Assembly (NCBI RefSeq): GCF_964204645.1
Contig: NC_134033.1
Coordinates: 1,981,631-2,045,630, forward strand
Direction of reading: 5' to 3'
Source of the DNA: Tubulanus polymorphus
Lineage: Eukaryota; Nemertea; Palaeonemertea; Tubulaniformes; Tubulanidae
Length of the DNA: 64,000 nt
The notes below the pieces were generated by a model that did not search any database, had not been told where the DNA came from, and saw only the letters and a program-made list of their open reading frames with translations. Of the stretch, positions 1-64,000 are shown piece after piece. The position numbers were made by a program, and so were the translations under genes. Each line of letters begins with the position of its first letter. Position 1 is the first letter of the stretch.

Positions 1-75
1 TGAAGTTTTCAAGGAGTTTTATAAAGGAGAAAATTCCGAGGAGGCCTCTGCGTCACCAAATTACTGTAGAATCCT

Positions 76-388
76 GGGGCCGGTTGCATAGTCATGGCTT
101 AGACTTAAGAACTTTGTTCTATAGCCAATCTAACAACTTAAGACCAGTCTAAGACCAACTTAGTTCTATAACCAATCTAACAACTTAAGACCAGTCTAAG
201 CTCATTTTGGTTCTATAATCAATCTAACAACTTAAGACCAGTCTTAGCTCATTTTGGTTCTATAACCAATCTAACAACTTAAGACCAGTCTAAGCTCATT
301 TAGGTTCTATAACCAATCTAACATCTCAAGACCAGTCTTAAGATTTTAGAGCACTCTTGGACTGAAGTCACGACTGTGCAACTGCCCC
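76..388. repeat. Inverted-repeat element, family A (MITE-like), expanded inside
   Basis: The left end reads GGGGCCGGTTGCATAG and the right end is its imperfect reverse complement (CTGTGCAACTGCCCC). Between them lies a tandem expansion of a roughly 47-bp unit containing CCAATCTAACAACTTAAGAC. No protein is encoded. The same ends recur near 11.6, 39.8 and 63.8 kb, so this is a dispersed non-autonomous DNA-transposon family. No convincing target-site duplication was found. Confidence 0.7.
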
Positions 389-390
389 TG

Positions 391-521
391 GGCTGGGTTT
401 CATTGATATGGAAGAAAATGGTGGAAACAGTTTTAAATTTGTCAGTTATAACCATGGTTTCTCATTGTTACTGTGGTTGTCACACAGATTACTGATACTC
501 AGTCTATATGAAACCGGGCCC
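391..521. repeat. Inverted-repeat element, family B
   Basis: It starts with a GGGTTTCAT end and closes with ATGAAACCGGGCCC. The interior (TTTGTCAGTTATAACCATGG) recurs at 63.2 kb, in reverse at 54.5 kb and in part at 42.4 kb. It directly abuts the family A element on its left. The 63-codon open frame over it is part of the repeat and is not a gene. Confidence 0.6.
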
Positions 522-984
522 TGCTGTCATCCGGAAGTAAAACCAAAAATACTTTCAATTGAAACCCGCCGAAATTTCTTAGAGGGCCTAGTTTTATAAC
601 TGTAACGATAATACCTGGTTGATTGATTCCAGAAAATTCCAGCCCTCTCTCTATATCTCTATCTCACTGCTCACAGGTCTCAATCTCACTCACTGTTCAC
701 AGGTCTATATTATATACATACTATTACATACGATATCTCATATAGTGTTGTTACGCAGCATTATAAACGACTATCAAATAATCAGTTTAACCTAGAGAAC
801 TATATCGTATTAAACCACTCATGAACGCCTGACGAGAGAACCGATCAAAGTCCCCCCCTCGTAAATAACAACCATTCGTCATCCTTACCCGTCGAACTAT
901 CAATCAAATTTCAAAATTGTCACTTCTCATGCATCAGCTCGAAACCAGAGATCAGATCGCTGAACTCTGGAATCGTCACATTGT
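522..984. other. No gene seen
   Basis: AT-rich sequence with short TCTC and ATAC runs. I found no open frame of useful size, splice-site pair or clear repeat family. Confidence 0.5.
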
Positions 985-1257
985 TTCATTGCAGTGCGAT
1001 GTACGAATCAGTGATGGATTTTGCTAGTACACCGCACTGCGGTGTATTGATTTAATTAGTTATTAGTAATTATCTCTCTTGAATGATGGCAGCACATGTC
1101 AAACATAGTGAAATACTAGTAACTAACGATACACTGCGTCGCGGTGTAGACGCACTATAGTGGTATTCCCGTTATTCAACACACTAGGGTGGAATTTTTT
1201 TTTAATTTCAAATCTCCAGCACTATAGGGTATTAACTAGTCAGCACTGAAAGGGTTA
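985..1257. repeat. Inverted-repeat element, family C
   Basis: A member of the commonest interspersed family in the window. It carries near-palindromic cores of the CACCGCACTGCGGTG type, an interior block with ATGGCAGCAC and TCAAACATAGTGAAATAC, and ends in GCACTGAAAGGGTT. Fuller copies begin with the reverse complement of that end. About nine copies occur here. It has no coding capacity and was probably mobilised in trans. Confidence 0.65.
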
Positions 1258-2120
1258 AATGTCTTGATGTAATTATTCTATGTCCTCCGAGATGGTTTGT
1301 CTAGGTCTGTGCGTATTAATTATTCTTAGTCTCCTGTCATGTCACTACTCGTCACCTTTTTTCTTACATCAATTTATTTGTTTCTACTCGTCTTGTAACC
1401 AATGTAGATAAATAGTTTATGTGTAAAATAAAGATCAATCAGTTTTGTTGTCCAAACTGGAACGTTCATTCGTCATTTCATCCGGATTTTCCGATATCGA
1501 CCATTCTTCGAGAATAGGACTAAATTTACAACTGTGGAACTGGGCCCACGGTATTTCAGATCTACAGCGCCCCCTTGTGGTGAGAATACTCACGTAATGA
1601 TACGGTCGACGTATTGTCGGGATTTGTTGCGACTCGTCGTCGTATTGTCTTCGATATCAACGCTTAACTGATGACTGTAAATAAAAAATAGAAAACATCT
1701 TAAAAAATCAAATCCATCCTCGATCAAAGATATTGATAGAAATTTGTTTGCAATAAACTTAAAAATGAAATTCATTCAGAAAAGAATTACATTTCTTTCA
1801 CTAATAACTTAACTGATGACTGTAAATAAAAAATACAAAACATCTTCAAATCAACATCTTCAATCCCGGATCAAAAACTTCGATACAAATTTGTTTGGAA
1901 TTAACTTAAATTTTTCGCTTATAAAAATGTGGGTAAACAGGGTCTAGAGCATTGGTTAGAATTCGACTTTTTATTAGTTTGAAAACCTGAAAATGAACTC
2001 ATTTTAAACTAAACCATATGGAACTGAGTTCTATGTTACAATCAGTGGTAATCAATATAATTTGGTCTCAATTTATTTTCTCTTAGGGATCTGGGTCCAG
2101 TATAACTGTGGAATTTATAT
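1258..2120. other. No gene seen; short local duplication
   Basis: AT-rich. A segment near 1660-1770 (CTTAACTGATGACTGTAAAT) is repeated in diverged form at about 1808-1920, so there is a local tandem duplication of about 140 bp. No credible coding exon was found. Confidence 0.45.
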
Positions 2121-2129
2121 GTGCAAAAG

Positions 2130-2450
2130 CGTCGATATGGATCGTTAACTGTGGATCTGGGTTCAGTAACTGTGGAACTGGGTTCAGAACTGTGGATCTG
2201 GGTTCAGAACTGTGGATCTGGGTTCAGAACTGTGGAGCTGGGTCTAAAACTGTGGAACTGGGTTCAGAACTGTGTAACTGAGTCCAGTAACTGTGGAACG
2301 GGGTTCAGAACTGTGGAACTGAGTGCAGTAACTGTGGAACTGGATTGTGAACTGTGGAACTTGGTTCACGAACTGTGGAACTAGGTTCACGAACTGTGGA
2401 ACTGGGTTCACTAACTGTGGAACTGGGTTCACTAACTGTGGAACTGGGTT
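2130..2450. repeat. Minisatellite, about 20-bp unit (AACTGTGGAACTGGGTTCAG)
   Basis: About fifteen imperfect copies of a 20-23 bp unit. The core TGTGGAACTGGGT is the same as the terminal sequence of family G inverted-repeat elements (9.7 and 13.3 kb), and related arrays lie in an LCMT1 intron and near the last ACADVL exon. Open frames across it on both strands are repeat artefacts. Confidence 0.85.
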
Positions 2451-2554
2451 TCATTGCTAAGTGATTGGAAATTAACTATCAGCCTGGTGGAACCATTTTC
2501 AGATCTAACGTTTGCCTGTAATATGAGCCACTATCAGTGCATATCAGACTGTAA

Positions 2555-2557
<3 letters not shown>

Positions 2558-2614
<57 letters not shown>
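2558..2614. repeat. (CAG)19 microsatellite
   Basis: Nineteen uninterrupted CAG triplets. An open frame reads them as poly-Ser, but no splice site, start context or conserved flank supports a protein here. Confidence 0.9.
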
Positions 2615-2618
<4 letters not shown>

Positions 2619-2780
2619 CTCTCTACTGACTGCCATCTGTCAAATTGATGGGAGATATATTCAAGGTCAGTCAACCTGCATACCAGTTGACTATCTAGTG
2701 GTTTAACCCAATAGCACCTGTAAATCTGTTCCAGTTTTCAGACAAGCTTAAGATTCATATCCGGTATAATATAGAGTTCA

Positions 2781-2966
2781 GGGGCCAGTCTAAAAACCAA
2801 TCTAACAACTTAAGACAAGTCTAAGCTCATTTTGGTTCTATAACCAATCTAACAACTTAAGACCAGTCTAAGCTCATTTTAGTTCTATAACCAATCTAAC
2901 AACTTAAGACTAGTCTAAGCTCATTTTGGTTCTATAACCAATCGAACAACTTAAGACCAGTCTAAC
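2781..2966. repeat. Family A fragment with 47-bp tandem units
   Basis: Begins GGGGCCAGTCTAAAAACC and continues as three to four copies of the unit seen at 76-388. The right terminus is missing or diverged. Confidence 0.65.
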
Positions 2967-2997
2967 GAGTTGATCAGGGAATGATAGCCAATTGTTA

Positions 2998-3216
2998 GTG
3001 AATAGAGTCCCCTCACACCTGACAGGTGACACTACACAGCTGACTGGTCACACATACCGACCTGATAAACTTTCAAACTCAGTCATTCACCACAGTTCTG
3101 TGGTCTAGTGGTAGGACACAGGGTTTACAAACTGGAGACCCAGGTTCAAATCCCGATGAGGACATTACCAGGCCATGGATGGGAAGAACTGTATATTGGA
3201 GAATTTTGAAAAAAAT
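2998..3216 (+). repeat. tRNA-derived SINE, copy 1
   Basis: A tRNA-like head lies at about 3096-3163, with a Pol III A box (TGGTCTAGTGG, 3101-3111) and B box (GGTTCAAATCC, 3143-3153). The spacing fits a tRNA, and the A-box side resembles tRNA-Glu. The head lacks the acceptor pairing of a real tRNA. A second copy at about 10.4-10.7 kb shares the tRNA part and about 100 bp upstream (CACCTGAC...GGTGACTGGTCA), then an A-rich tail. Two copies with the same composite structure support a SINE over a decayed tRNA gene. Confidence 0.7.
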
Positions 3217-3443
3217 AATTTTGTTTTAAACATTTTTTTTTTAGTAAAAAGAAATTCCCCGAAGAACATGAGCGACCCACCCTGTTTTAGATCAAGATTC
3301 AAGACTAGAATAAACCCATCTTAATTCCGATCAAACAACTCAAAGACCAGTCCTGGAGGATTTAAAACCTCTTTTGTGCCGTTGGTTTCATGGGTTCGAT
3401 GATATTTCGGTGAATTTTTCCATAAAATGCAATTCTCATCGGT

Positions 3444-3594
3444 TTATAAACAGTGAATGTAAACAGAACCCCGGTGAACGGTGACTTCATCCATGAGGTA
3501 TTTTGATGAGCGCGCGTGTGGTTTATCTATCGCGAAGAGTAAGGTTTTTTCAAACGCGTTATTTCGGTCCAGAGAGAAGGCCTCGTAATCCTCA
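3444..3594 (-). other. Possible minus-strand coding exon, unproven
   Basis: On the minus strand an open stretch of about 50 codons (beginning EDYEAFSLDRNN) ends in a stop at 3444. Its composition looks more protein-like than its surroundings. If it is entered after the AG at about 3595, its phase would fit the last recognised IQ-gene exon (5122-5186). The sequence before that AG is a long GA tract, which is a poor polypyrimidine tract on this strand, so I treat it as a possibility only. Confidence 0.2.
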
Positions 3595-3604
3595 CTCAGT
3601 AACA

Positions 3605-4610
3605 ATCTCTCTCTCTCCCTCTCACTCTCCCTCTCCTCTCCCTCTCCCTCTCCTCCCTCTCTCTCCTTCCCCTCTCCCTCTCCCTCTCCTCTCTCCTTCC
3701 CCTCTCCCTCTCCTCTCTCCCTCTCTACCTCCCTCTCTCTCCCTCTTCCTCTCCCTCTCACTCTCCTCTCTCTCTCTCTCCTTCCCCTCTCCCTCTCCTC
3801 TCCCTCTCTCTCCTTCCCCTCTTCCTCTCCCTCTCCTCTCTCTCCTTCCCCTCTCCCTCTCCTCTCTCCCTCTCTACCTCCCTCTCTCTCCCTCTTCCTC
3901 TCCCTCTCACTCTCCTCTCTCTCTCTCTCCTTCCCCTCTCCCTCTCCTCTCCCTCTCTCTCCTTCCCCTCTTCCTCTCCCTCTCCTCTCTCTCCTTCCCC
4001 TCTCCCTCTCCCTCTCCTCTCTCCTTCCCCTCTCCCTCTCCTCTCCCTCTCTCTCCTTCCCCTCTCCCTCTCCTCTCCCTCTCTCTCCTTCCCCTCTCCC
4101 TCTTCCTCTCCCTCTCCTCTCTCTCCTTCCCCTCTCCCTCTCTCCCTCTCTACCTCCCTCTCTCCCTCTCCTCTCTCCCTCTCTACCTCCCTCTCTCCCT
4201 CTCCTCTCCCTCTCTCTCCTTCCCCTCTTCCTCTCCCTCTCCTCTCTCTCCTTCCCCTCTCCCTCTCCTCTCTCTCCTTCCCCTCTCCCTCTCCCTCTCC
4301 TCTCTCCTTCCCCTCTCCCTCTCCTCTCCCTCTCTCTCCTTCCCCTCTCCCTCTCCTCTCCCTCTCTCTCCTTCCCCTCTCCCTCTTCCTCTCCCTCTCC
4401 TCTCTCTCCTTCCCCTCTCCCTCTCCTCTCTCCCTCTCTACCTCCCTCTCTCTCCCTCTTCCTCTCCCTCTCACTCTCCTCTCTCTCTCTCTCCTTCCCC
4501 TCTCCCTCTTCCTCTCCCTCTTCCTCTCTCTCTCTCCTTCCCCTCTCCCTCTCCTCTCTCTCTCCCTCTCCTCTCTCTCTCTCCCTCTCCTCTCTCCTCT
4601 CTCTCTGCAG
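3605..4610. repeat. 1-kb polypyrimidine/polypurine tract (TCTCCC-type)
   Basis: About 1000 bases that are almost only C and T on the plus strand, built from CTCTCCCTCTCCTTCCCC-like units with longer-period duplications. All reading frames stay open for hundreds of codons because C/T (or G/A) codons include no stops, so the 373- and 391-codon open frames are not genes. Strand-asymmetric tracts of this sort can form triplex DNA. Confidence 0.95.
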
Positions 4611-4789
4611 CCTTAACATGCTGATACAAGAGATCGAACATATTTTCCGCAGATTTAAAAAGCAATTTCGATTATCTTACATCGCGCAACTCGCTTCCAC
4701 ATGTAAAGTTCTTCTTCGAGTTTGTAAAACAATGAAAATATACCGAATTTAACTCCACAAGTCAAAATTCTAATCCATGTTCCAATCAT

Positions 4790-5085
4790 GGCTTAAGATC
4801 TATTTTGGTTCTATAACCAATCTAACAACTTAAGACCAGTCTAAGCTCATGTTGGTTCTATAGCCAATCTAACAACTTAAGACCAGTCTAAGCTCATTCG
4901 GGTTCTATAACCAATCAAACAACTTAAGACCAGTCTAAGCTCATGTTGGTTCTATAACCAATCTAACAACTTAAGACCAGTCTAAGCTCATGTTGGTTCT
5001 ATAGCCAATCTAACAACTTAAGACCAGTCTAAGCTCATTCGGGTTCTATAAACAATGTAACAACTTAAAACCAGTCTTACGATTA
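4790..5085. repeat. Family A interior array, 47-bp unit
   Basis: About six tandem copies of a unit with GGTTCTATAACCAATCTAAC and CAACTTAAGACCAGTCTAAG. It is the same unit as in the element at 76-388, but without a recognisable terminus. Confidence 0.75.
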
Positions 5086-5121
5086 AGGCCACTTCGGACA
5101 AATCGATATTTCAACACTTAC

Positions 5122-8100
5122 TTTCCGACTAGAAGTTCCCCTTCATCCACTTGCTGCATCGTTTTTTCCAGTCTCATGGCTTCTTCCTACAAAACATAGA
5201 CGCAATCAAAAAATCAAACGAATTAAAAAATATGAACCTCAAAATCGATTCGAATTTGAAACTTTCACAATTTTAGTCAAATTATTCCCGTCGTTACATA
5301 AACTATAAATTCCTAATTTTTTCCAAATATTTCACGGGTGTTTTTTTTTCATTTTCGAGAAAACTTGCCGGATAAAGTTGCCCTCGTTAAGGTGCCAATT
5401 GCTGAAAAGTTGGTTAAAGCTAACCGATGGATATATGCCAAAGTAACGATGAATTTTTTCATTGTCGCTATGTCAACTATCCGCCGGTAAACTGTAAGCA
5501 ACTTTTCAGCAACTGACCCGTGGTCAATAGCGACATCTGAATTCCCAAGTTTTCAAAGTTTTTTTTAAATTTGGCAAATTCCCTGGGGAGTTTTCCGTGA
5601 TTTAATACTAGATTTTTCTGATTGCCGGAGTTTCCCAGGTTTTCCACATCAGTGGCGCCACCTTGATTCAGTAAGTATACGTACCTGTTCGTATCGCTCG
5701 TACAACAATGACAGGTAGTATTTACGCGCGGCGTAACCACGGTAACTCGCTTGGATACGAATGGCGGCTCGCGTCTCGCGCGACTCGTTGTCGAGGACCT
5801 GCGCGAAAGATAAACGACGTAAACGGATTAGAAACGCGGATGCGACGACGACGAGACCGGCTATTAGGGGTAATTGTATGAGGCGCCACCACAGGGTGGT
5901 TGCGTGTGACTACACGATCCCTACGTCAATATAAGGAGTTTTCAAGGAGAAAATCTTAAGGAAGTGTCTGCATCACTTCTATACTCCATATTACAGCAGT
6001 CTCCTCCTAAATCAGTGCTGTTTATCTCAGTAAACCATTAATTCAGAGGTTTTATAAACAAATTTTTATTCTTTGAACTAACTAAACTTGGATTCTAATT
6101 TGGCAAACGCCAATTGAGCGAAACAATAACCAGTTCCCAATGGTATCGATTTAGGTGTAGTTTACTGTACAACTACCTATTTTCAAAAAGATGACTGCCT
6201 CTAAAATCCCCCTATGACATCATTAAATTGCTTACAGCGATCTGATCTATCAACCTTTCTAGGAAAAATCGCCGAAAACTATATTGTTTTAATAGTATCA
6301 TATTTCGTTTAATTAGAATGAATAAGAATGATGAGATTATTTCTATAAAGCGATCAGTCATCAGTGTCAACGCAATTACAGCGAATTTCAATCAAATTCG
6401 CATGAAATTTTCAACGACAAAAACTAATGCACGCTCGCGTAATTGAAATAAATCCGTCAACTCCAATCTGCGTATGAAATCCGTCTGCTCCGATCTGTGA
6501 ATGAAATCCGTCTGCTCCGATCTGTGTATGAAATCCGTCTGCTCCGACCTCTGTTTAAAATCCATCTGCTCCGACCTCCGTTTTAAAATCCGTCTGCTCC
6601 GACCTCCGTATGAAATCCGTCTGCTCCGACCTCCGTTTAAAATCCATCTGCTCCGACCTCCGTTTAAAATCCATCTGCTCCGACCTCCGTTTAAAATCCA
6701 TCTGCTCCGACCTCCGTTTTAAAATCCGTCTGCTCCGACCTCCGTTTGAAATCCGTCTGCTCCGACCTCAGTATGAATGCGATCGAGACATTGAGTTCAG
6801 TCTCTTTCCGAGGTCGGTGCAACAACCGATGAATTCTGGTCACGTATTCAAATTGATCGAAATCAGCAAATTTCGTAAAACTCGTGACCGGAGACAAAAC
6901 GGCTTCGAACGAAAACAATAAATTCAAACATCTCGCTCGTCCACCGGGGATTAATCAAACCAGAGAAGAACCATCAACTGAGAAATTGAGGAAACGAACC
7001 CTTTACTCCGGTTCGCTGAGGGACTGATGAAAGATTTAAAGCTTATATCAGAGATATGGCAAAACCCAAAATAACCCGAAGAAAATGGCGATGCCAAAAG
7101 AAACGAAGGTCGATGGCTGCTCGTACCAGAGCTAGAACGCTTCATTTGATCGCTCGGATCAATTGGAAAACTCGCGTATGTCAGCAATTAAAAATAACCG
7201 GAAATCCGTTTAAAAACGGAAAACTCTGTTACATTTACAGCGCTGTTTTATGAAACTTAAAATCGGTTCAAGTTTGAATTGCTGTCCTCTAGTTGTAACC
7301 AAAAATTTGAGTTTAACATTTTTGAGAAACTCAGTAGAAGGGGGCCGTTTGACGACATCATTGGCGAATCCGATATATAATAGCCCCTCAGAATCGCAGA
7401 AAGCTTTATAGCAGTTTGTACTGCACTGATTGAATGATCAGATATATATGACTATATCTGTCTCTCCTTGATCAGAACGACTTGAATGATGCGTATTATG
7501 AATAGAAGAGATGAATATGATTAAATTAACTATAGATGATTAACTAACTGCACTACTCTCTACTCAGTCAGTGTGAATACTACTAATTATATATATTTCA
7601 TATTGACTATCAGATCCATAGTAATATCTCACTGACAAGTATACCAAGGACACCACAAGTCAACCAATGACTCCACAAGTATACCAATGACTCCACCGTC
7701 CAGCAATAACTTCATGGGTTCTAGCAATGACTCCACAAGTCTAGCACTGACTTTAGGAGTCTAGCAATGACTATGAGGGTGGTCCGACAATGACTTCATG
7801 AGTCCAGCCATGACTTCACAAGTCTAGCAATGATTTAAGGGAGTCTAGCAATGACTTTAGGAGTCTAGCAATGACTATGAGGGTGGTCCGACAATGACTT
7901 CATGAGTCCAGCCATGACTTCACAAGTCTAGCAATGACTTTAGGAGTCTAGTAATCACTCTACGAGAGTCATAGCCCCAGGTAATTCAAGTCAACACAGA
8001 TGACTGCACTCACAGATTCCTCCTCTGGCAGGCGAGGCGATGAAAGAAGGTATTTAAGAATTACGCGATAAATAACAAAGAGTTAAAAGCGTAATAGTTT

Positions 8101-11100
8101 CAGCAGCTCTCACACACACACACAGTTCAGCATCAGGAATGTTTGAATCAATGCCAGTAACCCGCTATTAGCTATACGTATCATGATGCTTGCCAAAAAC
8201 TCTCAACATCTACGTAACTGCCTTCAATAGGATGACCGCCTCCACAACCTGCTGTTAGCTACAGATAGCGGTGCTCGCCAAAAACTCAATATCAAACTAA
8301 ACTACCCACAATAAGACGACCGCCTAGCATATCAACTTATTAATCTAAAATATCCTCTTCCAGAATAGATGACTGCTACCATAAATCCCCCTATGACATC
8401 ATCAAATTGACCTAGACCCGTCCACAATAGATGCTTGCCTCAATCAATCCCCCTGTGACATCAAATTGACCTCAGCCCATCCAGAATAGATTACAGCCTC
8501 CATCAATCCCCCTATGACATCATCAAATTTATCTAAGAGATGCTTCTCCAGAATGAATGACTGCCACCGTCAATCCCCCTATGACATCATCAATTTGAAG
8601 ACCCATCCAGAAGAGTTTACTGCCACTGTCAATCCCCCTATGACATCGAGTTGATGTAAATACCCATCTATAATTAGATGGTTGACTGTCTCCATCAATC
8701 CCCCTGTATCTACAATATCAGCCTTAAGTAACAGTCTCATGAAACTGACCACAATACTGCAGTCCGGTCAATAAGACTATGGTCAGTCAGTATGGTGGTC
8801 AGTTCACCGTGACCAACTGGTCAATCAAATCGGTCCGATTTCATTAGACGTATCAACGAACCGACCAGACCTGAACTAACTATATAATAACGAGCTACAC
8901 GCGGTTCACATAGAACCAACAGATTACGCCTTGCGATTCAAATACATTCATTCAGTCAACTTCGCACAACTCTGACCAAAATATCAGACCACCTAGTATC
9001 AGTCTTAATCAATCCTTTCAGTGCGTCTACACCACAGTGCGGTGTATGAATCGGTGATGGACTTTGCTAGTACTCCGCATGGCCGTGTAATGTAATAAGT
9101 AATCAGTTTTTATCTCTATTATTGAAAGATGGCAGCACCGGTCAAACGTAGTGAAATACTAGTAACTAACGATACACCGCACCGCAGTGTAGACGCACTA
9201 AAGCGGCGTGCCATTATTCAACACAACTGGTATGGAATTTCTTTTCATCTCAAATATTTCATCTCCAGCATTTTCAGGTACAAATTAGTCAGCACTGAAA
9301 GGGTTTAGTAAGTCCAAGGGTCAGATGTATGAACTCTGGAATTCGATCATTTTTTCACATCCTCACGATAAGTGCAGAGTTTCCCGCACGTTCGAGCGGA
9401 GGGGGGCGGGGGACGACGTTTCACCGTTTTCGATGAACATTTGCGACGTCCGCGGAAAATCTGACGCGTGAAACGAGATTTCTATAGATCATCATCAATC
9501 GATAAATCAATGACACACGAGAGATCACGAGAGATGATGAAAATTGGTCTAAAGGAATCGATAACGTGTCCTTTAATTATCGATCGTCGAAGACCAACGA
9601 GGAATCAACGCGACCTTCAAACTGGCAAGGTGCTCCGCGAGGTGGTTGTTCTGTACTGGTTAGCTGACAATCAGGGTCCAGTTCCGCAATTTCAAGTTAA
9701 GATTTAACTCTTGAGTTAACCGATTGAAAATGAACTAACTTTAACTCAGAGTAACTCTAACTCGCAACTGTGGAACTGGGTCCAGTAGGTTGAGAACCTG
9801 CGGGGGTCAATTGCGGACTGCTCCTAACTAGCTGTTCAGAACTCCTGATGTTGGGCTGCAACTGAGTTCCTAACTGTGTTGAATAGCACCTGTGCTTAAC
9901 AACTAAACTACCTATGAAGCACCTGTGCTACTTTAAAAGCCCAATGATCCATATTATATGAAGTTAAATAATCAAGGCCATAAGGAAAACTTGGATAGAC
10001 AACATCAAAGAGTGGACCGGTCTCACAACATCACAACTGCTGCCAGCTGCCCCTAGACAATCTTAGATCACGGGCCATAGATAGATAGAGATATCTAAGT
10101 GCTAATAATGGAGCGGCCCGTGGGGGTCAGATTTGACCCATCCCCATAAACTATGTCAATGTGAAAATAAATCCTAGAATAATGTTGATTTGTGATAAAG
10201 GGACTGAAAATAAACTAAAACCACGAATGCGCAGTTTGTCCTACGGCTTGGGTTCCTGAGGGTTAAAACCTATGAAGACCGATTTTATCCCGAGTCTATT
10301 TATTCGATGAACTAGTTTTAAAAGTCTTAATCCAGCTCTATCTAAAAGTCTTAGATCAAAGCTCGGTGAAAAAATGTGATCAGCTGGTATTGTTGGTGAA
10401 TTGGTTCACCTCACAACTGACTGGTCACCACTGGTCACCACACACCTGACGGGTCATTTCACAGGTGACTGGTCACCACAGCTGACAAGACAAACTTACA
10501 AACTCGCTAATTCACCACAGTTCTATGGTCTAGTGGTAGGACACTGGCTTAGAAAGCAGGAGACCCAGGTTCAAATCCCGGTGGGGCTTGGTTTGGGGTC
10601 AGAGAAATCCTGGTGGGGCCAGGGTGAGGGGAGACCTGTAGATCTAGGAATTTTGATAAAAGAAAAAGAAAAATTTTTTTTCGACCCAATTGTGAGTTCA
10701 ATTTGACTCTCAAGTCAAAATCAGTTCATTTCCGATTTTAACACGAGAGTCAAATTCATACCCACAACTGGGTCGGTCCCCAGATCCTGACAGACAGCTC
10801 CACAACGCATTTATAGCCTACCTTTAATCAAACACTTATCCCTGAGTAAGCAATAATCCTCTTAAACACTGATCTATAATAATATTCCTGAGCGACGAGC
10901 GAGATATGATTTCCGCATTTTCAAAAACTCACAAACGGACGGAAAATTGAAATCATCAATGAATCGCGTTCACCGGTGCAGGCCGAGCGTCTGCGGCTAA
11001 CTTTAGCGTTTTGATTCCCGAATAATAATCCCCATAGCGAACGAGATGCTTTACTCGCGCGCGAGGAGTTTATACTGATTACGTATTGATTCGTCGGTAC

Positions 11101-11863
11101 AACCTGCAGCAGCAGCAGCAGCAGCAGCCACTACTCTCGCAGTATTACTGTAACTAGCTCTCTCTCTGAGGGTTACTCGTCGTACTGTAACTGTCTCTGT
11201 CTCTCTCTCCCTCTCCCTCTCTTTCAGAGAATATACTGTAATACCTGACATCTCTCTAATCATCCTGTAGTTTTCACCAGCAATTCGTCATCGGAATTAA
11301 TTGTTTTATTGAAAATGAATGATTCTGATTTTGCGAGTATTTCGATATTGTTGGGAAAATAGTATTCAAGTAACTACTCTCAAATAGTAGTCTTAATCAG
11401 GTCGGAAAATAGGGACAAAGGATGTTTCTGATATCAAAACTAGCGGTTTGAATGAAAATGAACAATGAATCATTTGATTTTGAGAGTATTTTTGATATTT
11501 TTGGGAGTGGTTAAATGAAATTTCTCAAACTATTTTGACAATTTCTATAGCCAATCTAATGACTAAGGACCAGTCAAAGACATTAGTTCTATAGCCAATC
11601 TAACAACTCAGGGGCTAGTTGCACAGTCATGACTTAAGTCCAAACGTGGTCTTAAATCTTAAGACTGGTCTTAAGTTGTTAGATTGGTTATAGAACTAAG
11701 TTGGTCTTAGATTGGTCTTAAGTCTAAGTCTAAGCTTAAGTCTAAGTCTGATTATGCAACCGGCCCCAGGGCCAATCTCAAGATTTAAGACCATTTTTGG
11801 ACATAATTCACGACTGTGTAACCAGCCTCTGGACCTAATTAAACCATTATCTACTGGACCTCG

Positions 11864-11928
<65 letters not shown>

Positions 11929-14900
11929 GGGTCATTGCCTGTCGTATAAACGCACGATTTTTTCAAACAATATAGACATTGTGACGACGTCTGCTACGAT
12001 CCGGTTACCATGGTTACACGCTATTATTCCGCACGTCTGCCCGCTAGTAATAATTGGTCGTCGTTGTTTTCATTCTTTTTTTTTAATCGGAATTTTTCAT
12101 AAATGCCCGTTACATAATCGTAGTTTAAATTGACGGAATTGGTGACAACTGTTTAAAAGAAAAATGTCTTGCCTTCATAAACCCCCTTTGACATCGTCAA
12201 AATGCCCGTGTAGTCAGGGTCCGATCTAAGCACTTGTCCGATTGCCCGGGACAAGTATATTCTCATAAGGGCAAGTAGGTAATCATAATCACTTGTCCGC
12301 CGGGCTAGTGCAATCATTTATGTCACAAAGCTGTTTTTTTCCCACTCGATACAACGGATCATAGTGCCACCAATCGGACTGCCTGTGTAGGGCAAGTAGT
12401 TTTTGGAGGGGCAAGCAAAATTTCAGAAATGCTTAACCCGGCAAGTGGCTTCCATTCCTTAGATTGAACCCTGGTAGTGATATGATTTATGGACACTTCT
12501 AGAAAATCTGGCTACCGCCATAAATCCCCCTATGACATCATCAAATTATCTACTAGTGAATGAAACTATAGACCTTCAAGAAAAATGACAGCCTTCATAA
12601 ATCACCTAATGACATCATCAAATTTGATTCAGCTCCATAAATCACCCTATGATCTCATCAACAAATTGCTCAACGATTAAATCGATATATCGCTAGGTGA
12701 ATTCTCTAGGAAAGATGGCCGCCTCCGAAAATCCCCCTATGACATCATCAAATTAGCACCGACGAAATCTGTTCTGTCATGAAGGAATTTTCGGAAAGTA
12801 AAGCTGAATACCAGACAGATGTAGAGGATTAATTCCGGTAAAATTCGGTTTTGATTTGAGAAGAGGATGAGAGGAAAACCTAGTTCGAGGAAAACCTATA
12901 TCGCAAAAAACCTTCTCCGCAGCTAAAGGGTTAAACAGGGTTTGTAGCAGTCGGACTGAAGCCAAAGTCAGCACTTATAATCATTATTTGAAAGTCTAAG
13001 GCCGGCACTTTTTTCCCTGAATGCAATGACAGTTTTCATAATAAATGAAATCAGAAATAAGAAAATATATCAGATTTCTTTCGCAAGTTTTGACTATGTT
13101 TAACAGGCAGGGTCGCTACAGATTGGCCACTCCCGGAGAAAATTTCGAATTTCGAGGAAATGTCTGCCTTTAAAAGCATTCCCTGATTAGAAGGAGTTTA
13201 TAAGGTATCAAGGAGTTGTATCGGACCCTGACTGGAAATTTTGAATAGATGACAATACGTCAAAAGAAATTTCCTGAGATTACATTGAGTCCAAAAAGAG
13301 CAGGCAATTACTTTCACCTAAAGTACTTTTCAGGGCATTCAGGACCCAGTTCCACAGTTGTGAGTTAGAGTTAACTCTGAGTTAAAGTTAGTTAATTTTC
13401 AATGTTTTAACCCAGGGTCAAATCTTAACTCAGAACTGTGGAACTGGACCCAGGATTTTACCAAAAGCCAGCACTAATCAGGACCTATCCAATATTTTTC
13501 CCGAAGGTCGGCACATTTCAGACGCACTTGTTACAAACCCTATCGAACGTGCTTCGTCTTACCTAGAATTACTCATCACAATCTAAAACGACGACATTCG
13601 AATTCGTGAAAGAATCGGAATTATTTTTTACTATCGACAAATTTTTCGACGATCGTGAAATGTGGACTTACCGTCGCCATTGTCGTCGTCGTGTTCGGTA
13701 GGATACATTTCGCCAGCGCCGGGTCGACAGCCTGTAAACATAAAGAGAAAATCACGACTATCGCTCGAAGCTTCATTAGATTTTCATTTATTCATCGACA
13801 AGTTGAACTCTTTACTTTGCTTTATTGGTTTTGTTTGTCGGATTTTATCGGTTTATTGAGGAGTTTTCATAATCACGTGTTTGCACAGGTATCAATCTGC
13901 GGCCTATGGAACAAACCGAAACCCACTTCACACATCAGCTTTTGAAAGTGTGCTGATAAAATTTCTAATGTCTGGTGTTTGTAGTTCATTTTCAATTCAA
14001 AATGTCTCGGATGAAGCACTGAACACATGTGAAGTGTGGACGATCAGTTTTTGAAAGTGTGCTGATAAAATGTCTAATGTCTGGTGTTTGTAGTTCATTT
14101 TCAATTGAAAATGTCTCAGGTGAAGTCCTGAACACATGTGAAGTGTGGAAGATCAGTTTTTGAAAGTGAGCTGATAAAATGTCTAATATCTGGTGTTTGT
14201 AGTTCATTTTCAATTAGAAATGTCTCAGGTGAAGCACTGAACACATGTGAAGTGTGGAAGATCAGTTTTTGAAAGTGAGCTGATAAAATGTCTAATGTCT
14301 GGTGTTTGTAGTTCTTTTTCAATTAAAAATGTCTCAGGTGAAGCACTGAACACATGTGAAGTGTGGACGAACAGTTTTTGAAAGTGCGCTGATAAAATGT
14401 CTAATGTCTGGTGTTTGTAGTTCATTTCCAACCAAAAATGTCTCAGGTGAAGCATTGAACACATGTGAAGTGTGGACGATCAGTTTAGAAAGTGTGCTGA
14501 TAAAATGTCTAATATCTGGTGTTTGTAGTTCATTTTCAATCAAAAATGTCTCAGGTGAAGCACTGAACACATGTGAAGTGTGGACGATCAGTTTAGAAAG
14601 TGTGCTGATAAAATGTCTAATATCTGGTGTTTGTAGTTCATTTTCAATTAGAAATGTCTCAGGTGAAGTTCTGAAGTGTGGACGATCGAAAATTGTAAGA
14701 ATGAAGATTAAGGTAGATACAGGGAAGTTCTTTAACCCTCTCAGAGCCGACTAGTTAATACCTTTAAGCGCTGGAGCTAATTTCAAACTTTAAAAAAAAA
14801 ATATTCCACCCCAGTGTGGTGTATAACAGCAATAACATTGGTGCATCTACACCACCGTGCGGTGTATCGTTAGTTACTAATATTTCCCAATGTTTGACAA

Positions 14901-15337
14901 TGCCATCTTTCATTGGAGATAAAAACCAATAATATCAATACACTGCGGTGTACTATCAAAGTCCATCACTAATTGATACATCGCACTGAAAGGGTAAAGG
15001 AATACAGTGTAAACTCACCTCTAACAGCGTACGATCGCGATCAACACGATCCAATCTCAATACACTGCGGTGCGATGTACTAGTTGAGTCCACCGCACTG
15101 AAAGGGTTAAGGAAAACAGTGTAAACTCACCTCTAACAGCGTACGATTGCGATCGACGCGATCCAATCTCATTTTTTCCAAATTCGGTTCGTCGAGGTAA
15201 AAACTGCTCTCGTTGTTCGACGATGATTTATTGTAAAGCGATTCTAAACTGTTGTCGTTCATATTTCGATCGCGGCGGGTGATGATGTCATCGAACTGGC
15301 GTCGTTTGTCGAGATTCGCTGATAGACCGCTTATCAT
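5122..15337 (-). CDS. IQ-motif protein (partial; four coding exons identified)
   Basis: Four minus-strand exons join without a frame break: 15337-15131 (69 codons from the chosen ATG), 13731-13672, 5798-5685 and 5186-5122. Each has AG/GT borders, such as CAG before 5798 and GTACGT after 5685. The third exon encodes an IQ calmodulin-binding motif (AAIRIQASYRGYAARK), followed by a charged helical stretch (EEAMRLEKTMQQVDEGE). The N-terminal exon is polar and Ser/Asn-rich. Start choice: an upstream exon ending at 16405 with a strong donor (CAG/GTAAGA) joins to 15397, and the spliced frame has a TAA before the first ATG. Family knowledge: IQ motifs bind calmodulin or myosin light chains, and many single-IQ coiled-coil proteins are centrosomal or ciliary. 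I cannot name the orthologue. The 3' end was not located; intron 3 is about 7.9 kb and full of repeats. Confidence 0.7.
5391..5519. repeat. Inverted-repeat element, family D
   Basis: The ends TTGCTGAAAAGTTGG and CAACTTTTCAGCAACTGACC are inverted copies. Related elements lie at 15.7 kb and, nested in another element, at 30.4 kb. It is in the terminal intron found for the IQ gene. Confidence 0.65.
5525..5675 (-). repeat. Family E repeat fragment
   Basis: Contains a block (AGTTTTCCGTGATTT...TTTCCCAGGTTTTCC...GTGGCGCCACC) that recurs in both orientations near 31.1, 47.2, 54.4-54.8 and 56.7-57.0 kb. The GTGGCGCCACC end looks terminal. Non-coding. Confidence 0.5.
6463..6775. repeat. 27-bp minisatellite (CCGTCTGCTCCGACCTC core)
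   Basis: About eleven copies of a 26-28 bp unit, AAATCCRTCTGCTCCGACCT plus a short spacer. The 27-bp length keeps frames open and generates the short open frames here. The unit contains the heptamer CGTCTGC, which is common across the whole window. Confidence 0.85.
7640..7965. repeat. Imperfect tandem array (AGTCTAGCAATGACTTTAGG)
   Basis: Short units around GTCTAGCAATGACT are grouped in a larger duplicated block of about 110 bp, seen at roughly 7745-7850 and 7855-7960. Non-coding; inside intron 3 of the IQ gene. Confidence 0.75.
8375..8720. repeat. Family F array (CCCCCTATGACATCATC)
   Basis: Five to six degenerate units of about 70-80 bp, each carrying CCCCCTATGACATCATCAAA and a GAATAGATGACTGCC-like half. 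The same array type recurs near 12.5, 26.4, 44.0, 55.0 and 60.9 kb, always in introns or 5' flanks. Confidence 0.75.
9017..9306. repeat. Inverted-repeat element, family C, near-complete copy
   Basis: Bounded by CCTTTCAGTGC on the left and GCACTGAAAGGG on the right. The interior has paired CACCGCAGTGCGGTG-like cores and a conserved ATGGCAGCAC block. It is the best copy for defining the family ends. Confidence 0.75.
9676..9786. repeat. Palindromic element, family G
   Basis: Left end GGTCCAGTTCCGCAATTT, right end AACTGTGGAACTGGGTCC, with an AGTTAA/TTAACT-rich centre. Other copies are at 13.35 and 38.2 kb, and a looser relative at 30.8 kb. Its end sequence matches the unit of the minisatellites at 2.1, 36.0 and 62.2 kb. 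Confidence 0.65.
10400..10680 (+). repeat. tRNA-derived SINE, copy 2
   Basis: A box TGGTCTAGTGG (10526-10536), B box GGTTCAAATCC (10568-10578), and an upstream block shared with copy 1 (CACACCTGACGGGTCA). The 3' tail is A-rich (AAAAGAAAAAGAAAAA). It lies in intron 3 of the IQ gene, antisense to it. The 101-codon open frame over it has no support as a protein. Confidence 0.7.
11611..11767. repeat. Family A element inserted into an older family A copy
   Basis: An inner element runs from GGGGCTAGTTGCACAGTCAT to GCAACCGGCCCC. The sequence on both sides (about 11545-11610 and 11768-11830) is also family A, including the right-end block CACGACTGTGTAACCAGCC. The structure therefore suggests nested insertion or duplication within the family. 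Confidence 0.6.
11865..11927. repeat. (AT)n microsatellite
   Basis: About 31 uninterrupted AT dinucleotides, a self-complementary tract that can extrude as a cruciform. The alternating Ile-Tyr open frames across it are artefacts. Confidence 0.95.
12003..12017. promoter_or_regulatory. X-box-like (RFX) palindrome
   Basis: GGTTACCATGGTTAC matches the RFX X-box consensus (GTNRCC, 0-3 bases, RGYAAC) on the minus strand. A second perfect site is at 24387-24400. It lies in an intron of the IQ gene, several kb from its apparent promoter, so function is uncertain. Confidence 0.3.
12215..12473. mobile_element. Non-autonomous DNA transposon, family H, copy 1
   Basis: A 259-bp element with terminal inverted repeats CAGGGTCCGATCTAAG and CTTAGATTGAACCCTG, flanked by a 5-bp direct duplication GTAGT (12210-12214 and 12474-12478). 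A second copy in reverse orientation (53081-53355) has its own 5-bp duplication, CTTTG. The interior includes ATTGCCCGGGACAAGT and GGCAAGT blocks. No coding capacity. CAGGG ends suggest the hAT superfamily; the 5-bp duplication is shorter than the usual 8 bp. Confidence 0.85.
12495..12755. repeat. Family F array
   Basis: Three to four degenerate units ending in CCCCCTATGACATCATCAAA. See 8375-8720. Confidence 0.65.
13342..13452. repeat. Palindromic element, family G
   Basis: GGACCCAGTTCCACAGTTGT at the left and AACTGTGGAACTGGACCC at the right form an inverted repeat; the centre is rich in AGTTAA. This copy is well preserved. Confidence 0.7.
13935..14690. repeat. 109-bp tandem repeat, seven copies
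   Basis: Units of about 107-109 bp begin GTGCTGATAAAATGTCTAAT and include GCACTGAACACATGTGAAGT. Copies are more than 90% alike by eye, with small differences (ATGTCTGG or ATATCTGG). Because 109 is not a multiple of three, the four overlapping minus-strand open frames simply hop between frames. They are not genes. Confidence 0.9.
14738..14998. repeat. Family C element, reverse copy
   Basis: Contains the CACCGTGCGGTGTATCGTTA core, the GCCATCTTTCA block and the GCACTGAAAGGGT end. A further family C fragment at 15055-15108 follows a duplicated piece of IQ-gene exon. Confidence 0.65.
15000..15058 (-). pseudogene. Partial duplicate of the first coding exon end of the IQ gene
   Basis: Positions 15000-15058 copy 15113-15171 with a few substitutions. 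The copy includes the last codons of the exon and its splice donor (CTCACCTCTAACAGCGTACG on the plus strand). A family C fragment separates the two copies. This is a fragment rather than a full exon, because no acceptor is present. Confidence 0.75.
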
Positions 15338-15697
15338 TCTCGATAATATTCGAATATTGTCGGTCGGCGAGTTTACCCCCGAAATCTGGTCAAAATCCTA
15401 AGTCGAGCCTAAAAAAAACAACAAAATTTAATGCATCAGATTTTAACAATATATAGGGGCCTAGGCCTGGTGGCGCTTTTATATCTTGCCTCACATCATT
15501 CAGATCTTGATTTCCCAAGACTTTAGTGGCAACTTTTATTATGACTATTCCCCGACAAATACGTTATTTTCCCTGACTTGATCTACTCAGAATCCAATCA
15601 ATTAACACAGTCAGTACGGAAAACATAGACAGAAACAGTTTGATTTTTGAGTTCAAGTTGATTTTATGTGTATCAAGCAATCTCAACAAATTTCCAT

Positions 15698-15824
15698 GGG
15701 CCAGTTGCTCACAGGTTGGTTTGAGTTAACCAGTGGTTAGTTGACATAGTGACAATTAAAAGTTCACTGTTACTATGGTATCTATCCACTGGTTATCTTC
15801 AACCAACTTTTGAGCAACTGACCC
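15698..15824. repeat. Inverted-repeat element, family D
   Basis: Ends GGGCCAGTTGCTCACAGG and TTTTGAGCAACTGACCCC, with an inner inverted pair around CCACTGGTTA/TAACCAGTGG. The best-preserved copy of the family. Confidence 0.75.
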
Positions 15825-16404
15825 CGTGACGTTTACCTTTTTTACAAAAAGGTTTCTAGATTCCTGGCATTTTGTCGGTGGCCACTAACTGCTACAAACA
15901 GCTCACTCAAAACATTAAATCTATTCAGTCTTAACGGATACCCTACTTCATCTTACCCTAATAGTAAACATTTCTAAGTATTGGCAAAATAGCGTAGACC
16001 AGATTAACATGGTAGACAAACTAAAAATAACCACTTCCAAATCAATAATAATATATGCGGTTTGCAAATATAATATCTCAGACTAATTCGATTTTGTGAA
16101 ACTATCAAAACCAATTATTCATGACAATCTCAACTAACAACAGCGTTGAACATCTAATGTCTCATTCCACGGCTAGCGCCAGTTCGTGCGAAACAGAAGT
16201 TGTCAATAGCGATTAATTACTATAAATCACCGGCATTTAAATTACCCGGGCGCGGCGCCGACGAGCTGTCAAAAATTAAAAAACTGCCACAAAAAAAACA
16301 GCCAATTAAAATATTGCCAGCGGGTTTAATCGAGTATAACATTCGCTACAATTCAGACGATTCGAAAAAATAGATCCGTCGGAATCGATTGCGGGTAGTC
16401 TTAC

Positions 16405-16500
16405 CTGTTAACGGCGTTCTAATCCTGAGATAGCAGCGCCGAAAATCTAGATAATAATCCCTCGTCTATCAGCTGTCAATTAGCGGCCATGACACATTAC
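16405..16500 (-). promoter_or_regulatory. Probable 5' non-coding exon and promoter side of the IQ gene
   Basis: A strong minus-strand donor (AACAG/GTAAGA, exon edge 16405) precedes the first coding exon. The frame leading into that exon is closed by TAA here, so it should be leader. The sequence just upstream is locally CpG-richer than its surroundings. The transcription start cannot be placed exactly. Confidence 0.4.
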
Positions 16501-17039
16501 GTCATTGAGTCGCGAGATGGCAGCACGTGCCGGTCCATGAAATTGTTCCGAATCACTTGCCAGAGACGACTTCGAGGCGATATCAGGTGGCAGCACCTGA
16601 TTGTTGACCTTGTTCCGTGCTCTTTAAAAATTAGATTAGAATTTGACTCGCTGAACAAAATGAAATAATCTTAACTCAAATTTGATTCTAACTCACAACT
16701 GCGAACTGGCGCGGCGCAGCGGATGATCATACTCACTTGCCAGATACACTTTCATACATTGACCAGATGGCAGGACGTATCAGTCATCCAACGCTTGCCA
16801 GAGACGATTTTTGGAGCCATGCGGCGTCTCGGCACCATTGCGATTGATCAGTTTTTTTTCTCGTAATAAAATCCGCAGAACACATGAATATTTGTTTCCT
16901 GGAGTTGAAACTCTTCCGCTATTCTCGGAGCTTCCCCTTTTCGAAAATCTATCTATATTCTACATAGAAAAATCTAAATTTTTTCCAATTCAATTTCCCT
17001 AGTGCATGAGTCGGCATTATTATGATAACTAGTTTTGAC

Positions 17040-17225
17040 AGTATATCTACGATAGTAACTAGGTAATGCGAGATCATATTTGACGCGTCAAATACGATGT
17101 TTTGACGAGCATTTTATGTTGAGTTGACGAGAAAATTCGATGTTTAGTTTTGACGGGTAAAAAAATGAATGTTTGATGGGTAAAATATGAAAGTTTGACG
17201 GGTAAATTTGATGTTTAATTTTGAC
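17040..17225. repeat. Degenerate short repeat (TTTGACGGGTAAA)
   Basis: Five to six copies of a 25-35 bp unit around TTTGACGGGTAAAA and GATGTTT. Non-coding. Confidence 0.6.
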
Positions 17226-17302
17226 AGGATATCTATGCCATAGATTACTGCATCTTCCTGTCTACTCGCGAAATGAAGACAATATCAAAAACTTGGAGGA
17301 AA

Positions 17303-17449
17303 TTACGAGAAAATATATTTCAACCATGATCCCTGGCCTGGGCAACCTCGTTTTTTATCATTTCCATCTAGTTTCTGTTCGTCTGCGACAACCATCGCCC
17401 AGACGGATGCCATTACTGCGCAGATCGGTAAAACATACTTAACAGGTTG
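17303..17449 (-). other. Candidate exon of a small secreted or single-span peptide
   Basis: A minus-strand open stretch follows a good acceptor (TTTTTTTCAG, exon edge 17449). It has a hydrophobic segment (YVLPICAVMASVWAMVVA), then a polar part ending in the basic triplet KKR, then GCPGQGSWLKYIFS and a stop. This is the layout of a signal sequence, propeptide and cleavage site, but only one Cys follows the KKR and no upstream exon was found. It could equally be a random open stretch. No family was recognised. Confidence 0.25.
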
Positions 17450-17692
17450 ATCTGAAAAAAAGAAATGAACAAATATTGTCCACATAGATATCTAGGATCC
17501 GTTCCTCAATGGGATCTGTTCGGTCCAAAATCTTCAGTTTGAATTCAGTCAATTTTTTAAACGCCATGTCCACCAATTACACTGAATGATTCAATTTGTT
17601 CATTATCAGGTTATTGGGTACAAAAATTCTCTCATATTAACCATATATCTGTAACTAAAATGGAATCCCCTACACTTGCGACACCTGGTTGA

Positions 17693-18150
17693 TTCTCACT
17701 TACCCTAGGAGTGGCATCTTCTATCGCCACAGTAGTTGATGTCCTACTGCTCACTAGCTACACCTAGTGAATCCTCACTTGCCATAAGCGGAATCCTCTA
17801 TTGCTGCAGTAGTTGATGTCCTACTGCACACTAGCGACACCTGGTGGATCCTCACTTGCCATAAGCGGAATCCTCTATTGCTACAGTAGTTGATGCCCTA
17901 CTGCACACTAGCGGCACCTAGTGGATCCTCACTTGTCATAAACGGAATCCTCTATTGCCGCAGTAGTTGATGTCCTACTGCACACTAGCGACACCTGGTG
18001 GATCCTCACTTGTGGAACCCCTATTGCCGCAGTAGTTGATGTCCTACTGCACATTAGCGACACCTGGTGGATCCTCACTTGCAACAGGTGGAATCCTTTA
18101 TTGCCGCAGTAGTTGATGTCCTACCGCTCACTACTGCAACTGGTGGATCC
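17693..18150. repeat. 76-bp tandem repeat, six copies
   Basis: The unit contains GCAGTAGTTGATGTCCTACT and ACACCTGGTGGATCCTCACT. Copies are nearly identical apart from one shortened unit at about 18005-18035. It lies downstream of the zinc-finger gene. Confidence 0.9.
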
Positions 18151-18339
18151 TCACTAACCATATCTATAGTTAAAACAAGACGTGAATATGAGACCGCAGT
18201 GTAGAGCAAGTTGACGTATGATCCCATTAGCAATGAATCAAGAAAACAAAAATAAAAACACAAAATAATCTAATAAACTTGTATTTACGTGTAACAGAGG
18301 TCGTTACATTCACAGTCAAACTATATTTACAGAAGTTTG

Positions 18340-18345
18340 TTTATT
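18340..18345 (-). terminator. Possible polyadenylation signal of the BTB zinc-finger gene
   Basis: AATAAA on the minus strand about 380 bp past the stop codon. The stretch 18346-18725 has no other gene and would be its 3' untranslated region. Confidence 0.4.
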
Positions 18346-18725
18346 TGTAAAAGCCTTCATTGATTTCTGGTAACACTTCAGATTTAACAGTATAAGTACT
18401 CTAATCATTGTTATATAGCAGTAAAATGTACATGCCACGTGGACAAGCTGCTTGCATACCGGTATAATAGGTTTACTGCAATCTGGCTTTTTCGAGTTCA
18501 GGCTTAAAATTCAAAGATATAACGAGTTATAAATTTAAATGACTCCAGAGATCAGACTCCGCAGTCAAACGCCTAACAAATGAACGTATTCTGACTCCAC
18601 GACTTGTGCAAAATTAGACAGATATGAACTAAGCTTTTCAACCGATTTGACTCCGGAGTCAAACGCTCTACAAAATGAACGATTCGACTAAAACTAACGC
18701 GAGGCGGTTATCGTCCAAGGTTTCT

Positions 18726-21700
18726 TCAAGGTTTCTTATTTTTCTGACAGCGTTCGAAGTGTTTGAACAGCGCCTCCTGTTTGTCGCACGTGTAAACGCA
18801 CAAATGACACGAATACTTCGAACGTTTCATGGGAGTTTTCGATTTATTCTTACTGTGACGACTTCGCTTTTTCATCGGCGACAACGTCGACGACAAGTCG
18901 ACAGTTGTCGTCGAAGCAGACGGCTCGGTCGACGAAGAAGTGAACGCAGACGGATTAGGTCGTTGCGTGTCGGCGACCGCGGCGGATCGATTTCGAGCAG
19001 ACGTATTTCGCGCAGACGGATTCGCAGCAGACGGATTCGGTACGTGTGTTCTAACGGGTATATACCTCAACACGTACTCCATACGTTTCTCATCCGCCTC
19101 CGCGGCCGCTTCGATCAACTTCTCTTCCTCCGCATTATGTTTGGCCAGATCGCCTGCAGCAGTCGCCACCGTCGCTGTCGGGATTTTAATCGTAAGCGTA
19201 CGCGGCTTTTTATTCGCCGATATTTTCGCCACTTTTGCCATCGGCTGCGGCGGCGGCGGCGGAGGTGTGGGCGTTTCCGTCATCGATCTAGTCGAATCCG
19301 CGCTTTCGTTCATGTCCTCCTTAACGTACCAAACTCGCTCCGTTCTCGCGCCCGGACCGACGACCACGCCCGGGTGGTCCGACACTTTCCAGTCCGATTC
19401 GGCGTGGTTATTCTTCATATGGCGCACGAGCGCCGACCCGCGCTCGGTCAAATACGGGCAGACGTCGCACTTGAAAATGCCGTGCACTTGCAAGTGCCGC
19501 AGATATGCGGGCTTCTCGTCGAAGTGCAACTTGCACATCTGACAGAAGAGTCGATCTGGTGATTGCGGGTGCTCTTTACGGCGGTGGGTTTTCATGTGGG
19601 CGTCGCGGTTCGTCGCGAACGCGCACTTATCGCACCGGATGACCTCGTCGCCGGTTGGCGTTCGATCGTGGCGTTTGAACCGGTGGAATTCGCGCTCGTA
19701 CGACGTTTCGAACGTTTTCGCGCAAACGTCGCACTCGAATTTCTTACGCGTTTTCGGTTGGCCGTCCGTGAACGTCAACGGCACGCCTCCGAAATCCTCT
19801 CGCTCGCGTCGCTGCGGCGTCAACCCGTCCACGCGCCAGACGGCCATTCCGCATTTGCGCGCGTGTTGCTCGGCCTTGACGACGTCGAACGTGCGGAAAT
19901 CGCCGGCGCATTCGCACGAGTAGTGCGACAAAAACGCAAAGATGCCGCCGGTTTCGAAACGATCGTGAAGCGTCAGCAGATGTTCGGCGTACTCCTCCAG
20001 ACGGATCATACGCACCGCGACCTTCGCGCTGCCGTCGCAAACGTCGCAGACGTACGCCTGCCCGGTCACGTGCAACATTCGCCAGTGGATCAACATCTTC
20101 GCGCGTTCGTCCGTCCGGAAATAACAATCCGGGCATTTGTAATTGAGATCGTCGCCACTAGGCGGCGCGGTTGCTTTCTTGACGCACTCGCTGCGGATCC
20201 CGTGGACGATCAGTTTCTGCTCGGTGGTGAACACCATCAAACAGTGGTTGCACTGTAAGTCCTTACCCTCGTGCGCCGAGCGGTGGTGTGCCCAGAGATC
20301 GGCGCACGACGCGAAGTAACGCCCGCACCAGTAACACGCGTTGATCGAGGCGGCGCCACCGCTGACCCGAGATCGGCTAGCGGCGATGTCCGAGTTCGAT
20401 CGAATGCAGCGATCGTCGTGGTTGACGAATTGTTCGCGGTCGTTTAACGCGAGATCGCACTGGCTGCATTTCAACTCGACGTTTCCGTGTTTCGACTTCA
20501 GGTGGAGCCACAGGTAATTCTTGTCGATGAACCCTTCCGAGCACAAAGCGCACTCGGGTTCAGATTTGGTTTTTGAGGTCGGGCCGGATAACAGACGTTC
20601 GGCCTCTTTAGTAATCCCTTTAGCCATTTCATCATGGATTGTTTCATTATCACCATCATCTTCGACATCCTCTTCTACGCTTGGAAAAGCGTCTACATTC
20701 TCTAGAACTTCTACATCCCTTACACGATCTACATCTTCAACATCTTCTGCATGATTTACATCCTGTGCAAGATCTGCATCTTTTCCAGGATCGACATCCT
20801 CCATCTCCGCACAATCTACATCTACATCGGCTGTTGAACGATCTACATTTTCTACATCGTTTACATCAGTCACGTCAGGAGCTTCTTCAAAAGGAGATTC
20901 TTTATCTACAGTCGACGAACTGTGACCTATTTCGATCCCAGCTTCTACAATTTCGACATCTTTTCCGCCTGATTTAGAATCTGCGCTTTTGAAAGGAACC
21001 AACTTTGTTTGCACTTGCGTTGGACTTCTTATCATAAGTACTCTGCTACTATTAGGAGCCGTACTTTTCGAAGTAAGTTCATCGTACAAGATCGGTGCAG
21101 CGCTTACCTTCTTGTCAGTACCGCCACCTGTAACAGGTGTTTTACGAACCTGCGATGCAATCTGAGTCGACCTACTCTTCTTCAAAACCGACATCAGTTG
21201 TTCGTAGGAAGTTATTCTCACTACGCGACGTGGCGAGACAGAAGTAGGAGCTAGTGAGGAGCCATGTGAGGAGCCATGTGAGGAGCAATGTTGTACTGGA
21301 TCAGTTCGAGATGCAGGAGCTGGTGAGGAACCATGTGAGGAGCCATGTTGTACTGAATCAGTTCGAGATGCAGGAGCTGGTGAGGAGCCATGTGAGGAGC
21401 CATGTTGTACTGAATCAGTTCGAGATGCAGCAGCTGGTGAGGAACCATGTGAGGAGCCATGTTGTACTGAATCAGTTCGAGATGCAGGAACTAGTGAGGA
21501 GCCATGTGAGGAGCCATGTTGTACTGAATCAGTTCGAGATGCAGGAATTAGTGAGGAGCCATGTGAGGAGCCATGTTGTACTGAATCAGTTCGAGATGCA
21601 GCAGCTGGTGAGGAACCATGTGAGGAGCCATGTTGTACTGAATCAGTTCGAGATGCTGAAGCTAGTGCAGAGCCATGTTGTACAAAACTGGTTTGTGGGT

Positions 21701-22289
21701 CAGTTGGAGACATTGCGGAAGGTGAATCACGAGGCACTGAGACAGTTCGAGACACAGGAGCTGATGAAGGAACCGAGTTGGGTTGTGATGCAGGAGTTAG
21801 TGAGCCTTTACGCGGATGCTGTCGGTCAGTTTGTGACACCGAAGCAGACGAGTCATGACACAGCGAGTCGGATTGGGACTCGGCCTCGGGCGAAATGGAT
21901 CGGAACTCGGCCCCGGACGGGACGGCCCGACACGCTCGAGCCAGCGAATCGCTTTCTAGTACGACGGCGAGCCGCGCGAATACTCGACACGTCGACGGAT
22001 CCCAGCCGTCGGTCGAACCGGTGTAGAAAAACTCCAACAACGAATCGAACATAGATTCCGTAATATCCGATTCCTCGTCGTCGATGGCGAATCGCGTCAC
22101 CGATTCGGTGCCAGCTTCGGCGGCCATTTTGTAAAACGCGTTTGAATGAGCGGCGAAGACGGCCGCGTGCACGCGACGACTCGATCCGGGCGTGTAAAGT
22201 TCAAGGTCACAGAACGCGTTCAACGAACGGAACGTGAGCAGACGATGGCATAGATCGACTACGACTCCCTCTTTTGAGTGGTTCGGCAT
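18726..22289 (-). CDS. BTB/POZ and C2H2 zinc-finger protein (1187 aa)
   Basis: One long exon encodes an N-terminal BTB/POZ domain at about residues 15-125 (typical CDLELYTPG, VHAAVFAAHSNAFYKM and FYTGS segments). A Ser-rich region follows, with seven 19-residue repeats (about 203-345), then a very acidic Asp/Glu/Val stretch (about 470-555). About eleven or twelve C2H2-type fingers run from about residue 580 to the C-terminus (for example FECDVCAKTF, IRCDKCAFAT, FKCDVCPYLT, final YSCHLCVYTC). Some fingers are atypical in spacing. Family knowledge: such proteins are nuclear DNA-binding regulators that dimerise through BTB and often recruit co-repressors. A splice acceptor (TCTCATTTCAG) ends 11 bp before the ATG, so the leader is spliced and the whole protein lies in one exon. 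The orthologue cannot be named. Long open frames on the opposite strand are shadows. Confidence 0.9.
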   Translation of the reverse strand: MPNHSKEGVVVDLCHRLLTFRSLNAFCDLELYTPGSSRRVHAAVFAAHSNAFYKMAAEAGTESVTRFAIDDEESDITESMFDSLLEFFYTGSTDGWDPSTCRVFARLAVVLESDSLARACRAVPSGAEFRSISPEAESQSDSLCHDSSASVSQTDRQHPRKGSLTPASQPNSVPSSAPVSRTVSVPRDSPSAMSPTDPQTSFVQHGSALASASRTDSVQHGSSHGSSPAAASRTDSVQHGSSHGSSLIPASRTDSVQHGSSHGSSLVPASRTDSVQHGSSHGSSPAAASRTDSVQHGSSHGSSPAPASRTDSVQHGSSHGSSPAPASRTDPVQHCSSHGSSHGSSLAPTSVSPRRVVRITSYEQLMSVLKKSRSTQIASQVRKTPVTGGGTDKKVSAAPILYDELTSKSTAPNSSRVLMIRSPTQVQTKLVPFKSADSKSGGKDVEIVEAGIEIGHSSSTVDKESPFEEAPDVTDVNDVENVDRSTADVDVDCAEMEDVDPGKDADLAQDVNHAEDVEDVDRVRDVEVLENVDAFPSVEEDVEDDGDNETIHDEMAKGITKEAERLLSGPTSKTKSEPECALCSEGFIDKNYLWLHLKSKHGNVELKCSQCDLALNDREQFVNHDDRCIRSNSDIAASRSRVSGGAASINACYWCGRYFASCADLWAHHRSAHEGKDLQCNHCLMVFTTEQKLIVHGIRSECVKKATAPPSGDDLNYKCPDCYFRTDERAKMLIHWRMLHVTGQAYVCDVCDGSAKVAVRMIRLEEYAEHLLTLHDRFETGGIFAFLSHYSCECAGDFRTFDVVKAEQHARKCGMAVWRVDGLTPQRREREDFGGVPLTFTDGQPKTRKKFECDVCAKTFETSYEREFHRFKRHDRTPTGDEVIRCDKCAFATNRDAHMKTHRRKEHPQSPDRLFCQMCKLHFDEKPAYLRHLQVHGIFKCDVCPYLTERGSALVRHMKNNHAESDWKVSDHPGVVVGPGARTERVWYVKEDMNESADSTRSMTETPTPPPPPPQPMAKVAKISANKKPRTLTIKIPTATVATAAGDLAKHNAEEEKLIEAAAEADEKRMEYVLRYIPVRTHVPNPSAANPSARNTSARNRSAAVADTQRPNPSAFTSSSTEPSASTTTVDLSSTLSPMKKRSRHSKNKSKTPMKRSKYSCHLCVYTCDKQEALFKHFERCQKNKKP
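21254..21680 (-). repeat. In-frame 57-bp coding repeat, seven units
   Basis: Each 57-bp unit encodes 19 residues (ASRTDSVQHGSSHGSSPAP and variants) inside the BTB zinc-finger protein. Units are nearly identical in DNA, which points to recent expansion and probable length polymorphism. Confidence 0.9.
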
Positions 22290-22574
22290 CGTTCTTTACG
22301 CTGAAATGAGAAATACGCGAGAAATAGAAATTTGTAATAAAAAAATTTGGTCAATTTTTTGGTGACCGGGTGGCCACTTTCCGCCTATTACAAATCCCTG
22401 ATTTCCCCATGTTATTACACAAAATTCCATGAGAGTGAATCAGAGAAAGTTGCCAGGTTTGAGGCTGCCGAAATTCCCTTTCCTCAATGATATACCCTTA
22501 AAGTGGTTGGTAAAACCCTGACAGGAGGAACCACCCCTAACGGAGAGGTGAAACATTTTTTGAACATTTTTTAG

Positions 22575-22905
22575 CATGAATTCAGAATGAACCCAGGAAC
22601 TGTAAGCCATGATAACCCAAAACAGTAAGCCCTGATAATGAACCCAGGAACTGTGAGCCCTGAGAATGAACCCAGGAACTGTAAGCCCTGATAATGAACC
22701 CAGGAACTGTGAGCCCTGAGAATGAACCCAGGAACTGTTTGATCACCGTCAAATGTCACTGTAATTTCGATTATAATTGTAATTGCTTGTAATGTCCTCT
22801 GGACCTTAGCATGTATTTATTTTGTATATAGGCCTACCATTGACTTGTTTAATAAAATTAATTTGTACTATAAAAAAAAAACTGTAGGCCCTGATAATGA
22901 ACCCA
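22575..22905. repeat. 28-bp minisatellite split by a retroposed insert
   Basis: Units AATGAACCCAGGAACTGTGA plus GCCCTGAG run from 22575 to 22738 and resume at 22881 after an inserted A-tailed segment. Confidence 0.75.
22739..22880 (+). mobile_element. A-tailed retroposon fragment (LINE-like 3' end)
   Basis: A block of about 140 bp ends in AATAAA (22851), about 15 further bases and a poly(A) run. It is flanked by the direct repeat AACTGT (22733-22738 and 22880-22885). Poly(A), an upstream AATAAA and a target duplication are marks of LINE-type retroposition. The fragment carries no coding sequence, so the source is unknown. Confidence 0.6.
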
Positions 22906-23222
22906 TGAACTGTGACAAGGATATTTGTTATAATTATTATTCTAATCTAATTAAACTAATGATTCCTCGTTGATCATCAGCTCTCAACTTGTTGATCTAT
23001 TTATTCATCATAATGAAAGCATTTTAATTTTCGATAATGAGTGGTGATATAGCTACAGAGAGAACGAGGGGAGAGAGGGTGAGGGGAAAGGCGAGTGAAA
23101 TGAGGGGAGGGAAGGTGAGAGGATAAAAGATTAAGGCTTTATCAAAAGGAATAAAGAATTTATCTAATTTGCAATAATGATCGGTTAATCAATGAGTTGT
23201 GTACGAATCGTCTGCTCTCAGA

Positions 23223-23410
23223 TGACGACAGACGGACGACTCGACCGGGAGTGATAACAACAACATCATCGCAGCAGCAGCAGCAGCAACCAGCATTCTA
23301 GGCGTGGTTTCAATGACGATGTGTGCAACATCAGCAGGTTTCAGCATCCATTTCCATGCCAACCAGAAACAAGCCTACATATCTAACGCTACATACATGC
23401 GTATTTCAAG
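23223..23410 (+). other. Possible first exon, plus strand
   Basis: An open frame with ATG at about 23311 (MTMCATSAGFSIHFHANQ...) reaches a strong donor (TTTCAAG/GTAAGAAG). A CAG run encodes Ala in the frame upstream. I found no partner exon. It could be an alternative leader of the plus-strand gene at 26763 or a separate gene, or it may not be expressed. Confidence 0.25.
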
Positions 23411-23913
23411 GTAAGAAGTTGCTTCTACGATTTTCTTTCTAAAATTTAATCGCCCTCATCGTCGTTCAACTTGGGCGAACTTTTCTAATCAGCAGTTCGT
23501 GATAAAACTTCGTATTTACTCGATTTTGACTTCCGAAATCAAACATATACTGAATCCAGCATTTCCACTCCTTTAGACGACAACTGTGGAACAGCTGAGA
23601 CATTGCTTGCGAAATTCCACATATTTGAAAAAAAAATTTTCACAAAAATTTTCGGCGAAATAAATTTCTTAAAGTAATAAATTTGAAATGAATCTCTGTT
23701 GAGTTTTTAGAATTTCTTATAAATAACAAATTTGGCAAATCATTCTATTCGCTTAGTACGATGCTAGTTCTAATGAATGTTCACGGGGAATCGATAAACA
23801 AAACTGCCAAATTTGGACCCTTCACACCCATGTATAAGTAAAAAAGTAAATTTTGTCAATTGGAACAGGGGTAGGGCCATATAGAATTCAATTCTTAAAT
23901 GAATTCATAGATA

Positions 23914-24076
23914 CAGCGGAACCTCGTTATAACGAACTCGGATTGGACCATTTTTCGGATATGACAAATATAGAATTTCGTCCCAAGCAAGAAAATTTAA
24001 TTAATTTCATACTGGATATAACGAACTATCGGTCATAACGAACAGATTTTCTGGGGCATGTAACGAGGTTCCGCTG
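23914..24076. mobile_element. pogo/Tc1-like MITE with TA duplication
   Basis: A 163-bp element with termini CAGCGGAACCTCGTTATAAC and GTAACGAGGTTCCGCTG, flanked by TA on both sides (23912-23913 and 24077-24078). Termini with CCTCGTTATAACGAAC are typical of pogo/Tigger-related non-autonomous elements. No transposase is present. Confidence 0.85.
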
Positions 24077-24386
24077 TAGTTTTAACAGATACATACTTGC
24101 GAGCGCTTTTTAAAACGTCATTATATATTCATCTTTTTCATAAGTCTTGAGAGCAGTTTTTTAAACCATCAAAATAAGCCATTTTCACGTCATTTTCACT
24201 AAGCAGTTTCTAACCCGTAAAAACAGTTTTTACTGTTGAGTAGGTGAGGCATTCCAAACATGAGGCGTGTATATATTCTAAGGTCTCTCAATACTTTGGT
24301 TTCGAATTCGTTGAATGATTTTCTCGAAAATATTTTTCCCTTTTATTCAACGTTATTCTTTTACCCGCTCGCAGCGCGTCTGCCGC

Positions 24387-24400
24387 GTAACCATGGTAAC
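24387..24400. promoter_or_regulatory. X-box-like (RFX) palindrome
   Basis: GTAACCATGGTAAC is a perfect match to the RFX X-box consensus. It lies between the divergent zinc-finger and tetraspan genes. A looser form of this motif also occurs inside family B elements, so chance or repeat origin is possible. Confidence 0.3.
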
Positions 24401-24509
24401 CGTTTACGGCGTTAAAGACAGGAAATTTCTGCTGAAACGCGACGCGTAGATTATATACATAACACATACCTGTGTAATCATTATTCACTTGAAAATTATA
24501 TTCTACCCC

Positions 24510-25318
24510 ATAGTCACCAGTGGGTTCCCCATAGCCAACAGTGGGTACCGCATAGTCACCAGTGGGTTCCCCATAGCCAACAGTCGGTACCCTATTGTCA
24601 CCAATGGGTACCCCGTAGCCAACAGTGGGTTCCCCATAGCCAACAGTGGGTACCGCATAGTCACCAGTCGGTACCCCATAGTCACCAGTGGGTTCCCCAT
24701 AGCCACCAGTGGGTACCCCATAGCCACCAGTCGGTACCCCATAGTCACCAGTGGGTTCCCCATAGCCAGCAGTGGCTACCCCCGGCCATAGGCACCAGTC
24801 GGTACCCCATAGCCACCAGTGGGTTCCCCATAGCCACCAGTGGGTACCCCATAGTCACCAGTGGGTTCCCCATAGCCACCAGTGGGTACCCCATAGCCAC
24901 CAGTGGTTACCCCATAGCCACCAGTCGGTACCCCATAGTCACCAGTCGGTACCTCACAGCCACCAGTGGGTACCCCATAGCCACCAGTCGTACCCCATAG
25001 CCACCAGTTGGCACCCCATAGCCACCAGTGGGTACCCCATAGTCACCAGTGGGTACCCCATAGTCACCAGTCGGTACCTCACAGCCACCAGTGAGTACCC
25101 CATAGCCACCAGTCGTACCCCATAGCCACCAGTTGGCACCCCATAGCCACCAGTGGGTTCCCCATAGCCACCAGTCGGTACCCCATAGCCACCAGTCGTA
25201 CCCCATAGCCACTAGTTGGCACCCCATAGCCACCAGTGGGTACCCCATAGCCACCAGTTGGCACCCCAGAGCCCATAGCCACCAGTCGGTACCCCATAGT
25301 CACCAGTGGGTACCCAAA
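24510..25318. repeat. 21-bp minisatellite, about 38 copies (TACCCCATAGCCACCAGTCGG)
   Basis: A 21-bp unit (two bases variable) runs for about 800 bp. Higher-order duplication is visible: the block near 24930-25010 is repeated near 25050-25140. Because 21 is a multiple of three, several frames on both strands stay open, which explains six or more overlapping open frames. Confidence 0.95.
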
Positions 25319-25799
25319 TCAATTGGAGGGAAATAGTGACTCTGGACCAAGTTTCAGTTGTAGGGGCTTGATTTGACTCCAGATTCAGTTTCACAGTTAA
25401 GATCCAATCGTGCGTGTTCAGGTATCATTTTCAAAAATTTCTGAAAACTTTCATCAAGAAACCATTCGATAAAACCGTTTAAGCAACGAACAGACACTCG
25501 ACGACCCGCGAGTCAAATGCGGTTTACTCCATCAAAGCCGGGAACGACAAACGCGAACACTGCTCGATAATAATAAATTTGACTCATTCCACCCGAAACG
25601 AGGGAATATTTCCGCGGCGAAAGAAAAAAAATACAACAAACAAAACACAGAATCAACGCGGAATTGATTTCGACGTCGACACCCGAAGCTACGAACGATT
25701 AGCATATACGACAACAACATGGGAGCGATTACTCAAGGCAATCGGGTGTAACTGAACGACGGCCTCGTCAACTGACGACGTTTTGGGTGGAGTTTATAT

Positions 25800-25986
25800 C
25801 ATAGCGATTGTTATATTCGGTTTCGCTTTATTGTTGTTGCAGATAGATACACGTCGTCGAGCAGACAGGTTTTAACGGCAGACGGATTCTGAGACTGCAG
25901 ACGACTCTCGGGCGGTGCTGTAATGCCGGTATCATCAACTCCGAAACGTTTCTAACGCTTCAGAAAAGTTCTACTAGATAAATCCG
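25800..25986 (+). promoter_or_regulatory. Probable promoter and 5' non-coding exon of the tetraspan repeat gene
   Basis: A donor (AATCCG/GTAAGA, edge 25986) would pair with the acceptor TTCTTATTTTCAG at about 26747, just before the ATG at 26763. A TATA-like stretch (GTTTATATCATAG) lies near 25791-25803. The intron holds family F repeats. Confidence 0.4.
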
Positions 25987-26379
25987 GTAAGAATTATTTT
26001 CGGTAAAAAAAAAAAACAATTTCGATGTTCATTCGTAAGATACTTGAATTAGGAATATCAGTCAAGATGAAGCAGTTAACCCATTATCTGCTGATCCCGA
26101 GAATTCTAGGACAGACATCTCTGAAATGTTTTAAGTTCTACTCAAATCCCGGCAAGACAGATTTTCGGAAAAAATTTCATTTTTCATATTTGATTAAAAA
26201 AATATCTGTTCGAAATGTTCCTGTTAACCCTTTAACTGCCAAACCTAGAATTCTAGGATAGACACACCCTTAGTTTGAAGGACATTCATTAATGTGTGGT
26301 GGTGCCATCTACCAATTCATAATAGAACTACACAAACGCTAGAAGCTACAAACAATAAATAAAAGATGGCATCTTCCAT

Positions 26380-26735
26380 AAATCCACCTACGACATCATC
26401 AAATTGTTGAATGATATTAACTAGGTATTTCTAGAAAAGAAGGCTGCTCGCACATGACATCATCATAGAGACGTTCGTGCATTGATGACAAGATGTCTGT
26501 CTCAACGAATCCCCCTATGACATCATTGTTGACATCATACTCCGGGGACTTTTACACAGGGGACAAAAACGTCCGCATGGAAAATTTCGATCTTTAGACT
26601 CTTCTAGAAAAATGGCAGCCTTTATAAATCCCCCTATGACATCACAAAAGTTTAATCTACAGTCCCTTTCGGATAAAATGGCTGCATTTTCATATGTCCC
26701 CCTATGACATCACTCGATTTGATGAATCATAAAAC
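26380..26735. repeat. Family F array in the 5' intron of the tetraspan repeat gene
   Basis: Five units with CCCCCTATGACATCA, interleaved with GAAAAATGGCAGCCTTTATA-like halves. See 8375-8720. Confidence 0.7.
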
Positions 26736-26762
26736 TGTTCTTATTTTCAGACATCAATCGAA

Positions 26763-29700
26763 ATGGTGGTGAAGAAGCCAGCGCCCCCTGTGATGAAAAA
26801 ACCATCATCGGGAACGAATCTCGAAGAGCTCGATACGATCTCGGCTACGATTCCCGGGCAGACGGACCACTGCACGCCGCCGGGATCAGTCCGCCGCGGT
26901 AAGACTAGTCCGTTGCTCGCGAAATGGACCGAGGCGACGGAAACGAAAGAGCGACCGACACCGGATAAACCGACACCGGGTAAACTAGCGATCAGTCCGC
27001 AGCTGGCCGGATTACTCGGGCAGGTCGGTAAACAACAGGAATCGACGGTGATTCATAACAAAAAGGAATCGACGCCGAAAAGGAATCCGAGTTTTACGGG
27101 AGCCGTCGACAAACTGCGACAAAACTCGAAAGACGAATCGACGCCGCATCTGGCGAAGATGGTCGCTGAATTACGAGAAAAATCCATCGACGAAAATGCA
27201 AATGATAATGATAAGGAGGAGGGGAAGGAGGAGCAGGAGGAAGAGAGGAAAGAGGAGCAGACGATAAAGAAGGAGGAGCAGACGGCTACGAATACCGGTC
27301 TAGCCGGAATGCTCGCTAAGATTCGACCGCCGAACGAGAACGCGTCGCAAAAACGAGGAGCCTTCGCGCGGATGGTCGAATCGGTGGAAACTATGACCGT
27401 CGATCGGGACGACGGGGACGTGGATAACGTCGGTGGAAGCGTTGATTCCACGCAGCAGACGGCGAAACCGAAAATGGCAGGAATGGCATCGAAAGTGATC
27501 GCCGGTTCACCGGCGGCGGCGGCGCCACGTCTCGCCGAGATGGTCGATAAGGCGCGTGCGTCGATCGACGCAGACGATGGCGAACAGCGGCAGACGGACG
27601 ATAAAAATATGACCGCCGACGCAGACGTGAAAAGTAAGCCACCCGCCCCGGAGAGGAAAAAGACGCTACAAGATATGATGACTAAAATGCGGTCGATGAC
27701 CTCGCAAGACGAGTCGCCTATAGAGGGAGCCACCGTTTCGGCGGGCGGAGGATTCGGGATGATGATAGAGAAGGTGCGATCGATTTCGGAGGATCGCGAG
27801 GAAGACGACGAACCGGCGAGCACGAACATCACGACCGAGGCGGAAATCGCCATTAACCGCGACGATGCGGACGAGTCGAAGAAGTCGACGGTCGGATTCG
27901 CCGGGATGGTCGCCAAAGTCCAAACGCCCGCGGCTGACGCCAAGGCTAAACCGCCGCGACTAGCCGAAATGGTCGATGAAGTGCGCACTTCGTTAGACGC
28001 CGGGAATAATAATCGCGGCGGCGATCCCGTCGACGCCATCGAAGAAATCGAAGACACGAAAAAAAAGTCGAAAAAGAAGTCGGCGCTGCCGGGTCTGTTC
28101 GCGAAAATACACCGACGAAAGTCTATCGACGAAGTCGAATCGAAGTCGCCGAAATTGGCGGATATGGTCGACGTAGTCAGGACATCGATGGACCAGAGCG
28201 ATGGGGATGTTCCGCCGAAGACCGACGATGCAGCGACGGATGATGCGAATGATGATGTAGATGAGGAGAGTAAGGAGGAAGTGAAGAAAAAGGAGGCGAA
28301 AGGAGGCGGTAAATTCGCGGGAATGTTCTCGAAAATTCGGAAAAAGTCGATCGACGAATTGGACGACAAAAAAGCGACGAAACCGAAATTAGCCGAGATG
28401 GTCGACGAGGTTCGTCTGTCGATGGAGCAAGAGAAGGAACCCTCCGGCGAACCGGAGCAGGAAGAATCGAGCCAGGAGTCGGAGACGAAAGAATCGTCGA
28501 AATCGTCGAAACTTTCGGGAATGCTGGCGAAAATTCGACGCAAATCGATCGACGAGTTGGAGAAGAAAGCGAAACCGAAATTAGCCGAGATGGTCGACGA
28601 GGTGAGGTTATCGATGGAGCAAGAAAAAGTGGAAGGTGGTGAGAGTAAAGAAGAAAAAGAAGACGGAACCAAAGAGTCGGAACCGAAAGAGTCAAAGTCG
28701 AAACTTTCGGGAATGCTCGCGAAAATTCGTGGAAAGTCGACCGACGAATTGGACAAGAAAGTGAAACCGAAATTAGCCGAGATGGTTGACGAGGTGAGGT
28801 TATCGATGGAGCAAGAGAACCCGCCGCCTCCACTTGCTGCTGCTGCTGCTGCTGCTGTTGCTGGTGCTGCTGTCGCTGCTGCCACGGATGAGCAACCACC
28901 GAAAGACGAAGAAGGAGAAAAGGATGATGAAACGAAGGAGAAAGAACCGTCGAAGTCTAAACTATCAGGGATGCTGGCGAAAATCCGACGCAAGTCGACG
29001 GACGGTTTGGACGACGACAAGAAAAAGACGTCGAAACCGAAGTTGGCCGAAATGGTCGACGAAGTTCGTATGTCCGCAGAAAAAGATGGCGGACAGGACG
29101 GCGGCGGACAAAATGGCGGACAAGACGGCGGCGGACAAGATGCCGGACAAGGCGCGGCAGACGGAAAAGACGAATCGGGTAAAACTATGCTGAAACGTTC
29201 GACGCTACCGCTCGGAGTGAGCGTGATGAAGAAAGACGAAATCGACGTCGGGGACGGGTTGAAAGAAAAGAGTCGGACGTCGCAGCCGAATCTGCTGGGC
29301 GGTCTCGTCGGCGAGGACGACACCGCCGCGAAACGCTCGAGCACGCTACCGCGCGTACTCGACGCCGAGAAAAAGAAAGCGCCACCCGCCACGCATCACA
29401 CGTTACCGCGCGCGAAAACGGTCAAGGACATGCCGCCGCTGGTTAAACCACCCGCGAACGTCGACGAACTTCTCGAGACTCTGCGCCAAGACGACGACCT
29501 ACGCACGCCGGCCCCGAACGCCTGCTGCCCCGGCCGTATACCCGGCTGCTCCGAGGAACTGCTGTTCGGCTCCGTGCAAATCGTCGTCGCCGTAATCATC
29601 GTCCTACTGGGAATCTCGGCGATCATCACCGAATCGACGTACGGACTGGTCGCGTATCGAATCTGGGGCGGAGTCGCGTTCGTCGTCGCCGGAGGCTTCA

Positions 29701-30179
29701 TTATCGGTATGCGCATACACTATCGATCGACCAATTACGCGTCGGCGTGTCTAGCGTTGGCCATGTTGTCGCTCGTGTTGGCCGGCGTCGGAATTACCGT
29801 CGATTATTTCGCGTATAAAATCGACGACCAGCGACCGGACAACCCGACGAAATGCGAAGGTTTCCGAATCGTCGACGGCGTCCGCGAGCCAAAGTGTTTT
29901 TCGGCGCCGCTCTGGGACAAGCGTATCTGGCACGTTGTCTGTCACGTTACGAGTATGGTGCTGTTCGCGTTGGAAGCGTTCGTCAGTTTCGTCACTACGG
30001 TGTTCAGTAGTCGACGCGTCTGCTGCGTCGAGCAGACGAACCCGACAGACGGCGACGACGAAGAGAAACTCGATTATTGCATGGACGTTACGCCGGATGA
30101 CAAACCGATAGACGCGACAAAACCGCCGACCGAGACTATACTCGAAGAGAAGGACGAACTTACGAAAAACGAAAACTGA
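26763..30179 (+). CDS. Long repeat protein with C-terminal four-helix membrane domain (1138 aa)
   Basis: A single coding exon begins at the first ATG after a splice acceptor. Residues from about 75 to 800 hold about ten copies of a two-part repeat. One part is KLSGMLAKIRRKSIDEL-like and the other KPKLAEMVDEVRLSMEQ-like, joined by Lys/Glu/Asp-rich linkers; later copies are the most alike. The C-terminus has four hydrophobic segments at about 935-957, 965-987, 992-1018 and 1053-1081. The long loop between the third and fourth has two Cys, and a short acidic tail follows. The four-helix layout with a long second loop resembles MS4A/CD20-like proteins, but this is topology, not a proven family match. 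The RRKS and RKKS motifs could be basophilic kinase sites (inference). Both the repeats and the tail would face the cytosol. A 779-codon open frame on the other strand is a shadow. Confidence 0.8.
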   Translation: MVVKKPAPPVMKKPSSGTNLEELDTISATIPGQTDHCTPPGSVRRGKTSPLLAKWTEATETKERPTPDKPTPGKLAISPQLAGLLGQVGKQQESTVIHNKKESTPKRNPSFTGAVDKLRQNSKDESTPHLAKMVAELREKSIDENANDNDKEEGKEEQEEERKEEQTIKKEEQTATNTGLAGMLAKIRPPNENASQKRGAFARMVESVETMTVDRDDGDVDNVGGSVDSTQQTAKPKMAGMASKVIAGSPAAAAPRLAEMVDKARASIDADDGEQRQTDDKNMTADADVKSKPPAPERKKTLQDMMTKMRSMTSQDESPIEGATVSAGGGFGMMIEKVRSISEDREEDDEPASTNITTEAEIAINRDDADESKKSTVGFAGMVAKVQTPAADAKAKPPRLAEMVDEVRTSLDAGNNNRGGDPVDAIEEIEDTKKKSKKKSALPGLFAKIHRRKSIDEVESKSPKLADMVDVVRTSMDQSDGDVPPKTDDAATDDANDDVDEESKEEVKKKEAKGGGKFAGMFSKIRKKSIDELDDKKATKPKLAEMVDEVRLSMEQEKEPSGEPEQEESSQESETKESSKSSKLSGMLAKIRRKSIDELEKKAKPKLAEMVDEVRLSMEQEKVEGGESKEEKEDGTKESEPKESKSKLSGMLAKIRGKSTDELDKKVKPKLAEMVDEVRLSMEQENPPPPLAAAAAAAVAGAAVAAATDEQPPKDEEGEKDDETKEKEPSKSKLSGMLAKIRRKSTDGLDDDKKKTSKPKLAEMVDEVRMSAEKDGGQDGGGQNGGQDGGGQDAGQGAADGKDESGKTMLKRSTLPLGVSVMKKDEIDVGDGLKEKSRTSQPNLLGGLVGEDDTAAKRSSTLPRVLDAEKKKAPPATHHTLPRAKTVKDMPPLVKPPANVDELLETLRQDDDLRTPAPNACCPGRIPGCSEELLFGSVQIVVAVIIVLLGISAIITESTYGLVAYRIWGGVAFVVAGGFIIGMRIHYRSTNYASACLALAMLSLVLAGVGITVDYFAYKIDDQRPDNPTKCEGFRIVDGVREPKCFSAPLWDKRIWHVVCHVTSMVLFALEAFVSFVTTVFSSRRVCCVEQTNPTDGDDEEKLDYCMDVTPDDKPIDATKPPTETILEEKDELTKNEN

Positions 30180-30265
30180 AAATATTGCCATCGTCGGTCG
30201 CGGGCAACCATAACAATCTTCAAACGAAATGACACCGAAAATCGAAAACTAGAGCTAAAAACATG

Positions 30266-30574
30266 GCACCTTGTTTCTCATTATCAGCCGGGCCACTTTG
30301 TAAACCGCAAAATTTTTTGTAATCAGTTCATTTCTACAGCTGCCGGGTCTGTTATTGTTAGCCTTGGGTCAGTTGCTGTCAAGTCTGTTCAAGATAACTG
30401 GCGGATAAATACCATAGAACTTTTGATAGTTACTTTACTATCCACTGGTTAACTCTGACCAACTGACCCCTGAACATGATTTTAAAAAGAGTAATGTACA
30501 GGGTAGATAGGCGGCCGCGGCTGGGTCGAATATTAAGCCAAGCAGAAATGAGAAACAAGGTATCGATTTTTTCA
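30266..30574. mobile_element. Family I element carrying a nested family D element
   Basis: Outer ends CACCTTGTTTCTCATT and AATGAGAAACAAGGTATC match the copies at 32.8 and 49.7 kb. Within it, 30366-30470 is a complete family D element (GGGTCAGTTGCTG to CCAACTGACCCC) that those copies lack. The order of events is therefore I first, then D. Confidence 0.75.
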
Positions 30575-30824
30575 GTAAAAAAAAACTTGTTTCGTGGCGC
30601 AATTCAGAACTGACGAGTTACCGACCGCAGTTGCGCAATCGACGAAATATCGGACGAATTTGAAAGATAATTGTCGTCATCATCACCGTGTGGGTGGATT
30701 ATTGGATTATTCTGATGTGTGTAGCGTCCATTGATGTACGCTGACTGCAGTGCTGCTCGTATTACTATCACCGCCGTTTATGATCTAACGGTAAAATCAA
30801 TGCGTCAATACTTTCGTTAGCTCT

Positions 30825-30924
30825 GGGCCCAGTTTCACAAAAAGGATTAAGGCCTAAATCGATCTAAGATAAACTGAATTAATGAAGATTTAAGAGTTAA
30901 ACCTTTTTGTGAAACTCGGCCCAG
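30825..30924. repeat. Palindromic element related to family G
   Basis: GGGCCCAGTTTCACAAAAAG and CTTTTTGTGAAACTCGGCCC form a near-perfect inverted repeat around a 55-60 bp AT-rich centre. No coding capacity. Confidence 0.7.
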
Positions 30925-30974
30925 GCTCTGGGAAATAACGCCTCTTTATAAATACTCATTGTACCGATTTTTTT

Positions 30975-32810
30975 TTCGGTGAAAAATTTGAAAATTTAGA
31001 AAAAACAATATGAAAGACTAGAAAAGGGGAAGTTAGTATCTTTATTATATTCGGGTATTAATTGTTTATGAATCGCGAAAAAAACGCGCGGTCAACAGCA
31101 TTATCCGAATTCCCTGATGATGAGTTTTCCAGGTTTTTTAGGTAAAATTTGTCGAATTCCCCGAGATTTCCCCGATAGCTTCTAGATTTTTTTCTGAAAC
31201 CCGAGTTTTACAGGCCAGCGGTCACCCTGGCCCGAAACATGCGTATCGGTAAAGCGATTTAATTTCAGTGCGCTATAGGGCATCGAGGGTGTCGCGTTGC
31301 TACTACGTGTTTAGGGAAAAGACGAAACTCGATGCCCTGTTGGGTGGAGTTCACAATACGTGGCGAAATCTCATGGTTATATATATAGTGTATAATGTGT
31401 ATCGTGTGTTTATCTCTAACACTGAAAGGCAGGGGCGTGCTCGTTTCATCGCTAAAACAGCACACGCGCGTGCACATCGTCACAAAAATAAATCAAACGA
31501 ATTGTTTTACGAAGAGTTGAAACCAATTTTGACATTACACTAGACTCCGCGCTATGATCTCACGGGACCAATAAACGTTCGGCTCTGAAGCAAGCGAGTT
31601 CCGGTATAGTTTGAGTGACGATGGGTCGTCATCGACGAGAGTTAGGGATAATTTTGCCATTTTGAACATTTGTCACCAAAGGCAGTGTTCTCCACAACAG
31701 GTTTTCAAAGGGGCGACCAACCGTTAGATTATTTTTCATTTTTACTACTCTGAAAATCAGCCACCCCTTATAGAATATCTGCTGCCCCTACCAGAGCACA
31801 GACATCAATATTCTATCAATGCTGATAATTGCCTTGAAATATATTGAGCTCATATGAAAAATAGAAGATTACACCAAGATTAAACTTTAATTGTCAATAT
31901 ATTTTTTTCGGGGGGGGAGGATTGAAAGCCTTGCGCGATGTCATACACTTAACAATGAATTTAAGATTCCAGTATAGGCCTATACGGAAAACACTGAAGG
32001 CATGGCACATATTTTAAATGGTGCTATTCGGTTTAATAGTGGATGCGGAGTTTTAAAAAAATGGCTCGGAATCAGAATGAATCAAGTCGGATTCATTTCC
32101 GATTTAAATGAATCGCACCACCAGCCAAAAATGGTCAAACCCGTCAGCTCAATTAGTATCACTTCAGCTCAATTAGATTATATGGAAATAGGAAACTATT
32201 AAGTGGGTTAGGTCCAGGAATGTGACAGGCTTTCAGAATGTGGCAGCCTCTTGTAAATGTCTGTAGCAGGGACTGAAATTGTGGCAGGCTCTGGGAACAA
32301 TTACGTGGAAAAAATCGGCTGTGAAATCGTGCTCAAGAAATGTATTCATATTTTATGCATTCGTTTTCTCACTTTTTATGCAAATTATTATCGATATACG
32401 TAACAATCGTCCGTGTATAAAACCGCACCACTATTTCAGAGCATCGTCGAGTTCTATTTTCGTTAGATTTTCAAAAAAGACGACGAGAAAATATGATTTC
32501 TTTTTAAAACGTTTTACCAGGTGAAATCAACGGAAGGAGTATTTGTACAGCATATATACATATATATAAAAGTTTCTCTCTGTTTTTTTATTTCCTTTGA
32601 GCTTAGATTTTGTTTTGTGTCAAACAGAACGTCGTTTTTAGCGACAACTTTGGGAGTGAAATAATCAGAAAAAAAAAGTCATTCGGAGAGGATATCTTTC
32701 AGTCTGACCCGTATCCCGGCGGTGAAAGAAATACCCTTTTCTAGAATTCCCTTGCCTTATTATTATTTCTCTGTGATGATTACAGCTCTTTTTGACATGA
32801 GGCTAAAAAA
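30975..32810. other. Intergenic; family E fragment and weak open frames only
   Basis: A family E fragment lies at about 31110-31230. An inverted pair (GGGCATCGAGG at 31279 and CTCGATGCCC at 31329) could form a hairpin. The open frames at 31268-31543 and 32002-32524 have no recognisable domain, and I saw no exon chain. Plus-strand AATAAA at 31570 could serve the upstream gene but is far from its stop. Confidence 0.4.
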
Positions 32811-32816
32811 CGGAAT

Positions 32817-32969
32817 GCCTTGTTTCTCTCATAACCAGCCCGCTCATTTTCTAAAACTGCGATAGAATTAGTCCGTTATTGTTAGCTTGATCATGATTTT
32901 CTTAAAGTAATGTATAGGCTAGATAGGCGGTTCAACCTTTAAGCTGAGCAGAAATGAGACACAAGGTAG
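32817..32969. repeat. Inverted-repeat element, family I
   Basis: GCCTTGTTTCTCTCAT at the left and AATGAGACACAAGG at the right. The interior shares AGTAATGTATAGG and AGATAGGCGG with the copy at 30.3 kb. Confidence 0.7.
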
Positions 32970-33449
32970 GCCTATCAATTTTTTTTTTCGCCTTTTAAGT
33001 GCCTTCGATTTAGATATAGGAAGGGCTAGTCATAATTTCCAGGGTCGCAGAAGTCTTGAGATCTGTCGATTGCGTTTTTCTAATTTAACCCTTTGGCCCT
33101 AATGAACGACCAAATATGGTCGATTAAATCGATCCTCGAGGAACAACCTTGTTAAATGGGTCAACGTCAGTTACCAGCTTTGGATATTTCGCTTAATATT
33201 TTTATTAAATATCTCTATTGAAAAATTGTCAAAGGTCCTCTTTTTATTCAACTAGAATTAGAGAAAGGATCGGCCATTTTTGGGATGTCCTTCATTGTAA
33301 AACACATTGTTAAATGGATACAAATTTATCCTTAAATCAACAAGTGTTTTTAAGGTGGTGGTAAATGGCAAAAACGCTGAAATTAACCGGGCTGAAATTG
33401 ATTAAATTTTCAATTGAATGTCCGGACATTTCAAATGATTATCAATTTA

Positions 33450-34013
33450 TAAACAGTCAAACTCGCTTTAAGTCGTAATTTCGATAAGTCGTCATATAAC
33501 CGAAGTCATCTCTATTTTTGAGTTTAAATTTAAAGTTAAATTTATATTTCATATTAAGTTTGCTAAATATATTAAACAGGTCATTTTGGATAGGTCATAA
33601 CATTACTGAAGTTGTCTTTTCGGGTCCCAATTTGTAGTAAGAATTCAATATACTAAGTGCAAGTAGTCACATTTATGTAAGTCATCTCTATTTCCAACAT
33701 TTCCATTTCTGAATCGATTTATTAACTGTCATGACCGTGCTGAGTGCCCTTCAAAGTCAGCGTAAAATATTTGGCTCAAGATTTTGCGAAATTTTGACAC
33801 AATTTTCATGCGTTTTTATTCTCGAATGATTTTTTCAGGTACCTGACTTGTATTCTAATTTAGGTACGTCCGTTTTCGATAGGAAAGCGGCCCTTTCATC
33901 TTGAAATAGAACTGCCCCTCAAAAAAGCTCGGCACCGGCCTAAGTGTTAGCTATCATTTGGATAAGTTGTCAACACAATTAACAATGTCCCGAGCGAATT
34001 TGAGTGTAGTTGA
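33450..34013. repeat. Diverged Tc1/pogo-like element
   Basis: ACAGTCAAACTCGCTTTAAG at the left and GAGCGAATTTGAGTGTA at the right are imperfect inverted ends, with ATAAGTCGTC-type subterminal blocks. Resembles the pogo-like element at 23914 but is much decayed. Confidence 0.4.
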
Positions 34014-34512
34014 TTTTTTTTCTAAACTTGATTCCTATATAACTGCTAATATTCTGCAAGACTGATTCTGAAAAAACATTTATGAGGAGTGAGTGAAAAA
34101 AATTGAAAACGTTTCATGTTTCATAAAAATGTATCTTAATAATATGTGATATGATTAATTACTAACTATTATTGTTAACTATTTATTGATAACTAAAAAT
34201 AAATTTCTGATGTTTAAAAAAAAAATTATTTGTTTTATTTGACAATCTTCGTGGTTTTTTGCCACCCTCTTTGAAATTTTAAGTTTTTCATTCGATTTAG
34301 TTGGAAATTGCGATTTTTTCAAAAATTGCATATCGAACTTCAGATTTGAAGTGAATGAACAGAGGCTCGTATCAGAGTTGATGTAGGTATCTGTAAAAAC
34401 GATATCTCCTAATCCTGGTTGAAAAAATTGTTTTTTTGAATAAAGACTCTTTTATATACATTAAGACACAGGGTTAACAGGTTATCGTATCAACAATACC
34501 TATATTTCAGAT

Positions 34513-34668
34513 ACAAGCCCCTGTGAGATGATAAGCAAATTTCACGCATTGGCGACCAGCAACCTGCTCGACGTGGCAAGCACGAGTTATGGTTTTAGAC
34601 GGTACGGCGGCCTAGGACGACCCGACAGCCGACGGCGTCCGAGGTGCCTCGGATGCCACTTCAGAAAC
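34513..34668 (+). other. Candidate terminal exon of a small basic peptide, unproven
   Basis: After an acceptor (CCTATATTTCAG) an open stretch of about 52 codons contains MISKFHALATSNLLDV and then an Arg-rich end with two Cys (RCLGCHFRNPSLKN), then a stop. It is richer in GC and CpG than its flanks. A second frame (34644-34862) overlaps its end. No upstream exon or family was recognised. Confidence 0.2.
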
Positions 34669-35258
34669 CCATCTCTAAAGAATTAAGCGAAATTAAATTG
34701 AACATCGTCAAAATCAAAACGTTCTTCTGGTTGTATCGATTGTGTAATGATTTGAAATTGATTACCTTTAAGCGGACCGGTTATTCAATGACGGCTAGAT
34801 CGAAGTGGCGAGGCGTTCTCAAGCTCCACACTATCCAATCCACGAAGGGCAAGATATCATAAAATACAATTCGAAAACTCGAAACGACGGCTCCCGCGGG
34901 AATTTAATTTAAGCCTTATCGTCGGAGTCACGTCTAACTTATTTCTGATATGAGAAGCATTTCGCTGATTTAATCTTTCAGATACGTTATTTTCGAATGA
35001 ACACGTAGAAAAGGGATAATAATGTTTTCTCTGAGCGTCACCGGCACGAATCAAATCTACCAGATGGTGCTGCCACCTTCACGATCATAATCTTTTTATT
35101 TTGCTTTTCAAATGGGAAAATTTCTTGGATATATAAAAAAATAACTTTAATCAGAATTTTCTAACTAGAAATTTCATAGGCCCGCGCCAGGGCAGCTCGA
35201 ATATGGCTAGGGTGTAGCCCGGTTGGTGCTGCCACCTAACCGCAGCTGTTGTTTCAAA

Positions 35259-35303
35259 ATGGCGGACGTCATCAACGAGAAATCGAATTTTCCGAATTTC
35301 TAG
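35259..35303 (+). CDS. Upstream open reading frame in the LCMT1 leader
   Basis: A 14-codon frame (MADVINEKSNFPNF) lies 41 bp before the LCMT1 start. Its context, AAAATGG, is at least as good as that of the main ATG. If the transcript starts upstream of it, it would reduce or regulate LCMT1 translation. It overlaps a GACGTCAT half-CRE. Confidence 0.4.
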   Translation: MADVINEKSNFPNF

Positions 35304-35344
35304 AGTGATTTTTCACGATTTTCTGACTAGAAAGCGACCGAATA

Positions 35345-38597
<3,253 letters not shown>

Positions 38598-38884
38598 TGA
38601 GACTCTCTGAGAGTAAGAGGAGAGGGTGGGTTTCGTGCGTGCGACCCACTGCGGCAACAACGGCTTTAAACTGAGAAAATTGTGCTCGAAAAAAAAAAAA
38701 CCGTGATTTTTCGCCTTGTTCTTTACGTATGAATGCATCGTATTAACCGTGCTGTGAATCGTTCTCCGATATTTGTGCCATACCTGATTGACTTCGTGTT
38801 GACTTCGAAAACCGGACACTTATTTATGAGTCAAAAGCGCCGATGAATTAATATCTGAACGTGCTGGTAATTTGAAAATTCTTA

Positions 38885-39128
38885 AAATATTCCACCTCAG
38901 TGCGGTGTATAGCGGGCGTACCGCTTTAGTGCATCTACACCGCAGTGCGGCGTATCGTTACTTACTATTTCACCGTTTGACAGATGCTGCAATTTATCAA
39001 TAGACATTAAAAACGAATAACGTGAATACACTGGTGCGGAGTACTAGCAAATTCCATCACTGATTTATACACCGTACTGCGATGTAGCCGTTGATACACT
39101 GCACTGCGGTGTAGGCACACTGAAAGGG
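38885..39128. repeat. Family C element, reverse copy
   Basis: Contains CACCGCAGTGCGGCGTATCG, CACTGCACTGCGGTG and the end CACTGAAAGGG. It follows LCMT1 and may lie within its 3' region. Confidence 0.65.
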
Positions 39129-39754
39129 TTTAAGTCTGAATCATCTAAAAAAAATCCTACAAAATCTGGATTATCGGGATACTAACACCATACCTTCACT
39201 AGTAGTAGACTTTGTGAACTGTGGATAATTTTTGCATATCAAATATTTATTACCGTAGCCCTGTACGTAATGTAGAAGTAGTTGTTACCCGAATAAGTCT
39301 TACAGTTTACAGTTACTTTTTCATCTCTTGAACTTTGAGAAAGTTTTTTCTCGGAAATTTTTGATTGAAATATTGCTGCTTAACTTAATAATAATAATAA
39401 ATGAATATTAATCCTATATAGATGTTAAGATCGTCCTCACTTGCCACGGCGGTATACTCAGCCCGACGAAGCAGGCTGCTGGCAAGTGAGGACGATTTGT
39501 TAGTGTATTATATACGAGCAGGCTTTGTGAAGCTTTGTTTTTTTTGTTACGGCTGACGAAATAAATACAGTATTTTTTGTTGAAAATTAATAATCGTTTT
39601 ATCGCAATTCGAATTTTTGGTACGTGATTTGTCCGGTAGGTGGCGCTAAGCGAGAAAATGTAAAGAAGACTTCGAGAAGAACAAGGTGGCCGAATTGGGG
39701 AACTACAAATCATTCCTTACGCAATGATGTTAACAAAACAGAAAGTTATGTCCA

Positions 39755-39893
39755 GGGGCCGGTTCCATAGTCAAGGCTTAAGACCAAAAGTTGTCTTAAA
39801 TCTTAAGACTGGTCTTAGTTGTTAGATTGGCTATAGAACTAAGTTGCTTTTAGACTGGTCTTAAGTCTAAGCCCTCACTATGGAACCGGCCCC
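39755..39893. repeat. Family A element, compact intact copy
   Basis: GGGGCCGGTTCCATAGT and its perfect reverse complement bound a 139-bp element. The interior (CTTAAGACTGGTCTTAG...TAGATTGGCTATAGAAC) is the source of the 47-bp tandem unit seen at 0.1, 2.8 and 4.8 kb. It is the best reference copy for the family. Confidence 0.8.
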
Positions 39894-40312
39894 AGGAGCT
39901 GGATGCAGTATACATTTAAGACTAAAGGAGAAACTGCAATTAAAGTGTCCCAAACGGTTATGCGTCACCTAACACTAGCGCCACATTCAGGAGAGGTGAC
40001 CTAAAATGCAGCTGGACCCAATCTAAATATAGCGGCCTCAGATTGGCGTGATACCGTGTTGCATTCACTTTCACTGCTGAGTGACAAGCGCGGGTTTGAG
40101 TCCTGCTGGCTGCTTACAGCGAGCGGGCAACACTTCACTCCCTGGGTTCAGTCGTGATGTTAATTTATGAACAGTCCAATAGGGTTAGTCTCGGGAAAAC
40201 AAAGATAGCAAGTACGACTGGTCTTAAGATTAAGAGGACCACTTTCGAACCAGTTTTCAAAGATTAGTACTTCAGACATTTTGCGAGTGACATGTCCGGT
40301 ACATACAACACT

Positions 40313-40662
40313 AGAACCCCCCCCCCCTGTACATGCAACACTAGTACACCCACCCTGTACATGCAACACTAGTACACCCCCACCCCCCTGTACATACAAC
40401 ACTAGAACCCCCCCCCCCCCCCTGTACATGCAACACTAGTACACCCACCCTGTACATGCAACACTAGTACACCCCCCCCCCCCCTGTACATACAACACTA
40501 GTACACCCCCCCCCCCCTGTACATACAACACTAGTACACCCACCCTGTACATACAACACTAGTACACCCCCCCCCCCCTGTACATACAACACTAGTACAC
40601 CCACCCTGTACATACAACACTAGTACACCCCCCCCCCCCTGTACATACAACACTAGTACACC
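40313..40662. repeat. C-tract minisatellite
   Basis: About eleven units of CTGTACATACAACACTAGTA followed by a run of C that varies from about 3 to 14 bases. Alternate units carry CACCCACC instead of the long C-run. Strand-biased C runs make i-motif or G-quadruplex structure and length instability likely. Confidence 0.95.
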
Positions 40663-40904
40663 CAAAGCCTGTTATATATCAATCAATGTAATGCGCTATT
40701 CAAATAAACATTGTATAAAAATTTACGCTATTTCTCGTTTGAAGCACATGATAACCTAGTTTTACGCACAGCAGACGGTTACACAATATCCACAAAAAAA
40801 ACTATTGAATTCAGTTGTGATATGAACGGAGAGCGTGTGATCTGTAGAGGTTAGTGATTTAATAATACATATCTGTGAACTACTCATTCAGCGGGCATCA
40901 ATCT

Positions 40905-41660
40905 GTTGACTGAAACCTGCAGCCTGAAACCTGCAGCTCTGTAGACTGAAACCTGCAGCCCTGTAGACTGAAACCTGAACCCCTGTAGACTGAAACCTGA
41001 ACCCCTGTAGACTGAAACCTGCAGCCCTGTAGACTGAAACCTGAGAAGGGTACAGTGCCAGGCTGACGAGGCGCAGGGTTCAGGCTGAGAGGGGTACAGT
41101 GTCCAGGCTTGGAAAGTGCAGGGTCTAGGCTGAAGGGGTGAAGGGTCTAGGACGGGGGAACAGGCTAGCAGGGGTACAGTGTCCATGCTGAGAGGGGTAC
41201 AGTGTCCAGGCTTCAGGGAGGTGTACGGTCCAGGCCGAGGATGGTGAAGGGTCCAGGCCGAGGAGGTGCAGTGTCCAGGCCGAGGAGGTGCAGGGTACAG
41301 GCCGAGGACGGTGCAGGGTCAAGGCCGAGGATGGTGAAGGGTCCAGGCCGAGGAGGTGCAGTGTCCAGGCCGAGGAGGTGCAGGGTACAGGCCGAGGACG
41401 GTGCAGGGTCAAGGCTGAGGAGGGTGAAGGGTCCAGGCTGAGAAGGGTGAAGGGTCCAGGCCGAGGAGGTGCAGGGTACAGGCCGAGGACGGTGCAGGGT
41501 CAAGGCTGAGGAGGGTGAAGGGTCCAGGCTGAGGAAGGTGCAGGGTCCAGGCTGAGGAGGGTGCAGGGTCCAGGCCGAGGAGGTGCAGGGTACAGGCCGA
41601 GGACGGTGCAGGGTCAAGGCTGAGGAGGGGATGAAGGGTCCAGGCTGAGAGGGGATCATG
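40905..41660. repeat. Two adjacent G-rich minisatellites
   Basis: Positions 40905-41045 hold a 22-bp unit (CTGTAGACTGAAACCTGCAG). Positions 41050-41660 hold a 20-24 bp unit (AGGGTCCAGGCCGAGGAGGT and variants), with a visible higher-order block repeated near 41235, 41345 and 41460. The four to six open frames here on both strands are artefacts. The region is upstream of the hydrolase gene. Confidence 0.95.
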
Positions 41661-41872
41661 TAGGGAACAGGCTGAGTGAATGAGTAAAGGGTTCACACAG
41701 CAGATTACTACATCTGTTTTTAGAGAGTGATCATCACGTTAATAGTTTATACAGTATTCTATACGAACACGCTGTGTATATAAGCTATAGGATCGTGGAA
41801 TGGAACGACTACATATTTCCAGGGTCGACCAGACACAAACCCTTACAACAATAGACCAGACGAGAGTCGGCA

Positions 41873-44800
41873 ATGATGTCTAAACTAGAATCCATTGTAG
41901 TTAGCGGCGTATTCATGATTTCGATGATCTGGTATTTGACGGCAGAATCAAAGGTAAATCAACGTGTAACTTCTTAAACACTACTTTGGCCCGGATCTCG
42001 GAATATCTTCACTTCTCTACGTCCTGCGTGGATATTGTGAAACTAAAGCGCAGTCCGATTTCTTATTTAGAGATTTAAGCAGTTCAATGATTTTCTAACA
42101 AGTCTAACTGGGTCAAGGAATAAATCCGCAAAACAGGCCCCGAAGACATCATAGATTTTAAAATGTAATTTCTTTCGCAGCAAACTGGATTTTTCGGTTT
42201 CGTTTATTCGTTGTTGTTGTTGCCGTCTGTATTGTTGTTGGTTGCCGCGGTTATCGTCTGCTGCCCGCGCGATTTACCGGCAGACGGACTGAAAGATCGG
42301 TGGAAAATACGAATAATACTGACGATTCGTAACATCATCAATCTTGTGGTAAGAATTGATCGAACAAAATTATGAATTCCCTTCCCTTTTAAGGGCACAT
42401 AGATTTAGGGGCTTCATTGATGGGGGGACAAAATAATCACTGGAAATATTTTGAAATTTGTCGGTTGTTACCACGGTTTCCATGCAGGGAAAAATAAATC
42501 CCGAATACCCAGATTACCTGATCTTTCCAATTTCAGTGCATCTACACCAAAGTGCAGTGTATAAATCGGTGATGCACTTTGCAAGTACACGGCACTGCCG
42601 TATACTGGTTTTATTCGCGATTAGTTATTCTCTCCATTGAAAGATGGCAGCACTTGTCAAACATAATACGTGCGAAATGTGAGTAACCTACAATACACTG
42701 CACCACGGCGTAGACACACTATAGTGAATAAATGATATAAAGATTCCAAGTCCAAACTCTAAAAATTTCAAATTATCTCCAGCACTTTCGGGTACAAATG
42801 AGGCAGCACTGTAAGGATTAACCCCTTTCCATCGATAACCTATTATAAACGGACGATTAGGTAGTTTTATATCTATAACAACAGGGCGGTGTTGTATGTT
42901 ATTTCGGATTTGCATGTTACACGACGTCTACGGCGCGTATGTACAACTATCTGCTGTCGATCGGCCAGTCGTACCTGGGAGTAATAGTGAGTACATGTAT
43001 CTTAAGTCCTTAAGATGTTAAAGTTAAGACTCACTGGTCTACGTTAAATCACAAGCCATATTCGAATTCGTTAATTTTTTCAGGAGTTCGACGACGCAAT
43101 CGAAGGTGTCAAAGTGAAGATTTTTAAGCCGACAGAAGTTGAAGATAGCGATGAGTTGATACCAGGAGTTGTGTACATTCACGGCGGAGGTTGGACTAGC
43201 ATGAGTACAGGTCAGTCATTTCAAAATCATGTCAGACATGACATTGAAATATTTCAACTTGGTTTTTAATTGAAAGGACATCCGATGGCCTAGCTCGGAC
43301 AGTTTTAGTAATGTCTATATTAACATTGCCTTAGAAGACGTCAGGTGGCATAGCTCGATCTGTTTTGGCAATGTCTATTTTAGTTCAATAGTAGTGACTA
43401 ATGATACACCGCGCTGTGGTTTAGATGCAATAAAGCGGTATGCCTGTAATACACCGCACTACGGTGGAATTGTCTAAATTTTCAAATTAGAACTTTCTGC
43501 ACTGAAACCCCTAGGTTTACGTCAAACCCAGTCGCGTTGTACCTTGCTAGTGTATTAATAATACGCCGCGCTGTGGTTTAGATGCAATAAAGCGGTATGC
43601 CCGTAATACACCGCACTGCGGTGGTCATCAAATGTAAATCATTTTCTGAAAACAGAAACGCACAGACGATTGACGAGTTTGTTGTGCAAACATCTGAACA
43701 AAATAGTCATCTCAATCAGGTAGGTGACATCGAGCAACTACGAGCAACTATTTCAGCACGGACGTTTTAAAGAAACGCTTGATGATGGATGAATCAGTTT
43801 TCATCGTTGTGTATTTCAGTTACAGCGTCGTACCCGAGGTACATTTTCCGCAACCGGTCGACGAATGTTTGAAAGTGACGAAATATCTACTGAATCACGG
43901 TGACCATAAATATCGGATCAAACGAGATGATATCATCATAGCCGGTGAGATATCTCAATAAATCCCCCCTATGACATCATAGTTATCTATTATTCAATCC
44001 TTCTGGAAAAGATCAGATTGCCTAATGGATCGACTATACCCTTCGAGAATAAATGACTGCCTTCCCCCTATGACATATCACTATGTTTATCAAAGAGATC
44101 CTCTCCTCGAATAGATGGCTGCTTCCATGAACTCCCCCTATGACATCATCAAATTGATCTAACAAATTGATCTAACACCCGATCCAGAATTATGGCTGCC
44201 ACCATCTAACCCCCTATGACATCATCAAATTGATCTAATGCCCCATCCACAATGGATTACTGCCTCCATCAATCCCCCTATGACATCATCAAAAGATTTT
44301 GAAACAAATATTGTCTGATAAGGAAATCTTGAATTGTGTATTTGATGTAGGAGATGACGTTGGAGCCAATATGGCCGCCGTGATTGCGCAAGAGTTACGA
44401 AACGTCGACGATGACACGCCGAGATTAACGAAACAGATTCTCATCGACCCTGTTCTGCAATTCTTCGATTTCGAACTGGCGTCGCACGTCGAGAACGATC
44501 GTTACGATTTGTTGGCGTCGTCGCGGTCGCTCGCGCACCGGTTCCTGTTCTACGTCGATCGCTCGCCGTTTTACGCCACTGAAATATTGCGCAATCGCCA
44601 CGTCGACGCGGCGGATCGCGAAAAATATGGATACCTCGTCGATCGCGGATTATCGACGACCACGCCCGAACCGCGAATTCACGAATATACCCCGCATTCT
44701 TATCAGGATTTAGTGTATTATTACCATGGCGATGCGACGCCGGGTCAGATCCGTCCGCCCGTTACGCGACGATTAACCGACCCGGTCGAAAACGATGCGA

Positions 44801-45075
44801 TCGTCGCCGCCGATTTACGCGCGGCGGTACTTGACCCGCGAGTCGCTCCGCTCATGCGCGACGACCTCGACGGCTTACCGCCGGCCGTTATCGTGACATC
44901 GCGGTACAGCATCACCCGCGACGACGGTTCGATCTACGGCAGACGGTTAGAATCGGCCGGTGTCAAGGTCGTTTCGACGGAATTCGAGCAGACGTTTCAC
45001 GGACACCTCGTTTACGCCCACGTTCTGGAAAGCGCTCGCGACAACGCGATGAAACTCATCGAATTAATTCGTTAA
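41873..45075 (+). CDS. Arylacetamide deacetylase-like alpha/beta hydrolase, catalytic residues replaced
   Basis: Exons 41873-41953, 42181-42348, 42885-42986, 43084-43210, 43656-43719, 43820-43944 and 44351-45075 join in phase to 463 codons plus stop. The N-terminus has two hydrophobic segments (exons 1 and 2), so a membrane anchor in the ER is expected. The oxyanion-hole motif YIHGGGW is intact and SYSVVPEVHFPQPVDE matches AADAC/NCEH1. The nucleophile elbow, normally GDSAGGN, is GDDVGAN, so Ser is Asp. The EHD/QYD of the acid motif before RDDG is RYS, so Asp is Ser. The His of FHG remains. With splice sites and frame intact, a pseudoenzyme is more likely than a dead gene. AADAC relatives hydrolyse neutral lipid and drug esters; this copy probably cannot. 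AATAAA near 45403. Confidence 0.9.
42535..42822. repeat. Family C element in the AADAC-like gene, intron 2
   Basis: TTTCAGTGCATCTACACCAA at the left and GGCAGCACTGTAAGGATT at the right, with the ATGGCAGCAC block inside. Confidence 0.65.
43385..43630. repeat. Family C fragments in the AADAC-like gene, intron 4
   Basis: Two tandem partial copies. The block TGTGGTTTAGATGCAATAAA is repeated at about 43410 and 43570 and is followed by CACCGCACTACGGTGG or CACCGCACTGCGGTGG. Confidence 0.65.
43955..44300. repeat. Family F array in the AADAC-like gene, intron 6
   Basis: Five units with CCCCCTATGACATCATCAAA, ending about 50 bp before the acceptor of exon 7. Confidence 0.75.
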
Positions 45076-45107
45076 TTAATTCCGTTTCTTATCAATAACT
45101 ATGAATT

Positions 45108-45402
45108 AACCCTCAACACGTCTCTACACCGCAGTGCGGTGTATAAATCAGTGGACTTCTGTAGTACACTATGTCATGGTGTATGGATTTTGTCAGTACG
45201 TAATTTGTCTTTATCTCTATTGAAAGATGGCAGCACCTGTCAAACAAAGTGAAATATTAGTAACTAACGATACACCACACCGCGGTGTAGACGCACTAAA
45301 GCGATATGCCCGTTATTCAACGCACTGAGATGGAATTTTTCAAAAATTCAAAATTATCTCCAGCACTTTTAAGGGTATGAATAAGTCGGCCCTGAAAGGG
45401 TT
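45108..45402. repeat. Family C element, complete copy
   Basis: Starts AACCCTCAACACGTCTCTAC, carries CACCGCAGTGCGGTGTATAA, and ends in CTGAAAGGGTT. It follows the stop of the AADAC-like gene by 33 bp, so it is probably in its 3' UTR. Confidence 0.75.
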
Positions 45403-46597
45403 AATAAAATCATATACTTTTAAGTTGATGATTAAATGAATATTGTCATGGTAACAATGTAGTTTTACATTGTCAACTCCTTTTTTTGAACTACAGACCC
45501 CAGACATTTGCTGAAAAGTTGGTTCGAGTCGCCGCATTTTGCACTCGCTCAAAAAAAATGCTGAACGACAGATTTTCTATGATACGAAAAAAAAAAATCA
45601 CAAATTACTTTCGTGTATTATTCCTAAAAACTGCGGAGAAGTCGGAAAAATGTCGGAAAATTTCCTGTGAATATATCGCGATGATTTCAGATGAAAAATA
45701 TATTTTAGCTTTTGTAAATGTAAGTATGACTTACAAAATTACGTTGGCTTTTTATTCAGCGTTTAAAAACGCGCAAATATTTTACTGAAAATAGAATCGA
45801 TTTCTAACCCAGAACTCCTTATCGTCCTGTCCTTTTTTTCCTTCACGGAGGAGAACACGCTTCCAAGAGGTGGCGCTTTTCAGCTTTAAAAATAATCCAT
45901 CCACATCGACGAGAATTTCAAGAATTCTTTATCCTTCGGTTTATTATAACTGTTTGTAAGAAATACCAGAATTAAACACTTTAAAGTACTTACACAGTCA
46001 CACATTGTCGGAGGTCGGCTTCGCAAACAGGAAAAATTATCCATTTCTCATTTGAAAGATAGTTTACGATTCTCCAGAACTGCTAGCTTTTTTAGAGACT
46101 AAATGCGAAAAACAAAACAGTTCCAGAATTCACCAACACGGCATTTCAGAGTCAACTGGTGACTATATTCGAACACAAATTTGTATGTTTTCCAGTCTCG
46201 ATTCGACTCAAACAATCCGCAATGGGATACGTTTAATAATTCCACAGTAAAGCGGTAGTCATTTGAGGACTTCAACTAAACACCAATTTGACCATTTTTC
46301 AGTCCAGATTCGACTCCATCAACCATCCACAGAACTCGCAGGTCAATCGCAATGAGACGTGTTCATTAATTCCACATATGATCAAAATGGATGGAGAGTC
46401 ATTCGATGAACACAAATTTCATAGTTTTTTCAGTCCGGAGTCGACTCAATCGCGTTGAGACGTGTTCATTAATTCACAGTAGCAAAATAGATGGAGAGTC
46501 ATTCGATGACTTCATCTGAACACAAATTTCATAGTTTTTTAGTCCGCAGTCGACTCCATATATGAGAATTTTACAGGTATACGTAATTCTGACACTG
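45403..46597. other. Convergent 3' region between the AADAC-like gene and MED11
   Basis: No coding exon was seen. Minus-strand AATAAA at 45940-45945 could end MED11. From about 46180 to 46560 there are degenerate direct repeats (GGAGAGTCATTCGATGA, CACAAATTTCATAGTTTTTT, CCGCAGTCGACTCC) that would lie in the MED11 3' UTR. Confidence 0.5.
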
Positions 46598-47900
46598 CTA
46601 TAATAATCCAGCTAGAGTTTGAGCTGGTTGTTGTTGTTGTTGTTGTTGAGAGGCGACCGTCTGCTGAGATGAAACACCCGTCTGCTGAGCTGTAACCCCT
46701 ATCTGCTGGGATTGCTGCTGCTGCGATTGTTGCTGTAATTGCTGCTGCTGCTGCTGTTGTTGCTGCGGTTGCGATTGTTGCTGTTGTCTCAAACGCAGCA
46801 GTTCGTGTTCGTTTTTTATCCGTTCCAGTTCGGTCAGACGACTTTTAACGTGTTCCAAACGATGGAACGCCATCTGCAGGTCTTTTTGCGCCGCGTAACT
46901 CGAACCCTCGTGAGGCTGACCTTCAAATTCGAGAAAACTTCATTATTAATTCGATTTTCAAATTGTCTTGCAGTGTTTCAAAATTTTACCACCTTTTAAC
47001 ACTGAACCTAAGTTAAAGTGGGGTGTTTTGGGGTGATAACTTAAATCCCTTTTACAAACTCCGTGAATCAGCGGTGAATGGAAAACATTTCTTGGTTCAA
47101 ATGTTACAATCTATTCATTTTTCATGAACCATGTATTCGATCAAATAACAACTACGCCTAAGACCTGAATTCAATGAGTTTTTCAGATTTTTGGCAAAAT
47201 TTGTCAAATTCCGAGTTTTCCCTGATTTTTTTTTTTGCTGATTCCCTGAGATTTCCAGGTTTCCGGGGTGACGACCAGAGACCCTCAGCGGGTCAGGCAA
47301 TATGGTACCAAGTGGTATGGCTACCAAGTGGAAAGCATTCTAGAAGATAAAAACATTTTCTCTATTTAGGTGAAGATTTACCAGTTGAGAATTGCGTAAG
47401 ATAGTTGATCTGATTCGTTAGACCTTTCTCGACGCTTTCCAACGTTTTCAGGAAATTGTGCGTGTGATTTTCGACTCCTTTCTGACTCGGTTTGTCCTTC
47501 GACATTTCCGTCATTGCTTGACCTGAAAAAAATTCAAAAAAAAATTTGATTTATTGTATTAAAAAAAATACATTTTCTGCTAAAAATTTCTATTATCCGA
47601 ATGAATTTAATTAATTTTCCATGATTTTAGAGCCGGTAAGTTATCCACCAGGAGGTGCTGCCCCCTGTTCGACGAAAGAGGCATTACACTCAAAATTTTA
47701 CAATTTATCGTTGATTTTGACGCCTTTATGAAATTCAAATTTTGAATTCTAAACCGTTCAACGGATTTCGAAAGTTTAACGTAAGCTATGGTGGATTTAG
47801 ACGTACCTGCATACTGCAGCGCGTTAGCAATGTCCCTTTCAATGTTGTCAAGTTGAACTATTCGTTCACTGGAGGCCGCCATATTAGATTCATGAGTCAT
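46598..47900 (-). CDS. MED11: Mediator complex subunit 11 with a Gln-rich C-terminal tail
   Basis: Minus-strand exons 47900-47807, 47522-47382 and 46920-46598 join in phase to 185 codons plus stop. The N-terminal helix RIVQLDNIERDIANALQYAG and the later INYLTQFSTGQPHEGSSY match the MED11 family, which is usually about 117 residues in vertebrates. After the conserved core, at about residue 130, come more than 50 residues rich in Gln, with mixed CAG/CAA codons and interspersed QTGVSSQQTVASQ. MED11 pairs with MED22 in the Mediator head module and helps recruit TFIIH, acting in the nucleus. A second ATG at codon 7 in a better context (AATATGGCG) could be the true start. Divergently arranged with ACADVL. 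Confidence 0.93.
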
Positions 47901-48361
47901 AGCGAGGCGGAACGCGATAGGTTTGGGATTCCGCCTTATGCAGGGAATCCCTCTTGCTAGACCTGCCTAATGAACTACCAAATCATTTGCCGAAACGTTG
48001 TTCTGTCAAACACAAACATTGTACGGTATTATCGCATGATTTAGAAGGTATTTATTTATTCAGGTTTAAAATTGCTTACATCTTCAAATAAAAAGTATCT
48101 TTTTATTAGAAAAGCTGAATTAAAAGATAAAATCTATGCGGTTTGGCGTCTTTTCGGCTAGTCACATTCTGGTTCATAGGTTTCGCCCGTTTTGTAGGGT
48201 GAACTCGACGCGGACCGGAATCCCGAATCGTGCCTCTAACTGTGACGTCATAATCTAATTAGGTAACTGGGTCATCCCTCACACACACACTCGCTCGTAG
48301 TTACGCAAGTCGGACATATACAACCAGTTAATCGCCGTTTGCGCCCGAATTATCATCGAAA
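47901..48361. promoter_or_regulatory. Divergent MED11/ACADVL promoter with consensus CRE
   Basis: The two start codons are 461 bp apart, head to head. The palindromic cAMP-response element TGACGTCA is at 48243-48250, about 110 bp before the ACADVL ATG. No TATA box was seen close to either gene. Either direction could be driven by CREB/ATF factors (inference). Confidence 0.6.
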
Positions 48362-51300
48362 ATGTTCCGAATCTCGACTTTGAAACACGTCTGGAATAAA
48401 GCGGCGCCGATTAGAACCGCTCAGAGGTAAAATAAACCCGAATATCTCGTCCGTGAGCGACTTGAAGCGATAGATTTTGTAGTCTGTGCCCAAATCGTTC
48501 GAAGCATACTTACGTAATACGAAAATCTACTCCGAAATGTTGACTAATTTTAAATCGTCAAACATCTTTCATTAACATCAGTTAACCGGTCTCCAGGTAG
48601 AATCGAAGACAAAATAGGGTGTGATTAATTAGGACGTACCTATTATACCAATTAATTACACTAATTAGTAGTAGGCCTAATTGGACTGGTAATTATGATT
48701 AGGTCAGAATAGAAATAGAGAAGTAATTATGTCAGGGTTTGTTTTGAAGGTTTTATGCCGTGGCAGCTGCAACAACGCCTCAACCACAGAAACAAACAGA
48801 ATCTAGGAAACCCAATGCTCCTAAGGTAAAAATAAAAGCTCAAATTGAAAATCCAATATGTTAGATTTTTTCTATTATGTAAAACACCATCTGCTTATTC
48901 ATATCGATACAATGTTGCTGTGTGTTGATTTTCCAGGAGTCGAAATCATTCGCGCTGAATCTGTTCCGCGGACAAGTGAAAACGGATCAGATCTTTCCAT
49001 TCCCGGAAGGTAGGCATCGTAACAGCGGTAGCATCAGACCTGTTCCGTCAGTTCTCTGTGGAAAGCCAGATCAGGCCATGACTTAAGACCAACTTAGTTT
49101 TGTGCCCAATCTAACAATTTAATCACACGTTTATATTATTGAAATATAACAATAATTCCTCATTGGTCTTGATCTTGATCCAATTTCACAGGGGTTGTAT
49201 AGGGTCAAATATTGAAGATAAACTTATCTTCGATATTAGAATAACCTGTTCCGACTGTTCTCTGTGGAGATCTGATTTTAAGCAGTGGAAATCAATGAAT
49301 TGTTTAAGTCAAACTTAACCTCTGCCAGGAGGATAAGCCAGATCAGGTCATGATTTAACACCAAGTTAGTTTTGTGCCCAATCTAACAATTTATGTCCAG
49401 ATTAGAAATATATTAACAATAAGACCTCTTTGGACTTGCGAGTCAAGTGGGATCTTAGATTCGATTTCATAGAGGTTGGTTTTTACCATCCGAGTTCAGG
49501 GCGTCAAATATATTGAAGATGACATTATCTTAACTCTAATTAGCCTCATATATCCTATCATATCAGGTTTAGGAACTGACGGGCCAGCTCAATACCGGGT
49601 AGGCCTTTCTCCTGATCGAAGCGCTCTTCAAAAATTTGCTAACCTTCAAACTAAACATTGCAGTTAGGCCGAAAAAAATTGATACCTTGTTTCTCCGCTC
49701 TGCTGAGCTTAAATGTTGACCCGGCCGGCCGCCTATCTACCCTATACATTACTTTTTTTTAAATCGTGATCAATTTCACCATAACAGACATAGAAATGAA
49801 CTGTTTATAAATTTTATCATATTTTACAAAAATGACCCGGTCGCTGCGGAGAAACAAGGTATCATTTTTGTTTAGCCTTAGTGGGTGGATCGAGTATTGG
49901 GGTGGTAAGATCATTATACGCTACTCCAGTCGTGCAACAAATTCGCGATATCTGACATATGATCTGTCGTATATCTGTCAATTCAGCTACTTAGTAAAAA
50001 AAAATAACGGACATAATACTAGTTAGTTTTATGCCAGGAGTGAATTCGCAACGCCTAAAATTTGTCTTTTCATAACTTGTTTTTTTTTTCTCTAATTTTC
50101 AGTGTTGAATTCTGAACAGAAGGACATGCTTCAAATGTTAGTCGACCCAGTGGCGAAATTTTTCGAGGTCAGTCACGATCGTCGGTGTCCGGATTTTCGG
50201 ACTTATCGCTTTATAAAGATTTCTACTTAGTAAAGATGTCCTTGTACTTAAGACTTTGGACTTACACTATCCTGTGATTAAATAACTTAATAAGTCATTA
50301 TTAAATCACGTTCGACGGATAATACTAGAACAAAATGCGCGAGATTCTTAGAATAGATTTTTATCATGCCCGACTAGACCTTAATGGGCCTATATTTTTA
50401 TAGACAATTTGAGTAGGCCTTAGTGCAGTTTTAATTCTCTGAATTAATGAAAAGATAATAAGGTTTGGTGATAACGATAATTAAACATTATGCAAGATCA
50501 AATAGATTTATTATTCAGAAACAACGAATGATTTAAGCGTTTGATTAGTTACTTAAAAAACATCCCATTTAGAATTTTAATTTTGAATATGAAAAAAATT
50601 TTTAATTTTTATTTTTTATTTTTTTATTCAATTTCTATTTCAGGAAGTTAATGATCCGGCTAAGAACGACGCGGCTGCAGAAATTGAGGCGCACACGTTG
50701 CAGGGTCTGAAAGAGATGGGAGCGTTTGGGCTGCAGGTTCCTCAGGAACTCAGTAAGTTTTCCGTAGCAATTTCTTTCTATAAAGTCTTATTTTAACCGA
50801 TCGCGTGACAATTACTTCCGGGAATGGTTAAAACATTGAAAATAAACCGCTTTTGACTCCTAGTAAACTAGCGAAATTGTTTCCATGTGAACTCAGTAAG
50901 TTTCCGCAGCAATCGCTATCTATGATTAATTAAAGCTAAATTTTAGTTGATTTCTGACTGAAATAAAGTCCCATTTTAGCCAATCGTGTGATAATTTGTT
51001 CCTGGAGTTGTTAAAACATTGAAAAAGAAATGACTTTTTCTCCTATTCAGACTTAATATTGGTTCTCTTAATTTGGTGATCGCAGTTTTAGTTTGAATTA
51101 GGTTGCATCTGATCCATGAAAAAATCCCCGAAAGAAGGATAAAATATTGATTTCGTTTTCATTTATTAGATGGGTTAGGTTTGACTAATACTCAGTACGC
51201 TCGGCTGGTCGAAATAGTCGGGGCCCACGACCTCGGAATCGGGATCGCTCTTGGGGCGCATCAGGTAACACCTACACCTCAAATTTTCCCCGAAATGTGA

Positions 51301-54300
51301 AAAACAAATTTTTTTTAAAACTGAAGAAACTTTTTTATCATGAAAATTCACGTTTTTTTTTTTTTTCTGTTTTGACAGTCGATCGGATTCAAGGGAATTC
51401 TGTTGTTCGGAACGGACGAACAAAAGCGGAAATATTTACCGAAACTAGCGACCGGTGAGCAGTTCGCCGCGTTCGCGTTGACGGAACCGAGCAGCGGCTC
51501 AGACGCTAGCGTAAGTTTTCATGAAATTTTTTAAAGTAAAATATTTCGGTTTCGGCGACCTCCCTGCAACTCCTTGATTCCTTTAAAACTCCTTCTAAAC
51601 TGAAAATGTTTTTGAAGGTTATTAAAACTCCTTCAATAGTACGATAACCGCACTCAAACGTGGTGAACAGATGATTAGATAAAAAGCCCACTATTTACAA
51701 ATTAACGACAATGATCTCTACTGTGAGATCAAAACGTCGTGTTTTTACATTTTAGATTGTTTCAAATAATAAATTCTCGATTTTAGATTTCTTTTAATTT
51801 GTAAATAGTGGGCTTTTTATCTTATCTTTTAAAAAAACTCCTTCAAGTTTGAGAAATAGGCAATAAGAAATTTTTGTCTATTTCGTAGTTGTACAGTAAA
51901 CTACACTTAAATTGGTACAGTTTGGATCTGTTTTTACCCCATTTGGCAGTTACTGAATTAGAAACTGAGTTTAGGTTGTGTTAAGGATAATCATTTGCTT
52001 ACGAAACCAACTGAATTAACAGTTTACTGAGATAAACACACTAGGCCTATAGTTCCGATTCAGGAGAATTCTGCAGACGCTTCCTCAATCTGAAAATTTT
52101 CGACTTGAAAACTCCTTATTTCCAGGAATGACTGATGCGGAGTTCCCTGCAAAATTTATTTCCCCATGTTTTGACAGTATAAGCCCCATTTCTATTTGGA
52201 AAAAAATAATCATTAAATACTTGGGAAAGGCTTGAGAATTTTGAATTCATATGAATATGTGTAGTTTTAAATAAAATATTTTTTAAAGTACAATCTCTCT
52301 GCTTCGTCGAACTGTGGATTATGTTATTCATGAATTTTTGTGGAGGGATTTGAATTCATGAATATAATTAAGAGACACCAGATTTTGAGTCTAGGATATA
52401 TACTATCAGTACTCGAAATAAGCTGCCATGCTTAATAAAGTGTATAAAGGCAATATATTTTTATCAATCTGCTTGGAACAATAAAATGCTGTAATATTGT
52501 CTATGAAAGTGATTTGAAATGGAATTTAAAATGTAGAACATAGTTGACATAACTGTGCCAGGGGTCGTTGCTTTCAATTCTGGTTAACCAATACCGGAAA
52601 GTGGTGGAGATAATTTAGAAATTTTTAAGAATTCCACCTCGGTGCGGCGCATAAAAGGCACGTACCGGTTTAGTGCGTCCTACACCACAGCGCAGTGTAT
52701 CATTCACTACGTTTGACAGGCGCTGCCATCTTTCAATAGAGATAAAAAGTCTAAAAAATTACTAAAATCATTGCGGTGTACTAGTGAAGTCCATCAACGA
52801 TTTGTACGTCGTACTGCGGTGTAGACGCAATGAAACTCCGTATTTAGACCCACTCAACTCGTGGTATCTCTTATCAGGGTTCTTTTACCACGATAAGGGA
52901 AGAAACTTGGACAAGTTCCCACTAAAGATCTGATCAGGGAGTATTTTGTCTGGGAAATGTCTGGGTATTTGCATACCCTGATCCGTGAGAACCCTTGAGA
53001 TTATCTTAAACATGAATCAAGGAATTTTCGGTTAAAGGTAAAAGTATTAGAGAGTTATGGATTCCTAGAAGAACTCTTTGCAGGGTCCGATCTAAGGAAT
53101 GAAAGCCACTTGCCCGGGGGGGGGGGGGGGGCAAGCATTTCTGAAATTTAGCTTGCCCCTTCAAAAGCTACTTGCCCTACACAGGCAGTCCGATTGGTGA
53201 CACTCTCATCCGTTGTATCGGGTTGGAAAAAAGCATTGTGACGTAAAATTGCACTAGCCCAGGGGACAAGGAATAATGATAAACTACCCCGGTACTTGCC
53301 CTGGTGAGAATATACTTATCCCGGGCAATCGGACAAGTGCTTAGATTGGACCCTGCTTTGTGTGACAAATTTGTTTTTTCCTCCATTTCGATAAGACTGA
53401 AGTATTTTCACCGTATTTTTTGTTGTTTTGCAGTCGATCCGTACTAGAGCCGTTCTGTCGGAAGACGGCAAACATTACGTGTTGAACGGCAGTAAAATCT
53501 GGATCAGTAACGGAGGAATCGCTGAAGTATTCACAGTATTCGCTCAGGTAACAAAAAAACACAGAAATTTAAATGGCACCAGGTTCCAGTTTTATGAAAA
53601 AAAGTTCAACTCGAAGTTTGAATTAAGAGTTACTCTTAATCTTTGCTTCTAGCTGCTATTTTTAGTTAGTGGATGTTTTCAATGACTTCGCCGTTTTTGA
53701 AAGCTTAAACTTTTTAACGAATCTGAACCCAGGGTCACCATTAGTAAACCACAATCCGTTTTGTGACAACAAAAGGCTTGATATGGAGAGAATACCACAA
53801 TGACTTAAGTCCAAAAATGTTTCCCAGAGCTGGTAGTGTTCACTATGTTTCGACTTCATTCTAAAAGTCATCTTCAGGAATACCGAACCTTGTGATAAGT
53901 CTTGAATTTTATACGTCGACGTTTTTCAGACACCGATGAAAGATCCGAAAACCGGCGAAACTAAGGACAAAGTAACGGCTTTCATTGTTGAGCGCGGGTT
54001 CGGTGGAGTGACCAGGTAGGTGTAGGAGATTTTTGATGGGAATTTGATCGGGGAGAGGGGGGCTCGTTGTAAGACAACCAGCTGTACCCGGTCACAGGCT
54101 TTAAAACCAAGCCTAAACCAGATGACACGTCAAGTACAATGCAAGGCCAGAAACTAGACTACAAGGGTTGATGATGGGGTAGCATGGATCTCAATGTGAA
54201 AAAACTTAATTTTTATTTTCAGCGGTCCTCCTGAGAATAAGATGGGCATCAAGTGTTCAAACACGGCCGAAGTCTATTTCGAAGATGCAAAAGTTCCCGT

Positions 54301-57300
54301 CGAAAATATCATAGCGGGTAAATTATATTTAAGTCATGTATCGTATTCTGAAGCTGGATGGTGGCCACACTGACCTGGAAAACCTGGATGGAATCATCTA
54401 AACAAGAAAAAAATCGGGGAAAGTTTGTTTAAAAAAAAACCCTCAAAAACTCCCTAGGGGTAAATCGTCAATCTGTGTAACAACCACCGTAGTAACAATG
54501 AGAAACCATGGTTACAACTGACGAATTTCAAAATATTCCCAGGGACTATTTTTCTTCCACATCTATGAAATCGAGCCCAGGAATTTGGATAATGCGATTG
54601 ACCATACATGATTCATTGAAAAATGAACGAATTGAAACATTTTAAACGACAAAATTTCTCTGATTTACTCTGCGGGAAATTTTTGTAATCACATGAAAAA
54701 AATCAGGGAAAAACTCTGGGAATTGTTGAATGGGCAGAAAGTGGCAGCACCTTGTCTGAACGGTTCGTCAATCAGGACCTAGAACTCTGGGACGGAGTCC
54801 TATATTAGCGTGACGCGGCCCCGGGTTCTGTTACATGCCGAGTTTCAATTGTGTTTTTTATGTTGTATCCTAGGTGAAGGTAATGGTTTTAAAGTAGCGA
54901 TGAATATTCTGAATAACGGAAGGTTTGGAATGGCCGGCGCTCTTTCCGGTACGATGAGAACTTGTATTAAAACAGCGGTAAGCTACGATATTCTAAAATC
55001 TCACGAATCCCCCTATGACATCATTAAGGCTGCCATCTTTTCTAGATGATCTTTTCTAGGTGTTTAGTTTAAATTACTAATTGGTAAATAATGATGTCAT
55101 AGGGAGATTTAAAAGGGCAGCCATATTTTCAAGAAATATCCATAGTTTAAAATCGTGTATTGGTTATTTGATGATGTCATAGGGGGAAAAACAAGTTGAA
55201 ATCGCTAGGCAGAATTTGGTGATGTCATAGAAGGATTAAACAGTGGTGATGTCATAGGGGGATATCTTTTCTGGAATTGTCCAGTTTAAATCACGAGGCA
55301 ATATATGATGATGTCATAGGGGGATTAAACAGTGGTGATGTCATAGGGGGATATCTTTTCTGGAAGTGTCCAGTTAAAATCACGAGGCAATGTGATGATG
55401 TCATAGGGGGATTAAACAGCGGTGATGTCATAGGGGGATATCATTTCTGGAAGTGTCTTTAGTTTGAAATCACTAGTAGGCAATTCGATGATGTCATAGG
55501 GGGATTAAACGGCGGTTTATTGTTATATATATACAGGTTGACCACGCCAGTCAGCGAGTTCAATTCGGACAGAAGATCGATTCCTTCGGCACGATTCAGG
55601 AAAAAATCTCGCGCATGGTTCTCAAACACTACGTTACAGAGGTACGTAATGATACACTAGGTGGCGCTACCGATCACCTATTACACCTATTATACACACC
55701 TATTATAAAAAAATTTTTTTTAAACCAAAAACCTGAAAATTCATATGTGTTATCTCTATTATTATTCTATTCTATGTGTATCTCTGTTTTCTTGTTTTTA
55801 AGTTTTGTAAATTATAAATTTTATTGTACAAATTCTTGTAACCTCTATGTACCAATGTTTGGTTAGAGCGAAATAAATAAACCTAAAACCTAAAACCTAC
55901 AATAGTAAATAGTATATTATGTACATAAGTGTGAGACTAGTTAATTAAGTTTTGTAGCTTTTATTACTGTTTATGTAATTATTGTAAACGCTGTTTTTCC
56001 TCCATATACCATGGAAATGGTTATGGGGTGTAATAAATATTCGTATTCGTACCTGTGCATAGATTTTCTAACCTTGATTCTAACCCGATTCACTTAAACT
56101 TCGCCGAAACATTCCCAATTTGAACACATTCGAAACTTTGACATGGTATTAAAAACTCCAAATTTCCATCGCAATTTTTTTATCAGAAACGGTTTGGATA
56201 TATGCGTAGATCCCTCATTCAGCATAGTACATGTATTTGTACGTATTCTAAATAAGTTTGTTAATGTTTTTGAAATGTTTTCTCTTGATTTGCAAATATT
56301 CGAAAAACAAAAAGATTTTTCCTCTGCGTAAATGCAGGAGAGTAATGAAATAATCTCGTCTATGTCGTTATATTCGGTGAAAAAAAAATTTGATATAATT
56401 TTTTTTTTCTAGTCAATGGCGTACATGTTGTCGGGTAACATGGATCTGGGCGCGACCGATTTCCAAATCGAAGCCGCCATTAGTAAAATCTACGCTTCGG
56501 TGAGTAAGAATTTTTAAAGAATTTCGGAAATCTTTGACGAAATTAGTGATTAGGCTATAATACCTGTGGTCGTCTGCTGTTTGGTTTTCTAGGAAGCCGC
56601 TTGGTTCTGCGCCGACGAAGCTATTCAAGTACTCGGTGGAATGGGTTACATGAAGGTAAAAATTGTCGGGTGTTTAAGCGTTAGGTCAGTGCCACCATTG
56701 ACCTAGAAAACCTGGAAATCGCAGGGAATCAGAAAAGCCAAGAATAAATCACAGAATTTGACTGGAAAAATTTTTTTTAAACCAAAAACCTGAAATTTCA
56801 AGTGTTTCTTTATCAATAAGTGATTCGATGAAAAATGCATGAATTGTAAACATTTTAAGCTTAGAAATTTCTCTGATTCACTCAGGGGGAATTGTATAAT
56901 CACATGGAAAAATCAAGGAAAACTCAGCGGATTTGTGAATTGCCAGAAGGTGGCGCCACCCTGTTGATGTTCTTCCAGTCCCTTAAATCTGGTCTTGAAT
57001 TGCATGTATTTCTTTTTTTCTATTTTCAAGGATTGCAGTTTGGAGCGAGTTATGAGGGATTTGAGAATCTTCCGTATTTTCGAGGGAACCAACGACATTT
57101 TACGTCTGTTCACGGCTCTCACCGGGATACAAGTAAGTTTTCCTACATTAACAGAATCATCGATCGTTTGATTAAAAAACCAGTCAGAAGTAAAACTGCT
57201 TGATAGAAACCAGTCACAAATAAAACTGTTTGATAGAAACCAGTCAGAAGTAAAACTGTTTGATAGAAACCAGTCACAAGTAAAACTGCTTGATAAAAAC

Positions 57301-60300
57301 CAGTCACAAGTAAAACTGTTTGATAGAAACCAGTCAGAAGTAAAACTGTTTGATAGAAACCAGTCACAAGTAAAACTGCTTGATAGAAACCAGTCAGAAG
57401 TAAAACTGTTTGATAGAAACCAGTCAGAAGTAAAACTGTTTGATAGAAACCAGTCGCAAGTAAAACTGCTTGATAGAAACCAGTCAGAAGTAAAACTGAT
57501 TGATAGAAACCAGTCAGAAGTAAAACTGATTGATAGAAACCAGTCACAAGTAAAACTGTTTGATAGAAACCAGTCAGAAGTAAAACTGCTTGATAAAAAC
57601 CAGTCAGAAGTAAAACTGCTTGATAAAAACCAGTCACAAGTAAAACTGCTTGATAGAAACCAGTCAGAAGTAAAACTGTTTGATAGAAACCAGTCAGAAG
57701 TAAAACTGCTTGATAGAAACCAGTCAGAAGTAAAACTGCTTGATAGAAACCAGTCAGAAGTAAAACTGTTTGATAGAAACCAGTCGCAAGTAAAACTGCT
57801 TGATAGAAACCAGTCAGAAGTAAAACTGTTTGATAGAAACCAGTCAGAAGTAAAACTGTTTGATAGAAACCAGTCGCAAGTAAAACTGCTTGATAGAAAC
57901 CAGTCAGAAGTAAAACTGATTGATAGAAACCAGTCAGAAGTAAAACTGATTGATAGAAACCAGTCACAAGTAAAACTGTTTGATAGAAACCAGTCAGAAG
58001 TAAAACTGCTTGATAAAAACCAGTCAGAAGTAAAACTGCTTGATAAAAACCAGTCAGAAGTAAAAACTGTTTGATAGAAACCAGTCAGAAGTAAAACTGC
58101 TTGATAGAAACCAGTCAGAAGTAAAACTGCTTGATAGAAACCAGTCAGAAGTAAAACTGCTTGATAGAAACCAGTCAGAAGTAAAACTGTTTGATAGAAA
58201 CCAGTCAGAAGTAAAACTGTTTGATAGAAACCAGTCAGAAGTAAAACTGATTGATTAAAACCAGTCACAAGTAAAACTGCTTGATAGAATCCAGTCAGAA
58301 GTAAAACTGTTTGATAGAAACCAGTCACAAGTAAAACTGCTTGATAGAAACCAGTTACAAGTAAAACTGTTTGATAGAAACCAGTCACAAGTAGTGATTG
58401 ATAGAAACCAGTCAGAAGTAAAACTGCTTGATAGAAACCAGTCAGAAGTAAAACTACATGATAGAAACCAGTCAGATGTAAACCAGATTAAGCATGTGGC
58501 TAATTTGCATACCAGGTGACCAGCTCTGACCAATCATAACCCAGGATAAGAATTATAGCCGTGTGACCTGTTTGTTTACATTAGGGAACCACTTTTGTAT
58601 ATATTAGTGAGGATGAGAATATGGGGATCTTTTCTGTTTCTGTTTTCCTGCATAAACAGAATCTTCTTTGATAAACCATATTTATAACTGATTTATATCG
58701 TGAGCCACAGTTAGAGTCGGGTTTCAATCACCTTCAGAAATTATCTCAATAACTGAGATCCCAATTAAGGGATCGCTATCATGCATAGATCAAATACCAC
58801 TCAATATCTATACAATTTGAAATGTTCTTACTACTATAAATGCAAGGGCGATGGAATCGAAAAGTTTGCAGTTCTAGGCTAATAGCACCCGTAGTTTACA
58901 CGGGATAGTAATTTTGTCCAAAAAAAGCTACAAATCGACAAACACTATAGCGGTGTTGACGCGCTCTAGTGGTATTCCTGTTATTCAACACACTAGGGTG
59001 GAATTTTTCAAAATTTTCAAATTATCTCCAGCACTATAGGCTATTGATCAGTCAGCGCTGAAAGGGTTAAAATGGATACATTGAATTTTTTATGGACTGT
59101 TCATAAAGTCTAGGTTAACCCAGGAGTTTGTCGGTTTTTCCAACTGAAGTGTTGTGGATTTCATGAAAAAAAGCCGCTTAATTTCTGGATCGATGATACA
59201 CAATGAACTGAATGAGACTGTATTGTCTTGTAGAAAGTCGTCTGCTAACAGTCCTGAATGTGTCTGGTCGTAGAGCTCGGTTGACTTAGTATACGACATA
59301 CAGAGATTCATCTTCGTCAAATCTGAATTTTCCAATGCTAGATGTATATAAGTATATAGTTTATATCCATCCGGTGAAAATAGTAAAAATTTCGCGTGGA
59401 GTAGTTTTTGATGAGAGGGTGAGACAAGGGAGTCAGAGACAGAGAGAGAGAGAGGTGTGTGTGTTACTGCATAGAGTCACTGATGAGTCTATGCGCTTCA
59501 ACATGAATTCTACCACAATCACTACGACTATACTTAATGCCTGTCCGGACGTGTATCCACCCGCTAGATGGGATTACGTTTTCAGCTATAGTATTTACTT
59601 GTACGGATATTTTCCGGCTTCAGTTTTCGGAATGATTCTCAACTCCGTTTCTATTGTAGTATTCAGAAAGATCGGTCGCGACATTTATCGAACTATAATC
59701 ATTCTCGCCTGGTTTGATTTACTGTTCGTATTTTCAGTGTTCCTACTTTATCCATTTCGAATACTCATTATCTTATATTTTCAATCCACCGAATTTCTCG
59801 GCAGTTACGACGACTGGTATTTTGGACACGAAATCATTATTTGGGTTCTACCGCTGTTTCATACGTTTCAAATGGCAAAAAATTGGGCCGTAGTCACAAT
59901 AAATTTTGAAAGACTTCTGGTCGTCGCGAGTCCGCTGTATTTCAGACGATTCTGGAACAAAAAACAAATCATTTTTCTATCGGTTTTAAATGCATTTTCT
60001 TCTGCCCTTTGTTTCTGGCCATATTATTTTCCACTGACGTTACCAGGAAGGACCACGCAACGCTGTTTTGAACATTTATTCACTATGGGAGCTTTTGGAG
60101 CGAAAACAATTCGAACACCTTTCACTTATGGCTTTGATTATGGAAACGACTATGTTAACAATATCTATATGACCATGACTGTTCTTGCGCCTTTTATTGT
60201 TCTAACCATGATTAATCTAACTTTGTTCGGAATTATGATATTTCGAAAACTAAATCGAAAGAAACAATTTCACGCGGACGCGGCGGCGCCCGTTGAAAAA

Positions 60301-62706
60301 TCTACCGAACTCAAAATATTAAAAGTGGTTCTTATAATTGTTCTTTTGTTCTTTATCTGTGAAATTCCCGCATCCATGGACCGTATGGTACATTACTTCT
60401 CATCGAAGTTCGGATTACATCACGGTCTATCGGGGGATGAAATGATGGTCATGCGTAAAGTCGGAATTCTGCTCAGTATTTTTGATTCAACCGCGAATTT
60501 CTTCGTTTACTGCGCGACAAACAGCTCCTTTAGAAAAAAAGCTAAACAGATTTTACTGATAAATTATCTTTGTGACTCGAAATAGAATCGAAAAACAATT
60601 TCTTGCAAGAATTCTTATGAATTGACGATATAAGAATAATGAAAATCAGTAAAAGTGGGAGTTTTGTAAGACTGAAGGAGTAAAACAATGTTTTTTTTTT
60701 CTTTTTTAATTAAATTTTCCAGTATGCTGGTGGGCATTTGAAGGAACTGCAGAAAGCGTTCAATAATCCAGCAGCGAATCTCGGTCTGATCATTTCTGAA
60801 GGGGCCACTCGCACTAAAAGGTACTTATGGATAGAGATAGGTCTACAGAGCCCCCGTAAATCCCCCTACGACACCATCCTATCAGTGGAGTCATCCGTAG
60901 ACTACTTCCAGAGAAGATGGCCGACTGCATAAATCCCTCAATGACATCATCGATGAATGAATAGATGGCAAACACCATAAATCCCCCTATGACATCATAA
61001 TTGTCATCATGCTTGTGATTCTAAATTTGCGCAGGGACAAAAAATGTCCCTGTAGAAAACTTTCATGTATGGGCCCTTCAAGAGACGATGGCTGCCTCTA
61101 TAAATCACCCTATGACATCATCAAATTGACCAAGACCCTATAGACTCTTTTTGGAAAGATGGCAGCCTTCGTAAATCCCCCTATGACATAACCGAAGTTT
61201 GATCTACAGTCCCCTCCAGATAAGATGGCTGCCTTGCTCAGACATCATCAAGAATTGATTCAAATTTATCGAAATTGCTCAAATATTGAAGATTATTCGG
61301 AATGAAGGAATGGAACCTGTATATGTAATTGTAGAATGTTGGGAATGGGAAGTGGACCGTCGTTACGAGAATTCGTACATCCCACTCTCTACACGTCTGC
61401 CGACCAATGCACGAAATGCGTCGAAGACTTCGGATCTTCCGTGGAGAATCTGCTCATCAAATACAACAAGAAAATCGTCGGTAAGTTTGCCGTAAGAGTC
61501 GGAGGAGTGACAAACTCACAATGAACAAGCAGCATTGAGAGATTTTCAGAAAGCTTCGAAATTGATGGATTGATAGGAAATTTCTTTGATCCAGGCGCCA
61601 GTTCTACAATTCACGGCTGAAATACGACTCAATGTTTTTAGCATCGGATTCTAATTTTTACTTAACTGCTCTTAACACAAAAAAGTCAAAATTATCCAAC
61701 AGTAACTAACTGATCTTAACACAAAAAAGTCAAGTTTTTTACGTTACTGTGGAATTTTGACCTGATTTACAGTCAATGGTCGGAATAATGTTTTACATAA
61801 GTAACCAATTGAAAATCTTTGAAGTTCCTCCGACCTGATTTTGTATATTTGCAATGTTTGACTTTCCGCGCTTGCCACACAGCAATTGTAGACAAAATAA
61901 TTAATATTTTATTATTCTTATATGTCGTTTACAGAACAACAGTTCCTGTTAAATCGTCTAGCCGACGCTGCTATTGATATTTACGCGATGGTCGCCGTGA
62001 TCTCGCGTTCGTCTCGATCTCTGACGCAGAATCAAACGACCGCTCAACACGAGGCGAATATCGCTAACGTTTTCTGCGACGAGGTACGTAGCACGTGAAG
62101 ACAGTTTCCTCGGGTTTTGAGTTGATTCATGTGAATATGGTTCAAATAATTCAACCTGACCCTGTTCCACAGTTCTGAACCCAGTTCCACAGTTCCTGAA
62201 CCCAGTTCCGCAGTTACTGGATCCACTTCCACAGTTACTGGACTCTGTTCCACTGTTACTGAATACAGTTCCACCACAGTTACTGGACTCAGGTCCACAG
62301 TTACTGGACTCGGTTCCACAGTGCTGAATCCAGTTCTCCATTTGCTGAACCCAGATCCACAGTAACTTGGCTTAGTTCCACAATTACTGGACTCAGTTCC
62401 ACACTTCTGAATCCAGCTTTACAGTAACTGAACACATTTCCACAGTTACTGAATACAGTTACTGGACTCAGTTCCACAGTTCTGAATCCAGTTCCAACTG
62501 TGAAACTGTTTTCGTGTTCCACCCATAAAGCTCTGATTCTATTGCGATATTTTCTCTCTAAATTGCAGGCGAGAATTCGAGTGAAGTCGAATCTGGGAAT
62601 TCTCACGAGCGGCATGTACAAACGCAACTTCGAGAAACTGGCGCTGATTTCCAAGGACGTTGTGGAGAACGGCGGCGTCGTGCAGCAACACCCGCTCGGA
62701 TTTTAA
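48362..62706 (+). CDS. ACADVL: Very-long-chain acyl-CoA dehydrogenase, mitochondrial
   Basis: Nineteen exons join in phase to 633 codons plus stop: 48362-48426, 48750-48825, 48937-49009, 50103-50167, 50644-50752, 51170-51264, 51379-51510, 53434-53547, 53930-54015, 54223-54317, 54874-54977, 55537-55641, 56413-56499, 56593-56655, 57031-57132, 60723-60820, 61335-61480, 61935-62083 and 62569-62706. The first 30 residues are basic and Ser/Ala-rich, a mitochondrial presequence. Dehydrogenase signatures are present: [29 protein letters not shown] and [20 protein letters not shown]. The catalytic Glu is in [19 protein letters not shown]. The C-terminal VLCAD-specific domain, which binds the inner membrane, runs to VVQQHPLGF. 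The enzyme is an FAD homodimer for the first step of long-chain beta-oxidation. Intron 15 (3.6 kb) contains a GPCR gene and a 30-bp array. Confidence 0.96.
49681..49863. repeat. Family I element in ACADVL intron 3
   Basis: GATACCTTGTTTCTC and GAGAAACAAGGTATC are exact inverted ends. The interior has GGCCGCCTATCTACCCTATA. This copy is intact and shows the family without the nested insert seen at 30.3 kb. Confidence 0.85.
52615..52840. repeat. Family C element in ACADVL intron 7
   Basis: Contains ACACCACAGCGCAGTGTATC, GCGCTGCCATCTTTCA and GTACTGCGGTGTAGACGC. The right end is diverged. Confidence 0.6.
53081..53355. mobile_element. Non-autonomous DNA transposon, family H, copy 2
   Basis: A 275-bp reverse copy of the element at 12215, with ends CAGGGTCCGATCTAAG and CTTAGATTGGACCCTG. 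It is flanked by CTTTG on both sides (53076-53080 and 53356-53360). A G-run of about 19 bases is an internal expansion. It lies in ACADVL intron 7, ending about 80 bp before exon 8. Confidence 0.88.
54345..54765. repeat. Family E element with family B inserted
   Basis: The outer parts (CTGACCTGGAAAACCTGGAT, then ATCAGGGAAAAACTCTGG and AGTGGCAGCACC) align with the element at 56690-56965. A reversed family B copy (about 54450-54581) interrupts this one only. ACADVL intron 10. Confidence 0.6.
54990..55515. repeat. Family F array, reverse orientation, in ACADVL intron 11
   Basis: About nine occurrences of GATGATGTCATAGGGGGA or close variants. A 110-bp block (AAACAGTGGTGATGTCATAG...) is tandemly repeated three times. 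Confidence 0.85.
55735..55905 (+). mobile_element. Possible retroposon 3' tail 1
   Basis: A T-rich block ends in AATAAATAAACC and then a short repeat, (TAAAACC)3. This resembles the 3' end of a truncated non-LTR element. No reverse transcriptase is present. Confidence 0.4.
55925..56062 (+). mobile_element. Possible retroposon 3' tail 2
   Basis: The segment ends in GTAATAAATATTCGTATTCG. An AATAAA followed by a short 3' repeat (ATTCGT) is typical of CR1/Jockey-like LINE tails. No coding part remains. Confidence 0.4.
56690..56965. repeat. Family E element in ACADVL intron 14
   Basis: Bounded by GTGCCACCATTGACC and GTGGCGCCACC, and colinear with 54345-54765 apart from the insertion there. Confidence 0.6.
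57169..58484. repeat. 30-bp tandem array, about 44 copies, in ACADVL intron 15
   Basis: The unit is TTTGATAGAAACCAGTCAGA plus AGTAAAACTG. Variable sites (TT/CT/AT before GAT; AGAAG/ACAAG/GCAAG) occur in blocks: a series near 57330-57560 repeats near 57750-57960, so a higher-order duplication of about 420 bp is present. The 30-bp length keeps minus-strand frames open for 491 and 274 codons; these are not genes. Confidence 0.97.
58930..59070. repeat. Family C fragment
   Basis: Only the right part remains (ACACTAGGGTGGAATTTTTC, then GTCAGCGCTGAAAGGGTT). It lies upstream of the GPCR coding region. Confidence 0.6.
59491..60585 (+). CDS. Rhodopsin-like (class A) GPCR, intronless, inside ACADVL intron 15
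   Basis: One exon encodes 364 residues from the chosen ATG ([13 protein letters not shown]), which puts potential N-glycosylation sites in a short extracellular N-terminus. The frame is open back to 59335, but that part contains a GA repeat and looks like leader. Seven hydrophobic helices are clear. Class A landmarks: N in ILNSVSIVV (helix 1), LAWFD (2), NFER in place of DRY (3), W in ALCFWPYYF (4), P in LAPFIVL (5), CEIP in place of CWxP (6), and DSTANFFVY in place of NPxxY (7). The usual Cys at the top of helix 3 was not found, though a Cys (QRCFEH) lies in loop 2. Overall style recalls invertebrate peptide receptors, but the ligand is unknown. The stop is 137 bp before ACADVL exon 16, with no AATAAA between. 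Confidence 0.88.
   Translation: MRFNMNSTTITTTILNACPDVYPPARWDYVFSYSIYLYGYFPASVFGMILNSVSIVVFRKIGRDIYRTIIILAWFDLLFVFSVFLLYPFRILIILYFQSTEFLGSYDDWYFGHEIIIWVLPLFHTFQMAKNWAVVTINFERLLVVASPLYFRRFWNKKQIIFLSVLNAFSSALCFWPYYFPLTLPGRTTQRCFEHLFTMGAFGAKTIRTPFTYGFDYGNDYVNNIYMTMTVLAPFIVLTMINLTLFGIMIFRKLNRKKQFHADAAAPVEKSTELKILKVVLIIVLLFFICEIPASMDRMVHYFSSKFGLHHGLSGDEMMVMRKVGILLSIFDSTANFFVYCATNSSFRKKAKQILLINYLCDSK
60840..61255. repeat. Family F array in ACADVL intron 16
   Basis: Five to six units with CCCCCTATGACATCATAA or variants, alternating with GATGGCTGCCT-like halves. Confidence 0.75.
62150..62500. repeat. Minisatellite in ACADVL intron 18 (GTTCCACAGTTACTGGACTC)
   Basis: About 16 imperfect copies of a 20-22 bp unit, the reverse complement of the family at 2130-2450. 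Open frames across it on the minus strand are artefacts. Confidence 0.85.
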
Positions 62707-63215
62707 TGAAAAATGTAAAAAAAATTTCGACTGAAAGTGTGCGACAGCAGCTGATAGATGATATATTGACATAGTGTGTTCTTTTTTTTATATGAAAAAC
62801 GAATTTTTGACGCAGATAGAAAAAACGTCTGGAAAAAATGTTTTCGAAAAAATGATCTGTGTTGAGTGTGTGTGAATTCGAACGGAATTTTTCTATTAAT
62901 CTGTGTTCCATGCATTCATAGCAGCACCTCTTATGAATTACCGGGTATTTGTAAATTAGATTTACTGATTTTTATAATTAATGGCAAAATGATTATTAGA
63001 CGAATAGTTGATTAAATGTATGATTTAAGATGATTAATATAGTAGACCTGTGGTAAAGATGGCTGCCTCTTCGTGATGTCCACCAATGATGTATTGGAAT
63101 TACCTGCTTGTTTTCCGATTTGTAGAGCCTCCTTTTCGAAAAGGGTGATTTTTATGGAGGCAGCCATCTTCATCTGGGTAGGGTTTCATGAATAATAAAT
63201 CACTAATTTAATAAA
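62707..63215 (+). terminator. Probable ACADVL 3' untranslated region
   Basis: AATAAA signals at 63194-63199 and 63210-63215 lie about 490-510 bp after the stop. A (GTGTGT) stretch and AT-rich sequence lie between, with no coding signal. Confidence 0.45.
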
Positions 63216-63222
63216 TCACGAT

Positions 63223-63387
63223 CAGGGCTCGGTTTCATAGTTATGGAAGAAAAATAGTCTCTGGGAACATTTTGAAATTTGTCAGTTATATCCATGGTTT
63301 CTCATTGTTACTATGGTGGTTGTCACCCAGGTTGAGTATTTAACCCTAGGGATAAATTTGATACCCAGTCTATGAAACCGGGTCCTG
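63223..63387. repeat. Inverted-repeat element, family B, intact copy
   Basis: CAGGGCTCGGTTTCATAG at the left and CTATGAAACCGGGTCCTG at the right bound 165 bp. It is the reference copy for family B. Confidence 0.8.
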
Positions 63388-63826
63388 TAGTTCAATTTTC
63401 GCTTGAAGTTGATTTGATGACGTAAAGTGGGATTTATGCCAACGGGTATCTTTTATGAATGTGTCTCGGATGATGGTGTTCAGCTAGAATTCTTGAGCAA
63501 TTTCAGATTTTCATGGATTGATTTTAGATTTGTTCTTAGAGAATGATTAATTATGTAAGATATTCATATTGTTCAAACAGTTTAAAAAATCATGTTTAAT
63601 TTCGTACAAAAATTCATAGCTTTCTCGACAAATTGGCGAATGAAATTGTCGGATTTTTTACAGCTTGAAAAATGGTTATTCTAAAATATTCTCATTTTAA
63701 CTCTCTATCAAGAGAGAGAGAGATAGAAAGTTCTGAGACGCCAGGAGATCACAGATTTCATATGTGTACATATATTATATATAGGACTGTGATGGGCTTA
63801 GACCATATCACATATTCTACGGGTCA

Positions 63827-63923
63827 GGGGCCAGTTGCACGACCATGGCCAAGATCTAAAACCAGTCTAACGACACTATAAACACCCCACGTGGACTTAC
63901 GTCGCGAATGCGCAACTGGGCCC
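63827..63923. repeat. Family A element, short copy
   Basis: GGGGCCAGTTGCACGACCAT at the left and GCGCAACTGGGCCC at the right. Sequence before it (63388-63826) has only a short AG run near 63711 and no gene. Confidence 0.6.
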
Positions 63924-64000
63924 AGGGTACAAAATATTGTTTTTTCAGAGATACTAAATTCGAGTTCTGAAATAGAGATAAATTCATTATTACAACATAA

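Follow-up and report, generated by a model that had tools for sequence, protein, structure and literature searches.

A single gene of the nemertean Tubulanus polymorphus encodes 20 copies of one short motif, strung along a tail of ∼930 residues that precedes a four-helix membrane domain of CD20-like ancestry. It lies in a 64-kb stretch of genomic DNA, referred to here as the window, and was analyzed from its sequence. The reading that we favor, tentatively and at somewhat less than even confidence, is that of a multivalent, phospho-regulated docking tail on a CD20-like membrane protein, in essence an enlarged version of the tails of CD20 itself.

The forward strand carries a stop-to-stop frame of 1148 codons (26733-30179) with no internal break. 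Its first ATG, at 26763, has a favorable context (GAAATGG) and is located 12 bases past the acceptor-like sequence TTATTTTCAG. In several CD20-like relatives from the same genome, too, an acceptor-like site precedes the ATG by no more than some tens of bases, and the ATG opens an uninterrupted single coding exon. This shared layout points to 26763 as the coding start and to repeats and membrane domain as parts of one protein. Thus, the proposal of the original prediction that everything is contained in one exon of one gene is supported, as is its picture of a long repeat tail on a tetraspan anchor, with the tail presumably on the cytosolic side. The protein begins with a non-repeat stretch, continues with the repeat array (aa 111-774) and a non-repeat linker of more than 150 residues, and ends with the membrane domain and an acidic tail. 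The features are collected in Table 1.

Table 1. Features of the repeat-bearing CD20-like gene; positions are those of the window
Feature	Position	Strand	Basis or remark
Acceptor-like site TTATTTTCAG just 5' of ATG; presumed end of 5'-UTR intron	26741..26750	+	Sequence; similar site near ATG in several CD20-like relatives
Whole coding sequence, one open frame	26763..30179	+	1138 aa plus stop
N-terminal non-repeat stretch, aa 1-110	26763..27092	+	Motif scoring; no Pfam match
Repeat pair 1 (A aa 111, weak; B aa 130)	27093..27191	+	Motif scoring
Repeat pair 2 (A aa 180; B aa 201, weak)	27300..27404	+	Motif scoring
Repeat pair 3 (A aa 238, weak; B aa 257)	27474..27572	+	Motif scoring
Repeat pair 4 (A aa 302, B aa 331, both weak)	27666..27794	+	Motif scoring
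Repeat pair 5 (aa 379/400)	27897..28001	+	Motif scoring
Repeat pair 6 (aa 442/465), RRKSID site	28086..28196	+	Motif scoring
Repeat pair 7 (aa 518/543), RKKSID site	28314..28430	+	Motif scoring
Repeat pair 8 (aa 584/607), RRKSID site; closest copy of pair 9	28512..28622	+	Motif scoring, codon comparison
Repeat pair 9 (aa 648/671), RGKSTD site	28704..28814	+	Motif scoring, codon comparison
Repeat pair 10 (aa 734/761), RRKSTD site	28962..29084	+	Motif scoring, codon comparison
RSSTLP (aa 858-863), array-TM1 linker, fits R-S-x-S/T-x-P 14-3-3 form	29334..29351	+	One match vs 0.04 expected, P 0.04
CD20-like four-helix membrane domain, aa 931-1088	29553..30026	+	Pfam, profile scores, alignment to relatives
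TM1 (aa 938-956)	29574..29630	+	Hydropathy
TM2 (aa 963-985), contains IWGG, most conserved stretch in family	29649..29717	+	Hydropathy, alignment
TM3 (aa 995-1013)	29745..29801	+	Hydropathy
Cys1031 to Cys1045, TM3-TM4 loop; presumed extracellular, presumed disulfide	29853..29897	+	Sequence
TM4 (aa 1058-1080)	29934..30002	+	Hydropathy
Juxtamembrane Cys1087-Cys1088 (RRVCC); relatives CRAICC, CRAVCC	30021..30026	+	Alignment
Acidic C-terminal tail, aa 1089-1138, without RxxS/T site	30027..30176	+	Sequence

Position-specific scoring of the protein resolved ten alternating pairs of units, A and B, with matrices built from the clear copies and 500 shuffles of the same protein as the null. With the combined matrix, 15 of the 20 units exceed all 500 shuffles, the strongest scores being partly so by construction, as the matrix seeds were taken from the protein itself. 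The five weakest units (aa 111, 201, 238, 302, and 331) score at or within the range of the shuffles and were accepted mainly because their positions fit the alternating array. The 14-residue motif can be written as LxxM-hyd-xK-hyd-RxxS-hyd-D/E. When A and B are aligned in register, their BLOSUM62 score is +12.5, a value that none of 2000 column permutations reached (permuted columns score −9.3); at every other offset tested, from −4 to +4, the score is below zero. It follows that the unit of the array is one motif in two types. The original prediction of about ten two-part repeats is correct, with the refinement that both halves are versions of the same motif. The two types differ in net charge: B units lie at −1 to −3 and A units, apart from those of pairs 1 and 4, mostly at +1 to +3. 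They alternate strictly at a spacing of 19-29 residues. The linkers between them are low-complexity, acidic, and variable in length, and contain short tandem repeats.

The history of the array can be followed in part from its codons. Pairs 7-10 are the most alike, with 19-26 of 28 positions identical, compared with 5-15 of 28 among pairs 1-6. At the DNA level the closest are pairs 8 and 9 (pS 0.26, pN 0.03), whereas pair 10, the nearest to the membrane, is synonymously distant from both (pS 0.73 and 0.92, respectively) though close to them in protein sequence (pN 0.10), placing the youngest duplication inside the array. That the later copies are the most similar had been anticipated; the expansion from the membrane-proximal side that had been read into this holds only approximately. 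The late copies differ mainly at synonymous sites, with pN/pS of 0.11-0.30 among pairs 7-10, a rough measure given samples of 30 codons and synonymous sites near saturation. On this evidence, the motif looks to be conserved by selection.

The motif array appears to be new with respect to the libraries searched, namely Pfam, the PDB, and the worm's own genome. As the original prediction had it, the repeat corresponds to no catalogued domain: no Pfam model reached its cut-off. The sub-threshold Pfam matches were to unrelated bacterial models, of which the best, BPA (21.7 bits against a cut-off of 29.5), was rejected together with the others. A profile search of the PDB gave nothing below E 0.24, and a single-sequence search gave only matches of low-complexity character. 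A search of the T. polymorphus genome with the consensus repeat found this gene only.

The membrane domain, by comparison, has identifiable kin. Hydropathy and the positions of Cys1031 and Cys1045 bear out the four transmembrane helices and two-cysteine loop of the original prediction; its implication that this part belongs to no named family finds no support, as profile searches lead to the CD20-like family (PF04103). The Pfam model itself, the one relevant match in that library, narrowly misses its curated cut-off of 27.9 bits on the protein (25.1 bits, E 2.1e-5). A profile of 22 CD20-like relatives from the same genome, built without the window sequence, gives it 71.9 bits, compared with maxima of 9.4 bits for 1000 shuffles and 10.4 bits for the tetraspanin and MARVEL loci of the genome. 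When the window sequence and ten relatives were combined in one profile and run against the PDB (177,635 sequences), human CD20 came first (E 5.8e-10) and FcεRI-β next (4.5e-9), with sarcospan, a distant four-helix relative, a much weaker match far behind (E 0.036). Used alone, the window sequence found CD20 weakly (E 0.31), and Tetraspanin (PF00335) did not match at E values up to 5. The loop cysteines and the CC pair that follows TM4 are common to most of the CD20-like relatives examined. In a single-sequence AlphaFold2 model of the domain, itself of low confidence (mean pLDDT 56.6), four long helices can be seen; Foldseek and VIA-align searches with the low-confidence models returned nothing significant, human CD20 being absent from the results, and carry no weight. 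In a tree the domain sits on a long branch whose position is not firm, and it is at most 23% identical to its relatives. CD20-like ancestry is thus well supported by the profile evidence; orthology to any particular MS4A gene is not implied.

At a limit of E 0.01, no fewer than 34 CD20-like matches are present in the genome, and 27 of these exceed the cut-off. Many members of this large family are clustered at C11:2299632-2333892, mostly as single coding exons. Among the matches listed, no CD20-like frame other than that of the window gene exceeds 385 codons, and the N-tails of the relatives examined, counted from the first Met, are 9-161 residues long as against ∼930 here. The window protein would have grown from a tail of that modest length mainly by serial duplication of the 14-residue motif. 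In a 2010 study, invertebrates were reported to be without MS4A genes, such similarities as were seen being judged short and unspecific, and MS4A was considered restricted to jawed vertebrates (PMC2826416). The match found here extends over the full domain and is absent from the other four-helix families of the genome, so for T. polymorphus that conclusion looks too strict. A search of the literature on molluscan or oyster MS4A found nothing relevant. Contrary to the 2010 view, the present data add evidence that CD20-like genes occur widely in one invertebrate at least. The Pfam family name, CD20-like, already leaves room for such relatives.

With CD20 (MS4A1) and FcεRI-β (MS4A2), the window protein shares the four helices, the WGG of TM2, the two-cysteine loop between TM3 and TM4, and the juxtamembrane cysteines. 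It differs from MS4A proteins, most of which have a total length of only 200-300 aa (PMC2826416), in its long N-tail, its 20 motif copies, and its single coding exon. Exceptional length is not without parallel, as vertebrate MS4A14 combines a CD20-like membrane domain with a long C-terminal extension (PMC2826416). The likeness lies in the layout; in the worm protein the extension is N-terminal and bears the motif. The long tail may thus be regarded as a variant rather than a new kind of structure.

CD20 also provides the model for what such a tail might do. RxxS serines in both of its cytosolic tails are PKC-δ sites that bind 14-3-3, and this binding links CD20 to GEF-H1 and microtubules (PMC13226681). 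Sites of the same RxxS form occur in the presumably cytosolic tail of the window protein: RxxS/T is found 15 times, compared with 6.0 expected from shuffles, an excess in a short motif that largely follows from the duplication of the repeat. Three of the A motifs have RRKS and one has RKKS; RxxS is absent from five of the A or B units. The stricter 14-3-3 form is represented solely by RSSTLP, with two further TLP sites nearby. We propose that the protein would be inserted with both N- and C-tails in the cytosol and that the N-tail would be largely disordered and present short docking helices in series, of two alternating types, basic A motifs ending in RxxS and acidic B motifs. Basic-type kinases would phosphorylate the RxxS of the A motifs. 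The phosphorylated sites may then recruit multiple copies of 14-3-3 or of similar adaptors, and these would tie the membrane patch to the cytoskeleton or to signaling proteins. The arrangement would be the published CD20 scheme with more sites. The original prediction, too, envisaged a membrane-tethered scaffold with RRKS sites that may be phosphorylated. The better conserved half, B, has RxS rather than RxxS, so its conservation is not accounted for by phosphorylation, and the docking proposal accounts less well for B than for A.

Two other readings, each of which we regard as unlikely, address the motifs as amphipathic helices. The basic A and acidic B helices might pair, within a repeat or between molecules, such that the tail polymerizes into a submembrane lattice, with phosphorylation secondary. 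The opposite net charges and strict alternation at the spacing given above would suit pairing, as would the short separate helices that AlphaFold2 placed on the motifs in a model of three repeats, which also lends a little weight to the original description of the repeats as helical. That model, of low confidence (mean pLDDT 53.9, pTM 0.16), contains no packed hairpin; this, and the varying length of the linkers, speaks against pairing, although an alignment of six sequences, all from the window, is a poor basis for such a model. Equally, the motifs might act like other short amphipathic helices and make direct contact with actin, calmodulin, or the membrane surface. Both types have an amphipathic pattern, with hydrophobic moments of 0.37-0.63, and there is a loose resemblance between the first part of A (MLxKIR) and the actin-binding WH2 motif. 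Against actin, the Pfam search returned no WH2 match at any E value up to 10, and the A motif is missing the LKK-type tail of the WH2 consensus.

More doubtful still is the view of the tail as a disordered expansion that arose by replication slippage under no constraint and serves as bulk or spacer with no specific partner. The nature of the linkers, with their low complexity and internal tandem repeats, is what such an origin would lead one to expect; the mostly synonymous differences among pairs 7-10 (as between 9 and 10, above) are unlike free drift and disfavor it for the late pairs. It is scarcely credible that two genes were joined here by chance or artefact, or that coding lies on the reverse strand, where a frame of 780 codons inside the gene (27053-29395) is free of stops, probably as a by-product of codon usage and the repeats. 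Against this stand the CD20-like homology and synonymous bias of the sense strand, the single-coding-exon layout of the family, and a frame without internal break.

To return to the docking tail, a bolder version of it, which we consider less likely than not, is that of a giant multivalent scaffold in which twenty undescribed, charge-alternating, phospho-regulated motifs would organize membrane patches in an invertebrate with a large CD20-like family. Little is understood of how MS4A proteins signal, owing to the shortness and weak conservation of their tails. A tail motif multiplied twenty-fold and apparently held by selection points to a part that matters and offers a peptide for binding tests.

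The window contains several further features. A dispersed element, CCCCTATGACATCA, is present in 22 exact copies between 6209 and 60984, on both strands and in clusters, with three copies just upstream of the gene (26512, 26631, and 26699). The core, TGACATCA, is similar to a CREB/ATF site, but the element seems just as likely to be of mobile or satellite origin. A frame of 1189 codons on the reverse strand (18726-22295) carries BTB and C2H2 zinc-finger domains and contains a 57-bp tandem repeat (21266-21678). On the forward strand are an α/β hydrolase exon (44284-45075; Abhydrolase_3, 66.7 bits) and a frame of 431 codons resembling a rhodopsin-type GPCR (59290-60585; 29.5 bits, cut-off 30.5). 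A 30-bp minisatellite of around 43 copies (57177-58482) is open in several frames and is easily mistaken for a repeat protein.
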